A stretch of DNA of 41,977 bases, taken from positions 1-41,977 of IMG/VR virus record IMGVR_UViG_3300031565_000109. One strand, written 5' to 3'. This stretch comes from a virus. The notes beneath the pieces are model-generated. The model was not told the origin of the DNA. It made no database searches and saw nothing but the letters and a program-made list of their open reading frames with translations. Positions 1 to 41,977 of the stretch are shown in pieces. Made by a program: the position numbers and the translations under genes. Each line of letters starts with the position of its first letter. The stretch's first letter is position 1.

Positions 1-38
1 AACAGTTCTGCTTTCTTCCTGACGCCTTCACCGTTCAA
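1..38 (-). CDS. Start of an unidentified gene, cut by the window edge
   Basis: A strong ribosome-binding site (GGGGGAGGG) lies 5-6 bases before a TTG codon at 38 on the minus strand. The frame stays open to the window edge and begins (M)NGEGVRKKAEL. It lies downstream of the last fibre gene in the same direction. Only 12 codons are visible, so no function can be assigned; a further tail or lysis gene would fit the position. The TTG start is inferred from the ribosome-binding site alone. Confidence 0.35.
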   Translation of the reverse strand, partial: MNGEGVRKKAEL

Positions 39-68
39 GATATCCCTCCCCCAAAAGCCTCACGAGCT

Positions 69-749
69 TTACACTAGATTTTGCGGTATCACGCTCACAT
101 AATCCAGGTCTACATTCAATGCCCCGCTGTCCCTGTATGCCTGCCAAAACGGCTCTAGGTAATTGATGGGTAGGTTTGCAGTATGAGTACAGGCCAAGTC
201 TCCATCTACCCACAAGGTGAGGATCGTAGGCTCGATCTCAAAACGCAGGACGTGCCAATCCGTATCGGCTGCAATCGTGCTGAGGGTCCAACTAATGCCA
301 CCTGCATTGTCACGTGACCAGATTAGCCAATTAGGGCTAATGGCGGAGCTATAACCGGCCTGGCATAGGTTGGTCGTGCCGACCTTATACGCTCCAAATG
401 TCCCCTGGCCTGTCCCCAAGACACTGAGTTTCATTCTGGTGATTATGACCGTGGCCTCACCAGCATTCATCCCCACGGTGGAATAACCCCCTGCTCCGTC
501 CCCCAAAAATAGCCTGGCATACGCCCCTGCGGCATTAGGGACAGACAGCCGGTAGATGCCCCCGTGTGCGTTGTTCTGCAAGGCCCCAGCGCCTCCCGCA
601 TTGACCACGAGGTTGTACTGCTCATGCAAGGCATCACCGAGAAAGTCATCCCTCCAACCCCGTAGGGCCAAGGGACGCTCCCTGATTTCTAGGGCATCTA
701 GTTTCTTCTGCGCAGCAGCTAATCGTGCTACGAGCTGTTCAATCATCAC
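69..749 (-). CDS. Jelly-roll tail fibre / receptor-binding candidate, paralogue B
   Basis: 226-aa protein. A short N-terminal helix (about residues 1-25, heptad-like) is followed by RERPLALRGWRDDF, then a beta-rich domain that looks like a concanavalin/LamG-type jelly roll (GDALHEQY, WHVLRFEIEPTILTLWVDGD, a common pattern in laminin-G-like folds). It is a clear paralogue of the gene immediately upstream, which shares the same linker and the DTDWHV motif. The N-terminal helix is probably for trimerisation or attachment to the tail tip, and the jelly roll for binding host glycans. This is inferred from fold-like patterns and its place at the end of the tail module. Its ATG overlaps the stop of the upstream gene (TGATG), indicating coupled translation. 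Confidence 0.7.
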   Translation of the reverse strand: MMIEQLVARLAAAQKKLDALEIRERPLALRGWRDDFLGDALHEQYNLVVNAGGAGALQNNAHGGIYRLSVPNAAGAYARLFLGDGAGGYSTVGMNAGEATVIITRMKLSVLGTGQGTFGAYKVGTTNLCQAGYSSAISPNWLIWSRDNAGGISWTLSTIAADTDWHVLRFEIEPTILTLWVDGDLACTHTANLPINYLEPFWQAYRDSGALNVDLDYVSVIPQNLV

Positions 750-1429
750 AAGTTCCTTGGGATGGTATTCCAGTAGTCATAGTAGGCGATCCTAGCCACA
801 GCAGCATTAACATAGGCACTTATCCATGGCGTGAGTACAGCGATTGGCACGCTCACGGTGGTTGTTACAAGAAGGTCTCCATCCAGGAAGTAATCAACGC
901 GCCCCGAGGTAGCATCGATCCGATGCACATGCCAGTCAGTGTCCGCGGCGATAGAGCTGGCTGCCGTGTTGACGACACCGCCCCCTGAGCGGTTCACCAC
1001 GATCCAGTTGTTTCCAAAATCCTGCCACAGGCCAGCGGCGATATAGTTATTGGCTGCATCATCCCTCGCCCCAGCTCGTGCACGGAGGTTGCCTGCTACG
1101 GAACTGACTTTCATTCGCCAGATCATAGTCCAACCGCTATCGGCATCGAGGGTGAGGTAGTTGTCGGCCCTGGTACCCAGGAACATATCGGCCCAGGAAT
1201 CGGCTATCGCGTTCACGGACAGCTCCAAGACACCGCCGTGCTGCCCGCCCACTGAGAAACCCACCGTGCCATTATTTACATGCGTGCTGTACTGCTCGTG
1301 TAAGGCATCTCCCTGAAAGTCGTCCCGCCAGCCGCGCAAGGCCAGGGGCCTTTCCCGGACCTCAAGCGCCCTGATGCCCTGTTCCAACGTGGCAACACCC
1401 GCCACGAGCTGCTCTACGGTAGTACTCAC
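746..1429 (-). CDS. Jelly-roll tail fibre / receptor-binding candidate, paralogue A
   Basis: 227-aa protein of the same architecture as its downstream neighbour: an N-terminal helix (VEQLVAGVATLEQGIRALEV), the shared RERPLALRGWRDDF linker and a jelly-roll-like beta domain ending near PWISAYVNAAVARIAYYDYW. The distal halves have diverged much more than the linker, as expected for fibre tips that adapt to different receptors. It starts with GTG at 1429, overlapping the stop of the preceding gene (GTGA). The role in host recognition is inferred from position after the baseplate-like gene and from the repeated architecture. Confidence 0.7.
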   Translation of the reverse strand: MSTTVEQLVAGVATLEQGIRALEVRERPLALRGWRDDFQGDALHEQYSTHVNNGTVGFSVGGQHGGVLELSVNAIADSWADMFLGTRADNYLTLDADSGWTMIWRMKVSSVAGNLRARAGARDDAANNYIAAGLWQDFGNNWIVVNRSGGGVVNTAASSIAADTDWHVHRIDATSGRVDYFLDGDLLVTTTVSVPIAVLTPWISAYVNAAVARIAYYDYWNTIPRNL

Positions 1430-2538
1430 CCTGCAAACTCCTCAAAACGCGGCTTGATGGTCTCTATCTTGCCCTCCACCGTGACCTCTACCGCCGCCAC
1501 GTGCAGGTCCCACTGCTCGCCCCCATAAACAGCGGTCACTAAATCTCCAAACCCCCAATGTAGACCGTAGAGCGTGCTGGGAATCTCCACCACGTCAAAG
1601 GTGAACCGCCTCTTGCCCCGGCCCTCGTCCAGCTTGGCGTTGGCCCCGTCAATAAGCTCCAGGGTCGTGGCCGCATCCACGGACTCGAAACCCTCACAGC
1701 GGTTCAGTGGGCTCTCGCCCTCACGGGTCGTGTCCGCCACCTCTATGACAGGCCTAGTCAGGTCCTCTCCCCGCCCCCCGCCGTAGACCACTGTTACCTC
1801 ATCGTGCCTATCCCACTCTAGTTCCGGGTTGGCCATGTTTTCGTACTCCTGTGAGAACACCACCGGTCCGTGTATTCCGTTGGGGTGGCTATGGTCCTGG
1901 CCCCACTGCGGCACGTTGGTGCGAAACTCCATCTCCCACCCGCTGTTGATGGGCACAATACCAAAGAAGGCTTGTGTCGTTGGGGTCTGCCGACTGGCAT
2001 CGGAAATGCCCTGTAGCGTGTCCAGCAGCTTCTCGTAGGCGAAGTCGCCCCTCACGATGGTCCCCGCGGAGGGTGAAGCCGCTACGGAGAACCCCAGCCC
2101 CGTGAGGTCCCGGCCCGCGACAGCGGTAGCCCCCAGGTTCTCGTTCACCAGCTCCACCATCATATCGTCGGCCTGGTCCGCCTTCCTGGCCTCTGCGGTA
2201 GTAGCCGCATAAGCCACCCGGCGCCTACGCAGGAGGTCGTTATAGTCCGTACCGGAGAGTATCACCTGCTGCCTACCATCCCTATACTGGCGCTTCACAC
2301 CCCGAATGAAGCCCGCAAAGTCGATGTAGCGCCGCCCTCCCTCTGGCTTGCGCCAGACGACGATGCGCCCGTCCAGGTGTGCGAAAGTGATGTTGAAATT
2401 GTCCGCCCACACAGACAGGCCAAAGGCACCTATCTCATTGACCCGCTGGGCATAAGACAGGACCGCGAAGTCATCTATGATGTCCAGACGGTTGTCCCTT
2501 GCGGCCTCCAGCAGGTGTACCTCGTACTCAGCGGGCAT
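1426..2538 (-). CDS. Tail-tip protein, Siphovirus ReqiPepy6 Gp37-like
   Basis: 370-aa protein resembling the Gp37-like/tail-associated family that follows the distal tail protein in many actinophage-type siphoviruses. Features include YEVHLLEAARDNRLDIIDDF at the N-terminus, a central GFIRGVKRQYRDGRQQVILSG segment and VVYGGGRGEDLTRP at about residue 250. Such proteins form part of the tail-tip or baseplate hub to which fibres attach. It lies between the distal tail protein and the two fibre paralogues, which fits. The ATG has a good ribosome-binding site (GAGGGGCT). The family match is from memory of sequence pattern and gene order, not a search. Confidence 0.65.
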   Translation of the reverse strand: MPAEYEVHLLEAARDNRLDIIDDFAVLSYAQRVNEIGAFGLSVWADNFNITFAHLDGRIVVWRKPEGGRRYIDFAGFIRGVKRQYRDGRQQVILSGTDYNDLLRRRRVAYAATTAEARKADQADDMMVELVNENLGATAVAGRDLTGLGFSVAASPSAGTIVRGDFAYEKLLDTLQGISDASRQTPTTQAFFGIVPINSGWEMEFRTNVPQWGQDHSHPNGIHGPVVFSQEYENMANPELEWDRHDEVTVVYGGGRGEDLTRPVIEVADTTREGESPLNRCEGFESVDAATTLELIDGANAKLDEGRGKRRFTFDVVEIPSTLYGLHWGFGDLVTAVYGGEQWDLHVAAVEVTVEGKIETIKPRFEEFAG

Positions 2539-2550
2539 AGCCCCTCACAA

Positions 2551-4920
2551 TCATTCTGCCGCTAGAACGGCCTCACTCAGACTCCACCACCGGTTGTACC
2601 AGGTGGCCGTGACGATGGTAAAGTAGACCTCGATGTCATCGTCCGCAGCGACCACGGCGTCCACGGTGATACTGCCCCCCAGGCCTGAATCGTTGTCGGC
2701 CACGATCACCTGTGCCCCAGGTGCGGCATAGTCCGCCGTATGGCCCACAAGCTCAGTCCTGGCCGCATCGCTGTATAGATTGACGTGATAGTCCACGCCG
2801 TCGAAAACGATGCTCACGTACAACCGCCCCAGGTCCGTGTTGGTCTGCTCAATCCCGGTGACGTTGGCCCAACCGGAGAGCTGGTTGTTGTCGTCGTTGT
2901 GCTCCCTGGGGTCCGCGTCCGTGATGAACACGGTTATCAGGTTGGCACCGTCCACGCCGCCGTACTGCGCCCTGGGGTTTGACTCCAGCTCAAACCCGCC
3001 GACGCCTGGCGGCAACAGGTCTCCCAGGCGGTTGCCCCGCCAGCTCGACGTGATCGTTTTGCGGCCCGTGCTCAGGTCCACAATGACGATCTCGCCGTCT
3101 TGTAGGTGCATGGGTTTGAACGCCAGCTCGCCGCCGGTGGTCTCGCTGCGGATTATTGAGACGTCGCCTTGATTCTTGACCTCGATAACAGGCAAGGTGG
3201 CAGCCGATCCCAGGTTGACCACGCTGTTGTCAGCTCCAACCGGGACCGTCACGGCCAACGCATCGGTTGTCAGGTACATATCATTCGATTCCGTAAACGC
3301 AACATGAGGATGCCCCCGCAGAGCTGCCGGCACTGGAAGCACAACGTCAATCGGTATCCAAGTAAACCCATTCCATCGGGCAACGAAATCAGCCAACGGC
3401 AACCCGCTTGCGTCCTGGAAGCCTCCTAGAGCGTAGATGTCTCCATCAGGCCGCGTAACTAGCTGCATCCCGGCGATGGCCAGGACTGGAAAGCCGCCGT
3501 CCATGCTAGACCATATCGTCCCATTCCAAACAGCGATATTGAACACTTCTAGGATCATGGCGGGCCAGCCAACCCAGTTGAACACGCCGCCCGCGTACAG
3601 CTTGCCGTCTAGCCCGACAGTGAGCGCGTAGACCGGCCCCGAGAAGCCCGGCCCAACGGTAGTAAAGGCCCCGGCCACCGGGTCCCATTCGGCGATGCGC
3701 TCATAAGCGACCGCGCCGATATTTCGGAAAGTCCCGCCCAGGACGACGTGGCCGTTTGGCAGGTTGACCAACGCGAGTACCTCGGCATCGAGCGCAGCGG
3801 CCCCCAACGTCGCCCAACCGCCCGCCACCGTGTACGAGACGATGTAGTCCGCGCCGATCCCTTGCCAGTCGGTATAATCGCCGCCGACGTACAAGGTCCC
3901 ATCGTGGCCCACTAGGACGGTCTCAACACGCGTCACAACGCCGACCCCAGGACCGCCGCCCACGTTGACCCAGGTGTCAGTTAGCGGGTCGTACCGCGCC
4001 AGGTAGTCGGCAGCCCCATCGCCCACGCCACCGGACCCGTTGGTAAAATCCCCAACGGCGTACAGCGTCCCATCAGGCCCAAAGTAGAGGCCCCACACCG
4101 CATTATTCAGGCCCCCGCCCACCGGCTCCCAGGTCTCCGTTGCGATGTTCCACCGGACAACGTGATTGCCCGCCGGTAGGTTGTTCCACGTCTGAAAGTC
4201 GCCGCCATAATACACATACTGTTGATCTGGCGAGACTTGGACTCCACGGACCACGGTAAACCCGCCGGCACCTGCGGCAATCGCCGCTGGCGGTCCCATG
4301 TTGTCCCAAACGCCGTCCACGTTGCTCAGGACCAACCGGACCAAATAGTCGTCGGTCCAGTCCAACGTCAGGCTGCTCTCTTCGTCGTCCCACCATAGCG
4401 GGTCATGTGCCTCAAAACGCAGGCCCACGATCTCGTTCTTCCCGTATCGACCCTGGGGTGACTCTACAACCCCTGAGAGCACTACCTTCAGGTCCCAGCT
4501 ATTCCCGTCCACTGTGTACCGTAGGGTGCTTGGTGTGGTATTCGTGGCCCCCCGGTCCCAACGCACAGCGTCCCAGATAGCCGCCAAGGCTTTGTGCAAC
4601 CCCTTCCTCGTGGCGTCCGTGGCGTAGGCCGACTCGGTGATGGTGATTATCCGGCCCTGTACCACCACGTCCACCAGGAGGTTCCCCGGCACATCGTATA
4701 GGTCCTGGGTAACGTGGCGCACCGGCGGCAACCCAAAGCCCTCATGTGCTTGCAGGGATGCAGCAGATCCCGGTGCCCTCCCTGGACCCATGAAGTTGAA
4801 CGTCTGACCGTCCGGCGTTATCAGCTCATACTTGATGTCACAAATGCCCATGTCCCTACCCCCTGCCACCATAAGTATCAGCAGCAGGGCAGCCGCAAGA
4901 GCCAATCGCTTCTTGACCAT
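2551..4920 (-). CDS. Distal tail protein (Dit-like) with beta-propeller insertion
   Basis: 789 aa, far longer than a typical Dit protein (about 250-300 aa). Residues about 24-215 look like a Dit N-terminal domain (DIKYELITPDGQTFNF; RFEAHDPLWW before the insertion, a typical Dit ending). Residues about 215-545 are kelch/propeller-like repeats containing recurring W-N, VGGGL, LYVGGDYTDW and LYAGGVFNWVG units. The remaining C-terminus returns to beta-rich tail-protein sequence. Two in-frame starts each have a ribosome-binding site: 4920 (GGAGGGCATC) and 4851 (GGGGTAGGGAC). The extra 23 residues of the long form make a signal/anchor-like hydrophobic stretch (RLALAAALLLILMVAGG), odd for a virion protein; the short form starting MGICDIKYEL may be the main product. 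A paired-palindrome promoter region lies upstream. Confidence 0.75.
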   Translation of the reverse strand: MVKKRLALAAALLLILMVAGGRDMGICDIKYELITPDGQTFNFMGPGRAPGSAASLQAHEGFGLPPVRHVTQDLYDVPGNLLVDVVVQGRIITITESAYATDATRKGLHKALAAIWDAVRWDRGATNTTPSTLRYTVDGNSWDLKVVLSGVVESPQGRYGKNEIVGLRFEAHDPLWWDDEESSLTLDWTDDYLVRLVLSNVDGVWDNMGPPAAIAAGAGGFTVVRGVQVSPDQQYVYYGGDFQTWNNLPAGNHVVRWNIATETWEPVGGGLNNAVWGLYFGPDGTLYAVGDFTNGSGGVGDGAADYLARYDPLTDTWVNVGGGPGVGVVTRVETVLVGHDGTLYVGGDYTDWQGIGADYIVSYTVAGGWATLGAAALDAEVLALVNLPNGHVVLGGTFRNIGAVAYERIAEWDPVAGAFTTVGPGFSGPVYALTVGLDGKLYAGGVFNWVGWPAMILEVFNIAVWNGTIWSSMDGGFPVLAIAGMQLVTRPDGDIYALGGFQDASGLPLADFVARWNGFTWIPIDVVLPVPAALRGHPHVAFTESNDMYLTTDALAVTVPVGADNSVVNLGSAATLPVIEVKNQGDVSIIRSETTGGELAFKPMHLQDGEIVIVDLSTGRKTITSSWRGNRLGDLLPPGVGGFELESNPRAQYGGVDGANLITVFITDADPREHNDDNNQLSGWANVTGIEQTNTDLGRLYVSIVFDGVDYHVNLYSDAARTELVGHTADYAAPGAQVIVADNDSGLGGSITVDAVVAADDDIEVYFTIVTATWYNRWWSLSEAVLAAE

Positions 4921-4948
4921 GATGCCCTCCGTGAACTCTTTTGCCCAT

Positions 4949-4979
4949 ATTATCGCCCCCGTGAACCTTTTGCCCGCAA
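4949..4979 (-). promoter_or_regulatory. Promoter-like element driving the tail-tip operon
   Basis: On the minus strand, TTGCGG (4974-4979) and GATAAT (4949-4954) are separated by 19 bp. The -35-like hexamer lies inside the proximal palindrome of operator pair A. The same TTGCnn-19 bp-(-10) register occurs at 39085-39115 and 28524-28554. Transcription would begin about 10 bp before 4940, upstream of the distal tail gene. The spacing is longer than the usual 17 bp, so a helper factor or phage-modified polymerase may be involved. Confidence 0.5.
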
Positions 4980-5013
4980 AAGAAAAGATGCTCCAGGTTT
5001 TTGCGCAAAAACC
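4967..5013. promoter_or_regulatory. Paired-palindrome operator, copy A
   Basis: Two inverted repeats: CTTTTGC-CC-GCAAAAG (4967-4982) and the perfect 18-bp palindrome GGTTTTTGCGCAAAAACC (4996-5013). Centres are 30 bp apart, as in the three other copies in this window. A half-site CTTTTGC (4938-4944) lies nearer the gene. The location between a terminator and the distal tail gene, overlapping a promoter-like -35, suggests binding of a dimeric regulator at two sites on the same helix face. Confidence 0.65.
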
Positions 5014-5078
5014 GCCTCAGGTGGTCCCCTGATTCTACCGATTGAGCGTACCTCATAACATATTACTCATTTCACCCC

Positions 5079-5096
5079 AAAAACTGCCCTGGGCAG
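5079..5096 (-). terminator. Rho-independent terminator after the tape measure gene
   Basis: On the minus strand CTGCC-CAG-GGCAG forms a tight GC hairpin followed directly by five T residues (5083-5079). It lies about 27 bp after the tape-measure stop codon and before the next promoter, so it probably ends the head/tail transcript and makes the tail-tip genes a separate unit. Confidence 0.65.
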
Positions 5097-5122
5097 CCTG
5101 GGCGCCGCTAACAACGCACTGG

Positions 5123-7714
5123 CTACCGCCCCGCGATCACCTTTATCAGCCGGAAGTCTGAGACCACCGTAGACACCGGGGCCATACTGGTCATATTGAG
5201 GTTGTAGCTGTTGCTAACGGTCGTCGTTGACGCAGGTACAGCCGCCAGGGTGCCCAAGGTGACCTGACCCATCTGTAGCGCGGGTAGGTCCCCCATCGAC
5301 CGAATACCTTCCGCCAAGCTCCGTGAGATCTCCTGGCCTATACCGATGAATACCTTGGATGGTGAGCCCATAAGTAGTCTAACCTTGACCTCGTAGATGA
5401 TGGCCTCGGCCAGTTCCCTCACCCGGTTTATGAGCTGCTGCCACCAACGATTTATGCCAAGGATGAGGCCTTCTATGAACTCACCACCGAGTCTTGTGCT
5501 TTCACTAGATAAACGCCGTAATTCATCCACCACATCATCTACAATTCTGACTGACTTGCCTGTTAGTAGGTTATAGACGCTTTGCAAAGCCCCACCGAAG
5601 AATCCAATAAAGGTGATCATCCAGCCCTCGACAAACGTCTTAGTTCCAGTCAAGATACGTGGAATGTCAAGGCCGAATATTCCTTGCACGATATCGCCTG
5701 TGCCCTTCAGGACTTGATTAAAGCCACCGAATGAGGTTATCAGGCCCCTGATATAGCCCGTGGTTAGAATACCCGTAATAATCGCCGCTGGCCCAGCTAT
5801 ATCACCGAGGCTCTGAGCGATAGAACTCACGTCTGCAGCCAATCCCTTCCAGTCAACATCCTTGATGGTTTCAAACCAGCCTTCTATAGTCGTCTTCCAT
5901 TCATCTATCAAACTCTTCTGCTCCTTGCCCAGTTCCTCCAGGATGCCCTTTTGCTCCCCTACAGACTGCGTGAGCATCGCCCCCTGCTCCTGGTACGCAG
6001 CCAGCTTGGCCGCGTTCTCCTCGGCGATCTGCTCCCGTATGAGAGCAATCCGCTCTGTGGTTTCCTCACGTTGCAAGGTCTCCCTGCGCCGCGCCTCTTC
6101 CTCTTCCCTGGCCGTGCGCCGCGCAAAGTCCTCATCCTCACGGGCCAACCGGATGCGCCGATCCTCTGCCTCTAGGGCTCTCCGGTCCTTAAAGGCTTTC
6201 TCCTCTAAGGCGATGCGCTTCTCCAGAGCTGCTTGCTCAGCATCTATGGCGCTTACCTCTTCTTGTAGCGCCTCCTGGTTGCCCTGATGTTCAATGGCTA
6301 GTACATCGAGCCAGCCCTGAATGCGCTGCTTCTCTTCATCGGATTGCGCCTGAGCCAGCAACCGCTCGAACTGTGACCGCTGGGTTGCGTAGTCCTTCTG
6401 TTCGTCCTGCATCTGGGCCTTGATCTCTTGGCGTTGCTTGCCCGTGCGCAGCTCATCCAGCTCCGCGTACATGTCCGCCATCTTGCGGTTATGCTCCTCC
6501 AGGCCCCGCTCTCTACGCCGCTGCCAGTCCAGCTCATCCCTCAACCGCCCCAGGTTGAAATCAAATGTAGTCTGCACCAGCCTGCGGTTGTGATCGTCCC
6601 ACATGCGGGTGATGGACTTAGTGAGATCCCTGTTGGCGTCAATGATCTTCGTAGCCCCGCTCTCAAAAGCGGCTGCCAGGTTAGGGGCCTGTACTGCGGT
6701 CACCTTACCCGCCATCTCCTCCATGGCCTTGGTTACCTTCTTGGCACCCTCCGCCGTGGTCCCTAGCCAATCGCCTACCACGCGGGTCAGGGCTATGACC
6801 GGGGCCAGGAGCCTGTTGACGACCACAACTAACGCATCTAAGATAGGCCTCAGCCTGCCACCCTCCGACACCGCTGCGGTCAGCACCTTGACGAAGTCGG
6901 CGATAGCAAAAACCGCAGAACCCATGACCTGCTGGAACGGGCCACCCAGCTGCCAGATCATCTCCGGGATGAGTCTTCCTGTCAGCGTCCTCCACATCTT
7001 GGTCCAGGTGCCCATCGCCGCCTCGTAGGCCCCGCTGATAGCAACGCCTTGGGCTAATACCGCATTCATCATAGCCTGCACGCGCTCGGAGGCGGTCAAT
7101 TCCCTGCCAACCGCGCCGATGACGTCCTTGTAGTCCTCCATTGCCTGGTTTGTGTCCACGATGATGCCGTAGGTCCGTAGGACGATGGACCTCTGGGTGA
7201 GGATACCGTGCATCAGGCCTGCTAGGGCCTCGGTGCTATCCTCAGCTGCAAAGGTAGCCGCGTCCTGGGCCACAGCCGCCAGCTCTACGGCCTTGGTCGC
7301 GTCCATCTGGTAACGAATGAACTCTGCAATACTCTTAGTGGCTACGTCGCTGCGGATACCCGCGTCCACCATCGCGTCACGCCACTGGTAGAGCTGGCTT
7401 GCGCTGTAACCAGCCCGCGTGCCTAAGAGTTCCAGGATGACCTCAAGCTCCTCGACGCGCCCTGCACCAAACAGGGCCTCATACGCTACACTTTTCAGGC
7501 CTTCTACCAGGTTGGTGAACAGGTGCGCGCTGATGATGCCCGCGGCGATCTGCCCTACGTTGGCCAGCGCACTGCCCAGGATACCCAAAGGGGAAGCAGT
7601 GGCCGCAGCCGCGCCGCCCAGGCTTGACGCTGCCTTGTTGACCCTGTTCAGGTCATCGACCGCCTTGTTTGCGCCCTCAACCACTACCCGGACGCCGATG
7701 GTCTCTATTGCCAC
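5123..7714 (-). CDS. Tail tape measure protein
   Basis: 863 aa; one of the longest genes and placed directly after the tail chaperones, as in most siphoviruses. The N-terminus (IETIGVRVVVEGANKAVDDLNRVNK) is typical of tape measure proteins. An alanine/glycine-rich hydrophobic stretch follows (about residues 30-70). Residues about 390-600 form a long charged coiled coil rich in R, E, Q and A. More hydrophobic segments lie near 640-720. The protein sets tail length and is expected to be ejected into the host envelope. ATG at 7714 is preceded by AGGTGG. No lysozyme or peptidase motif was recognised. Confidence 0.88.
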   Translation of the reverse strand: MAIETIGVRVVVEGANKAVDDLNRVNKAASSLGGAAAATASPLGILGSALANVGQIAAGIISAHLFTNLVEGLKSVAYEALFGAGRVEELEVILELLGTRAGYSASQLYQWRDAMVDAGIRSDVATKSIAEFIRYQMDATKAVELAAVAQDAATFAAEDSTEALAGLMHGILTQRSIVLRTYGIIVDTNQAMEDYKDVIGAVGRELTASERVQAMMNAVLAQGVAISGAYEAAMGTWTKMWRTLTGRLIPEMIWQLGGPFQQVMGSAVFAIADFVKVLTAAVSEGGRLRPILDALVVVVNRLLAPVIALTRVVGDWLGTTAEGAKKVTKAMEEMAGKVTAVQAPNLAAAFESGATKIIDANRDLTKSITRMWDDHNRRLVQTTFDFNLGRLRDELDWQRRRERGLEEHNRKMADMYAELDELRTGKQRQEIKAQMQDEQKDYATQRSQFERLLAQAQSDEEKQRIQGWLDVLAIEHQGNQEALQEEVSAIDAEQAALEKRIALEEKAFKDRRALEAEDRRIRLAREDEDFARRTAREEEEARRRETLQREETTERIALIREQIAEENAAKLAAYQEQGAMLTQSVGEQKGILEELGKEQKSLIDEWKTTIEGWFETIKDVDWKGLAADVSSIAQSLGDIAGPAAIITGILTTGYIRGLITSFGGFNQVLKGTGDIVQGIFGLDIPRILTGTKTFVEGWMITFIGFFGGALQSVYNLLTGKSVRIVDDVVDELRRLSSESTRLGGEFIEGLILGINRWWQQLINRVRELAEAIIYEVKVRLLMGSPSKVFIGIGQEISRSLAEGIRSMGDLPALQMGQVTLGTLAAVPASTTTVSNSYNLNMTSMAPVSTVVSDFRLIKVIAGR

Positions 7715-7990
7715 CTACCGCTTCCCCTTTTTCTTGGCCTTACGCTCCGCGTCCTTGAGCAGCGCAGATTGTTTGTGCTGCTCTATCAGCTCATGATCCT
7801 CATGCCAGGCCAGAACCTTAGCCATGAACCGCAGGGGATAAAAGCCCCGGTCCCACAGGTACAGGTCCAAGCCCGCCGCGTTAGCAGCCTCCCACTGCAC
7901 GAAGTGACCGCTGGCCGTGATGCCCGTCTTGACTGCGTCCGAGAGGGGATAGTCCCGGATGGGTGTGCTATGCCGCTTAACCGCGAAAAA
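7715..7990 (-). CDS. Tail chaperone frameshift extension (GT-type), frame open from slip site
   Basis: An open frame follows the first tail chaperone and stops at 7715-7717. It reads ..AVKRHSTPIRDYPLSD.. then ..GHFVQWEAANAAGLDLYLWD.. and ends with a lysine-rich tail (KAKKKGKR). It has no ATG at its beginning. The upstream gene ends in CTT TTT CGC GGT TAA; the extension is in the +1 (= -2) frame, so slippage at the T5 run (7986-7990) would fuse the two. Programmed frameshifting between the two tail chaperone genes is a hallmark of long-tailed phages (lambda G/GT, usually -1; Mu-like phages -2). A separate GTG start near 7900 is the alternative. Confidence 0.6.
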   Translation of the reverse strand, partial: FFAVKRHSTPIRDYPLSDAVKTGITASGHFVQWEAANAAGLDLYLWDRGFYPLRFMAKVLAWHEDHELIEQHKQSALLKDAERKAKKKGKR

Positions 7991-8513
7991 GCTCGCGGAA
8001 TGCGGCCACGTCCTCCTCCCGGATACCCGACATCACAGACAGCGTCGCTATGACGCTAGTGCTAGTGTGGTACTTCTTGAAGACGAACTCCACCTCGTCA
8101 GGATCATCCTCATCGAAGTCGAAGCCCAGTATCTTGAGACGCTTCACCCACTTCGGCGGCACCTCGAACCCCTCGGGCAGCTCTACGCCCATCATAATTA
8201 GGGCGTCCATGACCGCCGCGTTACGCTCTTGCGCCGCCCGATCCATTGCAGCTAGGTATGAGGGGTCGTTCGGGTTCTCCTCGTCCCGCTCCTTGGCCTC
8301 GATGTAGACCACTGGGACCTTGGGGTCCTCGATGCGCAGCTGCACATCTTGTATCAGGGACGGGGCCACAGCATGCAGCGTGGCCGTGACCCCGTGTATC
8401 AGCGTCACCTCCAAGGGCTTCTCTGCCTTGTGCATCTCCTTGGCGGTCTCGATAGCCGCCAATGCAGCAGGCGGCAAGCCCTTCTTCTTGGTATGCTTCA
8501 CTTTTGTTGCCAT
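7977..8513 (-). CDS. Tail assembly chaperone (G-like)
   Basis: 178-aa acidic protein between the tail tube and the tape measure genes, the standard place for the first tail assembly chaperone. It starts with a basic N-terminus (ATKVKHTKKKGLPP) and contains an acidic stretch, FDFDEDDPDEVEFVF, around residue 135. It should coat the tape measure protein during tail assembly and not enter the mature virion. ATG at 8513 is preceded by GGGAGGATCTTCCC. It ends in a T-run that may cause frameshifting into the downstream frame. Assigned from position and properties rather than strong motifs. Confidence 0.7.
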   Translation of the reverse strand: MATKVKHTKKKGLPPAALAAIETAKEMHKAEKPLEVTLIHGVTATLHAVAPSLIQDVQLRIEDPKVPVVYIEAKERDEENPNDPSYLAAMDRAAQERNAAVMDALIMMGVELPEGFEVPPKWVKRLKILGFDFDEDDPDEVEFVFKKYHTSTSVIATLSVMSGIREEDVAAFRELFRG

Positions 8514-8541
8514 GGGAAGATCCTCCCAAATCCAAATATAG

Positions 8542-8650
8542 GTCCTGTCAATTCAGGACTAAGGGTCTTACATCAATGCCCCCTTGACGCTTCATAGGGA
8601 ACCTACTGGTCTAGCCCTCCACGCCCAGTGACCGCTGATTTATCGGTCAG
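8542..8650 (-). ncRNA. TnpB-less omegaRNA-like / IS605-type right-end remnant
   Basis: This sequence fills much of the gap between tail tube and chaperone genes and matches the 3' end of the tnpB gene at the other end of the window. A 21-bp block (8615-8635) is identical to 41334-41354, and CTTGACGCTTC (8583-8593) to 41299-41309. A hairpin at 8542-8559 (GTCCTG-TCAATT-CAGGAC, plus strand) corresponds to ACCCCG-TCATTT-CGGGGT at 41245-41262, with three compensatory pair changes. Another helix (8629-8634 with 8644-8649) is also kept, with a G-U to A-U change. The tnpB reading frame here is broken by a stop after residues KSAVTGRGG, so any conservation is of RNA or DNA-end structure. Either a stand-alone guide RNA scaffold or a decayed element end. 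Confidence 0.65.
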
Positions 8651-8656
8651 TATTTT

Positions 8657-10171
8657 CTAGTCCTCGCCCCAGATTATGATGCCGTCTGTGGCGCCGTCCA
8701 ACCCGACCGCGACCACCTGGTTGACATCATCCTCACACAGGGCAATGGCGTTCAGCCGACTGCTGGCTGGCAAGGCCCCTGCGCTCTCCGGTAGCACCAC
8801 GAAGCTGTTACCGCCGTTGTAGCTGCGCAGTAGCCGCCCCACCCCGGCAGCCGTGGTGTGCGAAACGGTCATCACATTGTCCGAGGAGAACGCGATATCA
8901 CTGACGGCACCCCCGGCCCAGTTCTGCCGCAGGTTCCACGTATCGCCTCCGTCCAAGGTCTCAAACAGCCGCCCGTCACTGGAACCGACCCACCACTCTG
9001 TCTCGGTCTTGACCCACACCGATTGTAGGGACGTGCCAAGGCCCACAGGCGCGCTCATGTGCTGCCAGGTGTCCCCACCGTTCCCTGTCCGGATCACTGC
9101 GCCTGCGCTGCCCACAGCCACACAGACGTTCCGGTTCATGGCGTGGATGGCCCACAAGGCGTTGGTCACCGCGTTGCCCGCTTCCAAGATAGTCACACCC
9201 GCTGTCGGGTCAGCAGTGCCGTACACATACCCGCCCTCAGCGGAGATGAAGGCGTAGTTGCCCACGCTCCAGATGTCCAAGGGGCAGGTTCCCGTTCCCT
9301 TGTCCACGAACCCCACAAGGTTCTCCACCCAGGTCTCGTCACCCACCGTGTCCAGATCAGCCTGTAGTACGTAGTGCAGGGAGCACGAGTCTGCTGATAC
9401 CACCACCACGTACCCGGCCAGGCATGCCAGCCCCGTCGGGTCCTCCGTTGCACCGAGTGAGTCGATCTCGCTGGTGGCCCAAGGCCCTGCCGCGCCGTTC
9501 AGCGTGTACACTACATCAGCAGGTGTACCCGGTGATCCGCCTGCTGCCAGGCTGACTGAGTACACCCTCTCGCAGCCGCCTGACTGGTCCGCGCACTCCC
9601 CGCATGATACGCTATCACAGACCACCACGTCCATGATCTCATTGGTGACAATGGCCGCCGCCACCTCTGCGAAGGCCATGGGGAGCACCTCGTAGAACTC
9701 CCTGGCGGATAGCTCCCCGGTCTCATTTATCGCTCCGCGGTCTCCCTCCTCCAAGGCACCGAGGGGGTCCGTGGAGTATTTGGTCATGTCAACATCTTCC
9801 CATACAACGGCCTTCTGGAAGACGTTGAACAGCTGCGGGTCTGTGCACACCCCAAAATGATAGTGCAGGTCAAATGCACAGCCGGTCCTGGCCAGCCGAA
9901 TCATCGTGCTCTCCAGGTCCGCCGCATACCGACCCACCAGTGAGCTTGAGGGCCGGTCTGATTCCGACTTGCTCTTCCCCCGCTCCACAAACGCATCGTA
10001 CTGCCGGTCGCTGGGACAATCGATCTTGGAGACGGTACCCAAGGACCAGTCTATCCCCCCGGCACTCATACACCCCATGTATACAGGCACATGGTCACCC
10101 CGTGCCCTCCCCTCGATGAGGAACACACGGCTGAATCCCTTTTGTGCTGGTGTTGCATTGCCGTTACTCAT
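8657..10171 (-). CDS. Major tail tube protein with C-terminal beta-propeller
   Basis: 504 aa. Residues about 1-190 look like a siphovirus tail tube protein (N-terminal FSRVFLIEGRARGDHVPVYMG; acidic, with EFYEVLPMAFAEVAAA). The rest contains propeller-like repeats of the BNR/Ycf48 type: DTWQHMSAPVGLGTSLQSVW, DGRLFETLDGGDTWNLRQNW, RLLRSYNGGNSFVVLP. In such repeats S-x-D-x-G-x-x-W motifs mark blades. A cysteine-rich linker (CDSVSCGECADQSGGC) separates the halves. The propeller probably decorates the outside of the tail. ATG preceded by GGAGGTGGAGA. Located directly before the chaperones, the standard tail-tube position. Confidence 0.72.
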   Translation of the reverse strand: MSNGNATPAQKGFSRVFLIEGRARGDHVPVYMGCMSAGGIDWSLGTVSKIDCPSDRQYDAFVERGKSKSESDRPSSSLVGRYAADLESTMIRLARTGCAFDLHYHFGVCTDPQLFNVFQKAVVWEDVDMTKYSTDPLGALEEGDRGAINETGELSAREFYEVLPMAFAEVAAAIVTNEIMDVVVCDSVSCGECADQSGGCERVYSVSLAAGGSPGTPADVVYTLNGAAGPWATSEIDSLGATEDPTGLACLAGYVVVVSADSCSLHYVLQADLDTVGDETWVENLVGFVDKGTGTCPLDIWSVGNYAFISAEGGYVYGTADPTAGVTILEAGNAVTNALWAIHAMNRNVCVAVGSAGAVIRTGNGGDTWQHMSAPVGLGTSLQSVWVKTETEWWVGSSDGRLFETLDGGDTWNLRQNWAGGAVSDIAFSSDNVMTVSHTTAAGVGRLLRSYNGGNSFVVLPESAGALPASSRLNAIALCEDDVNQVVAVGLDGATDGIIIWGED

Positions 10172-10181
10172 TCTCCACCTC

Positions 10182-11447
10182 CTACCACTGTACGGCCTGC
10201 CCCTTAATCAGACCGGGACGGCCTGAGATATTCTTCCACACGTGTACCTCTCCCCTGCGGTGCCCCAGAGGGCACTCTGGCGCGTCCATGCCCAACTGGT
10301 AACTGACCTCATCGGTTCTGGTCACATCTGTACGCCAGAGTTCGGCCTTCGTCCTGGCCGCTGAGCACGTACACAAGGGCCGCTCCAGCCTGGACGTCGC
10401 CAGGATGGCTATCAGGTTGGCCCAGTAGTCGCTCAGCGGATCGCAGCCTGGGGCCACCTCTGGCTGATATCCTGCCCGGTACCAGAAACGTACCGAATCA
10501 GGCTCTCTTACTTCAGTCCACGATGCAAGGGTAAAGGATTGAGCAGTTGCATCCCACACCCCAGGCTGCGGGACCACGGTGCTCTCCCTGGGGTCCTGCA
10601 CCCCAAAACAACCTGCTTGTATGCTGACAGCACAGGCCGCGGTCCTGCAACCCGGCTCGCCCCACAGGAATTGCACCTGCTCCGACGGGTCATTGTACTC
10701 TCGGTAGAACAGGAGTGTGTCCACATAACTAGCTGGGGCGTCCGCATCTATGCCCGTCGCGTTGAACGCCTCCTGCAGCTGCGGCTTGAACAGGCACCAT
10801 ATCGGGATCAATACCGTCAACGTCGTGCCTGATAGCGTAGCCGTTACGGGCTGCACTTCCCAGGCCGGGTCCGCTCCCGCGCTGGCCGGGTCAGTTCGGC
10901 AGTTGGTTGCGTCCAGCGCGGCGTAGGCCTTGAAATACGCCCTCAACTGACACACGTTGAAATCCGTCGCTACATTGATGATGGTGAACTGTGCCCACTC
11001 CGCGAAGCCGTCACCATCAGCGTCTACATCTGCGTCCCGTGTCACGTTGGCCGGGTCGATGGCTGTTACTGCCCTCTGCCCCCCGTACCACGTGTAGCCC
11101 CATTTGAGGTTCATGGGTTTGTAGTTACCACGCCGCGTTAGCCCGGTCCCGTACAGCTCCCGGCGGTGCGGCCTGGGATACGGGTGCCACTCATCCGAGA
11201 TCCACACCAGGGCGGGCCAGTACCCCGTGTGCAGGGCGATGTCTTGCTCCGCCTTGGCAATGAGGTCTGCCATCTGGTGTCGGCCCACATGGCTAGCGTT
11301 CTGCCAATCGTACTGCATCCACACACTGTTGCAGGTGCCCACGGGCCGGAGCGCACTGTATCCCCCCGCGAAGTGCAAAGGGTCCAGCCCCAGCCACTTG
11401 GCGTATCTGTCCAGTGACAGTAGAGTCGGTGTTGTATCCCTACTCAT
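10182..11447 (-). CDS. Virion structural protein, probable head-tail junction
   Basis: 421-aa protein between the glycosyltransferase and tail tube genes. It is not confidently recognised. It contains a calcium-loop-like acidic motif (DADVDADGDGFAEW, about residues 136-149) resembling EF-hand/dockerin D-x-D-x-D-G loops, and a cysteine-containing C-terminal half (CSAARTK, ECPLGHRRGE). A putative head-tail connector or tail-associated structural protein fits the location. Its ATG follows the stop of the glycosyltransferase gene by a few bases, with GGGTAGGGAGAG as ribosome-binding site. Confidence 0.5.
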   Translation of the reverse strand: MSRDTTPTLLSLDRYAKWLGLDPLHFAGGYSALRPVGTCNSVWMQYDWQNASHVGRHQMADLIAKAEQDIALHTGYWPALVWISDEWHPYPRPHRRELYGTGLTRRGNYKPMNLKWGYTWYGGQRAVTAIDPANVTRDADVDADGDGFAEWAQFTIINVATDFNVCQLRAYFKAYAALDATNCRTDPASAGADPAWEVQPVTATLSGTTLTVLIPIWCLFKPQLQEAFNATGIDADAPASYVDTLLFYREYNDPSEQVQFLWGEPGCRTAACAVSIQAGCFGVQDPRESTVVPQPGVWDATAQSFTLASWTEVREPDSVRFWYRAGYQPEVAPGCDPLSDYWANLIAILATSRLERPLCTCSAARTKAELWRTDVTRTDEVSYQLGMDAPECPLGHRRGEVHVWKNISGRPGLIKGQAVQW

Positions 11448-11453
11448 CTCTCC

Positions 11454-14084
11454 CTACCCTGAAACCGGGGCCACCAGCGCTGTGGGCAGCGACTGTGCCG
11501 GAACTAGCGTCTGTACACGCTTGAAAGGTAGATGCTTCACGTCGATAAAGTTGCGGGCATCCTCAGGGTGCACCAAGCCCACCCGCGAGTCATCGTTGTT
11601 CCCGAAGCGGTAGCTGCGCCCCGTTATGCCCCTGAACGTAGAGGTGCCCCGGTTTGAGCCTGTGTATTCCAGCCGCTCGAAGCCCGCTGCCTCTTTGGTA
11701 CTCCAGTTCTGAGGCGGGTCTATACTCATTGCTTGAGCCTGCCCGCACCCTCCGCATCTTGCCATCAAATCCTCCAGTGGGTATTTCTCTCTCAGCATAG
11801 TCGCGGTATCACTCGCCTGCTGGTCCCTGCGCTCCCCCGTAGCCAGGCGGTAGGTCATCAAGGGAGCGGACACACGCACGCCGCAGAATCCCGCCATGGC
11901 CAGCTTGAGCTGGAAGTCCCAATCTTCCCGCGTGTGCATCTCCTCATCGAAGCCCCCTACGGCCTGGAACTCGGCATGATCAGTGACCAGCGTTACCGCC
12001 CCCAGGCCGTCCCGCCACAGGCTCTCCACGCCGAAGTCGTCTACGGGGTACTCGTGTATCTCGCCGTTGGGCCACGATGACCACAAATCCGTGTAGACCC
12101 ACTTGCCCGTCTGCAGCCTGGCATCTATACACGCCTGCAAAAACCCCGGCTGCAAGTAGTCGTCTGCATCTAGGAAAGTAAGCAGGGGACCCCTGGCTGC
12201 CTCCACGCCCCTGTTCCGTGCATAACCTGCACCCTTTGACCCCGGCGTCTCCACCAGTGTTACATAGGGATATGCCCTTAGTAGCTGCTCCGGCAACGGC
12301 TCCCCTGTGTCATTTACCAGCACGCACTCCCATTGGCGGAACATCTGCGCCTCAAGGCTGTCCAGTGCGTCCACCACGATCTCCTCATGCCCTGGACCCA
12401 CGGGCACGATCACGCTGATCCACGGCGTATCGTAGGCCCGTACCGGGTGGCTGAATCTCTCTACTTCCGCCACACAAGCTAGGGGGAATTGTCTATCCTG
12501 AACCCACGGGTGCCACGCCAGCCAGTCCGGCTCCTGGTAATTGCCTTCCCCCAGCTTCTTCGTCACGTGGCCCGCACCTAGGGAGTAAAGGAACAGCGGT
12601 TCCTTGGTAGCCTGTACCCCGCCCCAGCCGTAAGCCCCCATGCGAGTCCAGAACTCCGCATCCTCGCTACCCGCGCCGTCTGGGCAATACCTTTTCCGAT
12701 ACCCGCCCAATCTCTCCCAGGCCTCCCTACGGAACACGCAGCACGTGGGGACCTGGTTGCGCCGTGCTATCTGCTGCTCGAAGTCGTAGCCGTCCGGCCA
12801 CCTGGACTGAGCTGCCTGGCCGTCCGGGGTCATAGCCCACAGCCCCGCAAATGACAGCCCCAATGACCGGTCTGCTTCCAGTGGCTCGATGCACCTGCTC
12901 AGGAACTCCGGTGCGATGGCATCGTCCGCATCCAGGCAGCAGACGTACTTTGTGTTGACACTGGCAATGCCCTTGTTCCGGGCCACCGCCACACCCTGAT
13001 TCTGTTGCTTGATGTATCGCACCCGGTTGTCTTTTTCATACTCTACTACGACCTGCCCCGTGTTGTCATCGCTCCCGTCATCTACTACCACTACATCTGT
13101 AAGCCCTTCATAGGTCTGTGCCAGGGCACTCTCTATGGCCCTTCCTACCTTGTCCGCGTAGTTGTGGGATGGGATGATCACCGCCACGTCTGCAGGGCGC
13201 TCCTGCCCTGCCAGCCTGTAGACCTCTGCCACTTGCTCACAGGCATCCCTCCAGTGATAATGCCTGGACATCTCACGCCCGGCCTCGCCCATCCTTACCC
13301 GATGTTGTAAGCAGTACTCCAGCCCTTCCCGTAAGTGATCGAAATCCCCTGGTGCAGATAACCACCCGTTGACTTGATGTTGCACCAGGTTCCCGATGTT
13401 GCCCCACGCAAATCCTAGCACCGGCACACCCGCTGCCATGGCCTCCAGGATGCCGATTCCGAACGTCTCTTTGGTCGTGCTCAGGTACACCCCTGCACCC
13501 TGCACCAGAAGCCGCATCCCATCGTACTCCTGTAGCCCAATGACCTCCACATTGTCAGGCGCATCCTGCGGCGCAAACGTGGACAGGAACTTCACCTCTG
13601 GCATCATGCGTGCCAGGTCTGCCATCGGGTAGGGCGTGCACACGTCAGCATCCCTATTCTTGTTCCACAGCACGTACCCGCCGCTCTCCTCGTGGTGATG
13701 CGCCCATTCATCCCACTCTATGCCGTGGGGAATCACATGGGGCTGAATGCGCAGGTCCCGCCTGAGAGTCATGGCCACCCACTCCGAGGGCACCGTGACC
13801 TCCCTGGCCACACGCAGGTTCTGAATGACCCCGCTGTTGGCCTTCCACTCCCACGCCTGGGCCTCATAGTCAGAGGTCCAGTACAGCCCGTGCAAATGCG
13901 CCACGTCGCAATCCGGGGCCATCCCCGCATGTACCGCTTTGACATCGTAGTCTGTGCCCTCGTCGGTGTTCACAACCTCCACACCGAACTCGGGCAGGTA
14001 CTGGCAGTACGCCTCCACGACCCGCTTTATGCCGCTCTCATGCGAGCGGAAGAACCGCTCCCCCGGCACCATCTGGACACGCAT
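11454..14084 (-). CDS. Triple-domain glycosyltransferase with virion-like C-terminus
   Basis: 876 aa. Residues about 1-300 are a GT4/GT-B glycosyltransferase (SHESGIKRVVEAYCQYLPEFG; the ETFGIGILEAMAAGVPV loop that binds the nucleotide sugar). Two GT2/GT-A domains follow: VAVIIPSHNYADKVGRAIES with VVVVDDGS and CLDADDA (about 305-400), and ISVIVPVGPGHEEIVVDAL with LTFLDADD (about 565-670). A C-terminal segment has CGGC and then FERLEYTGSNRGTSTFRG with TGRSYRFG, resembling small head-tail proteins of phages. Known families transfer sugars; the target is not visible in the sequence. The gene is inside the virion operon, so capsid or tail glycosylation is the simplest inference. ATG 14084 (GGAGATAGATTG before it); an in-frame TTG lies one codon earlier. 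Confidence 0.8.
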   Translation of the reverse strand: MRVQMVPGERFFRSHESGIKRVVEAYCQYLPEFGVEVVNTDEGTDYDVKAVHAGMAPDCDVAHLHGLYWTSDYEAQAWEWKANSGVIQNLRVAREVTVPSEWVAMTLRRDLRIQPHVIPHGIEWDEWAHHHEESGGYVLWNKNRDADVCTPYPMADLARMMPEVKFLSTFAPQDAPDNVEVIGLQEYDGMRLLVQGAGVYLSTTKETFGIGILEAMAAGVPVLGFAWGNIGNLVQHQVNGWLSAPGDFDHLREGLEYCLQHRVRMGEAGREMSRHYHWRDACEQVAEVYRLAGQERPADVAVIIPSHNYADKVGRAIESALAQTYEGLTDVVVVDDGSDDNTGQVVVEYEKDNRVRYIKQQNQGVAVARNKGIASVNTKYVCCLDADDAIAPEFLSRCIEPLEADRSLGLSFAGLWAMTPDGQAAQSRWPDGYDFEQQIARRNQVPTCCVFRREAWERLGGYRKRYCPDGAGSEDAEFWTRMGAYGWGGVQATKEPLFLYSLGAGHVTKKLGEGNYQEPDWLAWHPWVQDRQFPLACVAEVERFSHPVRAYDTPWISVIVPVGPGHEEIVVDALDSLEAQMFRQWECVLVNDTGEPLPEQLLRAYPYVTLVETPGSKGAGYARNRGVEAARGPLLTFLDADDYLQPGFLQACIDARLQTGKWVYTDLWSSWPNGEIHEYPVDDFGVESLWRDGLGAVTLVTDHAEFQAVGGFDEEMHTREDWDFQLKLAMAGFCGVRVSAPLMTYRLATGERRDQQASDTATMLREKYPLEDLMARCGGCGQAQAMSIDPPQNWSTKEAAGFERLEYTGSNRGTSTFRGITGRSYRFGNNDDSRVGLVHPEDARNFIDVKHLPFKRVQTLVPAQSLPTALVAPVSG

Positions 14085-14106
14085 CAATCTATCTCCTATG
14101 GGTATG

Positions 14107-14129
14107 TGGGGGCGGAAGAACCGCCCCCA
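14107..14129. terminator. Strong hairpin after the capsid gene
   Basis: TGGGGGCGG-AAGAA-CCGCCCCCA is a perfect 9-bp stem with a 5-base loop, just after the capsid stop codon. There is no T-run on the minus-strand side, so it may be a partial terminator or an mRNA-stabilising 3' hairpin that keeps capsid mRNA more abundant than the downstream glycosyltransferase message. Confidence 0.5.
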
Positions 14130-14141
14130 TGTTTGTCACCG

Positions 14142-15641
14142 TTAGCGGCTATAGGTTGCAGGCAGGTTCCAGGTGCCCCAGAAACTCGGGGCTGGCCTGG
14201 AGGGAACTCCACCCTTCACGAAGTAGTCGCTCGTCGATGCGTAGTCCCTGAAGTGCTGTACGGGCGTGTACTTGATGTATTCCAGCTTGCCCGACAGCAT
14301 GGGAGTCCGCAGGAGGATCCGCGGCTCAATCTTGCCCGCCAGGATGTAGCACCACAGCTGGCGGTCAAGCGTCCACAGGAACCGTCCATCGTCCGTCCAG
14401 AACTGGTCTTGCAGCATGCCCCCCGGACTGGCGGCCATCTCCGCCGCCGTAAACCGGTAGTCCTTCGTCTCGTAGAAGGTGGCCTGCGTGCCTCCCCTGA
14501 CGGTGATGGGCACTAGGTAAATCGTGCTGGCGAAGTCCCCGGCCACAAGGTTGCCCTGGCCGGTTTCCTCGTTGTACTCCACTATCCCATCGTCTATCAC
14601 GACGGGGTGCCTGCGCCCGTTGATGTCCAAAAACATCCCGGCACGCATGTTGTCCCGGAGCTGAGTCAGGTCCACACCGTCCACGTTCACAGAGACACCA
14701 GGGGGCACTGCGGTCAGGCCCCGGCTGGTGTAATAGGCGGTGGGCCAGATCTCCGTGAGCATATACCACAGCTCCTCACGCATCACCCACGTCCAGCTGG
14801 CAGGCATGAGCTTCATGCGCCTGGCATTGCGGTGAACGTACTCCTCCATCCAGGACAGTTGAGACACGATGGCGAAGTTGCCATTGGCGTCCACAGAGTT
14901 CACGTCCGCCCAGTTGAACGTCTTGACATCGGCGTCCAAGGCACCGCAGTTGGCGCCTGTGTGAGCATCAACGTAGTTGGTGCTGATGAGCAGGTCCAGC
15001 CCCGCAAACTCCTTGTACCCGCCCCCGGCGGTGTTGTTCACAGGGTTCCCCTGGAAGGTCATGGGCGTTAGCGCCTCCTGGAACATCATCCCCACTTCCA
15101 CCATACCCCAGGCCGTTGCTACGTTGAGCACGGTCCGGTAGTCCGGCTGGTTGATGGCCCGGAAGACGTCTGCGGGCTCGATGCCCAGGATGTCATTGAG
15201 GAGCTGGTAGTCGATCTCGCCACGGTTGATGCGCTCGATGGTCCGGTCGATATCCATCTCCTTGGTCTCACGGCAGACGCGCCCAAACTGCGTGGTCTGG
15301 ATGCACGACTGAGAGAGGCCGCTTGGGCAGTCCGCGCAAGGGCCGCTCGGCTCTGCCTCACCACTGGGCGTCATGCCCGTGAGATACCCAAACTCGGGAT
15401 TCGTGTCCCGGCTCATGTTGATCGGGAGCACTGAGCTGAGGCCCATAGGCGTGATGCGCCCAGAGATGATCTGCTGGTCCAGGGCTGACGAACCGAGGAT
15501 CCCACCAGGGCCATGAATCCAGTTGGTCGTCGGCGTCCCTGTAGCGTACTTCTGGCCTTGCACCAGGCCAGCCTTCATCATCCCCTGAGCGATGGCCTGC
15601 CCCAGGGTTACCATTTGATCCTGATTCAGTTGCGGTGGCAT
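14142..15641 (-). CDS. Major capsid protein
   Basis: 499-aa protein immediately downstream of the protease/scaffold gene, where HK97-type major capsid proteins are found. It has a central WTWVMREELWYMLTEIWP segment, an extended-loop-like region near DVFRAINQPDYRTVL, and a beta-rich C-terminal half ending with WGTWNLPATYSR. It is larger than the usual 300-400 aa. A CADCPSGLSQSC cysteine cluster near residue 100 is unusual. Its ATG shares one base with the stop of the upstream gene (TAATG), with GGAGGTAAGAC as ribosome-binding site. HK97 fold is inferred from context, not from a diagnostic motif. Confidence 0.75.
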   Translation of the reverse strand: MPPQLNQDQMVTLGQAIAQGMMKAGLVQGQKYATGTPTTNWIHGPGGILGSSALDQQIISGRITPMGLSSVLPINMSRDTNPEFGYLTGMTPSGEAEPSGPCADCPSGLSQSCIQTTQFGRVCRETKEMDIDRTIERINRGEIDYQLLNDILGIEPADVFRAINQPDYRTVLNVATAWGMVEVGMMFQEALTPMTFQGNPVNNTAGGGYKEFAGLDLLISTNYVDAHTGANCGALDADVKTFNWADVNSVDANGNFAIVSQLSWMEEYVHRNARRMKLMPASWTWVMREELWYMLTEIWPTAYYTSRGLTAVPPGVSVNVDGVDLTQLRDNMRAGMFLDINGRRHPVVIDDGIVEYNEETGQGNLVAGDFASTIYLVPITVRGGTQATFYETKDYRFTAAEMAASPGGMLQDQFWTDDGRFLWTLDRQLWCYILAGKIEPRILLRTPMLSGKLEYIKYTPVQHFRDYASTSDYFVKGGVPSRPAPSFWGTWNLPATYSR

Positions 15642-18061
15642 TATGTCTTACCTCCCGGTGCCGGTCTTCCCAATACCACATCAGAGACGTGATCAATGGC
15701 CTTGGGAGTCATCGGCTTCTTGTCGGCTAAATCCTTGCTCTCGTCAAGGAGAGTGCCGTCAGCCGTGGAGGGACGGAGCCACACCACATTTGGCCGCCAG
15801 GCTTGCTTCTCGCTCAACCTAGCCGTATCGTCCTTCTCCACTTCGGCCAGGCGCTTCTTCTGTTCCTCGTCACCCTGCTCCACAGCGGTCAGGCGCCCAT
15901 CAAACTTCTGGAGCAACACGCTCAGCTCCTTCATACCCATGATCTCGGCCACGCGCTGCGCTACATCATCGACCGGCACGTCGGCGGTCTCATCACTATC
16001 TTCATTGGTTGGCTCCTGCTCCCCCGCAGGCTTCTCATCGGCGCTCTTGTGGGCCACTCCGGCCTCCTCAAGGGTCTTGGATGCGGCTCCGGCCTTCTGC
16101 ACCATGCCCAGCAAGTCCACGTCCGCGGCCTCACCAATCGTCTTGAGTACGTTGATTTGCTCTTCATCCAAACTCATCTGAAGCACCTCCATAGCTGTGT
16201 ACGGATTGGCAGCCCGGCGAATTGACAGAACCGAAGTACGGCTCTTGTCAAACCAGTCAAACACCCCATCGTCCCGGTCCCCAGGCTTGAAAGTGAACTT
16301 ATGAGAGACCCCCCAGCCGTCAGGGGCAATCTCTTTCTGGGCCTCTGGGCACTCCGTGAAGAATTTCTCAAACACCTTCCCCACCTCATCGTCATGGAAG
16401 GTGCCCATCTCCACCAGGTACCGGCCCTCTGCTCCGGCCCACGTGATGTCAGCGAATTCACTGCCGGGTATGTGCCAGCAGTCATATTGCCCCTTGCTGC
16501 CCGTGGCCTTGATCTCCTGCCAGGCCCGGTCCGCGTAGTCCTCGATGGACTTGGTGGTGAATATCTCACCATCCCGGTCCATGAAGGCATTAGTGGTCCA
16601 TGTGAGGATGTAGGTCTTGCCGTCTGTACCCTTAAATGCCTTGAACCCGGTCTCACCCTCTAAGAGCTTGTCATCGCCGGTCACAGCCCTCCACAGGCCC
16701 ACCATGCCCTCAAGTGCCTTGTTAGCCTGGGCTCTCAATGACGCTGGTAAACTCTTCTCCTCGGTGCACTTCTTCTGTGCTCCCTCGATCTTGTCCTTAG
16801 CGGCCTGGGGCACACCGCTCATCTGCGGTATTCTGGCCCTGGCATTGCGCACCCTGGCACAGTCTAGGCTCCCGTCCGCCTTCTTGTAGGGGAGGTGGCG
16901 GCACTTCTCCGGTGTCTTGCCGTCCACCTTCTCACAGCCCTCACCGGTCTCGATCCAGGCGAAGGAACTGTTGGGGAGTGCCTTGCGCTGCGCAGAGGTC
17001 AAAGCGGCCTTCTCATCATCACCCAGGGACTTGTCGCCCAGTTCCAAAGCATCGAACTCCTGGACCAGCTCCGCCTTGTAACCCTTGCCCAATACCTCTA
17101 CTTTGGGCCGTATCACGTACTCAATCTCAGTAGCCTCACCCATCTGGAGCTTCCCATCCACAATCGTATAGACGCGTAGGTAGTCCATACCCTCCAGCTT
17201 GTACGTGACATAATTGTCATAGATGTCTATGTCCTGAACGTACGGCTTGCTATCTTCACTAGGAGACAAAGCCGTCCACATCATGCTCTGGATATCTGAC
17301 AGGCTCAACTCACCCTTCTCGCTACGGGAATCCTGAATCTCCGCACTCTTGACCGCTGCGTTGGCTATCCGGATGGCGCTGGCCTCACAAGCATCGACTT
17401 GTGCCTTTGTGGGCGTACCGTCTATCTTGTCCAGGCAGGTCTCCCGCGCTCCATTGGCCGCCCCGGCCCACTGGTTCCGCTTCTTCGGGGTATCCGCCGC
17501 TTCTGTGTGCGATGGCGCATCCGAGGGCTTCCATACCTTCGTCTCTTCACTGTTGTCCCCGGTCAGTGCCTTGATAGCCTCACCATCCCCGGCCATGGCC
17601 TTCAGCAACTTGAAGTCTTTAACAACGCCCGACTCCGCTGGCGCATCAGTGTTATAGTGATAGTTGATGGTTACTCCCTGTCCCATGTCCACCCCTCCTT
17701 CGGCCTTTACGAACTCCACCGGCCCCATCAATGTCTGCACCTGAGCAGGTACATCGACCCGCTGCGGTGACTCATAGGGCACCCAACCGTTGTAGGCATA
17801 CAGGTACAATTGCTCTGAGTCCGGCCACCACTTGCGGCGCTCTTTGACTGAGACCCTGTGCTCGCTGAACCGGGCATCGAACTCCTCAACGCCCACCACC
17901 TCCGGCTCGGACAACGCTAGCTCACCATAGGCAAACGGCCCTGAGCACAGCGTGTAAGGCCCCTCAAAACTGAAGTCGCGGGCCTTGGCCAGCGCGGTCT
18001 TGACCCCGGTGAAGGACAGCTCCCCGTGTGGTGGTTTGAGGTACAATCCCGGTGGTCTCAT
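15641..18061 (-). CDS. Prohead protease / scaffold polyprotein
   Basis: 806 aa. The middle (about residues 455-640) resembles XkdF/prohead-protease-like domains: KTYILTWTTNAFMDRDGEIF, FADITWAGAEGRYLVEMGTF, WGVSHKFTF and TSVLSIRRAANPYTAM. The C-terminal 150 residues are acidic and coiled-coil-prone (VLLQKFDGRLTAVEQGDEEQ), typical of a scaffold domain that is degraded after assembly. The N-terminal 400 residues, including a cysteine-bearing GEGCEKVDGKTPEKCRH segment, are not recognised. Position between portal and capsid supports the call. The ribosome-binding site (GGAGGG) is unusually far from the ATG and lies in a structured leader. Confidence 0.68.
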   Translation of the reverse strand: MRPPGLYLKPPHGELSFTGVKTALAKARDFSFEGPYTLCSGPFAYGELALSEPEVVGVEEFDARFSEHRVSVKERRKWWPDSEQLYLYAYNGWVPYESPQRVDVPAQVQTLMGPVEFVKAEGGVDMGQGVTINYHYNTDAPAESGVVKDFKLLKAMAGDGEAIKALTGDNSEETKVWKPSDAPSHTEAADTPKKRNQWAGAANGARETCLDKIDGTPTKAQVDACEASAIRIANAAVKSAEIQDSRSEKGELSLSDIQSMMWTALSPSEDSKPYVQDIDIYDNYVTYKLEGMDYLRVYTIVDGKLQMGEATEIEYVIRPKVEVLGKGYKAELVQEFDALELGDKSLGDDEKAALTSAQRKALPNSSFAWIETGEGCEKVDGKTPEKCRHLPYKKADGSLDCARVRNARARIPQMSGVPQAAKDKIEGAQKKCTEEKSLPASLRAQANKALEGMVGLWRAVTGDDKLLEGETGFKAFKGTDGKTYILTWTTNAFMDRDGEIFTTKSIEDYADRAWQEIKATGSKGQYDCWHIPGSEFADITWAGAEGRYLVEMGTFHDDEVGKVFEKFFTECPEAQKEIAPDGWGVSHKFTFKPGDRDDGVFDWFDKSRTSVLSIRRAANPYTAMEVLQMSLDEEQINVLKTIGEAADVDLLGMVQKAGAASKTLEEAGVAHKSADEKPAGEQEPTNEDSDETADVPVDDVAQRVAEIMGMKELSVLLQKFDGRLTAVEQGDEEQKKRLAEVEKDDTARLSEKQAWRPNVVWLRPSTADGTLLDESKDLADKKPMTPKAIDHVSDVVLGRPAPGGKT

Positions 18062-18138
18062 AAAGAAACGCCGCCCTCCTGCGGTGGTCGCTTGCGCGGT
18101 GACCGCATGGTGAACGGCGTGCCTCTCGGGAAGCCTTC
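18062..18138 (-). promoter_or_regulatory. Structured leader of the protease gene
   Basis: The gap can fold, on the minus strand, into nested inverted repeats: ACGCCG near 18119-18114 with CGGCGT near 18073-18068, and TGCGGT with ACCGCA inside. The Shine-Dalgarno-like GGAGGG lies in the 3' arm. Translation of the protease/scaffold gene could be limited by this structure. Folding was judged by eye. Confidence 0.4.
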
Positions 18139-18288
18139 TTATGGTTTGACAACAACCTTATCACATTTCGTTTGCTTACGCAAGTCTGCTGTCGTGGGTG
18201 CAATCCCCACCCTGCGCTCAATAGCGTCTACCTGTAGCAACAAAGCCCTGCGTTGTTCCATCAGCAGCTTGCGGTCTTTGCTGTTCAC
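18139..18288 (-). CDS. Small hypothetical protein, 49 aa
   Basis: A GTG start at 18288 overlaps the stop codon of the preceding gene (GTGA), the same coupling seen throughout the window. The product begins (M)NSKDRKLLMEQRRALLLQ, has a coiled-coil-like helix (LLMEQRRALLLQVDAIERRV) and ends KCDKVVVKP. It is basic and has no recognised family. Filling an otherwise empty 220-bp gap in the head gene cluster with coupled translation supports a real gene. Confidence 0.55.
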   Translation of the reverse strand: MNSKDRKLLMEQRRALLLQVDAIERRVGIAPTTADLRKQTKCDKVVVKP

Positions 18289-18782
18289 CCTCTGGCCTCC
18301 GCGTATGCCCTGATGACGAAGTTGTGCAGGTTCCTTTGGCGCCGCTTGGCGATCTCTTGCGGGAACTCCCTAGCCTTGATGCCCTTCACCCAATGCCCTT
18401 TAGAGAACACAAACGCACCCCGACCACCACCCTTGCGTGATCCCAAAACCCTGGGGCGTGTCTTGGCTCCATACTTGCCACCCCTGAATCGCAGTGCCTT
18501 AGCTCGACGGGGCCGCACGAAATGCCTCCGTGTACCCCCTGAGACGTAACCGTATATCTCATCGTTCGTGGTCACGTCACCCTCGATGGTATCACCCCGC
18601 CTGGTGGCTCTGCGGCGCTTGAACCGGACCTGGTGCTTCCAGGTTCTTGTAGTGGCCTTGAAGTTGCTCTCCACGATGGCCACGGTATCATCCACGGCCC
18701 GCACCAGGCCCCTGACGAACTTCTTGGTATCCACAATGGGTTTATCAGACCCGATGCGCTCAAGCCTGATTCTAGGGGGCAT
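18285..18782 (-). CDS. HK97 gp10-like head-tail / tail completion protein
   Basis: 165-aa very basic protein. It resembles the HK97-gp10-like minor structural family: an N-terminal amphipathic region, the central YGYVSGGTRRHFVRPRRAKA and a C-terminal VFSKGHWVKGIKAREFPQEI segment, which corresponds to the family pattern around HPG-T-x-x-x-x-F. Such proteins complete the tail end that docks on the head. ATG overlaps the stop of the 60-aa upstream gene; GGAGG is 12 bases upstream. Confidence 0.7.
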   Translation of the reverse strand: MPPRIRLERIGSDKPIVDTKKFVRGLVRAVDDTVAIVESNFKATTRTWKHQVRFKRRRATRRGDTIEGDVTTNDEIYGYVSGGTRRHFVRPRRAKALRFRGGKYGAKTRPRVLGSRKGGGRGAFVFSKGHWVKGIKAREFPQEIAKRRQRNLHNFVIRAYAEARG

Positions 18783-18954
18783 CGTTTACCGGTTCCTCCA
18801 CATTGCATCCCATACCTGATATCCAGATGGCGAGCCGCATCAGGACCATACCCACACGCAGCCGCAGGTGCCACTGGCGGAAGCCTGTAAGGTTCACCTG
18901 GACGGTGAGGTCCTTAGTGACGCTCGCTATGGGAATGTCTATGCTCTTTGTCAT
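18772..18954 (-). CDS. Small hypothetical protein, 60 aa
   Basis: 60-aa protein, MTKSIDIPIASVTKDLTVQV at the N-terminus, followed by a basic and hydrophobic segment (LRLRVGMVLMRLAIWISG) that could be a single membrane or buried helix. It is preceded by GGAGATTACA and overlaps the start of the gp10-like gene. The place in the head-tail joining cluster suggests a small structural or assembly role, but no family was recognised. It may be part of an older gene unit interrupted by the GIY-YIG gene next to it. Confidence 0.55.
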   Translation of the reverse strand: MTKSIDIPIASVTKDLTVQVNLTGFRQWHLRLRVGMVLMRLAIWISGMGCNVEEPVNDAP

Positions 18955-19388
18955 TGTAATCTCCTAAGGGCATAATGTGCCCAAGAATTTCCTGCTTCTT
19001 GAAATTCGGTGGCAATCTGAATAGCCCAATCAAGAGCTATCATTACTTCTCGGCCGCCACCGTTGACAACATTATGCCCCTCTGTTTTGAGTATACAAAT
19101 CCAGTAGGCTTCCGCAGAATACCGAAGTTCATACGGACAGGTTTCTAAAATACCTCCTACTGGCATCCTGTCCTCATTCAGCAATTCACGCAGGTGATCA
19201 ATCATAGGCCAAGGACTTGTACTACCATTATCGGCAGCCTCTAAGTGTTCTCTGAGTCTCTCTTGTAGCTCACGGGCAGTGTGACCAACATATATCCATG
19301 AACCTGGTTCATCACGCTTCCAATCAGGATGATGGAAAGCATAGATAGTAACTTCGGCCTTAGCGGATTCAGAATTGTCGGCAACCAT
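18951..19388 (-). CDS. GIY-YIG endonuclease-like protein (likely homing type)
   Basis: 145 aa. The signature of the GIY-YIG fold is visible: TIYAFHH (first strand), SWIYVGHTARELQERLREH (YVG plus catalytic-type arginine region), a glutamate in SAEAYWICIL, and the GHNVVNGGG loop near the C-terminus. In this family these residues cleave DNA. Its coding sequence is visibly more A+T-rich than its neighbours, and it sits between the portal and the small head genes, as expected for a mobile free-standing homing endonuclease. ATG 19388 is chosen because GGAGG lies 5 bases before it. Cleavage activity and site are not known. Confidence 0.75.
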   Translation of the reverse strand: MVADNSESAKAEVTIYAFHHPDWKRDEPGSWIYVGHTARELQERLREHLEAADNGSTSPWPMIDHLRELLNEDRMPVGGILETCPYELRYSAEAYWICILKTEGHNVVNGGGREVMIALDWAIQIATEFQEAGNSWAHYALRRLQ

Positions 19389-19401
19389 TGTGCCCTCCAA
19401 T

Positions 19402-21627
19402 CTATCCTAGCGTGATCCAGCAGCGACAATTACAGCCACATGAATCCGAAGAATCCGCCGGGACCCCGCCGCACTCTGCAATCATCTCCGCCCAGGACTT
19501 GTACGCCCCGGCCTTGGGCGGGCAGGTATCACAGTGCTCAGCCCTGTCGTCCAGATGCCGTGTGACGGGTATCACACGCTCCTGTGCCTGCCCCTGCGCC
19601 TTGGCACGCTCTTCTGTACCCTTCCATACCATTACCCAGTACGGCCCCGCATACGTCGCTACACGGCCCCTGAACGTACCCAGGACACCCAGCACGGCCC
19701 CTGCATCCTTCAACCCCTCATCGCCCAACCCCTTGAGCTTGGTCTGCACGTCAGGGTTCAAGCTGAACTCCAGGAAGCGCAGGTTGCGGTCCGTATACGC
19801 CTCTACGGCCAGCGCACCATCCTGAGTCAGCTCCTCCTCTTCTAGGCCCAGCGCGTAGGCCTCCGGTAGACCCTTGAGGGCGATCTCCTGCATGATGTCA
19901 TCTATCTCATTAGCCGCATCCCTGATAAACACATCCCGATCTATCAAGGAGGCCCCGGCGATGCGCTTGGCCCACTTCTGCGCCCACTCATCGTAGGCTG
20001 TTATCAACTTCTCAGCATAGGCGTTGACCTTGCCCTCGTAGCCGGAGTTCCGACGTCTGAGCTGCAGCCGATCCCCCAGGGCCTTGAGCCGTGCCCAGAC
20101 CCCTTTCTCCTCTGGCTCTTCGGTCACATCCCCCGGCTCAAACCCGCCGGGTGACTCCTCCGGCTCTTCCGTGACCTCTGACGTAACTTCCTCTTCCTCC
20201 ATCATATCCAGGTAGTCCGGCTCCAGGTCCCCCTGGTCCACTGCGATCTGACGGGCCACCTGCGGGGTGATCTCCCCGCTCTGGATACATATAGCTCTCG
20301 TCTCAGCCCGGCGCTGCGTTGCCGCATCCTTGGTCTCCTGCTCCTCTGCATCTACCTCCACAAAGTTCATGTCTACCTGACCCGGCAGCAGTCGATGATA
20401 CCGGAACTTGAACTCCAACGTGTTCATAAATATTCTTGAACTCTTGCCCTTGGTCTGCCGGGCCATGGTCTCTACCTGAGTAGCCGTACCCAGCCCCTGC
20501 CCCGGCAATGGGGCCAGGTAGGTGTAATCCGTGCCCGTGCCCAGCGCCAGCTCCGTAATGTACCACCGCAGAGCAACCTCTTCATCGAAGCCATCGGGCA
20601 AAGAAGCTAGGGCTATCTCTATGGCTTTGGGATCGGCCTGGGGATCCAAAAGTGAGGCGATGATAGGCGGCATATATCGAGACAACCCCAACTGGTCCGC
20701 ATTCACCTTGGCCTGTTTCACCGCATCCGTGACACGAGTTGCATCCACATTAGTCACCCACACAGAACCCGCAAAACGCCCTGAAACCTTCTCCTGCTTG
20801 TAGATTGCAACGTCTCGTAGTATCTGCGCCGCCCTCAGTATCCGAGACACCGCGCAGAAGCCCACATTGTTCATGTCCTCTTGAGGGCTGGGCATGTCCT
20901 CTAGAGTGATAACTTGCCACCAGGCCAATTTGTGTTTCTGATTCTTGCGGTCTGTGTAGACTACAGGATAATCAATATCCCCCGTCCTCTGGCACCGTCC
21001 TGCATCCAGATGTGCAATACCCAGAGGTTGGTCCACCGGCGAGTCCTCAACCTTGTACTCCTCCAGGTCAATGGGTTCTATCTGATTGCGGTACACCTGG
21101 AACCATTCCATCTCCCCATCTGAGCCGCGGGCCTTGACCGCCTGGAGTAATCCCTTCTTAGTGCGTACCCTGGCAGGCCGAATGACCTCGATAAATGCAC
21201 CATTATCTTGTGTAAGCAAGTCCTGCGTGAGCTTCATCACAAACGACTGCCAGCCCGCTCCAAGGTCTGCCTGAGCACACAGGTCCTTAGAATATTGAAC
21301 CTGCTCCTCCGGACCAGTGAACTCAAATCGGAAGGCTGCATTGCGGGCCGCTATAGAGTAAATGACCCCCGGTAAGAAAGGTGCAGTCTGCCAGAATGAA
21401 CGCAGCCACGCGTCACGCTGCACGGTCCACCACAAGGGGGCCTCATCTGCCTTGAGCGCCATCTGGAACAGGAATATCTGAGAACCACCCCAGCCCGTCG
21501 GGGCCGTTTCCTGCACGGAGGCCCTGGCCGCAGCCGCAATGTCTGCAGGCGGCTTGGCGACCTTAGCGTCCTCTTCCAGGATGACCTCTTCTTTGGTCGG
21601 CTCCGGTCTGCGCTTCTTCTTAGCCAT
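19402..21627 (-). CDS. Portal protein fused to MuF-like head morphogenesis domain
   Basis: 741 aa. Residues about 40-430 are portal-like (GVIYSIAARNAAFRFEFTG; LRWYITELALGTGTDYTYLA is a typical portal segment). A Pro/Glu-rich linker (about 470-525) leads to a MuF/SPP1-gp7-like domain ending TRHLDDRAEHCDTCPP, then CGCNCRCWITL, whose H...C..C...CxCxC pattern is diagnostic. Fusions of portal and MuF occur in some phages. The portal forms the DNA entry ring; MuF-type proteins are minor head proteins that can be injected or carry toxin domains. AAGGGGAAGGC precedes ATG. Confidence 0.88.
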   Translation of the reverse strand: MAKKKRRPEPTKEEVILEEDAKVAKPPADIAAAARASVQETAPTGWGGSQIFLFQMALKADEAPLWWTVQRDAWLRSFWQTAPFLPGVIYSIAARNAAFRFEFTGPEEQVQYSKDLCAQADLGAGWQSFVMKLTQDLLTQDNGAFIEVIRPARVRTKKGLLQAVKARGSDGEMEWFQVYRNQIEPIDLEEYKVEDSPVDQPLGIAHLDAGRCQRTGDIDYPVVYTDRKNQKHKLAWWQVITLEDMPSPQEDMNNVGFCAVSRILRAAQILRDVAIYKQEKVSGRFAGSVWVTNVDATRVTDAVKQAKVNADQLGLSRYMPPIIASLLDPQADPKAIEIALASLPDGFDEEVALRWYITELALGTGTDYTYLAPLPGQGLGTATQVETMARQTKGKSSRIFMNTLEFKFRYHRLLPGQVDMNFVEVDAEEQETKDAATQRRAETRAICIQSGEITPQVARQIAVDQGDLEPDYLDMMEEEEVTSEVTEEPEESPGGFEPGDVTEEPEEKGVWARLKALGDRLQLRRRNSGYEGKVNAYAEKLITAYDEWAQKWAKRIAGASLIDRDVFIRDAANEIDDIMQEIALKGLPEAYALGLEEEELTQDGALAVEAYTDRNLRFLEFSLNPDVQTKLKGLGDEGLKDAGAVLGVLGTFRGRVATYAGPYWVMVWKGTEERAKAQGQAQERVIPVTRHLDDRAEHCDTCPPKAGAYKSWAEMIAECGGVPADSSDSCGCNCRCWITLG

Positions 21628-21636
21628 GCCTTCCCC

Positions 21637-22194
21637 TTATACTACGTCGTCCGGTAGCAGGAAGATGATGCGCTCCGCCCGCTTCTTGAACCGCTGCCAC
21701 TTGGTCAGCGGTGCCTCGATGATAGCTGGCTCTTCAGTGATAACCGGCTCCGGTGTGACCTCTACAGCTCGAAGGGGCACCGGCAAGATAAGCGGCTCCG
21801 GCTCCGGCAGCACTGGTTCCGGCACAACAGCCGCGCCGCCCATGCCGCCCAGCTCCTCCAGCGGCACCGGCTCCGCAATGGGCACCCTCCTGAGCGTAGG
21901 CTGCCTGCCGTCTAGCGGGTGGGTGACCATATCCCTCACCTTGCCGTCCTCAGTGATGATTTCGTTGACAATGCCCTCTTTAGCGTCGTGATAGGTCCAC
22001 CTGACAACGCGCCGCCCCACCAGGTTGCCGTCGTACTTCTGGCGAATCTCATCAACCAGCTCCACGTTGTTGCCAAACTGGTCCTTGACCAAATGAGGGT
22101 CGCTGTAAGTCTCGCCCTCGAAGATGGCCTTGATGATGTCCTCTTTGTCCATCGCCCTGAGTTCGTCCAGCGTCTTAGATTGCAGGTCTATCAT
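21637..22194 (-). CDS. Hypothetical protein with proline-rich C-terminus
   Basis: 185 aa. The N-terminal 110 residues are compact and mixed alpha/beta (LQSKTLDELRAMDKEDIIKA; RRVVRWTYHDAKEGIVNEII). Residues about 115-165 are very rich in Pro and Glu (PEPVLPEPEPLILPVP), an extended linker, before a basic tail (KWQRFKKRAERIIFLLP). Its start overlaps the upstream stop (ATGA). It precedes the portal gene; a minor head or portal-associated protein is possible but not shown. Confidence 0.65.
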   Translation of the reverse strand: MIDLQSKTLDELRAMDKEDIIKAIFEGETYSDPHLVKDQFGNNVELVDEIRQKYDGNLVGRRVVRWTYHDAKEGIVNEIITEDGKVRDMVTHPLDGRQPTLRRVPIAEPVPLEELGGMGGAAVVPEPVLPEPEPLILPVPLRAVEVTPEPVITEEPAIIEAPLTKWQRFKKRAERIIFLLPDDVV

Positions 22195-23264
22195 GTTCCT
22201 AGCCTCACAAGGGCAGTGATACCATTCGCAGCCTTGGCTATCCTTAACGCTTGCCCTTGGTTAATGCCCGCCGCCAAATCGATTCTCCAGGCGGCTAGTA
22301 TCTGTCCTGGGCAGGTGGTTGACTGCCAAATAGGCGCTGCGGGCCAGCCAGGGAATGCGAGTACATCAGGCAATACTGCCCCTGCTTCCATTCCAACAAG
22401 GCCCATAATCTCGACCCGATTTGGCACTCGCCAATCCGTGTACGTGCCCACGCTCCCCAGCCGTGCCCCCGCCGCATAGTTGAAGATGGACTGGCAATTG
22501 AGATAAATCCAGTCGCCTACTGCGCCCTCAGCTATCAAGACCTGATTGCCGGGGTCCACAACGATGTCCAAATCGGCACCATTAGGTGTGGCGCTCACCA
22601 CATAGGCATTGGGGAGATTGTTGACCCCGTTGACGAACCCCGCCGCCATGATGCAGTCCCCGATATGAAATTGGGTCAAGGCGGCCCCTCCGATGACGCG
22701 GAAGATATTGCCGGGCATTATCACACTCACGGTGTTAACCCCAGCATAGATTGCACAGTCCGTCGCCACGTTGTACCAGTTCAATAGACCGTTGCTCATC
22801 GGCCCTACGGCCTCACCTGTGGAGGTGTTGCGGCTCCACATTAACCCCGTGTTGGTGTCCGTGACGACGTTGTTTGAGTGCGCAGCCACCTTATACAATG
22901 AGGTCATGGCCCCTGCCAGCTCATTCACCGCCGCAGAGATGGTCAGGTTCGCCGGTGCTCCACCGATGCCCGTGACTGTAACCTCACCGTCGTTGGAGCC
23001 ACTACCCTTGATGACCATGCGGTCATTCACCGCCCAGCCCGCCAGCCCATTTGCAGCATCCGCTATGGTGCCGGGCGCGGTGAAGCTGAGCGTACCCGCC
23101 GCGTAGTGGGCGACCTCAATATCGGTGTTGCCCGCCAGGGCGTTGACGGTATAGGCTTTGGCTACGCCCGCCTCGTAGCTCCCATCATCGAAGAAGCTGT
23201 AGGGCGTTATCTGCCCCGTCTCCAGCAAGGCCGCTAGAAGGCCCGCGCCACCCCTTACCGGCAT
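22191..23264 (-). CDS. DUF1566/Lcl-like C-type-lectin-fold virion protein
   Basis: 357 aa. Residues about 1-120 are beta-rich with Ala/Gly/Asn-rich repeats. The rest shows the DUF1566 (Lcl C-terminal) pattern: VTDTNTGLMWSRN, YTDWRVPNRVEIMGL, IWQSTTCPGQ. In that family these motifs belong to a C-type-lectin-like fold often used in adhesion. In a phage it may decorate the capsid or bind the cell surface. Its location between terminase and portal, with three small likely virion proteins, points to a head decoration role rather than a tail fibre. Confidence 0.68.
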   Translation of the reverse strand: MPVRGGAGLLAALLETGQITPYSFFDDGSYEAGVAKAYTVNALAGNTDIEVAHYAAGTLSFTAPGTIADAANGLAGWAVNDRMVIKGSGSNDGEVTVTGIGGAPANLTISAAVNELAGAMTSLYKVAAHSNNVVTDTNTGLMWSRNTSTGEAVGPMSNGLLNWYNVATDCAIYAGVNTVSVIMPGNIFRVIGGAALTQFHIGDCIMAAGFVNGVNNLPNAYVVSATPNGADLDIVVDPGNQVLIAEGAVGDWIYLNCQSIFNYAAGARLGSVGTYTDWRVPNRVEIMGLVGMEAGAVLPDVLAFPGWPAAPIWQSTTCPGQILAAWRIDLAAGINQGQALRIAKAANGITALVRLGT

Positions 23265-23265
23265 C

Positions 23266-23667
23266 TTACGTCCACCCTATGAGTTCCACCACCACGGCGG
23301 CAACCGCGCTGGCGAAGTAGAGGGTCCACACTGGTTGCAAGTAGACCTCCTCGGAGTAGTACCACAAGCCAGAGGGCAAGGTCATGTACGGCGCCGCCGG
23401 TGGGCCGACACGCCCCGGCTCGAACGCAAACCGAATATCGTTGGCCGTGCGGCAATGAAACTCGAAGGACCGACAGTTAGCAGGGAGAACCTGTGCATAT
23501 TCCGTATTAGCCAGGGTCAGGGTCAGGTTCCGCACCAGAGGATAGGTAGGGTTGTCCGCCGCCGATGCGCTGACCGGCAATGCACCCCCAACAGTTACCT
23601 CAATAACCTGAGGTGTCCCGTCCGCTCCTCTACCTGCTATCAGTACCGTTTGTGCTATGCTCATCAT
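23266..23667 (-). CDS. Small probable virion protein with V-I-A-G-R N-terminal motif
   Basis: 133 aa, beta-rich. N-terminus (MMSIAQTVLIAGRGADGTPQ) shares the TVxIAGR motif with the genes at 24126-24683 and, less exactly, 23675-24070. The rest includes LVRNLTLTLANTEYAQVLP and YYSEEVYLQPVWTLYFAS, compatible with a small beta-sandwich. No family was recognised. Cotranscription with structural genes and the shared motif suggest an assembly tag or a common capsid-docking strand. Confidence 0.6.
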   Translation of the reverse strand: MMSIAQTVLIAGRGADGTPQVIEVTVGGALPVSASAADNPTYPLVRNLTLTLANTEYAQVLPANCRSFEFHCRTANDIRFAFEPGRVGPPAAPYMTLPSGLWYYSEEVYLQPVWTLYFASAVAAVVVELIGWT

Positions 23668-23674
23668 GCGCCCC

Positions 23675-24070
23675 CTATTCCACCACCTGCCTACCCATGA
23701 AGCCCACGTAGTGATTCACCGCGTTGGGCGTAGTCAATAACAACGGCAGCCGTGCCAGCCGCAGGCCCCCACCGACGAAGGGAATGACCTCCGTGCCCCC
23801 TGACTGCCCAGAGATGTAAATGGTCATGTGCCAGGTCCCGCAGGCGAAAGTGAAGATCTGTGCCCCCTCACAGGACATCACAACCAACTGAGGGATGAAC
23901 CGGAAGCTGGCACTGGGCGTGTATATCGCCTTGTTGACAGCGGGCGCATCGGTCGGCCCGTAACTAACCAAGTCATCATAAGGCGGCACGATGATGCCCT
24001 GCTCACTGAATACCGCACCGATGGGCGTATTGCTATCCTGGCCGTGTCCCGCTATCTCTACTCTCGCCAT
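23675..24070 (-). CDS. Small probable virion protein with V-I-A-G motif
   Basis: 131 aa from ATG 24070; GGGGAG lies 5 bases upstream, and an earlier in-frame ATG at 24088 is inside palindrome copy B and has no good ribosome-binding site. The N-terminus MARVEIAGHGQDSNTPIG resembles the two neighbouring small proteins. Later sequence is hydrophobic and beta-rich (FRFIPQLVVMSCEGAQIFTF). Function is not recognised. The paired palindrome directly upstream may affect its expression. Confidence 0.6.
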   Translation of the reverse strand: MARVEIAGHGQDSNTPIGAVFSEQGIIVPPYDDLVSYGPTDAPAVNKAIYTPSASFRFIPQLVVMSCEGAQIFTFACGTWHMTIYISGQSGGTEVIPFVGGGLRLARLPLLLTTPNAVNHYVGFMGRQVVE

Positions 24071-24079
24071 CGTTCTCCC

Positions 24080-24123
24080 CTTTTGCACAAAAGGCTAGGC
24101 CAGCGTTTCCTTTGCTGGCAAAG
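24080..24123. promoter_or_regulatory. Paired-palindrome operator, copy B (inverted)
   Basis: CTTTTG-CA-CAAAAG (24080-24093) and CTTTGC-TG-GCAAAG (24110-24123), centres 30 bp apart. The pair is turned around relative to the other three copies: the perfect-type palindrome is next to the downstream gene and only 10 bp from its ATG. No -10 is found in the expected register in either direction. It occupies the whole gap between two structural genes, so it could act as a roadblock, operator or terminator. Confidence 0.6.
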
Positions 24124-24125
24124 AA

Positions 24126-24683
24126 TTAGGTGATAAGCTCGCGCCAGCCGTTTATGCCGAATGTCACCGTTGCACCTGCATCATTGGTCTGTGCCCTGAT
24201 AGTCCATGCCCCGCCCATGGCTGGTGTGATGACAATGGGTGGGCTAAGCATCGTAAGGCTTGGTGAAGGCACCGAAGAGGCAGCGCCAGTATCAAGGCCA
24301 AACATCATCGTCATCGCCGTAAATGCCCCCGTGCCATCCGCGTTTGCCGTGTAGCCTATCTCAAACTCACACGAATCGCTGAATGTGCTCAGATAGGCAT
24401 AGAGGCAAGTGATAACGTCCCTGTAGCCTGCAGTCGTTGTCCTGAGCAGGCCCGCATCCGTCAGCACCGTTGGCGCACCATTGATGCCCACCTTACTGTT
24501 CACCTTGTGGCAGAATGCTGTCCCCGCCCTGGCGGCAGCCAATGCTGGTTCGGACAGCATCACCACGTCACTCTGACCCAGCGTCCTGATATACGCAGTA
24601 CCGTCCGCGTCAATGTGCGGAGCCTGTGCTGGCCTATCTGGGTCAGTGTAGTTCCTGCCCGCAATGATTACCGTGTTAGACAT
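24126..24683 (-). CDS. Probable virion protein with T-V-I-I-A-G-R N-terminal motif
   Basis: 185 aa, beta-rich. It begins MSNTVIIAGRNYTDPDRPAQ, matching the motif of the 133-aa neighbour. Later segments such as SDSCEFEIGYTANADGTGAF and AWTIRAQTNDAGATVTFGI suggest a beta-sandwich of the capsid-decoration kind. Three such genes in a row downstream of the terminase suggest duplicated or co-adapted head decoration proteins. No specific family recognised. GAGGGGTATCCC precedes ATG. Confidence 0.62.
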   Translation of the reverse strand: MSNTVIIAGRNYTDPDRPAQAPHIDADGTAYIRTLGQSDVVMLSEPALAAARAGTAFCHKVNSKVGINGAPTVLTDAGLLRTTTAGYRDVITCLYAYLSTFSDSCEFEIGYTANADGTGAFTAMTMMFGLDTGAASSVPSPSLTMLSPPIVITPAMGGAWTIRAQTNDAGATVTFGINGWRELIT

Positions 24684-24713
24684 GGGATACCCCTCATCTC
24701 AGCTTTAAGCGCC

Positions 24714-24887
24714 TTAGAACCGACCTGGGCAGCCCCCACACGATCCTGGGGGCATGTTGCAGGTCTTCGGCTTGACGATTCCCGTGCCACCGCAGGCTGA
24801 GCACTTCCTCTGGGAGAGAACCCCCGAGATATGAGTGGACACGATTATTTTCTTACCGCGGCATACCGGACAGAGTTCTTGCTTCAT
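24714..24887 (-). CDS. DnaJ-type zinc-finger small protein
   Basis: 57 aa from ATG 24887 (GAGGGGAGAG just upstream). It has two DnaJ-like zinc-binding pairs, CPVCRGKK and CSACGGTG, followed by a cysteine-rich tail (CNMPPGSCGGCPGRF). In DnaJ such CxxCxGxG repeats bind zinc and unfolded protein. Phages often carry such small zinc proteins of unknown role. It lies directly after the large terminase stop. Confidence 0.68.
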   Translation of the reverse strand: MKQELCPVCRGKKIIVSTHISGVLSQRKCSACGGTGIVKPKTCNMPPGSCGGCPGRF

Positions 24888-24895
24888 CTCTCCCC

Positions 24896-26413
24896 TCACA
24901 GGTTCAGGTATAAACACCGGTGCGCCGCCATAGAGAGCGCCACACACGCATCAATCTTGCCCCGTTTGCTCTTGACAATCCGCAGCCGCGTCTCCTCTTC
25001 CTTGCTCATCTTGCTATTGGCATTGGCGATGTGCCGGGTCAGCTCATGGTGCGTCCCATCATGGGTGCATTCCTTGGCCCTGATGAGCTGGTATAGCTGT
25101 ACGTCCGACTCCAAACGCTCGGACCCCTGGCTGAAGGACCTCCAGTGGGCCACGTAGTCCTTGCCCTGGTCTGTGGCCAGCTTGTGTAGCTGCCACTTGT
25201 CGTAGGCCACCTCCACCACGTTGTGCTCCCCACAGAAGCGCCGTATCTCCTGGTCGATAGGGCCGAAGTCCAGCTCCCCGCCCTTGGGTGGGTACCATAC
25301 CCGGCTGTAGCGCACCGCCACGTGAGTGCCAGGGGCCATCGGATGCCGCGTGACACCCACCACTGCGAACGAATCGCCACTGACCGCTGCGTCTACCCCC
25401 AGGATCACTTCCTCACTCGACTGCAACGGCGGGAAGGGCGTCTCCACCGCGCAGCCGTGCCACCACTCGATAGGTACGAAAACATCCTCCGAGGTGACCC
25501 ACTCATTCTTGTGTACCCGGCGGAATTCCAGCTCCGTCAAGGCCCCGGCCTGCTCCTGATAGTACGCTTCCGTCTGCCAGGGGAACCGCGGCTCCGTCTC
25601 CCAGTAGCACCATAACCTTGTGGCCTCGTTGACGAACAAGGGTATCTCCTGCTCTCTCAGGATGGGGTCATACTCGATGCGGTTCTCATCAGCCCAGTCC
25701 ACCCAGAGGCGGCCCTTGTTCACACCCTGGTCGTACAGGTTCTCCAGGGTGTTGCTTTCCCCCTCGTACCCCGCATAGGTGTCCACCCAACGAAAGGACA
25801 GCCCACGCTTCGTAGGCGATAGCGTAAGCGCCGCCCACAGCCTTTGCTTGTCCTCCAGGCGGTATCCCCAAAGCTCTGAGAACGTAACACAGGCCGGGTT
25901 ACCACCTGCCTGACCTGTGGGGTCTACAGGGATGGCCTCAATGACCGAGCCGTTGGGTAGCGAGATTGCGGTCTTGCGGTCCTTCCACCGGGTCATCACA
26001 AGGCCGGTCCCCAATTTCTGATTCAGCTCTATGCTCCGGGCGATGCAGTTCAGAAGCCGATCCCCCGACTGCTTCCCATCATTGGCCGCCAGGTAGACTT
26101 CCGCAAACGGCCCCATCTGGTCAGCCACCCACGCATCCACCATAGCCGCCAGCCTGGACTTTCCTGATTTCTTGATAGCCGAAAATACAATGCTCTGCCA
26201 ACGAAATCCCAACTCCGGTGTGATCTCCAGCGCTGCCTTGAGCAATGCCTTCTGGAGCGAAAACAGCCTTATAGGCCCTGGGGTCAGCTGCCGCCCGGTC
26301 TCCACATCGCAGGGATCCTCGATGTAGAAGTACCGTTCCCCCCAATCCGCCGGGGTGATGTCGGTGCCGCGCATGGCCCACTCCTTGAGCCGACCCTGGG
26401 ATACATCCCCCAT
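24896..26413 (-). CDS. terL: Terminase large subunit (ATPase/nuclease)
   Basis: 505 aa from ATG 26413; the frame is open to 26557, but that extra part overlaps the small terminase coding sequence and does not look like protein sequence of this family. ATPase domain: SIVFSAIKKSGKSRLAA (Walker A variant) near residue 85, and downstream VTFSELWGYR. Nuclease domain: VILGVDAAVSGDSFAVV (first catalytic Asp) near 335 and the C-terminal SKRGKIDACVAL (last catalytic Asp). It powers DNA packaging into proheads and cuts the concatemer. Partner small subunit is directly upstream. Confidence 0.88.
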   Translation of the reverse strand: MGDVSQGRLKEWAMRGTDITPADWGERYFYIEDPCDVETGRQLTPGPIRLFSLQKALLKAALEITPELGFRWQSIVFSAIKKSGKSRLAAMVDAWVADQMGPFAEVYLAANDGKQSGDRLLNCIARSIELNQKLGTGLVMTRWKDRKTAISLPNGSVIEAIPVDPTGQAGGNPACVTFSELWGYRLEDKQRLWAALTLSPTKRGLSFRWVDTYAGYEGESNTLENLYDQGVNKGRLWVDWADENRIEYDPILREQEIPLFVNEATRLWCYWETEPRFPWQTEAYYQEQAGALTELEFRRVHKNEWVTSEDVFVPIEWWHGCAVETPFPPLQSSEEVILGVDAAVSGDSFAVVGVTRHPMAPGTHVAVRYSRVWYPPKGGELDFGPIDQEIRRFCGEHNVVEVAYDKWQLHKLATDQGKDYVAHWRSFSQGSERLESDVQLYQLIRAKECTHDGTHHELTRHIANANSKMSKEEETRLRIVKSKRGKIDACVALSMAAHRCLYLNL

Positions 26414-26441
26414 AGCCCCCACGAAGGTCCGGGCGAAGTCG

Positions 26442-26936
26442 TCAGGGGCGAAGCCTCGCAGGGCCGCCTCCGACAAAGTCGGTGAGGATGAGGTTGCGGA
26501 TGGCAATCTGGTACTCCTCCGGCAGCCTGGATAGAAATGTCTCCAGGTCTCCCTCAATCACGATCTGCTTATCAGGACTGTCTACCCCAAGTATCTTGGC
26601 TTCCTTCTCAATGGCCCGCAAGATGGCCTGGTAGTCCTTCTCAGCCCACGCAGAGCGTTTGACCTCAGAGAGCTCCGCCAGGATGCGGGCTATGTGTTCG
26701 GCGATGTCCTCAGCAGCACGCTTGCGCCAGTCTTCACGAATAGCTTTGAGGTCATTGTTCATAGTCTGTTGCGTCCAGGGCATGCCCGTCCTGGGGTTCA
26801 GCATGCCCTCGTTGGCAAGCTCGTCGGCTATCTCCCGCTCCGTGTACCCCCGAAGCCGCAGGCTTGCCACCTGCCGCCTACGCAAGGCCACCAGGACCTT
26901 ATGGCTCACGGTATGAGGGCTTTGATTCTTGGGCAC
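26442..26936 (-). CDS. terS: Terminase small subunit
   Basis: 164 aa. An N-terminal helix-turn-helix region (RRRQVASLRLRGYTEREIAD) suited to packaging-site recognition, a coiled-coil oligomerisation region (DIAEHIARILAELSEVKRSA) and a C-terminal tail (EEYQIAIRNLIL) likely to contact the large subunit. Context directly upstream of the large terminase and just downstream of a strong promoter supports the call. The family itself is diverse, so the assignment relies on layout and HTH pattern. Confidence 0.78.
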   Translation of the reverse strand: MPKNQSPHTVSHKVLVALRRRQVASLRLRGYTEREIADELANEGMLNPRTGMPWTQQTMNNDLKAIREDWRKRAAEDIAEHIARILAELSEVKRSAWAEKDYQAILRAIEKEAKILGVDSPDKQIVIEGDLETFLSRLPEEYQIAIRNLILTDFVGGGPARLRP

Positions 26937-26984
26937 CTAACAAATCCTTTACTGACAACAGATACAGACGACCTGTAATGGCAA

Positions 26985-27019
26985 AGCCCCGCCCACCCGC
27001 CGTCCGGGTAGACGGGGCT
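26985..27019 (-). other. Leader hairpin upstream of terminase
   Basis: On the minus strand AGCCCC (27019-27014) pairs with GGGGCT (26990-26985), with an inner ACCCG/CGGGT stem. It lies inside the leader made by the promoter at 27033-27061 and is followed by only three T residues. It could be an attenuator or protect the 5' end of the late transcript. Confidence 0.5.
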
Positions 27020-27032
27020 AATGCTCCGTCAC

Positions 27033-27061
27033 ATTGTACAGCATAGTTTGTAACTTGTCAA
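27033..27061 (-). promoter_or_regulatory. Strong sigma70-type promoter of the terminase/late operon
   Basis: TTGACA (27061-27056) and TACAAT (27038-27033) on the minus strand are separated by exactly 17 bp: a perfect -35 and a 5/6 match to the -10 consensus. The start site would be near 27026, leaving a leader of about 90 bases before the small terminase ATG at 26936. It is the clearest host-type promoter in the window. Confidence 0.8.
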
Positions 27062-27075
27062 GTAGGGGTCAAAGA

Positions 27076-27810
27076 CTACTCCAGCTCATCCTCCACATCA
27101 TCAACAATTGCACACCGGCAATTGGCATGACGGGACACCTCCACAGAAGCCCCTTCGCTCTGCGTGAGATAATCCGTAGTGACAAGTGATAACAGTCCCC
27201 CGAAGGAACTCGCAGCCTTGGTGGACAGGGTACTCCCAAAGCTGACCAGGCCGCTCATCGGATGGGGTGCGCCAGGATAGCCATCAACCGGAAGATTCCA
27301 CGTACCTAGAAGTTTCCACCATTTGTCCTTCCGCCTCATATCAGCACCGGCCCGTTCCAGCTCCGCCAGGTCGCCCTGTGCCTGTGATCCCTCATGGGTA
27401 CGGTACTCGGTGTGAGGCTCCCCGGCCCCAGCCAGGGCCATCAGTGTTAAGAACTCCCCAAAATGGCCCTCACGATAGGCCCGTGTAGACATAGACTCAC
27501 CAGAGAGCCACAGCGGGCAGGCGAACCAGCCGGGGTTGCGGGGTGGGTAGCCCTCCCAATCCAGGCACGCCATGAGCCGCATCTGCGGACTGACGGGGCT
27601 CATACCCTTTAGTGCCCTCGTTGCAAGGATATTCACGAAGTTGGCGCATCTCCAGCCCTCAGCCTCACGATCCAGAAACCGGCAAGACCCGCAGCGACAA
27701 CCATCACGGGCCGGGACAGGGCGAATGGACACAGCATCCACCGGCTCCCAGCTACCCAGGGGTACATTCCAAACAGAATCCTTCCAGTTGATTGTTATGC
27801 TGTCAACCAT
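27076..27810 (-). CDS. Cysteine-rich protein with MuF-like C-terminal signature
   Basis: 244 aa from ATG 27810, which overlaps the stop of the preceding gene (ATGGTTGA). Near residue 32 is a metal-site-like cluster, CRCGSCRFLDREAEGWRC, and near 80-100 MACLDWEGYPPRNPGWFACP. The C-terminus reads EVSRHANCRCAIVDDVEDEL; the H-x-NCRC pattern is the ending found in MuF/SPP1-gp7 head morphogenesis proteins, including this phage's own portal fusion. No MuF domain body was recognised. It might be a minor head protein or injected cargo; this is inference. Confidence 0.55.
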   Translation of the reverse strand: MVDSITINWKDSVWNVPLGSWEPVDAVSIRPVPARDGCRCGSCRFLDREAEGWRCANFVNILATRALKGMSPVSPQMRLMACLDWEGYPPRNPGWFACPLWLSGESMSTRAYREGHFGEFLTLMALAGAGEPHTEYRTHEGSQAQGDLAELERAGADMRRKDKWWKLLGTWNLPVDGYPGAPHPMSGLVSFGSTLSTKAASSFGGLLSLVTTDYLTQSEGASVEVSRHANCRCAIVDDVEDELE

Positions 27811-28072
27811 TATCTTCCTCTGTAAGCAACCGGAAGGCCTCCTCATGAGTGGTACTGAACTCCGGATCCGGGTCCTCCTCGATGGCTCCAAGGCCGCAGG
27901 GGATACACAGCACCTTACACGTCTGCCTCCGCATCATAATCTGGCTGCTGGGCGCAACCCAGACCGCCGCGTCACAATCGGCGCACCTTGCCTTGGTGGA
28001 GCCGGTGACGATCTCACCCCGTTGACTGACCTCCACGGGCACGGCTACGATGATACACCTGTCATCAGGCAT
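27803..28072 (-). CDS. Zinc-ribbon small protein
   Basis: 89 aa. Two cysteine pairs, CADCDAAVWV and CIPCGLGAIEEDP, suggest a zinc ribbon. The ATG at 28072 is preceded by GGAGGTGGTG and shares a base with the upstream stop; a GTG one codon earlier is also possible. Function unknown; phage zinc ribbons may bind DNA or proteins. It is one of two adjacent zinc-ribbon genes. Confidence 0.62.
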   Translation of the reverse strand: MPDDRCIIVAVPVEVSQRGEIVTGSTKARCADCDAAVWVAPSSQIMMRRQTCKVLCIPCGLGAIEEDPDPEFSTTHEEAFRLLTEEDNG

Positions 28073-28323
28073 CACACCACCTCCAGGAGCAGGTCACGTC
28101 GGCGAAGACGCCCCACAAGTTCATTGAATCCAGCCTCATAGTGCGGAGTGACCTTGCCGAAGCGGGTCACGACCTGATATCCACACTTAGGGCACTCCAA
28201 CACATCACCAGCCGCGAGCCTGTACGGAGTGCCCTTCTCAGTCAGCTCCAGGACCTCCTGGCCCACCTTGGCCACATGCATCTTGCGGCGGCACTTCACG
28301 CAGAACTCATCTCTGGTGTCCAT
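28072..28323 (-). CDS. Zinc-ribbon small protein
   Basis: 83 aa with a classic zinc-ribbon pattern: FCVKCRRKMHVAK near the N-terminus and LECPKCGYQVVTRFGK in the middle, followed by a basic helix (ELVGRLRRRDLLLEV). It overlaps the upstream gene by 17 bases and the next by one base. The C-terminal basic helix would suit nucleic-acid binding. No specific family is claimed. Confidence 0.65.
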   Translation of the reverse strand: MDTRDEFCVKCRRKMHVAKVGQEVLELTEKGTPYRLAAGDVLECPKCGYQVVTRFGKVTPHYEAGFNELVGRLRRRDLLLEVV

Positions 28324-28507
28324 GACTATCCTCCTCGGCTATCATCCGCTTCAGCCAGCGGTCCAGGCCATTGGCCGCTGCGCCATAATCAGTATTGTAC
28401 GCCGCATCAGAATCCACGAAGGTCTCTACTATGGTCACACACTCCAGGGCATCCTTTCCGCTCCGAATCACGTAACCAGGCTTGCCGCCCTTGACCTCAA
28501 TCTGCAT
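28307..28507 (-). CDS. Small hypothetical protein
   Basis: 66 aa from ATG 28507 (GGGGGAATAGCG before it). The product begins MQIEVKGGKPGYVIRSGKDA and ends ANGLDRWLKRMIAEEDSHGH. The frame is open further upstream into palindrome copy C, but that part is non-coding by character. First gene after a promoter-like palindrome pair. No function recognised. Confidence 0.55.
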   Translation of the reverse strand: MQIEVKGGKPGYVIRSGKDALECVTIVETFVDSDAAYNTDYGAAANGLDRWLKRMIAEEDSHGHQR

Positions 28508-28523
28508 CGCTATTCCCCCTTCC

Positions 28524-28554
28524 ATCATGCCACAGCCCAACCCTTTGCCAGCAA
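28524..28554 (-). promoter_or_regulatory. Promoter-like element at operator copy C
   Basis: TTGCTG (28554-28549) and CATGAT (28529-28524) on the minus strand, 19 bp apart, in the same register relative to the palindrome as in copies A and D. The -10 is weak (4/6). It would serve the small gene starting at 28507 and the two zinc-ribbon genes. Confidence 0.4.
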
Positions 28555-28586
28555 AAGAAACCGTCACCCCGGCTTTTGCACAAAAG
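28543..28586. promoter_or_regulatory. Paired-palindrome operator, copy C
   Basis: CTTTGC-CA-GCAAAAG (28543-28557) and CTTTTG-CA-CAAAAG (28573-28586), centres 30 bp apart. The distal palindrome begins two bases after the TGA stop of the lytic enzyme gene (TGAGCCTTTTG, as in copy D), so the element fills the gap exactly. Confidence 0.65.
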
Positions 28587-28588
28587 GC

Positions 28589-29146
28589 TCACCGCCAGAA
28601 GCAATGATCTCCAATTTGGCCCACAAACACCTTCGCAGGCGCCCACGGAGGCTCGCCCTCCGGCCAGAACCGCGGATTGTCGAAGTACCGCACGCCAGCC
28701 CAGCCCACCGGATCCGCCGCGCCGTTCACTACCGCCATAGACATGGCCAGCAGGTCCAGCCACCGCTCACGGGCATCGGGTGCAGAACCTAGCCACTCCA
28801 GGGCCATGCGGTCAAAACATGCGGGATCACTGTCCTGCTCGATCTGACAACGGGCGAAGGCCCATCTGCGCTCTGGAGTCCAGGCCATGAACTGCCCATC
28901 GGCAAAGACTACCTGCTCGAAGTAGGCGGCCTCTATCCAGGCAACCCGGTTGAACACCACGCGGGCCACAAGCTCCTGCCCCAACACCGGCTGCCCCGTG
29001 GCCTCGTACAGAACCGTCAAGGCCATCAGGTACACGTTGGTCGGCACGGGGTCCTCCACGCCACGATCCATACCTGCCACCGCAGGCACAGGGCAGCAAC
29101 ACAATACCACCAGAGCCACCAGAATAGCCCACAACCGAGAATCCAT
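28589..29146 (-). CDS. SleB-like cell wall hydrolase (endolysin candidate) with signal sequence
   Basis: 185 aa from ATG 29146 (GGGGGGCTGGGT before it). A hydrophobic N-terminus (LWAILVALVVLCCCPVPAVA) looks like a signal peptide or signal-arrest-release anchor. The remainder follows the SleB/Hydrolase_2 pattern: ALTVLYEATGQPVLGQELVA with VVFNRV, a glutamate in the first motif as catalytic candidate, DPVGWAGVRYFDNPRFW, and IGDHCFW at the end. This family cleaves peptidoglycan glycan strands. An exported endolysin would not need a holin for transport. The open frame upstream of 29146 covers two hairpins and is unlikely coding. Confidence 0.78.
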   Translation of the reverse strand: MDSRLWAILVALVVLCCCPVPAVAGMDRGVEDPVPTNVYLMALTVLYEATGQPVLGQELVARVVFNRVAWIEAAYFEQVVFADGQFMAWTPERRWAFARCQIEQDSDPACFDRMALEWLGSAPDARERWLDLLAMSMAVVNGAADPVGWAGVRYFDNPRFWPEGEPPWAPAKVFVGQIGDHCFWR

Positions 29147-29182
29147 ACCCAGCCCCCCGTTCATAGCATAAACCCCCTTAGC

Positions 29183-29198
29183 GGGCGCCACAGCGCCC
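29183..29198. other. GC hairpin upstream of the lytic enzyme gene
   Basis: GGGCGC-CACA-GCGCCC forms a perfect 6-bp stem in the leader of the hydrolase gene, 16 bp downstream (minus strand) of a larger hairpin. Two stable hairpins in a row suggest control of the lysis gene at RNA level. Confidence 0.45.
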
Positions 29199-29213
29199 CA
29201 GATACCGCCCAGC

Positions 29214-29240
29214 GGGGCGGGTGTGGCTAGCACCCGCCCC
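29214..29240. terminator. 10-bp GC hairpin between resolvase and lytic enzyme genes
   Basis: GGGGCGGGTG-TGGCTAG-CACCCGCCCC is a perfect 10-bp stem located 37 bp after the resolvase stop. No T-run follows on either strand, so it may be a pause site, Rho-dependent end or processing site rather than a classic terminator. Confidence 0.5.
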
Positions 29241-29277
29241 TTCCTGCTAGGCGTGTGAGGAGGATGAGGAGGATGGA

Positions 29278-29892
29278 TCATATCTTACCCTCGATTTGTA
29301 ACAGCTTGCCAGCCACGATGCCAATAGCGATAGCGTCGGCTGCATCGTGCTCGGACTCTGAGAGTGCAATCCCGGTGCGCATCTTGACGTATCGGCGTAC
29401 CAGGGGCTTCATCTGCCCTGCTGGGAGCCGCCCCGCCCCGGTGAACAGCGGCTGCCACCGCGCCGGGTCTATGGAGTATACTGGCCTCATCTGAACGCGT
29501 CCGCTCTTGGGTTCCACACAGGACCAGCCCACCGCCACCAGGACCAGGTACATCCGCTCCAGGGCCGCACCCAGGGCCAGCACCGAGGCCTTGGACATCT
29601 TGCCCCTGCGCAAAGCAGCCCCCACCCACTGAGGCTCTTCATAGACCAGAGCATCCAGGGGTCCGTGATCCTCATCGGCATAGTACAGCGCCAGCCGTAG
29701 GCCGTCGAAGGCGGACTTGGCCCGCTTGACGTGGACCAGTTCAGTTACTTTGGCCCGGTACGGCTCAGCCTTGATGACACCATACTTGAGAACCTGGTCG
29801 CCGGGCTGACGGATGACAGCATAACCGGTGCGCAAATATCCGAGGTCCAGAGCCGCGACGGTGACAGTATCGCTCACCTCTACCTCATCCAT
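29278..29892 (-). CDS. RuvC-like Holliday junction resolvase
   Basis: 204 aa from ATG 29892, which overlaps the end of the upstream gene; an ATG at 29925 is the alternative. RNase-H-fold motifs: VTVAALDLGYLRTGYAVI (first catalytic Asp), ALVYEEPQWVGAALRRGKMS (catalytic Glu with the following basic helix), and EHDAADAIAIGI (C-terminal Asp pair) characterise phage RuvC-like resolvases. It should resolve branched DNA before packaging. Length fits the family. Confidence 0.8.
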   Translation of the reverse strand: MDEVEVSDTVTVAALDLGYLRTGYAVIRQPGDQVLKYGVIKAEPYRAKVTELVHVKRAKSAFDGLRLALYYADEDHGPLDALVYEEPQWVGAALRRGKMSKASVLALGAALERMYLVLVAVGWSCVEPKSGRVQMRPVYSIDPARWQPLFTGAGRLPAGQMKPLVRRYVKMRTGIALSESEHDAADAIAIGIVAGKLLQIEGKI

Positions 29893-30146
29893 GCTGAACG
29901 GCCTGCCTTGCCCTGTTTTACCCATTCCACCGTCAGCATTCTATCTACATACCACCTCGGGGCGTTCGCGTCCTTTGCCACTACTACCCACGTGAAATTC
30001 CGGTGCTGTACTAAACCCAGCAAGCCTCCATTATGCTCTTGTATGTCCCGCACCACCCGACTCGCTGCCAGTCGTCTATAGGGATAAAACACCGGATCGC
30101 GGTATACAGCCTGCCCGCGCATATCAGATCGCTTCGTCTTAGTCAC
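29880..30146 (-). CDS. Hypothetical basic protein, GTG start
   Basis: 88 aa starting with GTG at 30146, overlapping the upstream stop (GTGA), with GGAGGAGGTAAGGG before it. The product is basic and aromatic (YRDPVFYPYRRLAASRVVRD; FTWVVVAKDANAPRWYVDRM). No family recognised. The coupled start and end overlaps show it belongs to the nuclease/resolvase operon. Confidence 0.58.
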   Translation of the reverse strand: MTKTKRSDMRGQAVYRDPVFYPYRRLAASRVVRDIQEHNGGLLGLVQHRNFTWVVVAKDANAPRWYVDRMLTVEWVKQGKAGRSAWMR

Positions 30147-30342
30147 CCCTTACCTCCTCCGCAGTGAACGGCCCATGTTCACCGGTATCGGGGTCAGGCC
30201 CCATCTGGCGCCACCACTCACGGCACTCGTTGCACCGGCAATCATAGGGGTGATCGCTTGATTCTAACAACGACGCCACCTCGTCTCGCGGTATGCCCAG
30301 CGAATCAGCCAACGCCATGGGATCTACTGCATATCCTCTCAT
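30139..30342 (-). CDS. Small hypothetical protein with HTH-like and cysteine motif
   Basis: 67 aa from ATG 30342 (GGGAGGATAGTGGTT before it; the same GGAGG overlaps the stop of the small membrane gene). Contains ALADSLGIPRDEVASLLESS, which resembles a helix-turn-helix, then YDCRCNECREWW with three closely spaced cysteines. A DNA- or zinc-binding role is possible. It overlaps the next gene by GTGA. Confidence 0.55.
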   Translation of the reverse strand: MRGYAVDPMALADSLGIPRDEVASLLESSDHPYDCRCNECREWWRQMGPDPDTGEHGPFTAEEVRGD

Positions 30343-30347
30343 AACCA

Positions 30348-30491
30348 CTATCCTCCCCCCAACAGTTTCGGTACCCAATACTCCAGGTACCCCATCCACG
30401 TGAACGCCTGGCACAGCAGGCACAGCCCGATGATTAGAACTGCCAAGAGTATGCGGGCCGCTACCAATAGGAACCGGTCAGTCCTATCCAT
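30348..30491 (-). CDS. Small single-pass membrane protein, 47 aa
   Basis: ATG at 30491 starts two bases after the stop of the nuclease gene (TGAGTATG). The product is MDRTDRFLLVAARILL.., with one strongly hydrophobic helix (FLLVAARILLAVLIIGLCLL) and a C-terminal aromatic patch (FTWMGYLEYWVP). Tight coupling on both sides supports a real gene. It lies 1.2 kb upstream of the lytic enzyme, so a pinholin or other lysis role is conceivable but unproven. Confidence 0.6.
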   Translation of the reverse strand: MDRTDRFLLVAARILLAVLIIGLCLLCQAFTWMGYLEYWVPKLLGGG

Positions 30492-30493
30492 AC

Positions 30494-31159
30494 TCACTCA
30501 ACTTCTCCCAATTCTAACCGCCCTTGATATGCCGACAGCAAATCCAGGAACACACCCAGGCGCTCCTCCAAGCGGCCCACACCGCTCTCCTGATAACCCC
30601 CGCCCTCCTCCCTCCCAATGCGTAGAATACGCACCCTCTTCACTTCATGACCGTTCTCCACCAGCAGATTCCAATACGCCGCGGCCTGTAGGCGGTGCCC
30701 CTCAAACACATTAGAGCCAGTCTTCCAGTCCAGTTGTGCAGGTACGCCGTCCAACAAACCGTAGAAGTCCGGCGTACCACCATAGCCGTATTCCTCAGAG
30801 ACCAATGGGTGCTCCATAAACAGCGGCTCCGCCTTGTGCCGCTCACAATATTGCAGGAACTTCGCCATGGAGTTCCGCGCCAGGGCCACCTGAGTAGCTG
30901 AATAGTTGGCCAAGTTCGGTTCACCGCCCATGAGGTGACACTGCACCATCTCGTGAGCAAGCGTGCCCACACGACCACTCTCTTCCAGGATGGCCCGGTG
31001 ATCCAGGCCCCGCCGCGTCACGTTGGCCGCCCAGTCTATGAGACGGGGCTTAGACAGCTGACCCGTGATGGTGGAGACACCGGGCACTATCACACCGTCA
31101 GGCTTTTTGTAGATGGTATGCCCCTTGACGATGGGGCCAAACTCCGCGTATCTGTTCAT
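30494..31159 (-). CDS. RecB/Cas4-like PD-(D/E)XK exonuclease
   Basis: 221 aa. Motifs of the PD-(D/E)XK family appear in order: GRVGTLAHEMVQ (His motif, about residue 65), YGGTPDFYGLLDG (Asp, about 128), QLDWKTGSN (D-x-K core, about 143) and GHRLQAAAYWNLL (Q-x-x-x-Y, about 155). Phages use such exonucleases for recombination or host DNA breakdown. It overlaps the preceding gene by ATGA. The lack of an iron-sulphur cysteine set argues against true Cas4. Confidence 0.8.
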   Translation of the reverse strand: MNRYAEFGPIVKGHTIYKKPDGVIVPGVSTITGQLSKPRLIDWAANVTRRGLDHRAILEESGRVGTLAHEMVQCHLMGGEPNLANYSATQVALARNSMAKFLQYCERHKAEPLFMEHPLVSEEYGYGGTPDFYGLLDGVPAQLDWKTGSNVFEGHRLQAAAYWNLLVENGHEVKRVRILRIGREEGGGYQESGVGRLEERLGVFLDLLSAYQGRLELGEVE

Positions 31160-31419
31160 CCCAACCCCACCGTGCTCCTGATAACCCGCTCACGTCCTAC
31201 AAACGGTCCACCAGGGTAAAGCGCCAAGGCACCGGATTCTATGTGACGGCAGTAGCGACCTATACCCTGGCAAGTAGAGCACTCTCTGGGATAATCACCC
31301 CCCCACTCCAAGCCACCACAGCAGGAGCAATCCACTATCTCCCACCCCGGATTGATAGGATGGGGTTCCGTTGGAATATGGACGACGACTTGCTTCTGGC
31401 TATCCCAGTATGCCATCAT
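31156..31419 (-). CDS. Cysteine-rich zinc-finger protein
   Basis: 87 aa from ATG 31419, which overlaps the upstream stop (ATGA). Contains VDCSCCGGLEWGGDYPRECS followed by TCQGIGRYCRHI, a DnaJ-like arrangement of CxC/CxxC pairs with glycine. It starts MMAYWDSQKQVVVHIPTEPH. The function is not recognised; the cysteine spacing suggests one or two zinc ions. Confidence 0.6.
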   Translation of the reverse strand: MMAYWDSQKQVVVHIPTEPHPINPGWEIVDCSCCGGLEWGGDYPRECSTCQGIGRYCRHIESGALALYPGGPFVGRERVIRSTVGLG

Positions 31420-32267
31420 TCTAACCCCACAGTCTCCATCAAGGCATGCATTCTCCGCTTCCAAATGCTCTTGTCCCGCGCACCCAACTCCTCCGGCGGG
31501 TCATAGAGCACGATGGTCCCGAACTCCAGGGTCAAACTGTTCTCATCCCAGAACGTGATCTTGCCGTCCCCGTCAGTAGTCAACGGCTTGCGGTACTCCG
31601 CCACGACCTTATTCCGCATCCCCTGCACGTACTCACGGACCTCATGCCAGGTGCCCTCCTTGAGTAGGGTTTCTAAGTCCTCATCTATCGCGCCCTGATT
31701 CTCCCACTGATACTCCGCCAGCCCCAAGGCTACGACTTGCTTCGCCTTGCCGCGCCGTAGGATCTCCTCCATGGGCAGGTTCATCCTCACGGCGTACAGG
31801 TCATACATACGCTCCAAGACGCGGGCCTGCTCCGACTTGATGCCCAGGGCGTCCGTGCAGAAGTCAGGCCAGTTCTCACAATCGGACCCCCATGCCCACA
31901 GGGGGCGCTTGTCCTCCCCCGTGATGATCGCCGTCTCAGCGTCTATGTCCTGGACGCGCTGCACGCTCATCTGGTCGTTCTTGAAGTGCCAAATCTGCTC
32001 AGCCCTCAAGAACCACCGCTCTGACTCCTCCACCTCCGCCAGGGCATAGCACCGCTGCCTGGCCCAGGACACCATCTGCATGTCCTCAGCCGACTCCGCT
32101 ACCTTGGTCGCCATGTCTACCAGAAGCGCCCAGGAAGACGCGGCCTCCATACCCAGGTCTATCTGGCCGCTGTGAACCTGGCGCACCATGACCAAGGCGC
32201 CCTGCTCATCCACGTTCGCCAAAGTCCGATTCAGCTTACCCGACTGCACGCTCAATGAACCACTCAT
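31416..32267 (-). CDS. Hypothetical protein, 283 aa
   Basis: Largely helical, acidic protein without a recognised family. It begins MSGSLSVQSGKLNRTLANVD; a helical region (LEEVEESERWFLRAEQIW-like, residues about 75-95) and FWDENSLTLEFGTIVLYDPP near the C-terminus are visible. Central sequence RPLWAWGSDCENWPDFCTDA is tryptophan-rich. Genes on both sides are replication/recombination proteins (loader upstream, RecB-like nuclease downstream), so a role in DNA metabolism is likely but inferred only from place. GGAGGAGATC precedes ATG. Confidence 0.6.
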   Translation of the reverse strand: MSGSLSVQSGKLNRTLANVDEQGALVMVRQVHSGQIDLGMEAASSWALLVDMATKVAESAEDMQMVSWARQRCYALAEVEESERWFLRAEQIWHFKNDQMSVQRVQDIDAETAIITGEDKRPLWAWGSDCENWPDFCTDALGIKSEQARVLERMYDLYAVRMNLPMEEILRRGKAKQVVALGLAEYQWENQGAIDEDLETLLKEGTWHEVREYVQGMRNKVVAEYRKPLTTDGDGKITFWDENSLTLEFGTIVLYDPPEELGARDKSIWKRRMHALMETVGLE

Positions 32268-32535
32268 GATCTCCTCCCCCTAACTGTGTTTCGATCTCCA
32301 CGCCTATCAATACCTCATTCTCTGCCAACAGGGTCTGCCTACGGAATGAGACCTGCCCCATCGGCGCAGGCAAAGAATCCGGAAAGCTCATGCCCACGTA
32401 GCAGCGGTTCGGCTCCTGCCCGTGCTCCTCCCGGAATCGGGTCAAGGGTAATACCAACCGGTCCCGAAACGTCTCCACCGGCTCATAAGGTACCCTGACC
32501 TTCTCAGGCCCTACAACAACACGATACAATCTCAC
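32236..32535 (-). CDS. Hypothetical protein, 99 aa, GTG start
   Basis: Starts with GTG at 32535, overlapping the stop of the helicase loader gene (GTGA). It begins (M)RLYRVVVGPEKVRVPYEPVE and contains NRCYVGMSFPDSLPAPMGQ and a final HEWFIERAVG. Mixed alpha/beta; no known family. It also overlaps the downstream gene by 32 bases. Tight linkage to the loader suggests a common role. Confidence 0.57.
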   Translation of the reverse strand: MRLYRVVVGPEKVRVPYEPVETFRDRLVLPLTRFREEHGQEPNRCYVGMSFPDSLPAPMGQVSFRRQTLLAENEVLIGVEIETQLGGGDHEWFIERAVG

Positions 32536-33479
32536 AGCTCTGCATTCTCCATATCATCACCGTCTAGGTTCAACTCCCGCAATAGCCGCAAATCAGGGAG
32601 CGCCGCCATGGTCCCCGGCCAGTAAACCTCCGGTGAACTGAGACGACTCAGCAGCCACTCAGGCATCTCATGGTCCGTCATGTTCGTGAGTAACACCGTG
32701 GGCAGAAACCCGCTCCGGTCACTACGAAACTCCAGAAGGTCACGGAACCGGGCCGCTACCCAGTCGCTAGTGTGCTGTGTACCGTACTCATCCAGGACCA
32801 ACAGTGGGGTATGTTTGAGAGCCATCAGCCACTCCAGGAAGCTCTCATAGCGGCCCCCACCAGGTGCTAAGCGGCTCTTTAGAAACTCCTCCAGCTCCGG
32901 TCCCGTGAAGAACACCCCACCCATGCCAGAGGTCCGCGCCTTGTTGAGCACACAGGCTCCCAAGTATGATTTGCCCCGACCCGGCAAAGAGTTCATAAAC
33001 AGCCATCCTTTGCGCTGCTCCAGCATGATCTTGGTCCACTCCTCCACATCCCTAGCCAGCTCTAGAAGGTCCGGCTGGTTCCCCATCACGTTCTCAAAAG
33101 TCCAGCCCCCCATGTGTGGGGTAAACGATGATTCCTCCACCAAAGCCTGCAGGTACCGCTCTTGAGCAAAGCCGCAAGTGCACTCCGTAATGCCGCCCCC
33201 CGACTCTACCAGATACCCAGCCCCGCCGCAGCGGGGGCACAACTTGCCGGAGCCGTGACACATGGGACAATCCCCCACACGACCTGCACAAAGGCACGCC
33301 CCCCGGTCATAGGCCCACGGAACCCGCTTCTCAGGAAAAACCTCCAGTAGCCGCTCCCTGGGCCACGTTTCATCATCGAAGGCAACCTCATAATCAGGTA
33401 AGGGGTCCCCCGGCTGCCACGCAGACCGCAGTGCATCTATGCGGCTAGTGAGGACCTCTATGCGGGCAAAGCCGGTCAT
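32532..33479 (-). CDS. DnaC-type helicase loader (AAA+) with DnaJ-like zinc finger
   Basis: 315 aa. Residues about 60-105 contain CLCAGRVGDCPMCHGSGKLC and PRCGGAGYLV, a zinc finger like that of DnaJ, then CTCG. The ATPase part has Walker A NSLPGRGKSYLGACVL (about residue 165) and Walker B TPLLVLDEYGTQHTSDW (about 230), typical of DnaC/IstB-like loaders. It would place the DnaB helicase encoded at 39598-40917 onto phage DNA. ATG overlaps the upstream stop (ATGA). Confidence 0.82.
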   Translation of the reverse strand: MTGFARIEVLTSRIDALRSAWQPGDPLPDYEVAFDDETWPRERLLEVFPEKRVPWAYDRGACLCAGRVGDCPMCHGSGKLCPRCGGAGYLVESGGGITECTCGFAQERYLQALVEESSFTPHMGGWTFENVMGNQPDLLELARDVEEWTKIMLEQRKGWLFMNSLPGRGKSYLGACVLNKARTSGMGGVFFTGPELEEFLKSRLAPGGGRYESFLEWLMALKHTPLLVLDEYGTQHTSDWVAARFRDLLEFRSDRSGFLPTVLLTNMTDHEMPEWLLSRLSSPEVYWPGTMAALPDLRLLRELNLDGDDMENAEL

Positions 33480-33844
33480 TCAGCTTTTCTCCGCCTCCGT
33501 AATCGCTCTGTCCAATGATCCACCTTCTGCCCCAGCCGCCCATAATCCTCTATCTTGCCCAGCCGTACAACCTCACCGGGTTTCATGGGTGCCTCAGGCC
33601 TACCAGACCGTATCCAGGCCGCAATGACGTTGCGCACACGCCGCATATCCGTTATGCCAATGTATCGCTCCCGGCCCACATAGCTTGCGCAGCTAATGAT
33701 GTCCTTCTCAGAATAGCCCCGGTCCAGTAGATATCCGATAAGCGCCTTGTTCATACCCTGGTCGGACTCGGACCAGTCCGCTCCCATCGCCCCCTGAGCC
33801 GCCCAGTAGACGCGGTTGATGATATGCCTGCCAGCCCTAGCCAT
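33476..33844 (-). CDS. Hypothetical basic protein, possible replication accessory
   Basis: 122 aa from ATG 33844, which overlaps the upstream stop (ATGGCTAG); an in-frame ATG at 33910 would overlap more. Contains NKALIGYLLDRGYSEKDIIS and RERYIGITDMRRVRNVIAAW, a helical pattern reminiscent of the C-terminal domain of phage replication initiators, and a basic tail (ERLRRRRKAE). It is directly upstream of the helicase loader, where an initiator would be expected, but it is short for one. Confidence 0.55.
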   Translation of the reverse strand: MARAGRHIINRVYWAAQGAMGADWSESDQGMNKALIGYLLDRGYSEKDIISCASYVGRERYIGITDMRRVRNVIAAWIRSGRPEAPMKPGEVVRLGKIEDYGRLGQKVDHWTERLRRRRKAE

Positions 33845-34310
33845 TGCCCCCCACTGCCTCCGCCACAACCTTACCAGCCTTCTCACGAGCCCGTTCCTTG
33901 TCTCGGACACGCTTCTCCCGCAGGCTCACCACGCCCCAGTTGTCCCGGTCCGGATCATAGTCGTAGGTCATCTGGAAACCCTGCAATCTCTTGGCCTCAC
34001 TCTCTTCCTTGAAGGCCTCATCCATGCCCAGCCGGGCCTCGTCCACGTACTCGTCGAACTCCCTATCGTCCCCCTGCTGGGCCTCGGAGCACTTGCGGTC
34101 ACCCCAGTACCAGACTAGCTCCAGCACATGAACCAGGCTCGGGGGTAGGCTGTTGTTCTCCAGCCAGGCATAGACCCATGCCAGGTAACGGAATGAAATG
34201 CTCTCATCACCCAGCTTCTGGCCTGCGTGCTTACCAAAGGTGATCACCCCATCAGCCTGCTCCCCTTGCTGAATAGGGACTACTCCACAATTAACAATAA
34301 CCCTAGCCAT
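33837..34310 (-). CDS. DUF3820-like small protein
   Basis: 157 aa from ATG 34310, inside the repeated junction sequence GAGGTCACTGATGGCTAG. Residues about 18-50 read DGVITFGKHAGQKLGDESIS followed by FRYLAWVYAW, matching the pattern F-G-K-x-K-G-x-x-x-x-D-x-P-x-x-Y-L-x-W of DUF3820 (often found next to exonuclease domains). The C-terminus is a long charged helix (REKRVRDKERAREKAGKVVA). A nucleic-acid role is inferred. Confidence 0.6.
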   Translation of the reverse strand: MARVIVNCGVVPIQQGEQADGVITFGKHAGQKLGDESISFRYLAWVYAWLENNSLPPSLVHVLELVWYWGDRKCSEAQQGDDREFDEYVDEARLGMDEAFKEESEAKRLQGFQMTYDYDPDRDNWGVVSLREKRVRDKERAREKAGKVVAEAVGGNG

Positions 34311-34743
34311 CAGTGACCTCCTCCACCGCCCTCGCCGCCAGCTTTGCGGCGGCGAGCATAAGGTCTTTGTCGTCAAATGACACAGGGTATTCAGCATTGA
34401 TTTTGGCGTTAGGATCAATCGGCCATCCATAGACTAATCCTGCAAACTTGCGCCACTCCCACCCAGCCCCCTCGATGACGCCGAGCAGTTGGGAGAGGGA
34501 GGGGAGCACCGTCACGTCCTCACGCAGAAATGCGTTAGGCGTACCAGAGCCCTCGAAGATAGCATAGAAGTCACACGCTGCACTGGGGTCGTGCTCAACC
34601 TCAGTGACGAATACAATCACGTCATGCCCCATGACCGGCGCAAGGATTGCGGTCCCAAAGCGAATATCTAGGTGTTTCTGCAACCCCTGCGCCTCATCGC
34701 TGAGCATGAAGTCCTTGTAGGCTTGACTGAATTGCTCATCCAT
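34303..34743 (-). CDS. Hypothetical protein, 146 aa
   Basis: Starts at ATG 34743 inside the junction cassette GGAGGCCACCGATGG. The product begins MDEQFSQAYKDFMLSDEAQG and contains GTAILAPVMGHDVIVFVTEV and LVYGWPIDPNAKINAEYPVS. Acidic, mixed alpha/beta; no recognised family. Ends EEVTDG, the tail encoded by the shared junction sequence that also serves as the next gene's ribosome-binding site. Confidence 0.58.
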   Translation of the reverse strand: MDEQFSQAYKDFMLSDEAQGLQKHLDIRFGTAILAPVMGHDVIVFVTEVEHDPSAACDFYAIFEGSGTPNAFLREDVTVLPSLSQLLGVIEGAGWEWRKFAGLVYGWPIDPNAKINAEYPVSFDDKDLMLAAAKLAARAVEEVTDG

Positions 34744-34960
34744 CGGTGGCCTCCCTGTCTGCATACGCGCCTGTGGCAAGCCGTTCCTCTAGGCCATCGA
34801 ATAGCTCAACGGCCCATTCCATTGCACAGATCAAGCAGGTCCCATCCCATTTCAGGGCGTTGGGGTTGTGCCCACAATCGGTAGGACAATCCAGGCATCG
34901 CTCATTCACATTGATGGGCATACGCTCAAACGGTGAATCCAAGCAGAAGCACTTAGTCAT
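34736..34960 (-). CDS. Cysteine-rich small protein
   Basis: 74 aa from ATG 34960 (GGAGGCCACTG before it). Cysteines form a likely metal site: MTKCFCLDSPFERM, then RCLDCPTDCGHNPNAL and GTCLICAMEWAVELFDG. The C-terminal half is an acidic helix and ends REATDG from the shared junction. Function not recognised. Confidence 0.57.
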   Translation of the reverse strand: MTKCFCLDSPFERMPINVNERCLDCPTDCGHNPNALKWDGTCLICAMEWAVELFDGLEERLATGAYADREATDG

Positions 34961-35150
34961 CAGTGGCCTCCTCGCGCCTGAAGCTCTTCTTGTTGGGACA
35001 AGACGCCATGCCCGCCAGCAAATCAAAGGCGTCAGTATACTCGGTTGACAGCACACGCCTCACGCTCTCTAGTCTGTTGATGATCCCCCTCTCCCGACAA
35101 ATCCCCACATCTCCAATACAGCCCTCGCAAATGCGCTTAATTAGCCTCAT
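34953..35150 (-). CDS. Small hypothetical protein with cysteines
   Basis: 65 aa from ATG 35150 (GGAGGAGGCCACGG before it), overlapping the end of the upstream gene by 14 bases. MRLIKRICEGCIGDVGICRE carries three cysteines near the N-terminus, with another in MASCPNKKSF. Ends REEATDD from the shared junction cassette. No family recognised. Confidence 0.52.
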   Translation of the reverse strand: MRLIKRICEGCIGDVGICRERGIINRLESVRRVLSTEYTDAFDLLAGMASCPNKKSFRREEATDD

Positions 35151-35811
35151 CCGTGGCCTCCTCCTGTTCGCTCTCTACGCGCTTGATTCTTCCATCCGGC
35201 TCCACGTCAAACGCCTCGATCCCGGGGAAGTCCTGTTCGCTCTCCGTGGGCCTACCTCTCATCTCCGCTATCACATCCTCTGGCCGTTTGCCCCCCAGCG
35301 AGATCACGCCCCTGGCTCGCTTATAGCCCTGTTCGCCCTTGGGTGGACACTCAAGCACTAGCACAGCGACAGGAGAACCGCTTATCTTCCCATAGTGAAA
35401 TAGATGTGTCGTGCACAAATCTATGGGTTGCCCCTGGCATATATGCACAACTGGAATCAACTCCGGATCTAGATTTGCGAGTTTACCGAGAACACGATAG
35501 AGCACCTTCGGCGCACCGGTGAGGGCCTTTTCTATCTTCTCCACCCACTCTGTCGGCCTTCTGTCTTCGCGCATTAGTTCAAGGAGAGGCTTCAGCCGAA
35601 CAAGCGTATACTCCAGCGCCCCGCCCATCTCCGCCACCTGCGCCTGTAGACCCTCTATCTCTATGGCGTACATATCACGAACCGCTACCAAGCTCGCTAC
35701 ATCCTGCTCGTGCTGGGCGGCGATGGTGTCAACGTCCTCAGTCTTTTCTTGGACACCGTAGATGGTTCCCACTCGCTTATACAGCCTTCTCTCAAGCCAT
35801 TCCTTATCCAT
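35137..35811 (-). CDS. Hypothetical protein with coiled coil, 224 aa
   Basis: Residues about 25-85 form a coiled coil (AAQHEQDVASLVAVRDMYAI, EIEGLQAQVAEMGGALEYTL). A mixed region follows, VLVLECPPKGEQGYKRARGV being the most conserved-looking stretch, and an acidic C-terminus ends EQEEATDEAN. No family recognised. GAGGAGGGAGG lies immediately before ATG 35811, and a large hairpin ends just upstream, so its translation may be controlled separately. Confidence 0.6.
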   Translation of the reverse strand: MDKEWLERRLYKRVGTIYGVQEKTEDVDTIAAQHEQDVASLVAVRDMYAIEIEGLQAQVAEMGGALEYTLVRLKPLLELMREDRRPTEWVEKIEKALTGAPKVLYRVLGKLANLDPELIPVVHICQGQPIDLCTTHLFHYGKISGSPVAVLVLECPPKGEQGYKRARGVISLGGKRPEDVIAEMRGRPTESEQDFPGIEAFDVEPDGRIKRVESEQEEATDEAN

Positions 35812-35825
35812 CCTCCCTCTCCTCT

Positions 35826-35881
35826 CGGGGCCGGGCAGTGTCCCCTAGTAGTAATAGGTTTCCACTAGAGGCCCGACCCCG
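35826..35881 (-). other. Long RNA hairpin between ASCH gene and next gene
   Basis: An 11-bp outer stem (35881-35871 with 35836-35826) encloses an inner CTAGT/ACTAG stem. On minus-strand RNA the single imperfect position is a G-U pair; on the other strand it would be C-A, so selection on the transcribed strand is plausible. The 5' arm also encodes the last residues of the ASCH protein (ESGSGL). The Shine-Dalgarno of the next gene follows directly. Confidence 0.55.
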
Positions 35882-36338
35882 ATTCAAACCCTAGCACCCA
35901 CGTATCGTCATTCTGGTCATTCTCCCATCGCCCACCGCAGCAGTCCCAGAGGCAGGCGTAGGCAGATTGTGGCGTTTCGTAGGCTCCGTCGCACAGCGGG
36001 CAGACAAGGTGATACGGATAGTGAGCCAACCGCCGCAAAAGCGGGTCGAGGACTTCGACCTCCAAAATGCCCTCAGCGTAGCAATCCGCGTCCGAGATGT
36101 CCCCCAACCGCTCCCGCCGTATCTTGCGCAGCGGAGGAGTCCGCCCCATCGTCTTGCCGTCGGGACGCTGGCAGGCGTAGGTGCGGCCAACTTGCCACTT
36201 CACCACGCCTTTCCGAAACACCGTATCTCTGAATGGCTCCTTGCACATCATCATGTCGAACACATCTCTGTTTCCTCTGAGCCGCCGCGTCTGCGTCTTG
36301 GTCCCGTTGAGTACCTGCCTCCACTGTTTGAAGATCAT
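35865..36338 (-). CDS. ASCH-domain-like protein with zinc ribbon
   Basis: 157 aa from ATG 36338, overlapping the upstream stop (ATGA). The N-terminus MIFKQWRQVLNGTKTQTRRL matches the ASCH pattern (F-x-x-W-x-x-I-x-x-G-x-K-x-x-x-x-R), a PUA-like fold that binds modified or unmodified RNA/DNA. RTYACQRPDGKTMGRTPPLR and a C-terminal zinc-ribbon-like YHLVCPLCDGAYETPQSAYA followed by CLWDCCG are also visible. ASCH genes are common in phages; some cleave modified nucleosides. Activity here is unknown. Confidence 0.7.
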   Translation of the reverse strand: MIFKQWRQVLNGTKTQTRRLRGNRDVFDMMMCKEPFRDTVFRKGVVKWQVGRTYACQRPDGKTMGRTPPLRKIRRERLGDISDADCYAEGILEVEVLDPLLRRLAHYPYHLVCPLCDGAYETPQSAYACLWDCCGGRWENDQNDDTWVLGFESGSGL

Positions 36339-36592
36339 GGCTGCTCCTCCTGCATCTCGTCGATATGGTGGAGCACTACCGTAAATGCTGACTCCCAGCC
36401 CCGGTCTCCCGGTGTGTTGGCTGGCGTCGTCCGCTTCTCCTCCAGCCACTCCACCAGCCGGTCCATCTGCGGGCCGTCGGGGGCGGCGTCGAGGGCCTGT
36501 ATTATCCCGTCGTATGCAACGGCACTCTGGTCAAGGCCGATGTTCACATCATAATCTTCTATTGCTTCCCTCAGTTCTCTCTCGGTGCTCAC
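36335..36592 (-). CDS. Hypothetical acidic protein, GTG start
   Basis: 85 aa from GTG 36592, with GGAGGAAGAA directly before it. The product begins (M)STERELREAIEDYDVNIGLD and is acidic and helical (LDAAPDGPQMDRLVEWLEEK). The start region (GGAGGAAGAAGTGAGC..GAGAGAGAA) is nearly repeated at the start of the gene at 37098, showing duplicated start cassettes. No family recognised. Confidence 0.57.
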   Translation of the reverse strand: MSTERELREAIEDYDVNIGLDQSAVAYDGIIQALDAAPDGPQMDRLVEWLEEKRTTPANTPGDRGWESAFTVVLHHIDEMQEEQP

Positions 36593-36618
36593 TTCTTCCT
36601 CCTGTAGCAGTGATGGTG

Positions 36619-36837
36619 TCAACGATACTGGCCCGGTACGAACCGCGCCCAGCAAGGCTCCTTCTTCCGCAGGTCTACGTCCGGTAGGTGCCAGCAGTAA
36701 TAGTCATCGGCCACCGCTACATCTCCCCGAGGGCTCGCAGCCTTGGGCCAGTTGTAGTAGTTGTGTCTGCACCCTGAGCATAGCGTCCCGCGAAGTCTGT
36801 TGCGGCGCGCCAGTATCTTCCTCTTGCTCATGGTCAT
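36619..36837 (-). CDS. Small basic zinc-binding-like protein
   Basis: 72 aa. The N-terminus is highly basic (MTMSKRKILARRNRLRGTLC) and includes CSGCRHNYYNWP; DDYYCWHLPDVDLRKKEPCW gives two more cysteines, so a zinc site of C..C..C..C type is possible. GGAGGATGAATC precedes ATG 36837. No family recognised. Confidence 0.57.
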   Translation of the reverse strand: MTMSKRKILARRNRLRGTLCSGCRHNYYNWPKAASPRGDVAVADDYYCWHLPDVDLRKKEPCWARFVPGQYR

Positions 36838-36873
36838 GATTCATCCTCCGTCCATCTCCGGCTCTGAGTCCGC

Positions 36874-37098
36874 CTATATCGTGCCCAGATCTAGCATCAT
36901 GCTGAGCTTGCGGGCATCTTCTTCGTCATCACAGACCCAACCGTTCCAGCAATAGACCTTCTCTCCAAGCTCCACGCGCCTGCCGCTGCTGTAGACTTCC
37001 ATAGTTTCTCCGGCAATGTACCACCCATCAGCGGGCACCACATCGAAGTCGCACAATTCATCTAGTGTTATGGTCTCCATCTTCTCTCTCTCGCTCAC
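36874..37098 (-). CDS. Hypothetical acidic protein, GTG start
   Basis: 74 aa from GTG 37098 (GGAGGAAGAA before it), overlapping the stop of the zinc-finger frame upstream as GTGA. It begins (M)SEREKMETITLDELCDFDVV and has GWYIAGETMEVYSSGRRVEL and VYCWNGWVCDDEEDARKLSM. An ATG six codons later (37080) is the alternative. Function unknown. Confidence 0.57.
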   Translation of the reverse strand: MSEREKMETITLDELCDFDVVPADGWYIAGETMEVYSSGRRVELGEKVYCWNGWVCDDEEDARKLSMMLDLGTI

Positions 37099-37292
37099 TT
37101 CTTCCTCCTCTTCAGGCAGCGTTTGCAGAGTGGTTCGCGGGGGCTGCTGCTTATCGTGGGTCAAGCAAACTCCGGCCAGCTCTCTGGCTGTGGAATGCCG
37201 CAAGCGGTGCATTCCCTTCCCCTCCAAAGAACGCTATCTTTACCCCGGCTAACTATGTGCCAAGGTCCATTCTTCCTAATCTGAACATACAT
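37095..37292 (-). pseudogene. Zinc-finger gene with in-frame UGA (readthrough or broken)
   Basis: From ATG 37292 (GGAGGGGGAAGTG before it) the frame reads MYVQIRKNGPWHIVSRGKDS.., reaches ECTACGIPQPESWPEFA, meets TGA at 37163-37161, then continues PTISSSPREPLCKRCLKRRK K to a second TGA that overlaps the next gene's GTG (GTGA). The two cysteine pairs, CTAC and CKRC, would form a zinc finger only if the internal UGA is read through. The stop context is UGA-C, known as leaky in bacteria. Other genes here end in TGA, so the code is not reassigned. A recent nonsense mutation is the alternative. Confidence 0.55.
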
Positions 37293-37325
37293 CACTTCCC
37301 CCTCCTCAGTAAAACAGGCAAGATC

Positions 37326-37351
37326 GGGGCAGGCAATCCTCCGCCTGCCCC
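37326..37351 (-). terminator. Hairpin after the possible ssDNA-binding protein gene
   Basis: On the minus strand GGGGCAGGC-GGAGGATT-GCCTGCCCC is a perfect 9-bp stem starting 7 bp after the stop codon. A short TTTT follows about 10 bases later, so termination would be partial. The loop carries a GGAGG sequence. Confidence 0.55.
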
Positions 37352-37358
37352 AACTCCC

Positions 37359-38393
37359 CTAGAAGGGTATCTCACCCTCATCGGCATCCCGCACAGGCAC
37401 ATCAGGGACTTCCTTGCCTAAGGCCCGCGCAAAGACCACCAGGTGCTCCACAGCTGCCTCAAGCTGCGGCGGGGCCAGTGAATCCACAATCCTACCCTTG
37501 GCCGGTGCGCCTGTGACCAGGGCCACCAGACTAATCAACAGGCTGGTATCCACCGCATCGAACCCCGCCGCGATCATACTGTTAGCGAAGGTCTGTGCCC
37601 GCAGAGCGTAATCTGAACCGCCCGCAGACAATGCCTGGGCCAGCCACTCCCGTTCCTTGGCATCCATGATAGTCAACACCGACTCCCCTGTAATCAGGGC
37701 CGGCTGTAGGGTTTCACGAAGGTAACCCCGCATCGCGTCCAGATCCTCATCGGCCCACTTTCCTGCTTCCACACCTGACATCCCCGCATCACCGTAGAAG
37801 TCCGGCACCTCGTACTTGATGCCTTCAACTTTCTTGGCCTGTGGCCCCGCAGGTAAAGGCATCACGCAGTCGCTGTTATGATCCTTGGTATCCACGTAAC
37901 CGGTCTCACCGATCTTGATGACCACAAGCGCACCCTCACGGGCATGGTCCAAAAGCGCCCTCTCCAGGGCCTCCACGATCATCTGGTCAGTGATCTGGCC
38001 TTTGTCAGGCAGTGCCGCCCCCAGGTCTGCAGCCCATTCTATACCGCAGTGCTCAGACCACTTGACGATGTTAGTGATCAGATTGCCCACACGGTCCACC
38101 TGTACGACGTTCTCGGACTTCTCGTTCTGGACCACCCGTAGGGCCTTCCACCATGATTTGCCCGTGGGCGCCTCGCCGCGGTGCTCCTTGGGGTGGATGA
38201 TCTCGAACTTCCACAGCAGAGCAGGCGCCGTACCACCTGTCTTCACCCCGTCCTTCCACTCATCAAACTGGTTGATTCGCGGCTTCATCGTGTTCTCGTC
38301 GCGGGGCACGAACCCTGCGAAGAAGGCGATGTAGTCACCCTGCGGCACATGCTCGAAATCCCCTCGTCCTTCAGTCTCCTGTACCTTTGCCAT
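37359..38393 (-). CDS. Possible phage ssDNA-binding protein
   Basis: 344 aa. Residues about 10-100 resemble the start of phage single-stranded DNA-binding or DUF669-like proteins: GDFEHVPQGDYIAFFAGFVP and TAPALLWKFEIIHPKEHRGE, then GKSWWKALRVVQNEKSENVV. A central region is hydrophobic-charged mixed, and the C-terminus is acidic (VPVRDADEGEIPF), a feature of SSBs whose acidic tail contacts replication proteins. Position between the Gam-like protein and the small early genes agrees. No diagnostic motif was found, so the call is tentative. ATG has GGAGGAAACGAC upstream. Confidence 0.5.
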   Translation of the reverse strand: MAKVQETEGRGDFEHVPQGDYIAFFAGFVPRDENTMKPRINQFDEWKDGVKTGGTAPALLWKFEIIHPKEHRGEAPTGKSWWKALRVVQNEKSENVVQVDRVGNLITNIVKWSEHCGIEWAADLGAALPDKGQITDQMIVEALERALLDHAREGALVVIKIGETGYVDTKDHNSDCVMPLPAGPQAKKVEGIKYEVPDFYGDAGMSGVEAGKWADEDLDAMRGYLRETLQPALITGESVLTIMDAKEREWLAQALSAGGSDYALRAQTFANSMIAAGFDAVDTSLLISLVALVTGAPAKGRIVDSLAPPQLEAAVEHLVVFARALGKEVPDVPVRDADEGEIPF

Positions 38394-38404
38394 GTCGTTT
38401 CCTC

Positions 38405-38746
38405 CTATAGCTCGTTGGCATCCACGCTAGGGACTATGCCCAGCCGGGCCTCTTGCTTGCTCAACTCAATATCAGCCAGGACCTCACGGCCCATCTTCGC
38501 CCCGGTGCTCTGAAACCACTTCATCAACGCCCCCAGGGCCGCACTAACCTCCACTAGCGGGTCATCAGGGTTGGCCTCCACCACGACCTCCGCGGACCAG
38601 TTCACGTCGAAAGTCGCATAAGGGGTGCCGTACTCCCTAGACGAATACTGCACCGGGCCGGGCAACTTGCCCACGTCCCGCAGTGTCAAGGACCGCAGGA
38701 CGAACGGGTACTCTACCACCTCTGGGTTTTCGGCTTCTTCTGTCAT
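38405..38746 (-). CDS. Hypothetical early protein, 113 aa
   Basis: Acidic protein beginning MTEEAENPEVVEYPFVLRSL. It contains RDVGKLPGPVQYSSREYGTP and YATFDVNWSAEVVVEANPDD and ends with a helix (GREVLADIELSKQEARLGIV). GGAGGAAACG precedes the ATG. It is placed directly upstream of the possible ssDNA-binding protein and may be its partner; no family recognised. Confidence 0.6.
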   Translation of the reverse strand: MTEEAENPEVVEYPFVLRSLTLRDVGKLPGPVQYSSREYGTPYATFDVNWSAEVVVEANPDDPLVEVSAALGALMKWFQSTGAKMGREVLADIELSKQEARLGIVPSVDANEL

Positions 38747-38873
38747 CGTTTCCTCCTGTCTAAATAAGGAGGCGGGGGGAGGCCCGGCCTACGTTTTCAC
38801 AGTGGCGTTGGTCCGACCCGTGACGCCATAGCCGATCTCACTGCTGACCCACCGCCGCCCCCATACTCACAGC

Positions 38874-39068
38874 TCACAACCCCAACTGGCCGGAGTCCAG
38901 CAGGTCCACCGTGGCCGGGTCCATCCCCATCGCTTCTGCCTCCTGCCAACGGGCCAGCTCAGCCCGCCCCTCAAGGCTGTCAGGGTAAACGTCGGGGTCC
39001 CTGAGACGACCACGGGCACCATAGAGCACGTCATCGACTTCCCGGTTGAATAGCTTTTCTTCATCCAT
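38874..39068 (-). CDS. Small acidic protein
   Basis: 64 aa from ATG 39068 (GGAGGTGGGT before it). Begins MDEEKLFNREVDDVLYGARG; helical with RAELARWQEAEAMGMDPATV and ending LLDSGQLGL. First gene after promoter/operator copy D, so it may be the first product of an early transcript. Highly acidic small early phage proteins are often regulators or host inhibitors, but nothing here identifies a target. Confidence 0.58.
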   Translation of the reverse strand: MDEEKLFNREVDDVLYGARGRLRDPDVYPDSLEGRAELARWQEAEAMGMDPATVDLLDSGQLGL

Positions 39069-39084
39069 ACCCACCTCCATTCTC

Positions 39085-39115
39085 ATTATAGGTCACTAGA
39101 ACCTTTTGCTGGCAA
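39085..39115 (-). promoter_or_regulatory. Promoter at operator copy D
   Basis: TTGCCA (39115-39110, 5/6 match to -35) and a perfect TATAAT (39090-39085) on the minus strand, separated by 19 bp. The -35 lies in the proximal palindrome. Start site would be near 39078, about 10 bp before ATG 39068, leaving a very short leader containing GGAGG. Confidence 0.65.
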
Positions 39116-39147
39116 AAGAAAACCGCCTCCTGACTTTTGCGCAAAAG
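39103..39147. promoter_or_regulatory. Paired-palindrome operator, copy D
   Basis: CTTTTGC-TG-GCAAAAG (39103-39118) and the perfect palindrome CTTTTGCGCAAAAG (39134-39147), centres 30 bp apart. The distal palindrome follows directly after the stop of the Gam-like gene (TGAGCCTTTTG). This is the most symmetrical of the four copies and has the best promoter. Confidence 0.7.
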
Positions 39148-39149
39148 GC

Positions 39150-39587
39150 TCAGCCCTCTGGGATGACCGTTACTGAGGGTGCGCCCTGGCTCTCCGTCCG
39201 GTACTCCAGCAACCAGACATGCTCAGGAAGTTTGGCCACTGCATCCAGATCCTTCGCGTTATAGGTGATCCTCAAGGCCCCCTTCCGGTACTTGATAGTC
39301 CCATAGGTGGTCTTGATGGTGCGGGCGACCTGCAGGCCCAGGCCCTTGGCCTCAGCTTCCAGCGCAGCCAGCAACGTATCACGATTGGCATTGACCTCCG
39401 CGATAGCGGCCTCCCACTTCTTCACAGTGTTGTGTGCATGCTCCAAGTACTCACGTTGCTGCTCAGTGGCTGCCAGGTTCTCAGTTATGATCACCACCAT
39501 CCTCTCCAAGATACCAGCGGCCTCCTCCTCCACCGTCTGTACTTGCGCTTCCGCCACCACAGGTTGCCTCGTTTCCTCACTCACCAC
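39150..39587 (-). CDS. Gam / Siphovirus Gp157-like protein
   Basis: 145 aa. A long helical N-terminal half (residues about 15-85; EEAAGILERMVVIITENLAA, EYLEHAHNTVKKWEAAIAEV) is followed by KTTYGTIKYRKGALRITYNA, the T-x-x-G-x-x-x-x-R-K strand typical of Mu Gam-like and Gp157-like proteins. These bind DNA ends and protect phage DNA from host RecBCD-type nucleases, or act in replication. The location next to the DnaB helicase gene fits. GGAGGTAAGTG precedes ATG. Confidence 0.68.
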   Translation of the reverse strand: MVSEETRQPVVAEAQVQTVEEEAAGILERMVVIITENLAATEQQREYLEHAHNTVKKWEAAIAEVNANRDTLLAALEAEAKGLGLQVARTIKTTYGTIKYRKGALRITYNAKDLDAVAKLPEHVWLLEYRTESQGAPSVTVIPEG

Positions 39588-39597
39588 TTACCTCCCT

Positions 39598-40917
39598 CTA
39601 AAGCGTCACTGAATCGTTCCTATGCACCAAGTCGCTCAACTGCCCCTGGCCCCCACGTCGCAGGTATGCCACGCCGCACGGCCCATCCCTATGTTTGGCT
39701 ACAATGGCCTCCGTCACAAACTGCATCGGGCTTTCCGGATCGTAACGCCCTGCCCAGTAGAGCAGGATCGCCACGTCCGCATCGTACTCCAGGTCTCCGG
39801 TCTCTTTGAGGTCTGCCAGCATAGGTCTCGGGGGCTTGCGGCTCTCCACGGCCCTACTCAAGGTACATACCGCAATCACCGGGACCTCGTGCTTCTGAGC
39901 CAGGGATTTCAGGCGCCGCGAGATGTAGGTCACCTCCTCCCGGCGGTCCTTGAACCTGCGTCCCCCCTCCATGCGCTGCACATGATCCACCACCACTAGC
40001 CGCGCCTTGGGGGATACCCTCATAAGCGCCGCGTCAATGCCTGCGGGTGACAGATCGTAGTCTTCCCTCAATAGAATGGGTATCTGCAGCTCCGAGGCCA
40101 CCAACCCCAGCCAGGGTAGCGTGTCCCCAACTACGTGCCCCTTGCGTATGGCATCAGAGGTGACCCCGGTAACGTAGCCAAGAATACGCCCCGCCAGCTC
40201 CGCCTCCGTGCTCTCCACAGAGAACACCACCGTCGGCCCCACGCCCAATAGGGCTAGATTTAGAGCTGCCTGTAGGCACAAAGTCGTTTTACCCATACTT
40301 GGGCTGGCCCCAATGTAACACAGGTCTCCAGCCTTCAATCCACCTATCAGGGCATCCAGGTCCCGGAACCCGAAGGGCACCCGCGCCACAGAGCCAGATA
40401 ATTCACTCCGGAGGTCTCCCCAGTAGGCTTCTAAGGCACTCTCAAAGGGTACCGCTGCCCCATGTGCCCCAGCCCGCGCAGACACCGCACTGAGCAAGCC
40501 CTGGGCCTGCTCCACAAGCTCCGGGACACCGCAACCGCCCTCTCGGGCCATGTTCTGTAGCTCAATGCCTGCGGACATCAGCCGCCGCCGGTTGGCTAGG
40601 GCCAAAACCTCGCGGGCATAAGAACTGAAATGGGCACTGGTAGGAGTGCCTTCTATGAGCAAGACCACATACGCCGCCCCGCCCACGGCCTCTAAGGCTC
40701 CCTGCTCTTCCAATGCGCCGCATAGCAGCGTGTAATCCAAAGCGGACCCAGAACGCCACAGCTCCAGCATAGCTCCATAGATCATGCCGTGGGCGTCCCG
40801 GTAAAAATCCTCGGGACGCAAAGCGGCCTCAGCCTCAGCCATGAGCGCGGGGTCAATCAGCAGACTGCCGAGGGCCGACCTCTCTATATCAACATCATAA
40901 GGAACATCCATCATCAC
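39598..40917 (-). CDS. dnaB: Replicative DNA helicase, DnaB type
   Basis: 439 aa, full length for the family. N-terminal domain (about 1-105; VDIERSALGSLLIDPALMAE, typical DnaB_N). RecA-like C-terminal domain: DLCYIGASPSMGKTTLCLQA (Walker A, about residue 205), VVFSVESTEAELAGRILGYV, KARLVVVDHVQRMEGG (Walker B), and SRRLKSLAQKHEVPVIAVCT followed by KETGDLEYDADVAILLY. It unwinds DNA at the phage fork and would be loaded by the DnaC-like protein at 32532-33479. No good Shine-Dalgarno is seen; a 17-fold GG-repeat lies 24-104 bp upstream of the start. Confidence 0.88.
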   Translation of the reverse strand: MMMDVPYDVDIERSALGSLLIDPALMAEAEAALRPEDFYRDAHGMIYGAMLELWRSGSALDYTLLCGALEEQGALEAVGGAAYVVLLIEGTPTSAHFSSYAREVLALANRRRLMSAGIELQNMAREGGCGVPELVEQAQGLLSAVSARAGAHGAAVPFESALEAYWGDLRSELSGSVARVPFGFRDLDALIGGLKAGDLCYIGASPSMGKTTLCLQAALNLALLGVGPTVVFSVESTEAELAGRILGYVTGVTSDAIRKGHVVGDTLPWLGLVASELQIPILLREDYDLSPAGIDAALMRVSPKARLVVVDHVQRMEGGRRFKDRREEVTYISRRLKSLAQKHEVPVIAVCTLSRAVESRKPPRPMLADLKETGDLEYDADVAILLYWAGRYDPESPMQFVTEAIVAKHRDGPCGVAYLRRGGQGQLSDLVHRNDSVTL

Positions 40918-40939
40918 GCCCCAAAGAAGATAAAAGAAA

Positions 40940-41021
40940 CCCTACCCTACCTCGCCATGCCAGGCCAGACCGAACCCCGCCAGACCTCGCCACACCCGGC
41001 CTCACCGTACCTCGCCACACC
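40940..41021. repeat. Array of 17 CC dinucleotides with exact 5-bp period
   Basis: On the plus strand CC occurs at 40940, 40945, 40950 and every 5 bp to 41020-41021, 17 times without a break, and the base before each CC from 40945 on is always a purine (RCCNN). On the minus strand this is GGYNN repeated. Units such as GCCAG (three times), ACCTC and GCCAC recur. The G-rich strand (GG with 3-base gaps) could fold as two-layer G-quadruplexes; as RNA it is the likely dnaB leader. It could be an origin element, a protein-binding array or a degenerate satellite. Confidence 0.8.
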
Positions 41022-41057
41022 TTAGCCACAATACACTCTCATTATAGACCGTTAGAA

Positions 41058-41210
41058 CGAATCCCCCATACGCCCATGGGGTGCACGCCACCACGGCAAG
41101 CCCCTTTTGCATGATGTACGAATCCCCCACATGCGCATGGGGTGCACGCTTCGGAGCCTTCCTGGAGTGCCGGCGACCGGACGAATCCCCCACATGCGCA
41201 TGGGGTGCAC
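41058..41210 (-). CRISPR. Mini-CRISPR array, 3 repeats and 2 spacers, no cas genes
   Basis: Three 29-bp repeats at 41182-41210, 41119-41147 and 41058-41086; on the minus strand each begins GTGCACCCCAT and ends TGGGGGATTCG, resembling type I-E repeats. The first two are identical. The last has three changes in the centre, which extend the hairpin (CCCCAT-GGGCGT-ATGGGG), as is usual for the leader-distal repeat, so the leader should be at the 41211 side. Spacers are 41148-41181 (34 nt) and 41087-41118 (32 nt). No cas gene is present in the window, so host Cas proteins would be needed to process it. Confidence 0.82.
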
Positions 41211-41244
41211 CCTTCACAATAGCGATTGCCCACGCGCTGTGGAG

Positions 41245-41262
41245 ACCCCGTCATTTCGGGGT
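41245..41262 (-). ncRNA. Right-end hairpin of the tnpB element / 3' end of omegaRNA scaffold
   Basis: ACCCCG-TCATTT-CGGGGT forms a 6-bp stem just after the tnpB stop. In IS200/IS605-type elements such a hairpin is recognised by TnpA and forms the 3' end of the TnpB guide-RNA scaffold; the 16-20 bases after it act as guide. Here those bases are 41244-41225, and the CRISPR repeat begins 34 bases after the hairpin. A diverged copy exists at 8542-8559. Confidence 0.65.
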
Positions 41263-41270
41263 TGCGGGTC

Positions 41271-41977
41271 CTATGCATCTAAAACCTCCTGCTGCCCGCT
41301 TGACGCTTCATCGGGAGGACTTAAGGCCCCTATCCCTCCACGCCCAGTGACCGCCGATTCGTCGGCCAACTTTAGCGCCGCCGCAAGAATGTTCTGGGCA
41401 GCGTTTAGGTCCCTGTCATGAACAGCCCCACAATCGCAAGTCCACCTCCTATCTGAAAGCGTCAGATTATCATTGATGCAACCGCACTCGGAGCACAGCT
41501 TACTGGACGGGAACCAACGGTCCACAAACCTCAGTTCACTGCCGCTCCACGCGGTCTTGTACGTCAACTGCTGGCGTAACCGATTGAAATTGGAGTCTGA
41601 CACGGCCTTTGCCAAGTGACGATTCTTGACCATGCCTTTGACATTCAAGTCCTCCATAGCCACCAGTCCATAGTCCCTTACCACCTCCGCCGTGGCTTGG
41701 TGCGCCGCGTTCACCCGTGTATCCTTGATGCGCTTCTGTATCCGCTGGACTCTCAGCTTTGCCCTAGCCCGCCGCTTACTCCCCTTAGTCTTGCGGGATA
41801 GTTGGCGCTGTGACCGCGCCAGTAGCTTCTCTAGCTCATAGGTAGCCTTTGGATTCTCATATCGCTTCCCATCAGAAAGCGTCATTAGCGTTTTGATACC
41901 GACGTCGATGCCCACCACAGGGTCAGCACTACGATCCGGAGGATCGGGTATCTCAGTCTCAACGACGAAGGATGCAT
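41271..41977 (-). CDS. tnpB: TnpB RNA-guided nuclease (5' end outside window)
   Basis: C-terminal 235 residues. All RuvC catalytic motifs are intact: VVGIDVGIKTLMTLSDG (Asp), DYGLVAMEDLNVKGMVKN (Glu), GAVHDRDLNAAQNI (Asp). The zinc-finger has CSECGCIND and WTCDCGA. A basic helix (LSRKTKGSKRRARAKLRVQR) precedes the second motif. In this family the protein binds an omegaRNA transcribed from the 3' end of its own gene and cuts guide-matched DNA, aiding transposon retention. No TnpA is visible in the window. The end of the gene overlaps the scaffold sequence that is also found at 8542-8650. Confidence 0.88.
   Translation of the reverse strand, partial: ASFVVETEIPDPPDRSADPVVGIDVGIKTLMTLSDGKRYENPKATYELEKLLARSQRQLSRKTKGSKRRARAKLRVQRIQKRIKDTRVNAAHQATAEVVRDYGLVAMEDLNVKGMVKNRHLAKAVSDSNFNRLRQQLTYKTAWSGSELRFVDRWFPSSKLCSECGCINDNLTLSDRRWTCDCGAVHDRDLNAAQNILAAALKLADESAVTGRGGIGALSPPDEASSGQQEVLDA

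Follow-up and report, generated by a model that had tools for sequence, protein, structure and literature searches.

The omegaRNA of ISDra2 is the described guide RNA with which the locus presented here is most readily compared, and its scaffold of 116 nt is built from four stems plus a pseudoknot between the loop of stem 1 and the strand standing before the guide (PMC10097598, as far as the part of it available goes). TnpB is able to process its own mRNA, and in almost all of the tested orthologs a hairpin lies no more than 10 nt from the 3' end of the scaffold (PMC10278001, likewise available in part). Transposase-free remnants or mini-elements are also on record, as PATEs and tnpB-less IS605 ends of Halanaerobium (PMC7290912) and Haloquadratum (PMC3119063), PATEs being marked in the available parts of these papers by palindromes near both ends; in addition, TnpB has been found beside CRISPR arrays in viruses, namely CL131 with its type V-U2 system (PMC6293099) and landfill viruses (PMC12607003; both sources in part). 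Our literature search, which was partial in coverage, did not meet a stand-alone TnpB omegaRNA in a phage, and we do not claim that none is in print. TranC systems, in which a TnpB-like nuclease has an adjacent array, are transition systems between TnpB and CRISPR. Stand-alone omegaRNAs of another nuclease, IscB, were reportedly noticed in Ktedonobacter by Altae-Tran and colleagues in 2021.

Here we consider a stretch of viral DNA of 41,977 nt (the window; IMG/VR record IMGVR_UViG_3300031565_000109), in which a putative omegaRNA scaffold of 117 nt without a tnpB gene, which we call the solo unit, lies on the minus strand at 8533-8649, the TnpB nuclease being encoded apart from it, 33 kb away. 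Like the IscB omegaRNAs of Ktedonobacter, this is a guide RNA apart from its nuclease, with the difference that those belong to IscB and a bacterial chromosome and this one to TnpB and a phage. It resembles the ISDra2 omegaRNA in scaffold length, in a stem 1 with a pseudoknot loop, in stems 2/3, in the 3' hairpin and in a guide on the 3' side; unlike that RNA, it has no upstream tnpB or left end and stands alone in a phage tail operon. With PATEs and tnpB-less IS605 ends it has in common the character of a transposase-free remnant or mini-element, but it amounts to the omegaRNA part only, where PATEs, insofar as the cited parts describe them, have their two palindromes. The phage also shares with CL131 and the landfill viruses a TnpB-like nuclease with an adjacent repeat-spacer array, and differs from those viruses, on the same partial sources, in that its nuclease retains an overlapping omegaRNA while a second omegaRNA stands alone.

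The solo stretch matches the resident tnpB end with an E value of 2.4e-13 and 80% identity, and the identical block of 21 nt seen at the outset (8615-8635, with its counterpart at 41334-41354) is indeed there, in columns 15-35 of a three-sequence alignment; ACTGGGCGTGGAGG of this block recurs in the tnpB end of a Gammaproteobacteria MAG (L116). Along the minus strand, the scaffold comprises stem 1 (8629-8649; TGACCG/CGGTCA, 6 bp, with a loop, ATAAATCAG, that contains the pseudoknot partner), stems 2/3, a further helix, a 3' hairpin (8542-8559; GTCCTG-AATTGA-CAGGAC) and a pseudoknot strand. Two candidates for this strand were placed within 8527-8537 by comparison with the ISDra2 omegaRNA: ATTTG at 8537-8533, where the sister phage B has ATTCG, and GATTTG at 8532-8527. 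The hairpin ends at 8542 and the candidate strands end 9 nt on, at 8533, or 15 nt on, at 8527. Several traits expected of an omegaRNA are in view here: the sequence is homologous to the 3' end of a tnpB gene, it has stem 1 and stems 2/3, its 3' hairpin comes to within about 10 nt of the guide, and there is a pseudoknot, of which the strand was picked post hoc. Since two pseudoknot strands are possible, the guide would start at 8532 or at 8526, and the original prediction of a start at 8541 is probably displaced because the pseudoknot strand stands 3' of the hairpin; the inferred guide (8507-8532, minus strand) runs across the translation start of the downstream gene, ribosome-binding site and start codon included. 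Read in the tnpB register, the stretch gives LTDKSAVTGRGGLDQ*VPYEASRGH* (asterisks mark stops), and owing to the internal stop it does not encode the full TnpB tail. On the other side, a linker of 7 nt (8650-8656, minus strand) separates the stop codon of the upstream gene from stem 1, too little to accommodate a left transposon end; the 5' border of the unit is stem 1, a functional edge and not an arbitrary point in tnpB.

The solo copy was aligned with the tnpB omegaRNAs of the window's own phage (phage A; 41368-41236) and of phage B, and all 25 nested helix pairs are standard in each of the three copies. Four of these pairs have changed on both sides, three in the 3' hairpin and one at columns 71 and 104, within the further helix (columns 70-74 with 101-105), and two have changed on one side. 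The compensation first spotted in the hairpins thereby holds (GTCCTG/CAGGAC against ACCCCG/CGGGGT, where both sides differ in three of the six pairs and pairing is kept), as does the G-U to A-U change in the helix at 8629-8649, whose position corresponds to stem 1 of the ISDra2 omegaRNA. In the pseudoknot, which joins the loop of stem 1 to the strand preceding the guide, five of five pairs stand in the solo copy and in phage B, and one of five in the phage A tnpB copy; solo and B differ in it by one two-sided and one one-sided change. With the pseudoknot included, the comparison of the solo unit with the phage B omegaRNA covers 30 pairs, with 13 changed columns, five two-sided changes, three one-sided changes and no broken pair. 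When as many changes were placed at random, none of 100,000 draws left every pair unbroken at transition weights of 1 and 2, and the frequency of such draws was 1e-5 at weight 4 and 2.7e-4 at weight 10; for the nested pairs by themselves, weight 1 again gave none in 100,000 and weight 4 gave 2.6e-4. These values are optimistic because the helices and the pseudoknot were chosen after inspecting the sequences. When the partner strands were slid, paired cells fell from 95.6% to 34.5-46.7%, and of 500 shuffles, 4 attained the observed percentage paired, 1 the number of two-sided pairs, none the covariation score and 83 the number of pair types. The conservation of the predicted structure, as judged from these alignments, exceeds chance. 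The best single fold of the solo copy contains stem 1, stems 2 and 3, the further helix and the 3' hairpin; that of the phage B tnpB copy agrees with it, and that of the phage A copy partly differs. Folding energy alone fails to distinguish these omegaRNAs, with z values of -1.42 for the solo copy (its minimum free energy being equalled by 17 of 200 shuffles) and of -0.53 and +0.76 for the tnpB copies.

To place the unit, some knowledge of the phage records is needed. Window bases 542-41977 are the reverse complement of bases 62926-104364 of a longer record (G001, IMGVR_UViG_3300031566_000001) at 99.88% identity, and that record is best read as two related phages, A and B, joined by assembly at a shared tnpB block of 1.6 kb; its treatment as a single genome was dropped on this judgement. 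Phage B is also found alone, as a record of 69,345 bp (G003). The tnpB blocks of the two phages (G001:62226-63847 and 136022-137643) are 94% alike, the nearest aligned flanks only about 72-74%, and much of the 5' half is identical, the 5' halves of the genes differing in one short stretch; from this near-identity we conclude that the tnpB genes were probably exchanged between A and B. A recent exchange also accounts for the joined record of 143 kb. The solo unit itself sits between two co-oriented genes, at 8657-10171 upstream and 7977-8513 downstream, after which comes the tape measure gene (5123-7714). The names tail tube and chaperone that had been given to the two neighbours rest on position, neither gene having matched Pfam (at cut-off) or PHROGs. 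Elsewhere in the window, an intergenic repeat family of the form TTTTGC...GCAAAA lies near TATAATG-like motifs (4949-5010, 24079-24130, inverted, 28524-28585 and 39085-39146), perhaps as phage promoters or operators.

The downstream protein has no relative in our collection of 50,697 phage records; it is present at six loci, one of which (L003) is the window's own. At three others, in phage B and a further phage record (L004, L005 and L006; G002), both neighbour genes are kept, the gap between them is 39 nt against 143 nt in the window, and nothing of the solo unit is to be seen in it; the distant L008 (G005) also has a short gap at the site, by eye, and L007 ends before the gap. A DNA search of five records found the solo unit only in G001, with matches solely at tnpB ends in G003 and G004 and no match at all in G002 and G005. 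As the same gap is short and empty in relatives, the unit was gained here and not lost elsewhere, and the putative omegaRNA is an insertion in the phage A lineage between two late structural genes. It is known from one copy only. No DNA similar to it occurs in the 50,697 phage records; the core pattern in GTDB contigs matched three times, once at the L116 tnpB end and twice in what we read as unrelated sequence; and an RNA model run over 422,518 bases (phage records plus L116) returned tnpB ends and a weak L116 match, but no further solo copy. Rfam gave no TnpB-RNA match, its sole match being a guanidine-II motif below cut-off at 12002-12048. Two weak matches of the RNA model also turned up in 301 genomes of the phylum of G006 (L237:1501-1610 and L238:1501-1648), with no tnpB match in the 3.1 kb around either; the GAATTGAC hairpin loop is shared by L237.

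The nuclease that such an RNA might serve is intact in the longer record, as a full frame of 403 aa, of which the window holds the C-terminal part with the OrfB_IS605 and TNB domains (41274-41975, minus strand). In the PDB it is matched best by 9yyg, an AI-designed nuclease, and by the TnpB entries 8bf8/8h1j (E 1.9e-73), which we take to be ISDra2 TnpB, and LaTranC entries are among its structure-search matches. The RuvC motifs are in place at D193, E277 and D356/D358, residues whose roles we assume from comparison with ISDra2. PADLOC labelled the protein Cas12f (1.7e-79) and Cas12u4 (3e-77), models that may fail to tell TnpB and Cas12 apart. The gene's own omegaRNA lies at its 3' end (41236-41368, minus strand); at the pseudoknot position it reads ACAGC and makes one of five pairs. 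These five bases stand at window 41236-41240, against ATTCG in phage B, and as a cis pseudoknot strand they do not pair.

The best single reading, to which we give about an even chance, makes the solo unit an omegaRNA that stands by itself, is expressed along with the tail genes and serves the phage's TnpB in trans. It would be transcribed together with the tail operon, and TnpB made from the distant locus would recognise its stem 1, stems 2/3, 3' hairpin and pseudoknot, trim it on the 5' side and, once loaded, take its guide from the 16-20 nt that follow 8533 (or 8527); the nuclease would then be directed to genomes that have the guide sequence and lack the insertion, such as rival phages with an empty site. 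A TnpB-free guide RNA working in trans was already part of the original prediction, and the full scaffold, the compensated helices and pseudoknot, the RuvC residues and the gained insertion all speak for it, while the trans action is what we infer from them. As for targets, the 20 nt following 8542, once proposed as the sequence to look for, matched their own locus alone in IMG/VR. A guide from 8526 finds its best off-locus match within the five phage records at the unoccupied site in phage B and G002, with 17 of 20 positions and one mismatch within the first 16; this fits a guide that may be aimed at uninvaded relatives, and common descent of the site alone predicts an equal match. A guide from 8532 has no good match in the five records or in 33 further tnpB phage records, other matches of the two 20-mers in this set reach at most 16/20, and a 33-nt query from the guide region brought only weak matches in the phage collection.

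The chief rival, which we hold to be possible although on the doubtful side, is that the unit was orphaned recently: it would be what is left of a different tnpB element or mini-element that inserted here, carrying an omegaRNA already diverged from the resident one, and lost its tnpB and left end, and the remnant would be functionless and look intact since little time has elapsed. This matters for the original argument that a decayed fragment would not keep such pairing, which we now consider half right; it disposes of long neutral decay and leaves recent orphaning standing, because compensations could accumulate in an ancestor that still had another tnpB attached, and every one of them could predate the separation. 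It suits such a history that the solo frame stays in the tnpB register with one internal stop before its end, that tnpB has been exchanged between phages A and B, so that the solo unit may record an older exchange, and that in another phage record (G438) the left end appears, by eye, to be joined directly to the omegaRNA with tnpB missing between them. Set against this, no examined pair is broken and the core motifs are intact, the 5' border falls at stem 1 with no tnpB body or left end to be seen, and exact core patterns, which miss altered cores, gave no closer tnpB relative in IMG/VR and GTDB contigs.

An improbable alternative, in our estimation, is a minimal non-autonomous mobile element of the PATE kind, mobilised in trans either through a transposase of the host or through homing driven by TnpB, in which the omegaRNA would be retained because it helps the unit to persist. 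Its presence and absence between relatives, and a described Halanaerobium PATE that retains the tnpB 3' end and right end (PMC7290912, on the part available), would be in keeping with this, and so would some results of a survey of other tnpB phages. From the best 80 of 90 tnpB loci, 76 of which are not copies from A or B, we took 48, each from a different record; a Y1 transposase (E 0.001 or better) is present in 8 of the 48. Leaving aside these 8 and seven others (G413, G437, G441, G446, G448, G449 and G450), 33 were analysed (G451 without its last 1,877 bases), and with G001, G003 and G004 added, which are not independent, the set came to 36. When each record was compared with its own tnpB end, eight of the 36 gave a tnpB-free match with a minimum of 30 nt and an E value of 1e-3 or better; among the short matches, some adjoin the 3' side of tnpB or fall within an array; matches of at least 70 nt occur in three (G001, G408 and G438). 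G408 has four tnpB-free units (L137:2599-, L139:3848-, L139:6479+ and L139:15542+), each an omegaRNA with a right-end hairpin and a different downstream guide. All four have stem 1, a loop GGAAC that pairs with GTTC before the guide, and the right-end hairpin, in which one unit has two broken pairs; in three of them the aligned stretch includes a left-end hairpin, and no Y1 TnpA is on the record. Two of the four also contain an ORF of 86 aa whose end resembles a TnpB tail, by eye, and further partial copies exist. G438 holds at least one copy with a complete omegaRNA (L207, about 10739-10893, the one with the joined left end), and four tnpB stretches lie elsewhere in that record. Predicted tnpB-free omegaRNAs thus recur in phages, the window's unit being the most reduced of those found: like it, the G408 and G438 units are complete omegaRNAs without tnpB in genomes with tnpB elsewhere; unlike it, most of them keep a left end, and their tnpB lineage differs. 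At the solo unit there is neither a left-end hairpin nor, with 7 nt, the room for one, so the two palindromes of a PATE are wanting; the unit is single-copy in its phage, and no Y1 transposase (TnpA) was found in the window record, G001 or G003. The same two facts, the missing TnpA and the 7 nt before stem 1, weaken the earlier suggestion of a solo end recognised by a transposase.

Very unlikely indeed is a cis-acting RNA of the tail operon that merely descends from an omegaRNA and acts on the downstream gene through stability, processing or control of translation, as its place between co-oriented genes just 5' of a ribosome-binding site and a 3' hairpin fitting a weak terminator pattern might suggest, since the parts kept are those that TnpB contacts in ISDra2 (stem 1, stems 2/3, stem 4 and the pseudoknot; PMC10097598, in its available part), the pseudoknot strand would be unneeded for cis-control, and relatives manage without the unit.

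Directly behind the tnpB omegaRNA there are three CRISPR-like repeats with two unique spacers (41057-41215, minus strand), so that a TnpB-like effector stands beside a repeat-spacer array, as in type V CRISPR of the V-U4/V-F-like kind. Phage B has five repeats; the last repeat in each phage is altered, and the spacers differ. The repeats end in GATTCGT, which pairs 7/7 with the stem-1 loop ACGAATC of the tnpB omegaRNA, and their order of hairpin, GATTCGT and spacer resembles, by eye, the 3' hairpin and pseudoknot strand of the omegaRNA. The array repeats end in the very pseudoknot strand that the resident phage A omegaRNA lacks. An exact-pattern search of IMG/VR located the repeat in these phages and nowhere else; the repeat core, with up to three mismatches, was not found in 400 genomes of the G006 phylum (seed locus L115, from a Dehalococcoidia MAG), and Rhizobium plasmids have only a partial match of 22 nt. 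The repeat also bears a resemblance to type I-E repeats, and a host origin of that type is possible. None of the spacers, whether A1 and A2 or the four of phage B, was well matched within the five phage records. In IMG/VR the 18 nt that open A1 were found at their own locus only; those of A2 hit two further contigs, which agree with the complete spacer at 21 of 31 nt and were taken as chance.

CRISPR-like periodicity is seen at 11 of the best 80 of 90 tnpB loci, of which four are the A/B copies, two (L085 and L086) gave the same result and were counted once, and one (L068) was dropped for coding-like repeats. For the six distinct loci, the summed pairing of each stem-1 loop with its own repeat end was reached by 10 of 720 permutations; at five it comes to 3-7 bp, and L025 fails with 2. 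This suggests that such arrays may serve TnpB, against which the likeness of the phage A and B repeat to type I-E repeats has to be set. The arrays after other phage tnpB genes lie at L087 3869-4498, L088 3825-4199, L086 3856-3947 and L025 3668-3841; the L087 repeat includes a hairpin resembling the 3' hairpin of its omegaRNA. In L022, at about 2080-2445, omegaRNA-like sequence and an array stand upstream of tnpB, detached from its 3' end, and in L097, at about 2320-2400, an inverted repeat 5' of tnpB (GGGGTCA...TGACCCC), which another phage keeps paired via G-U, by eye, is possibly a left end or leader structure.

Very tentatively, and with more doubt than belief, we would place this phage between OMEGA and type V CRISPR, with the tnpB omegaRNA acting in a tracrRNA-like manner, the repeats supplying guides as an array, and the solo unit, within the tail operon, as a second, self-contained single-guide RNA. 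It is just as conjectural that the tnpB omegaRNA lost its own pseudoknot strand on the way and that the solo RNA, served by the same TnpB, is aimed at phages without the unit. If the solo unit is functional, a phage can carry a TnpB guide RNA separated from the gene of its nuclease and maintained by selection, which would be a move in the direction of multi-guide systems, and TnpB may serve phages in competition or homing with several guides at its disposal. Together with the neighbouring array, the unit offers a testable case of an omegaRNA split into tracrRNA-like and crRNA-like parts.
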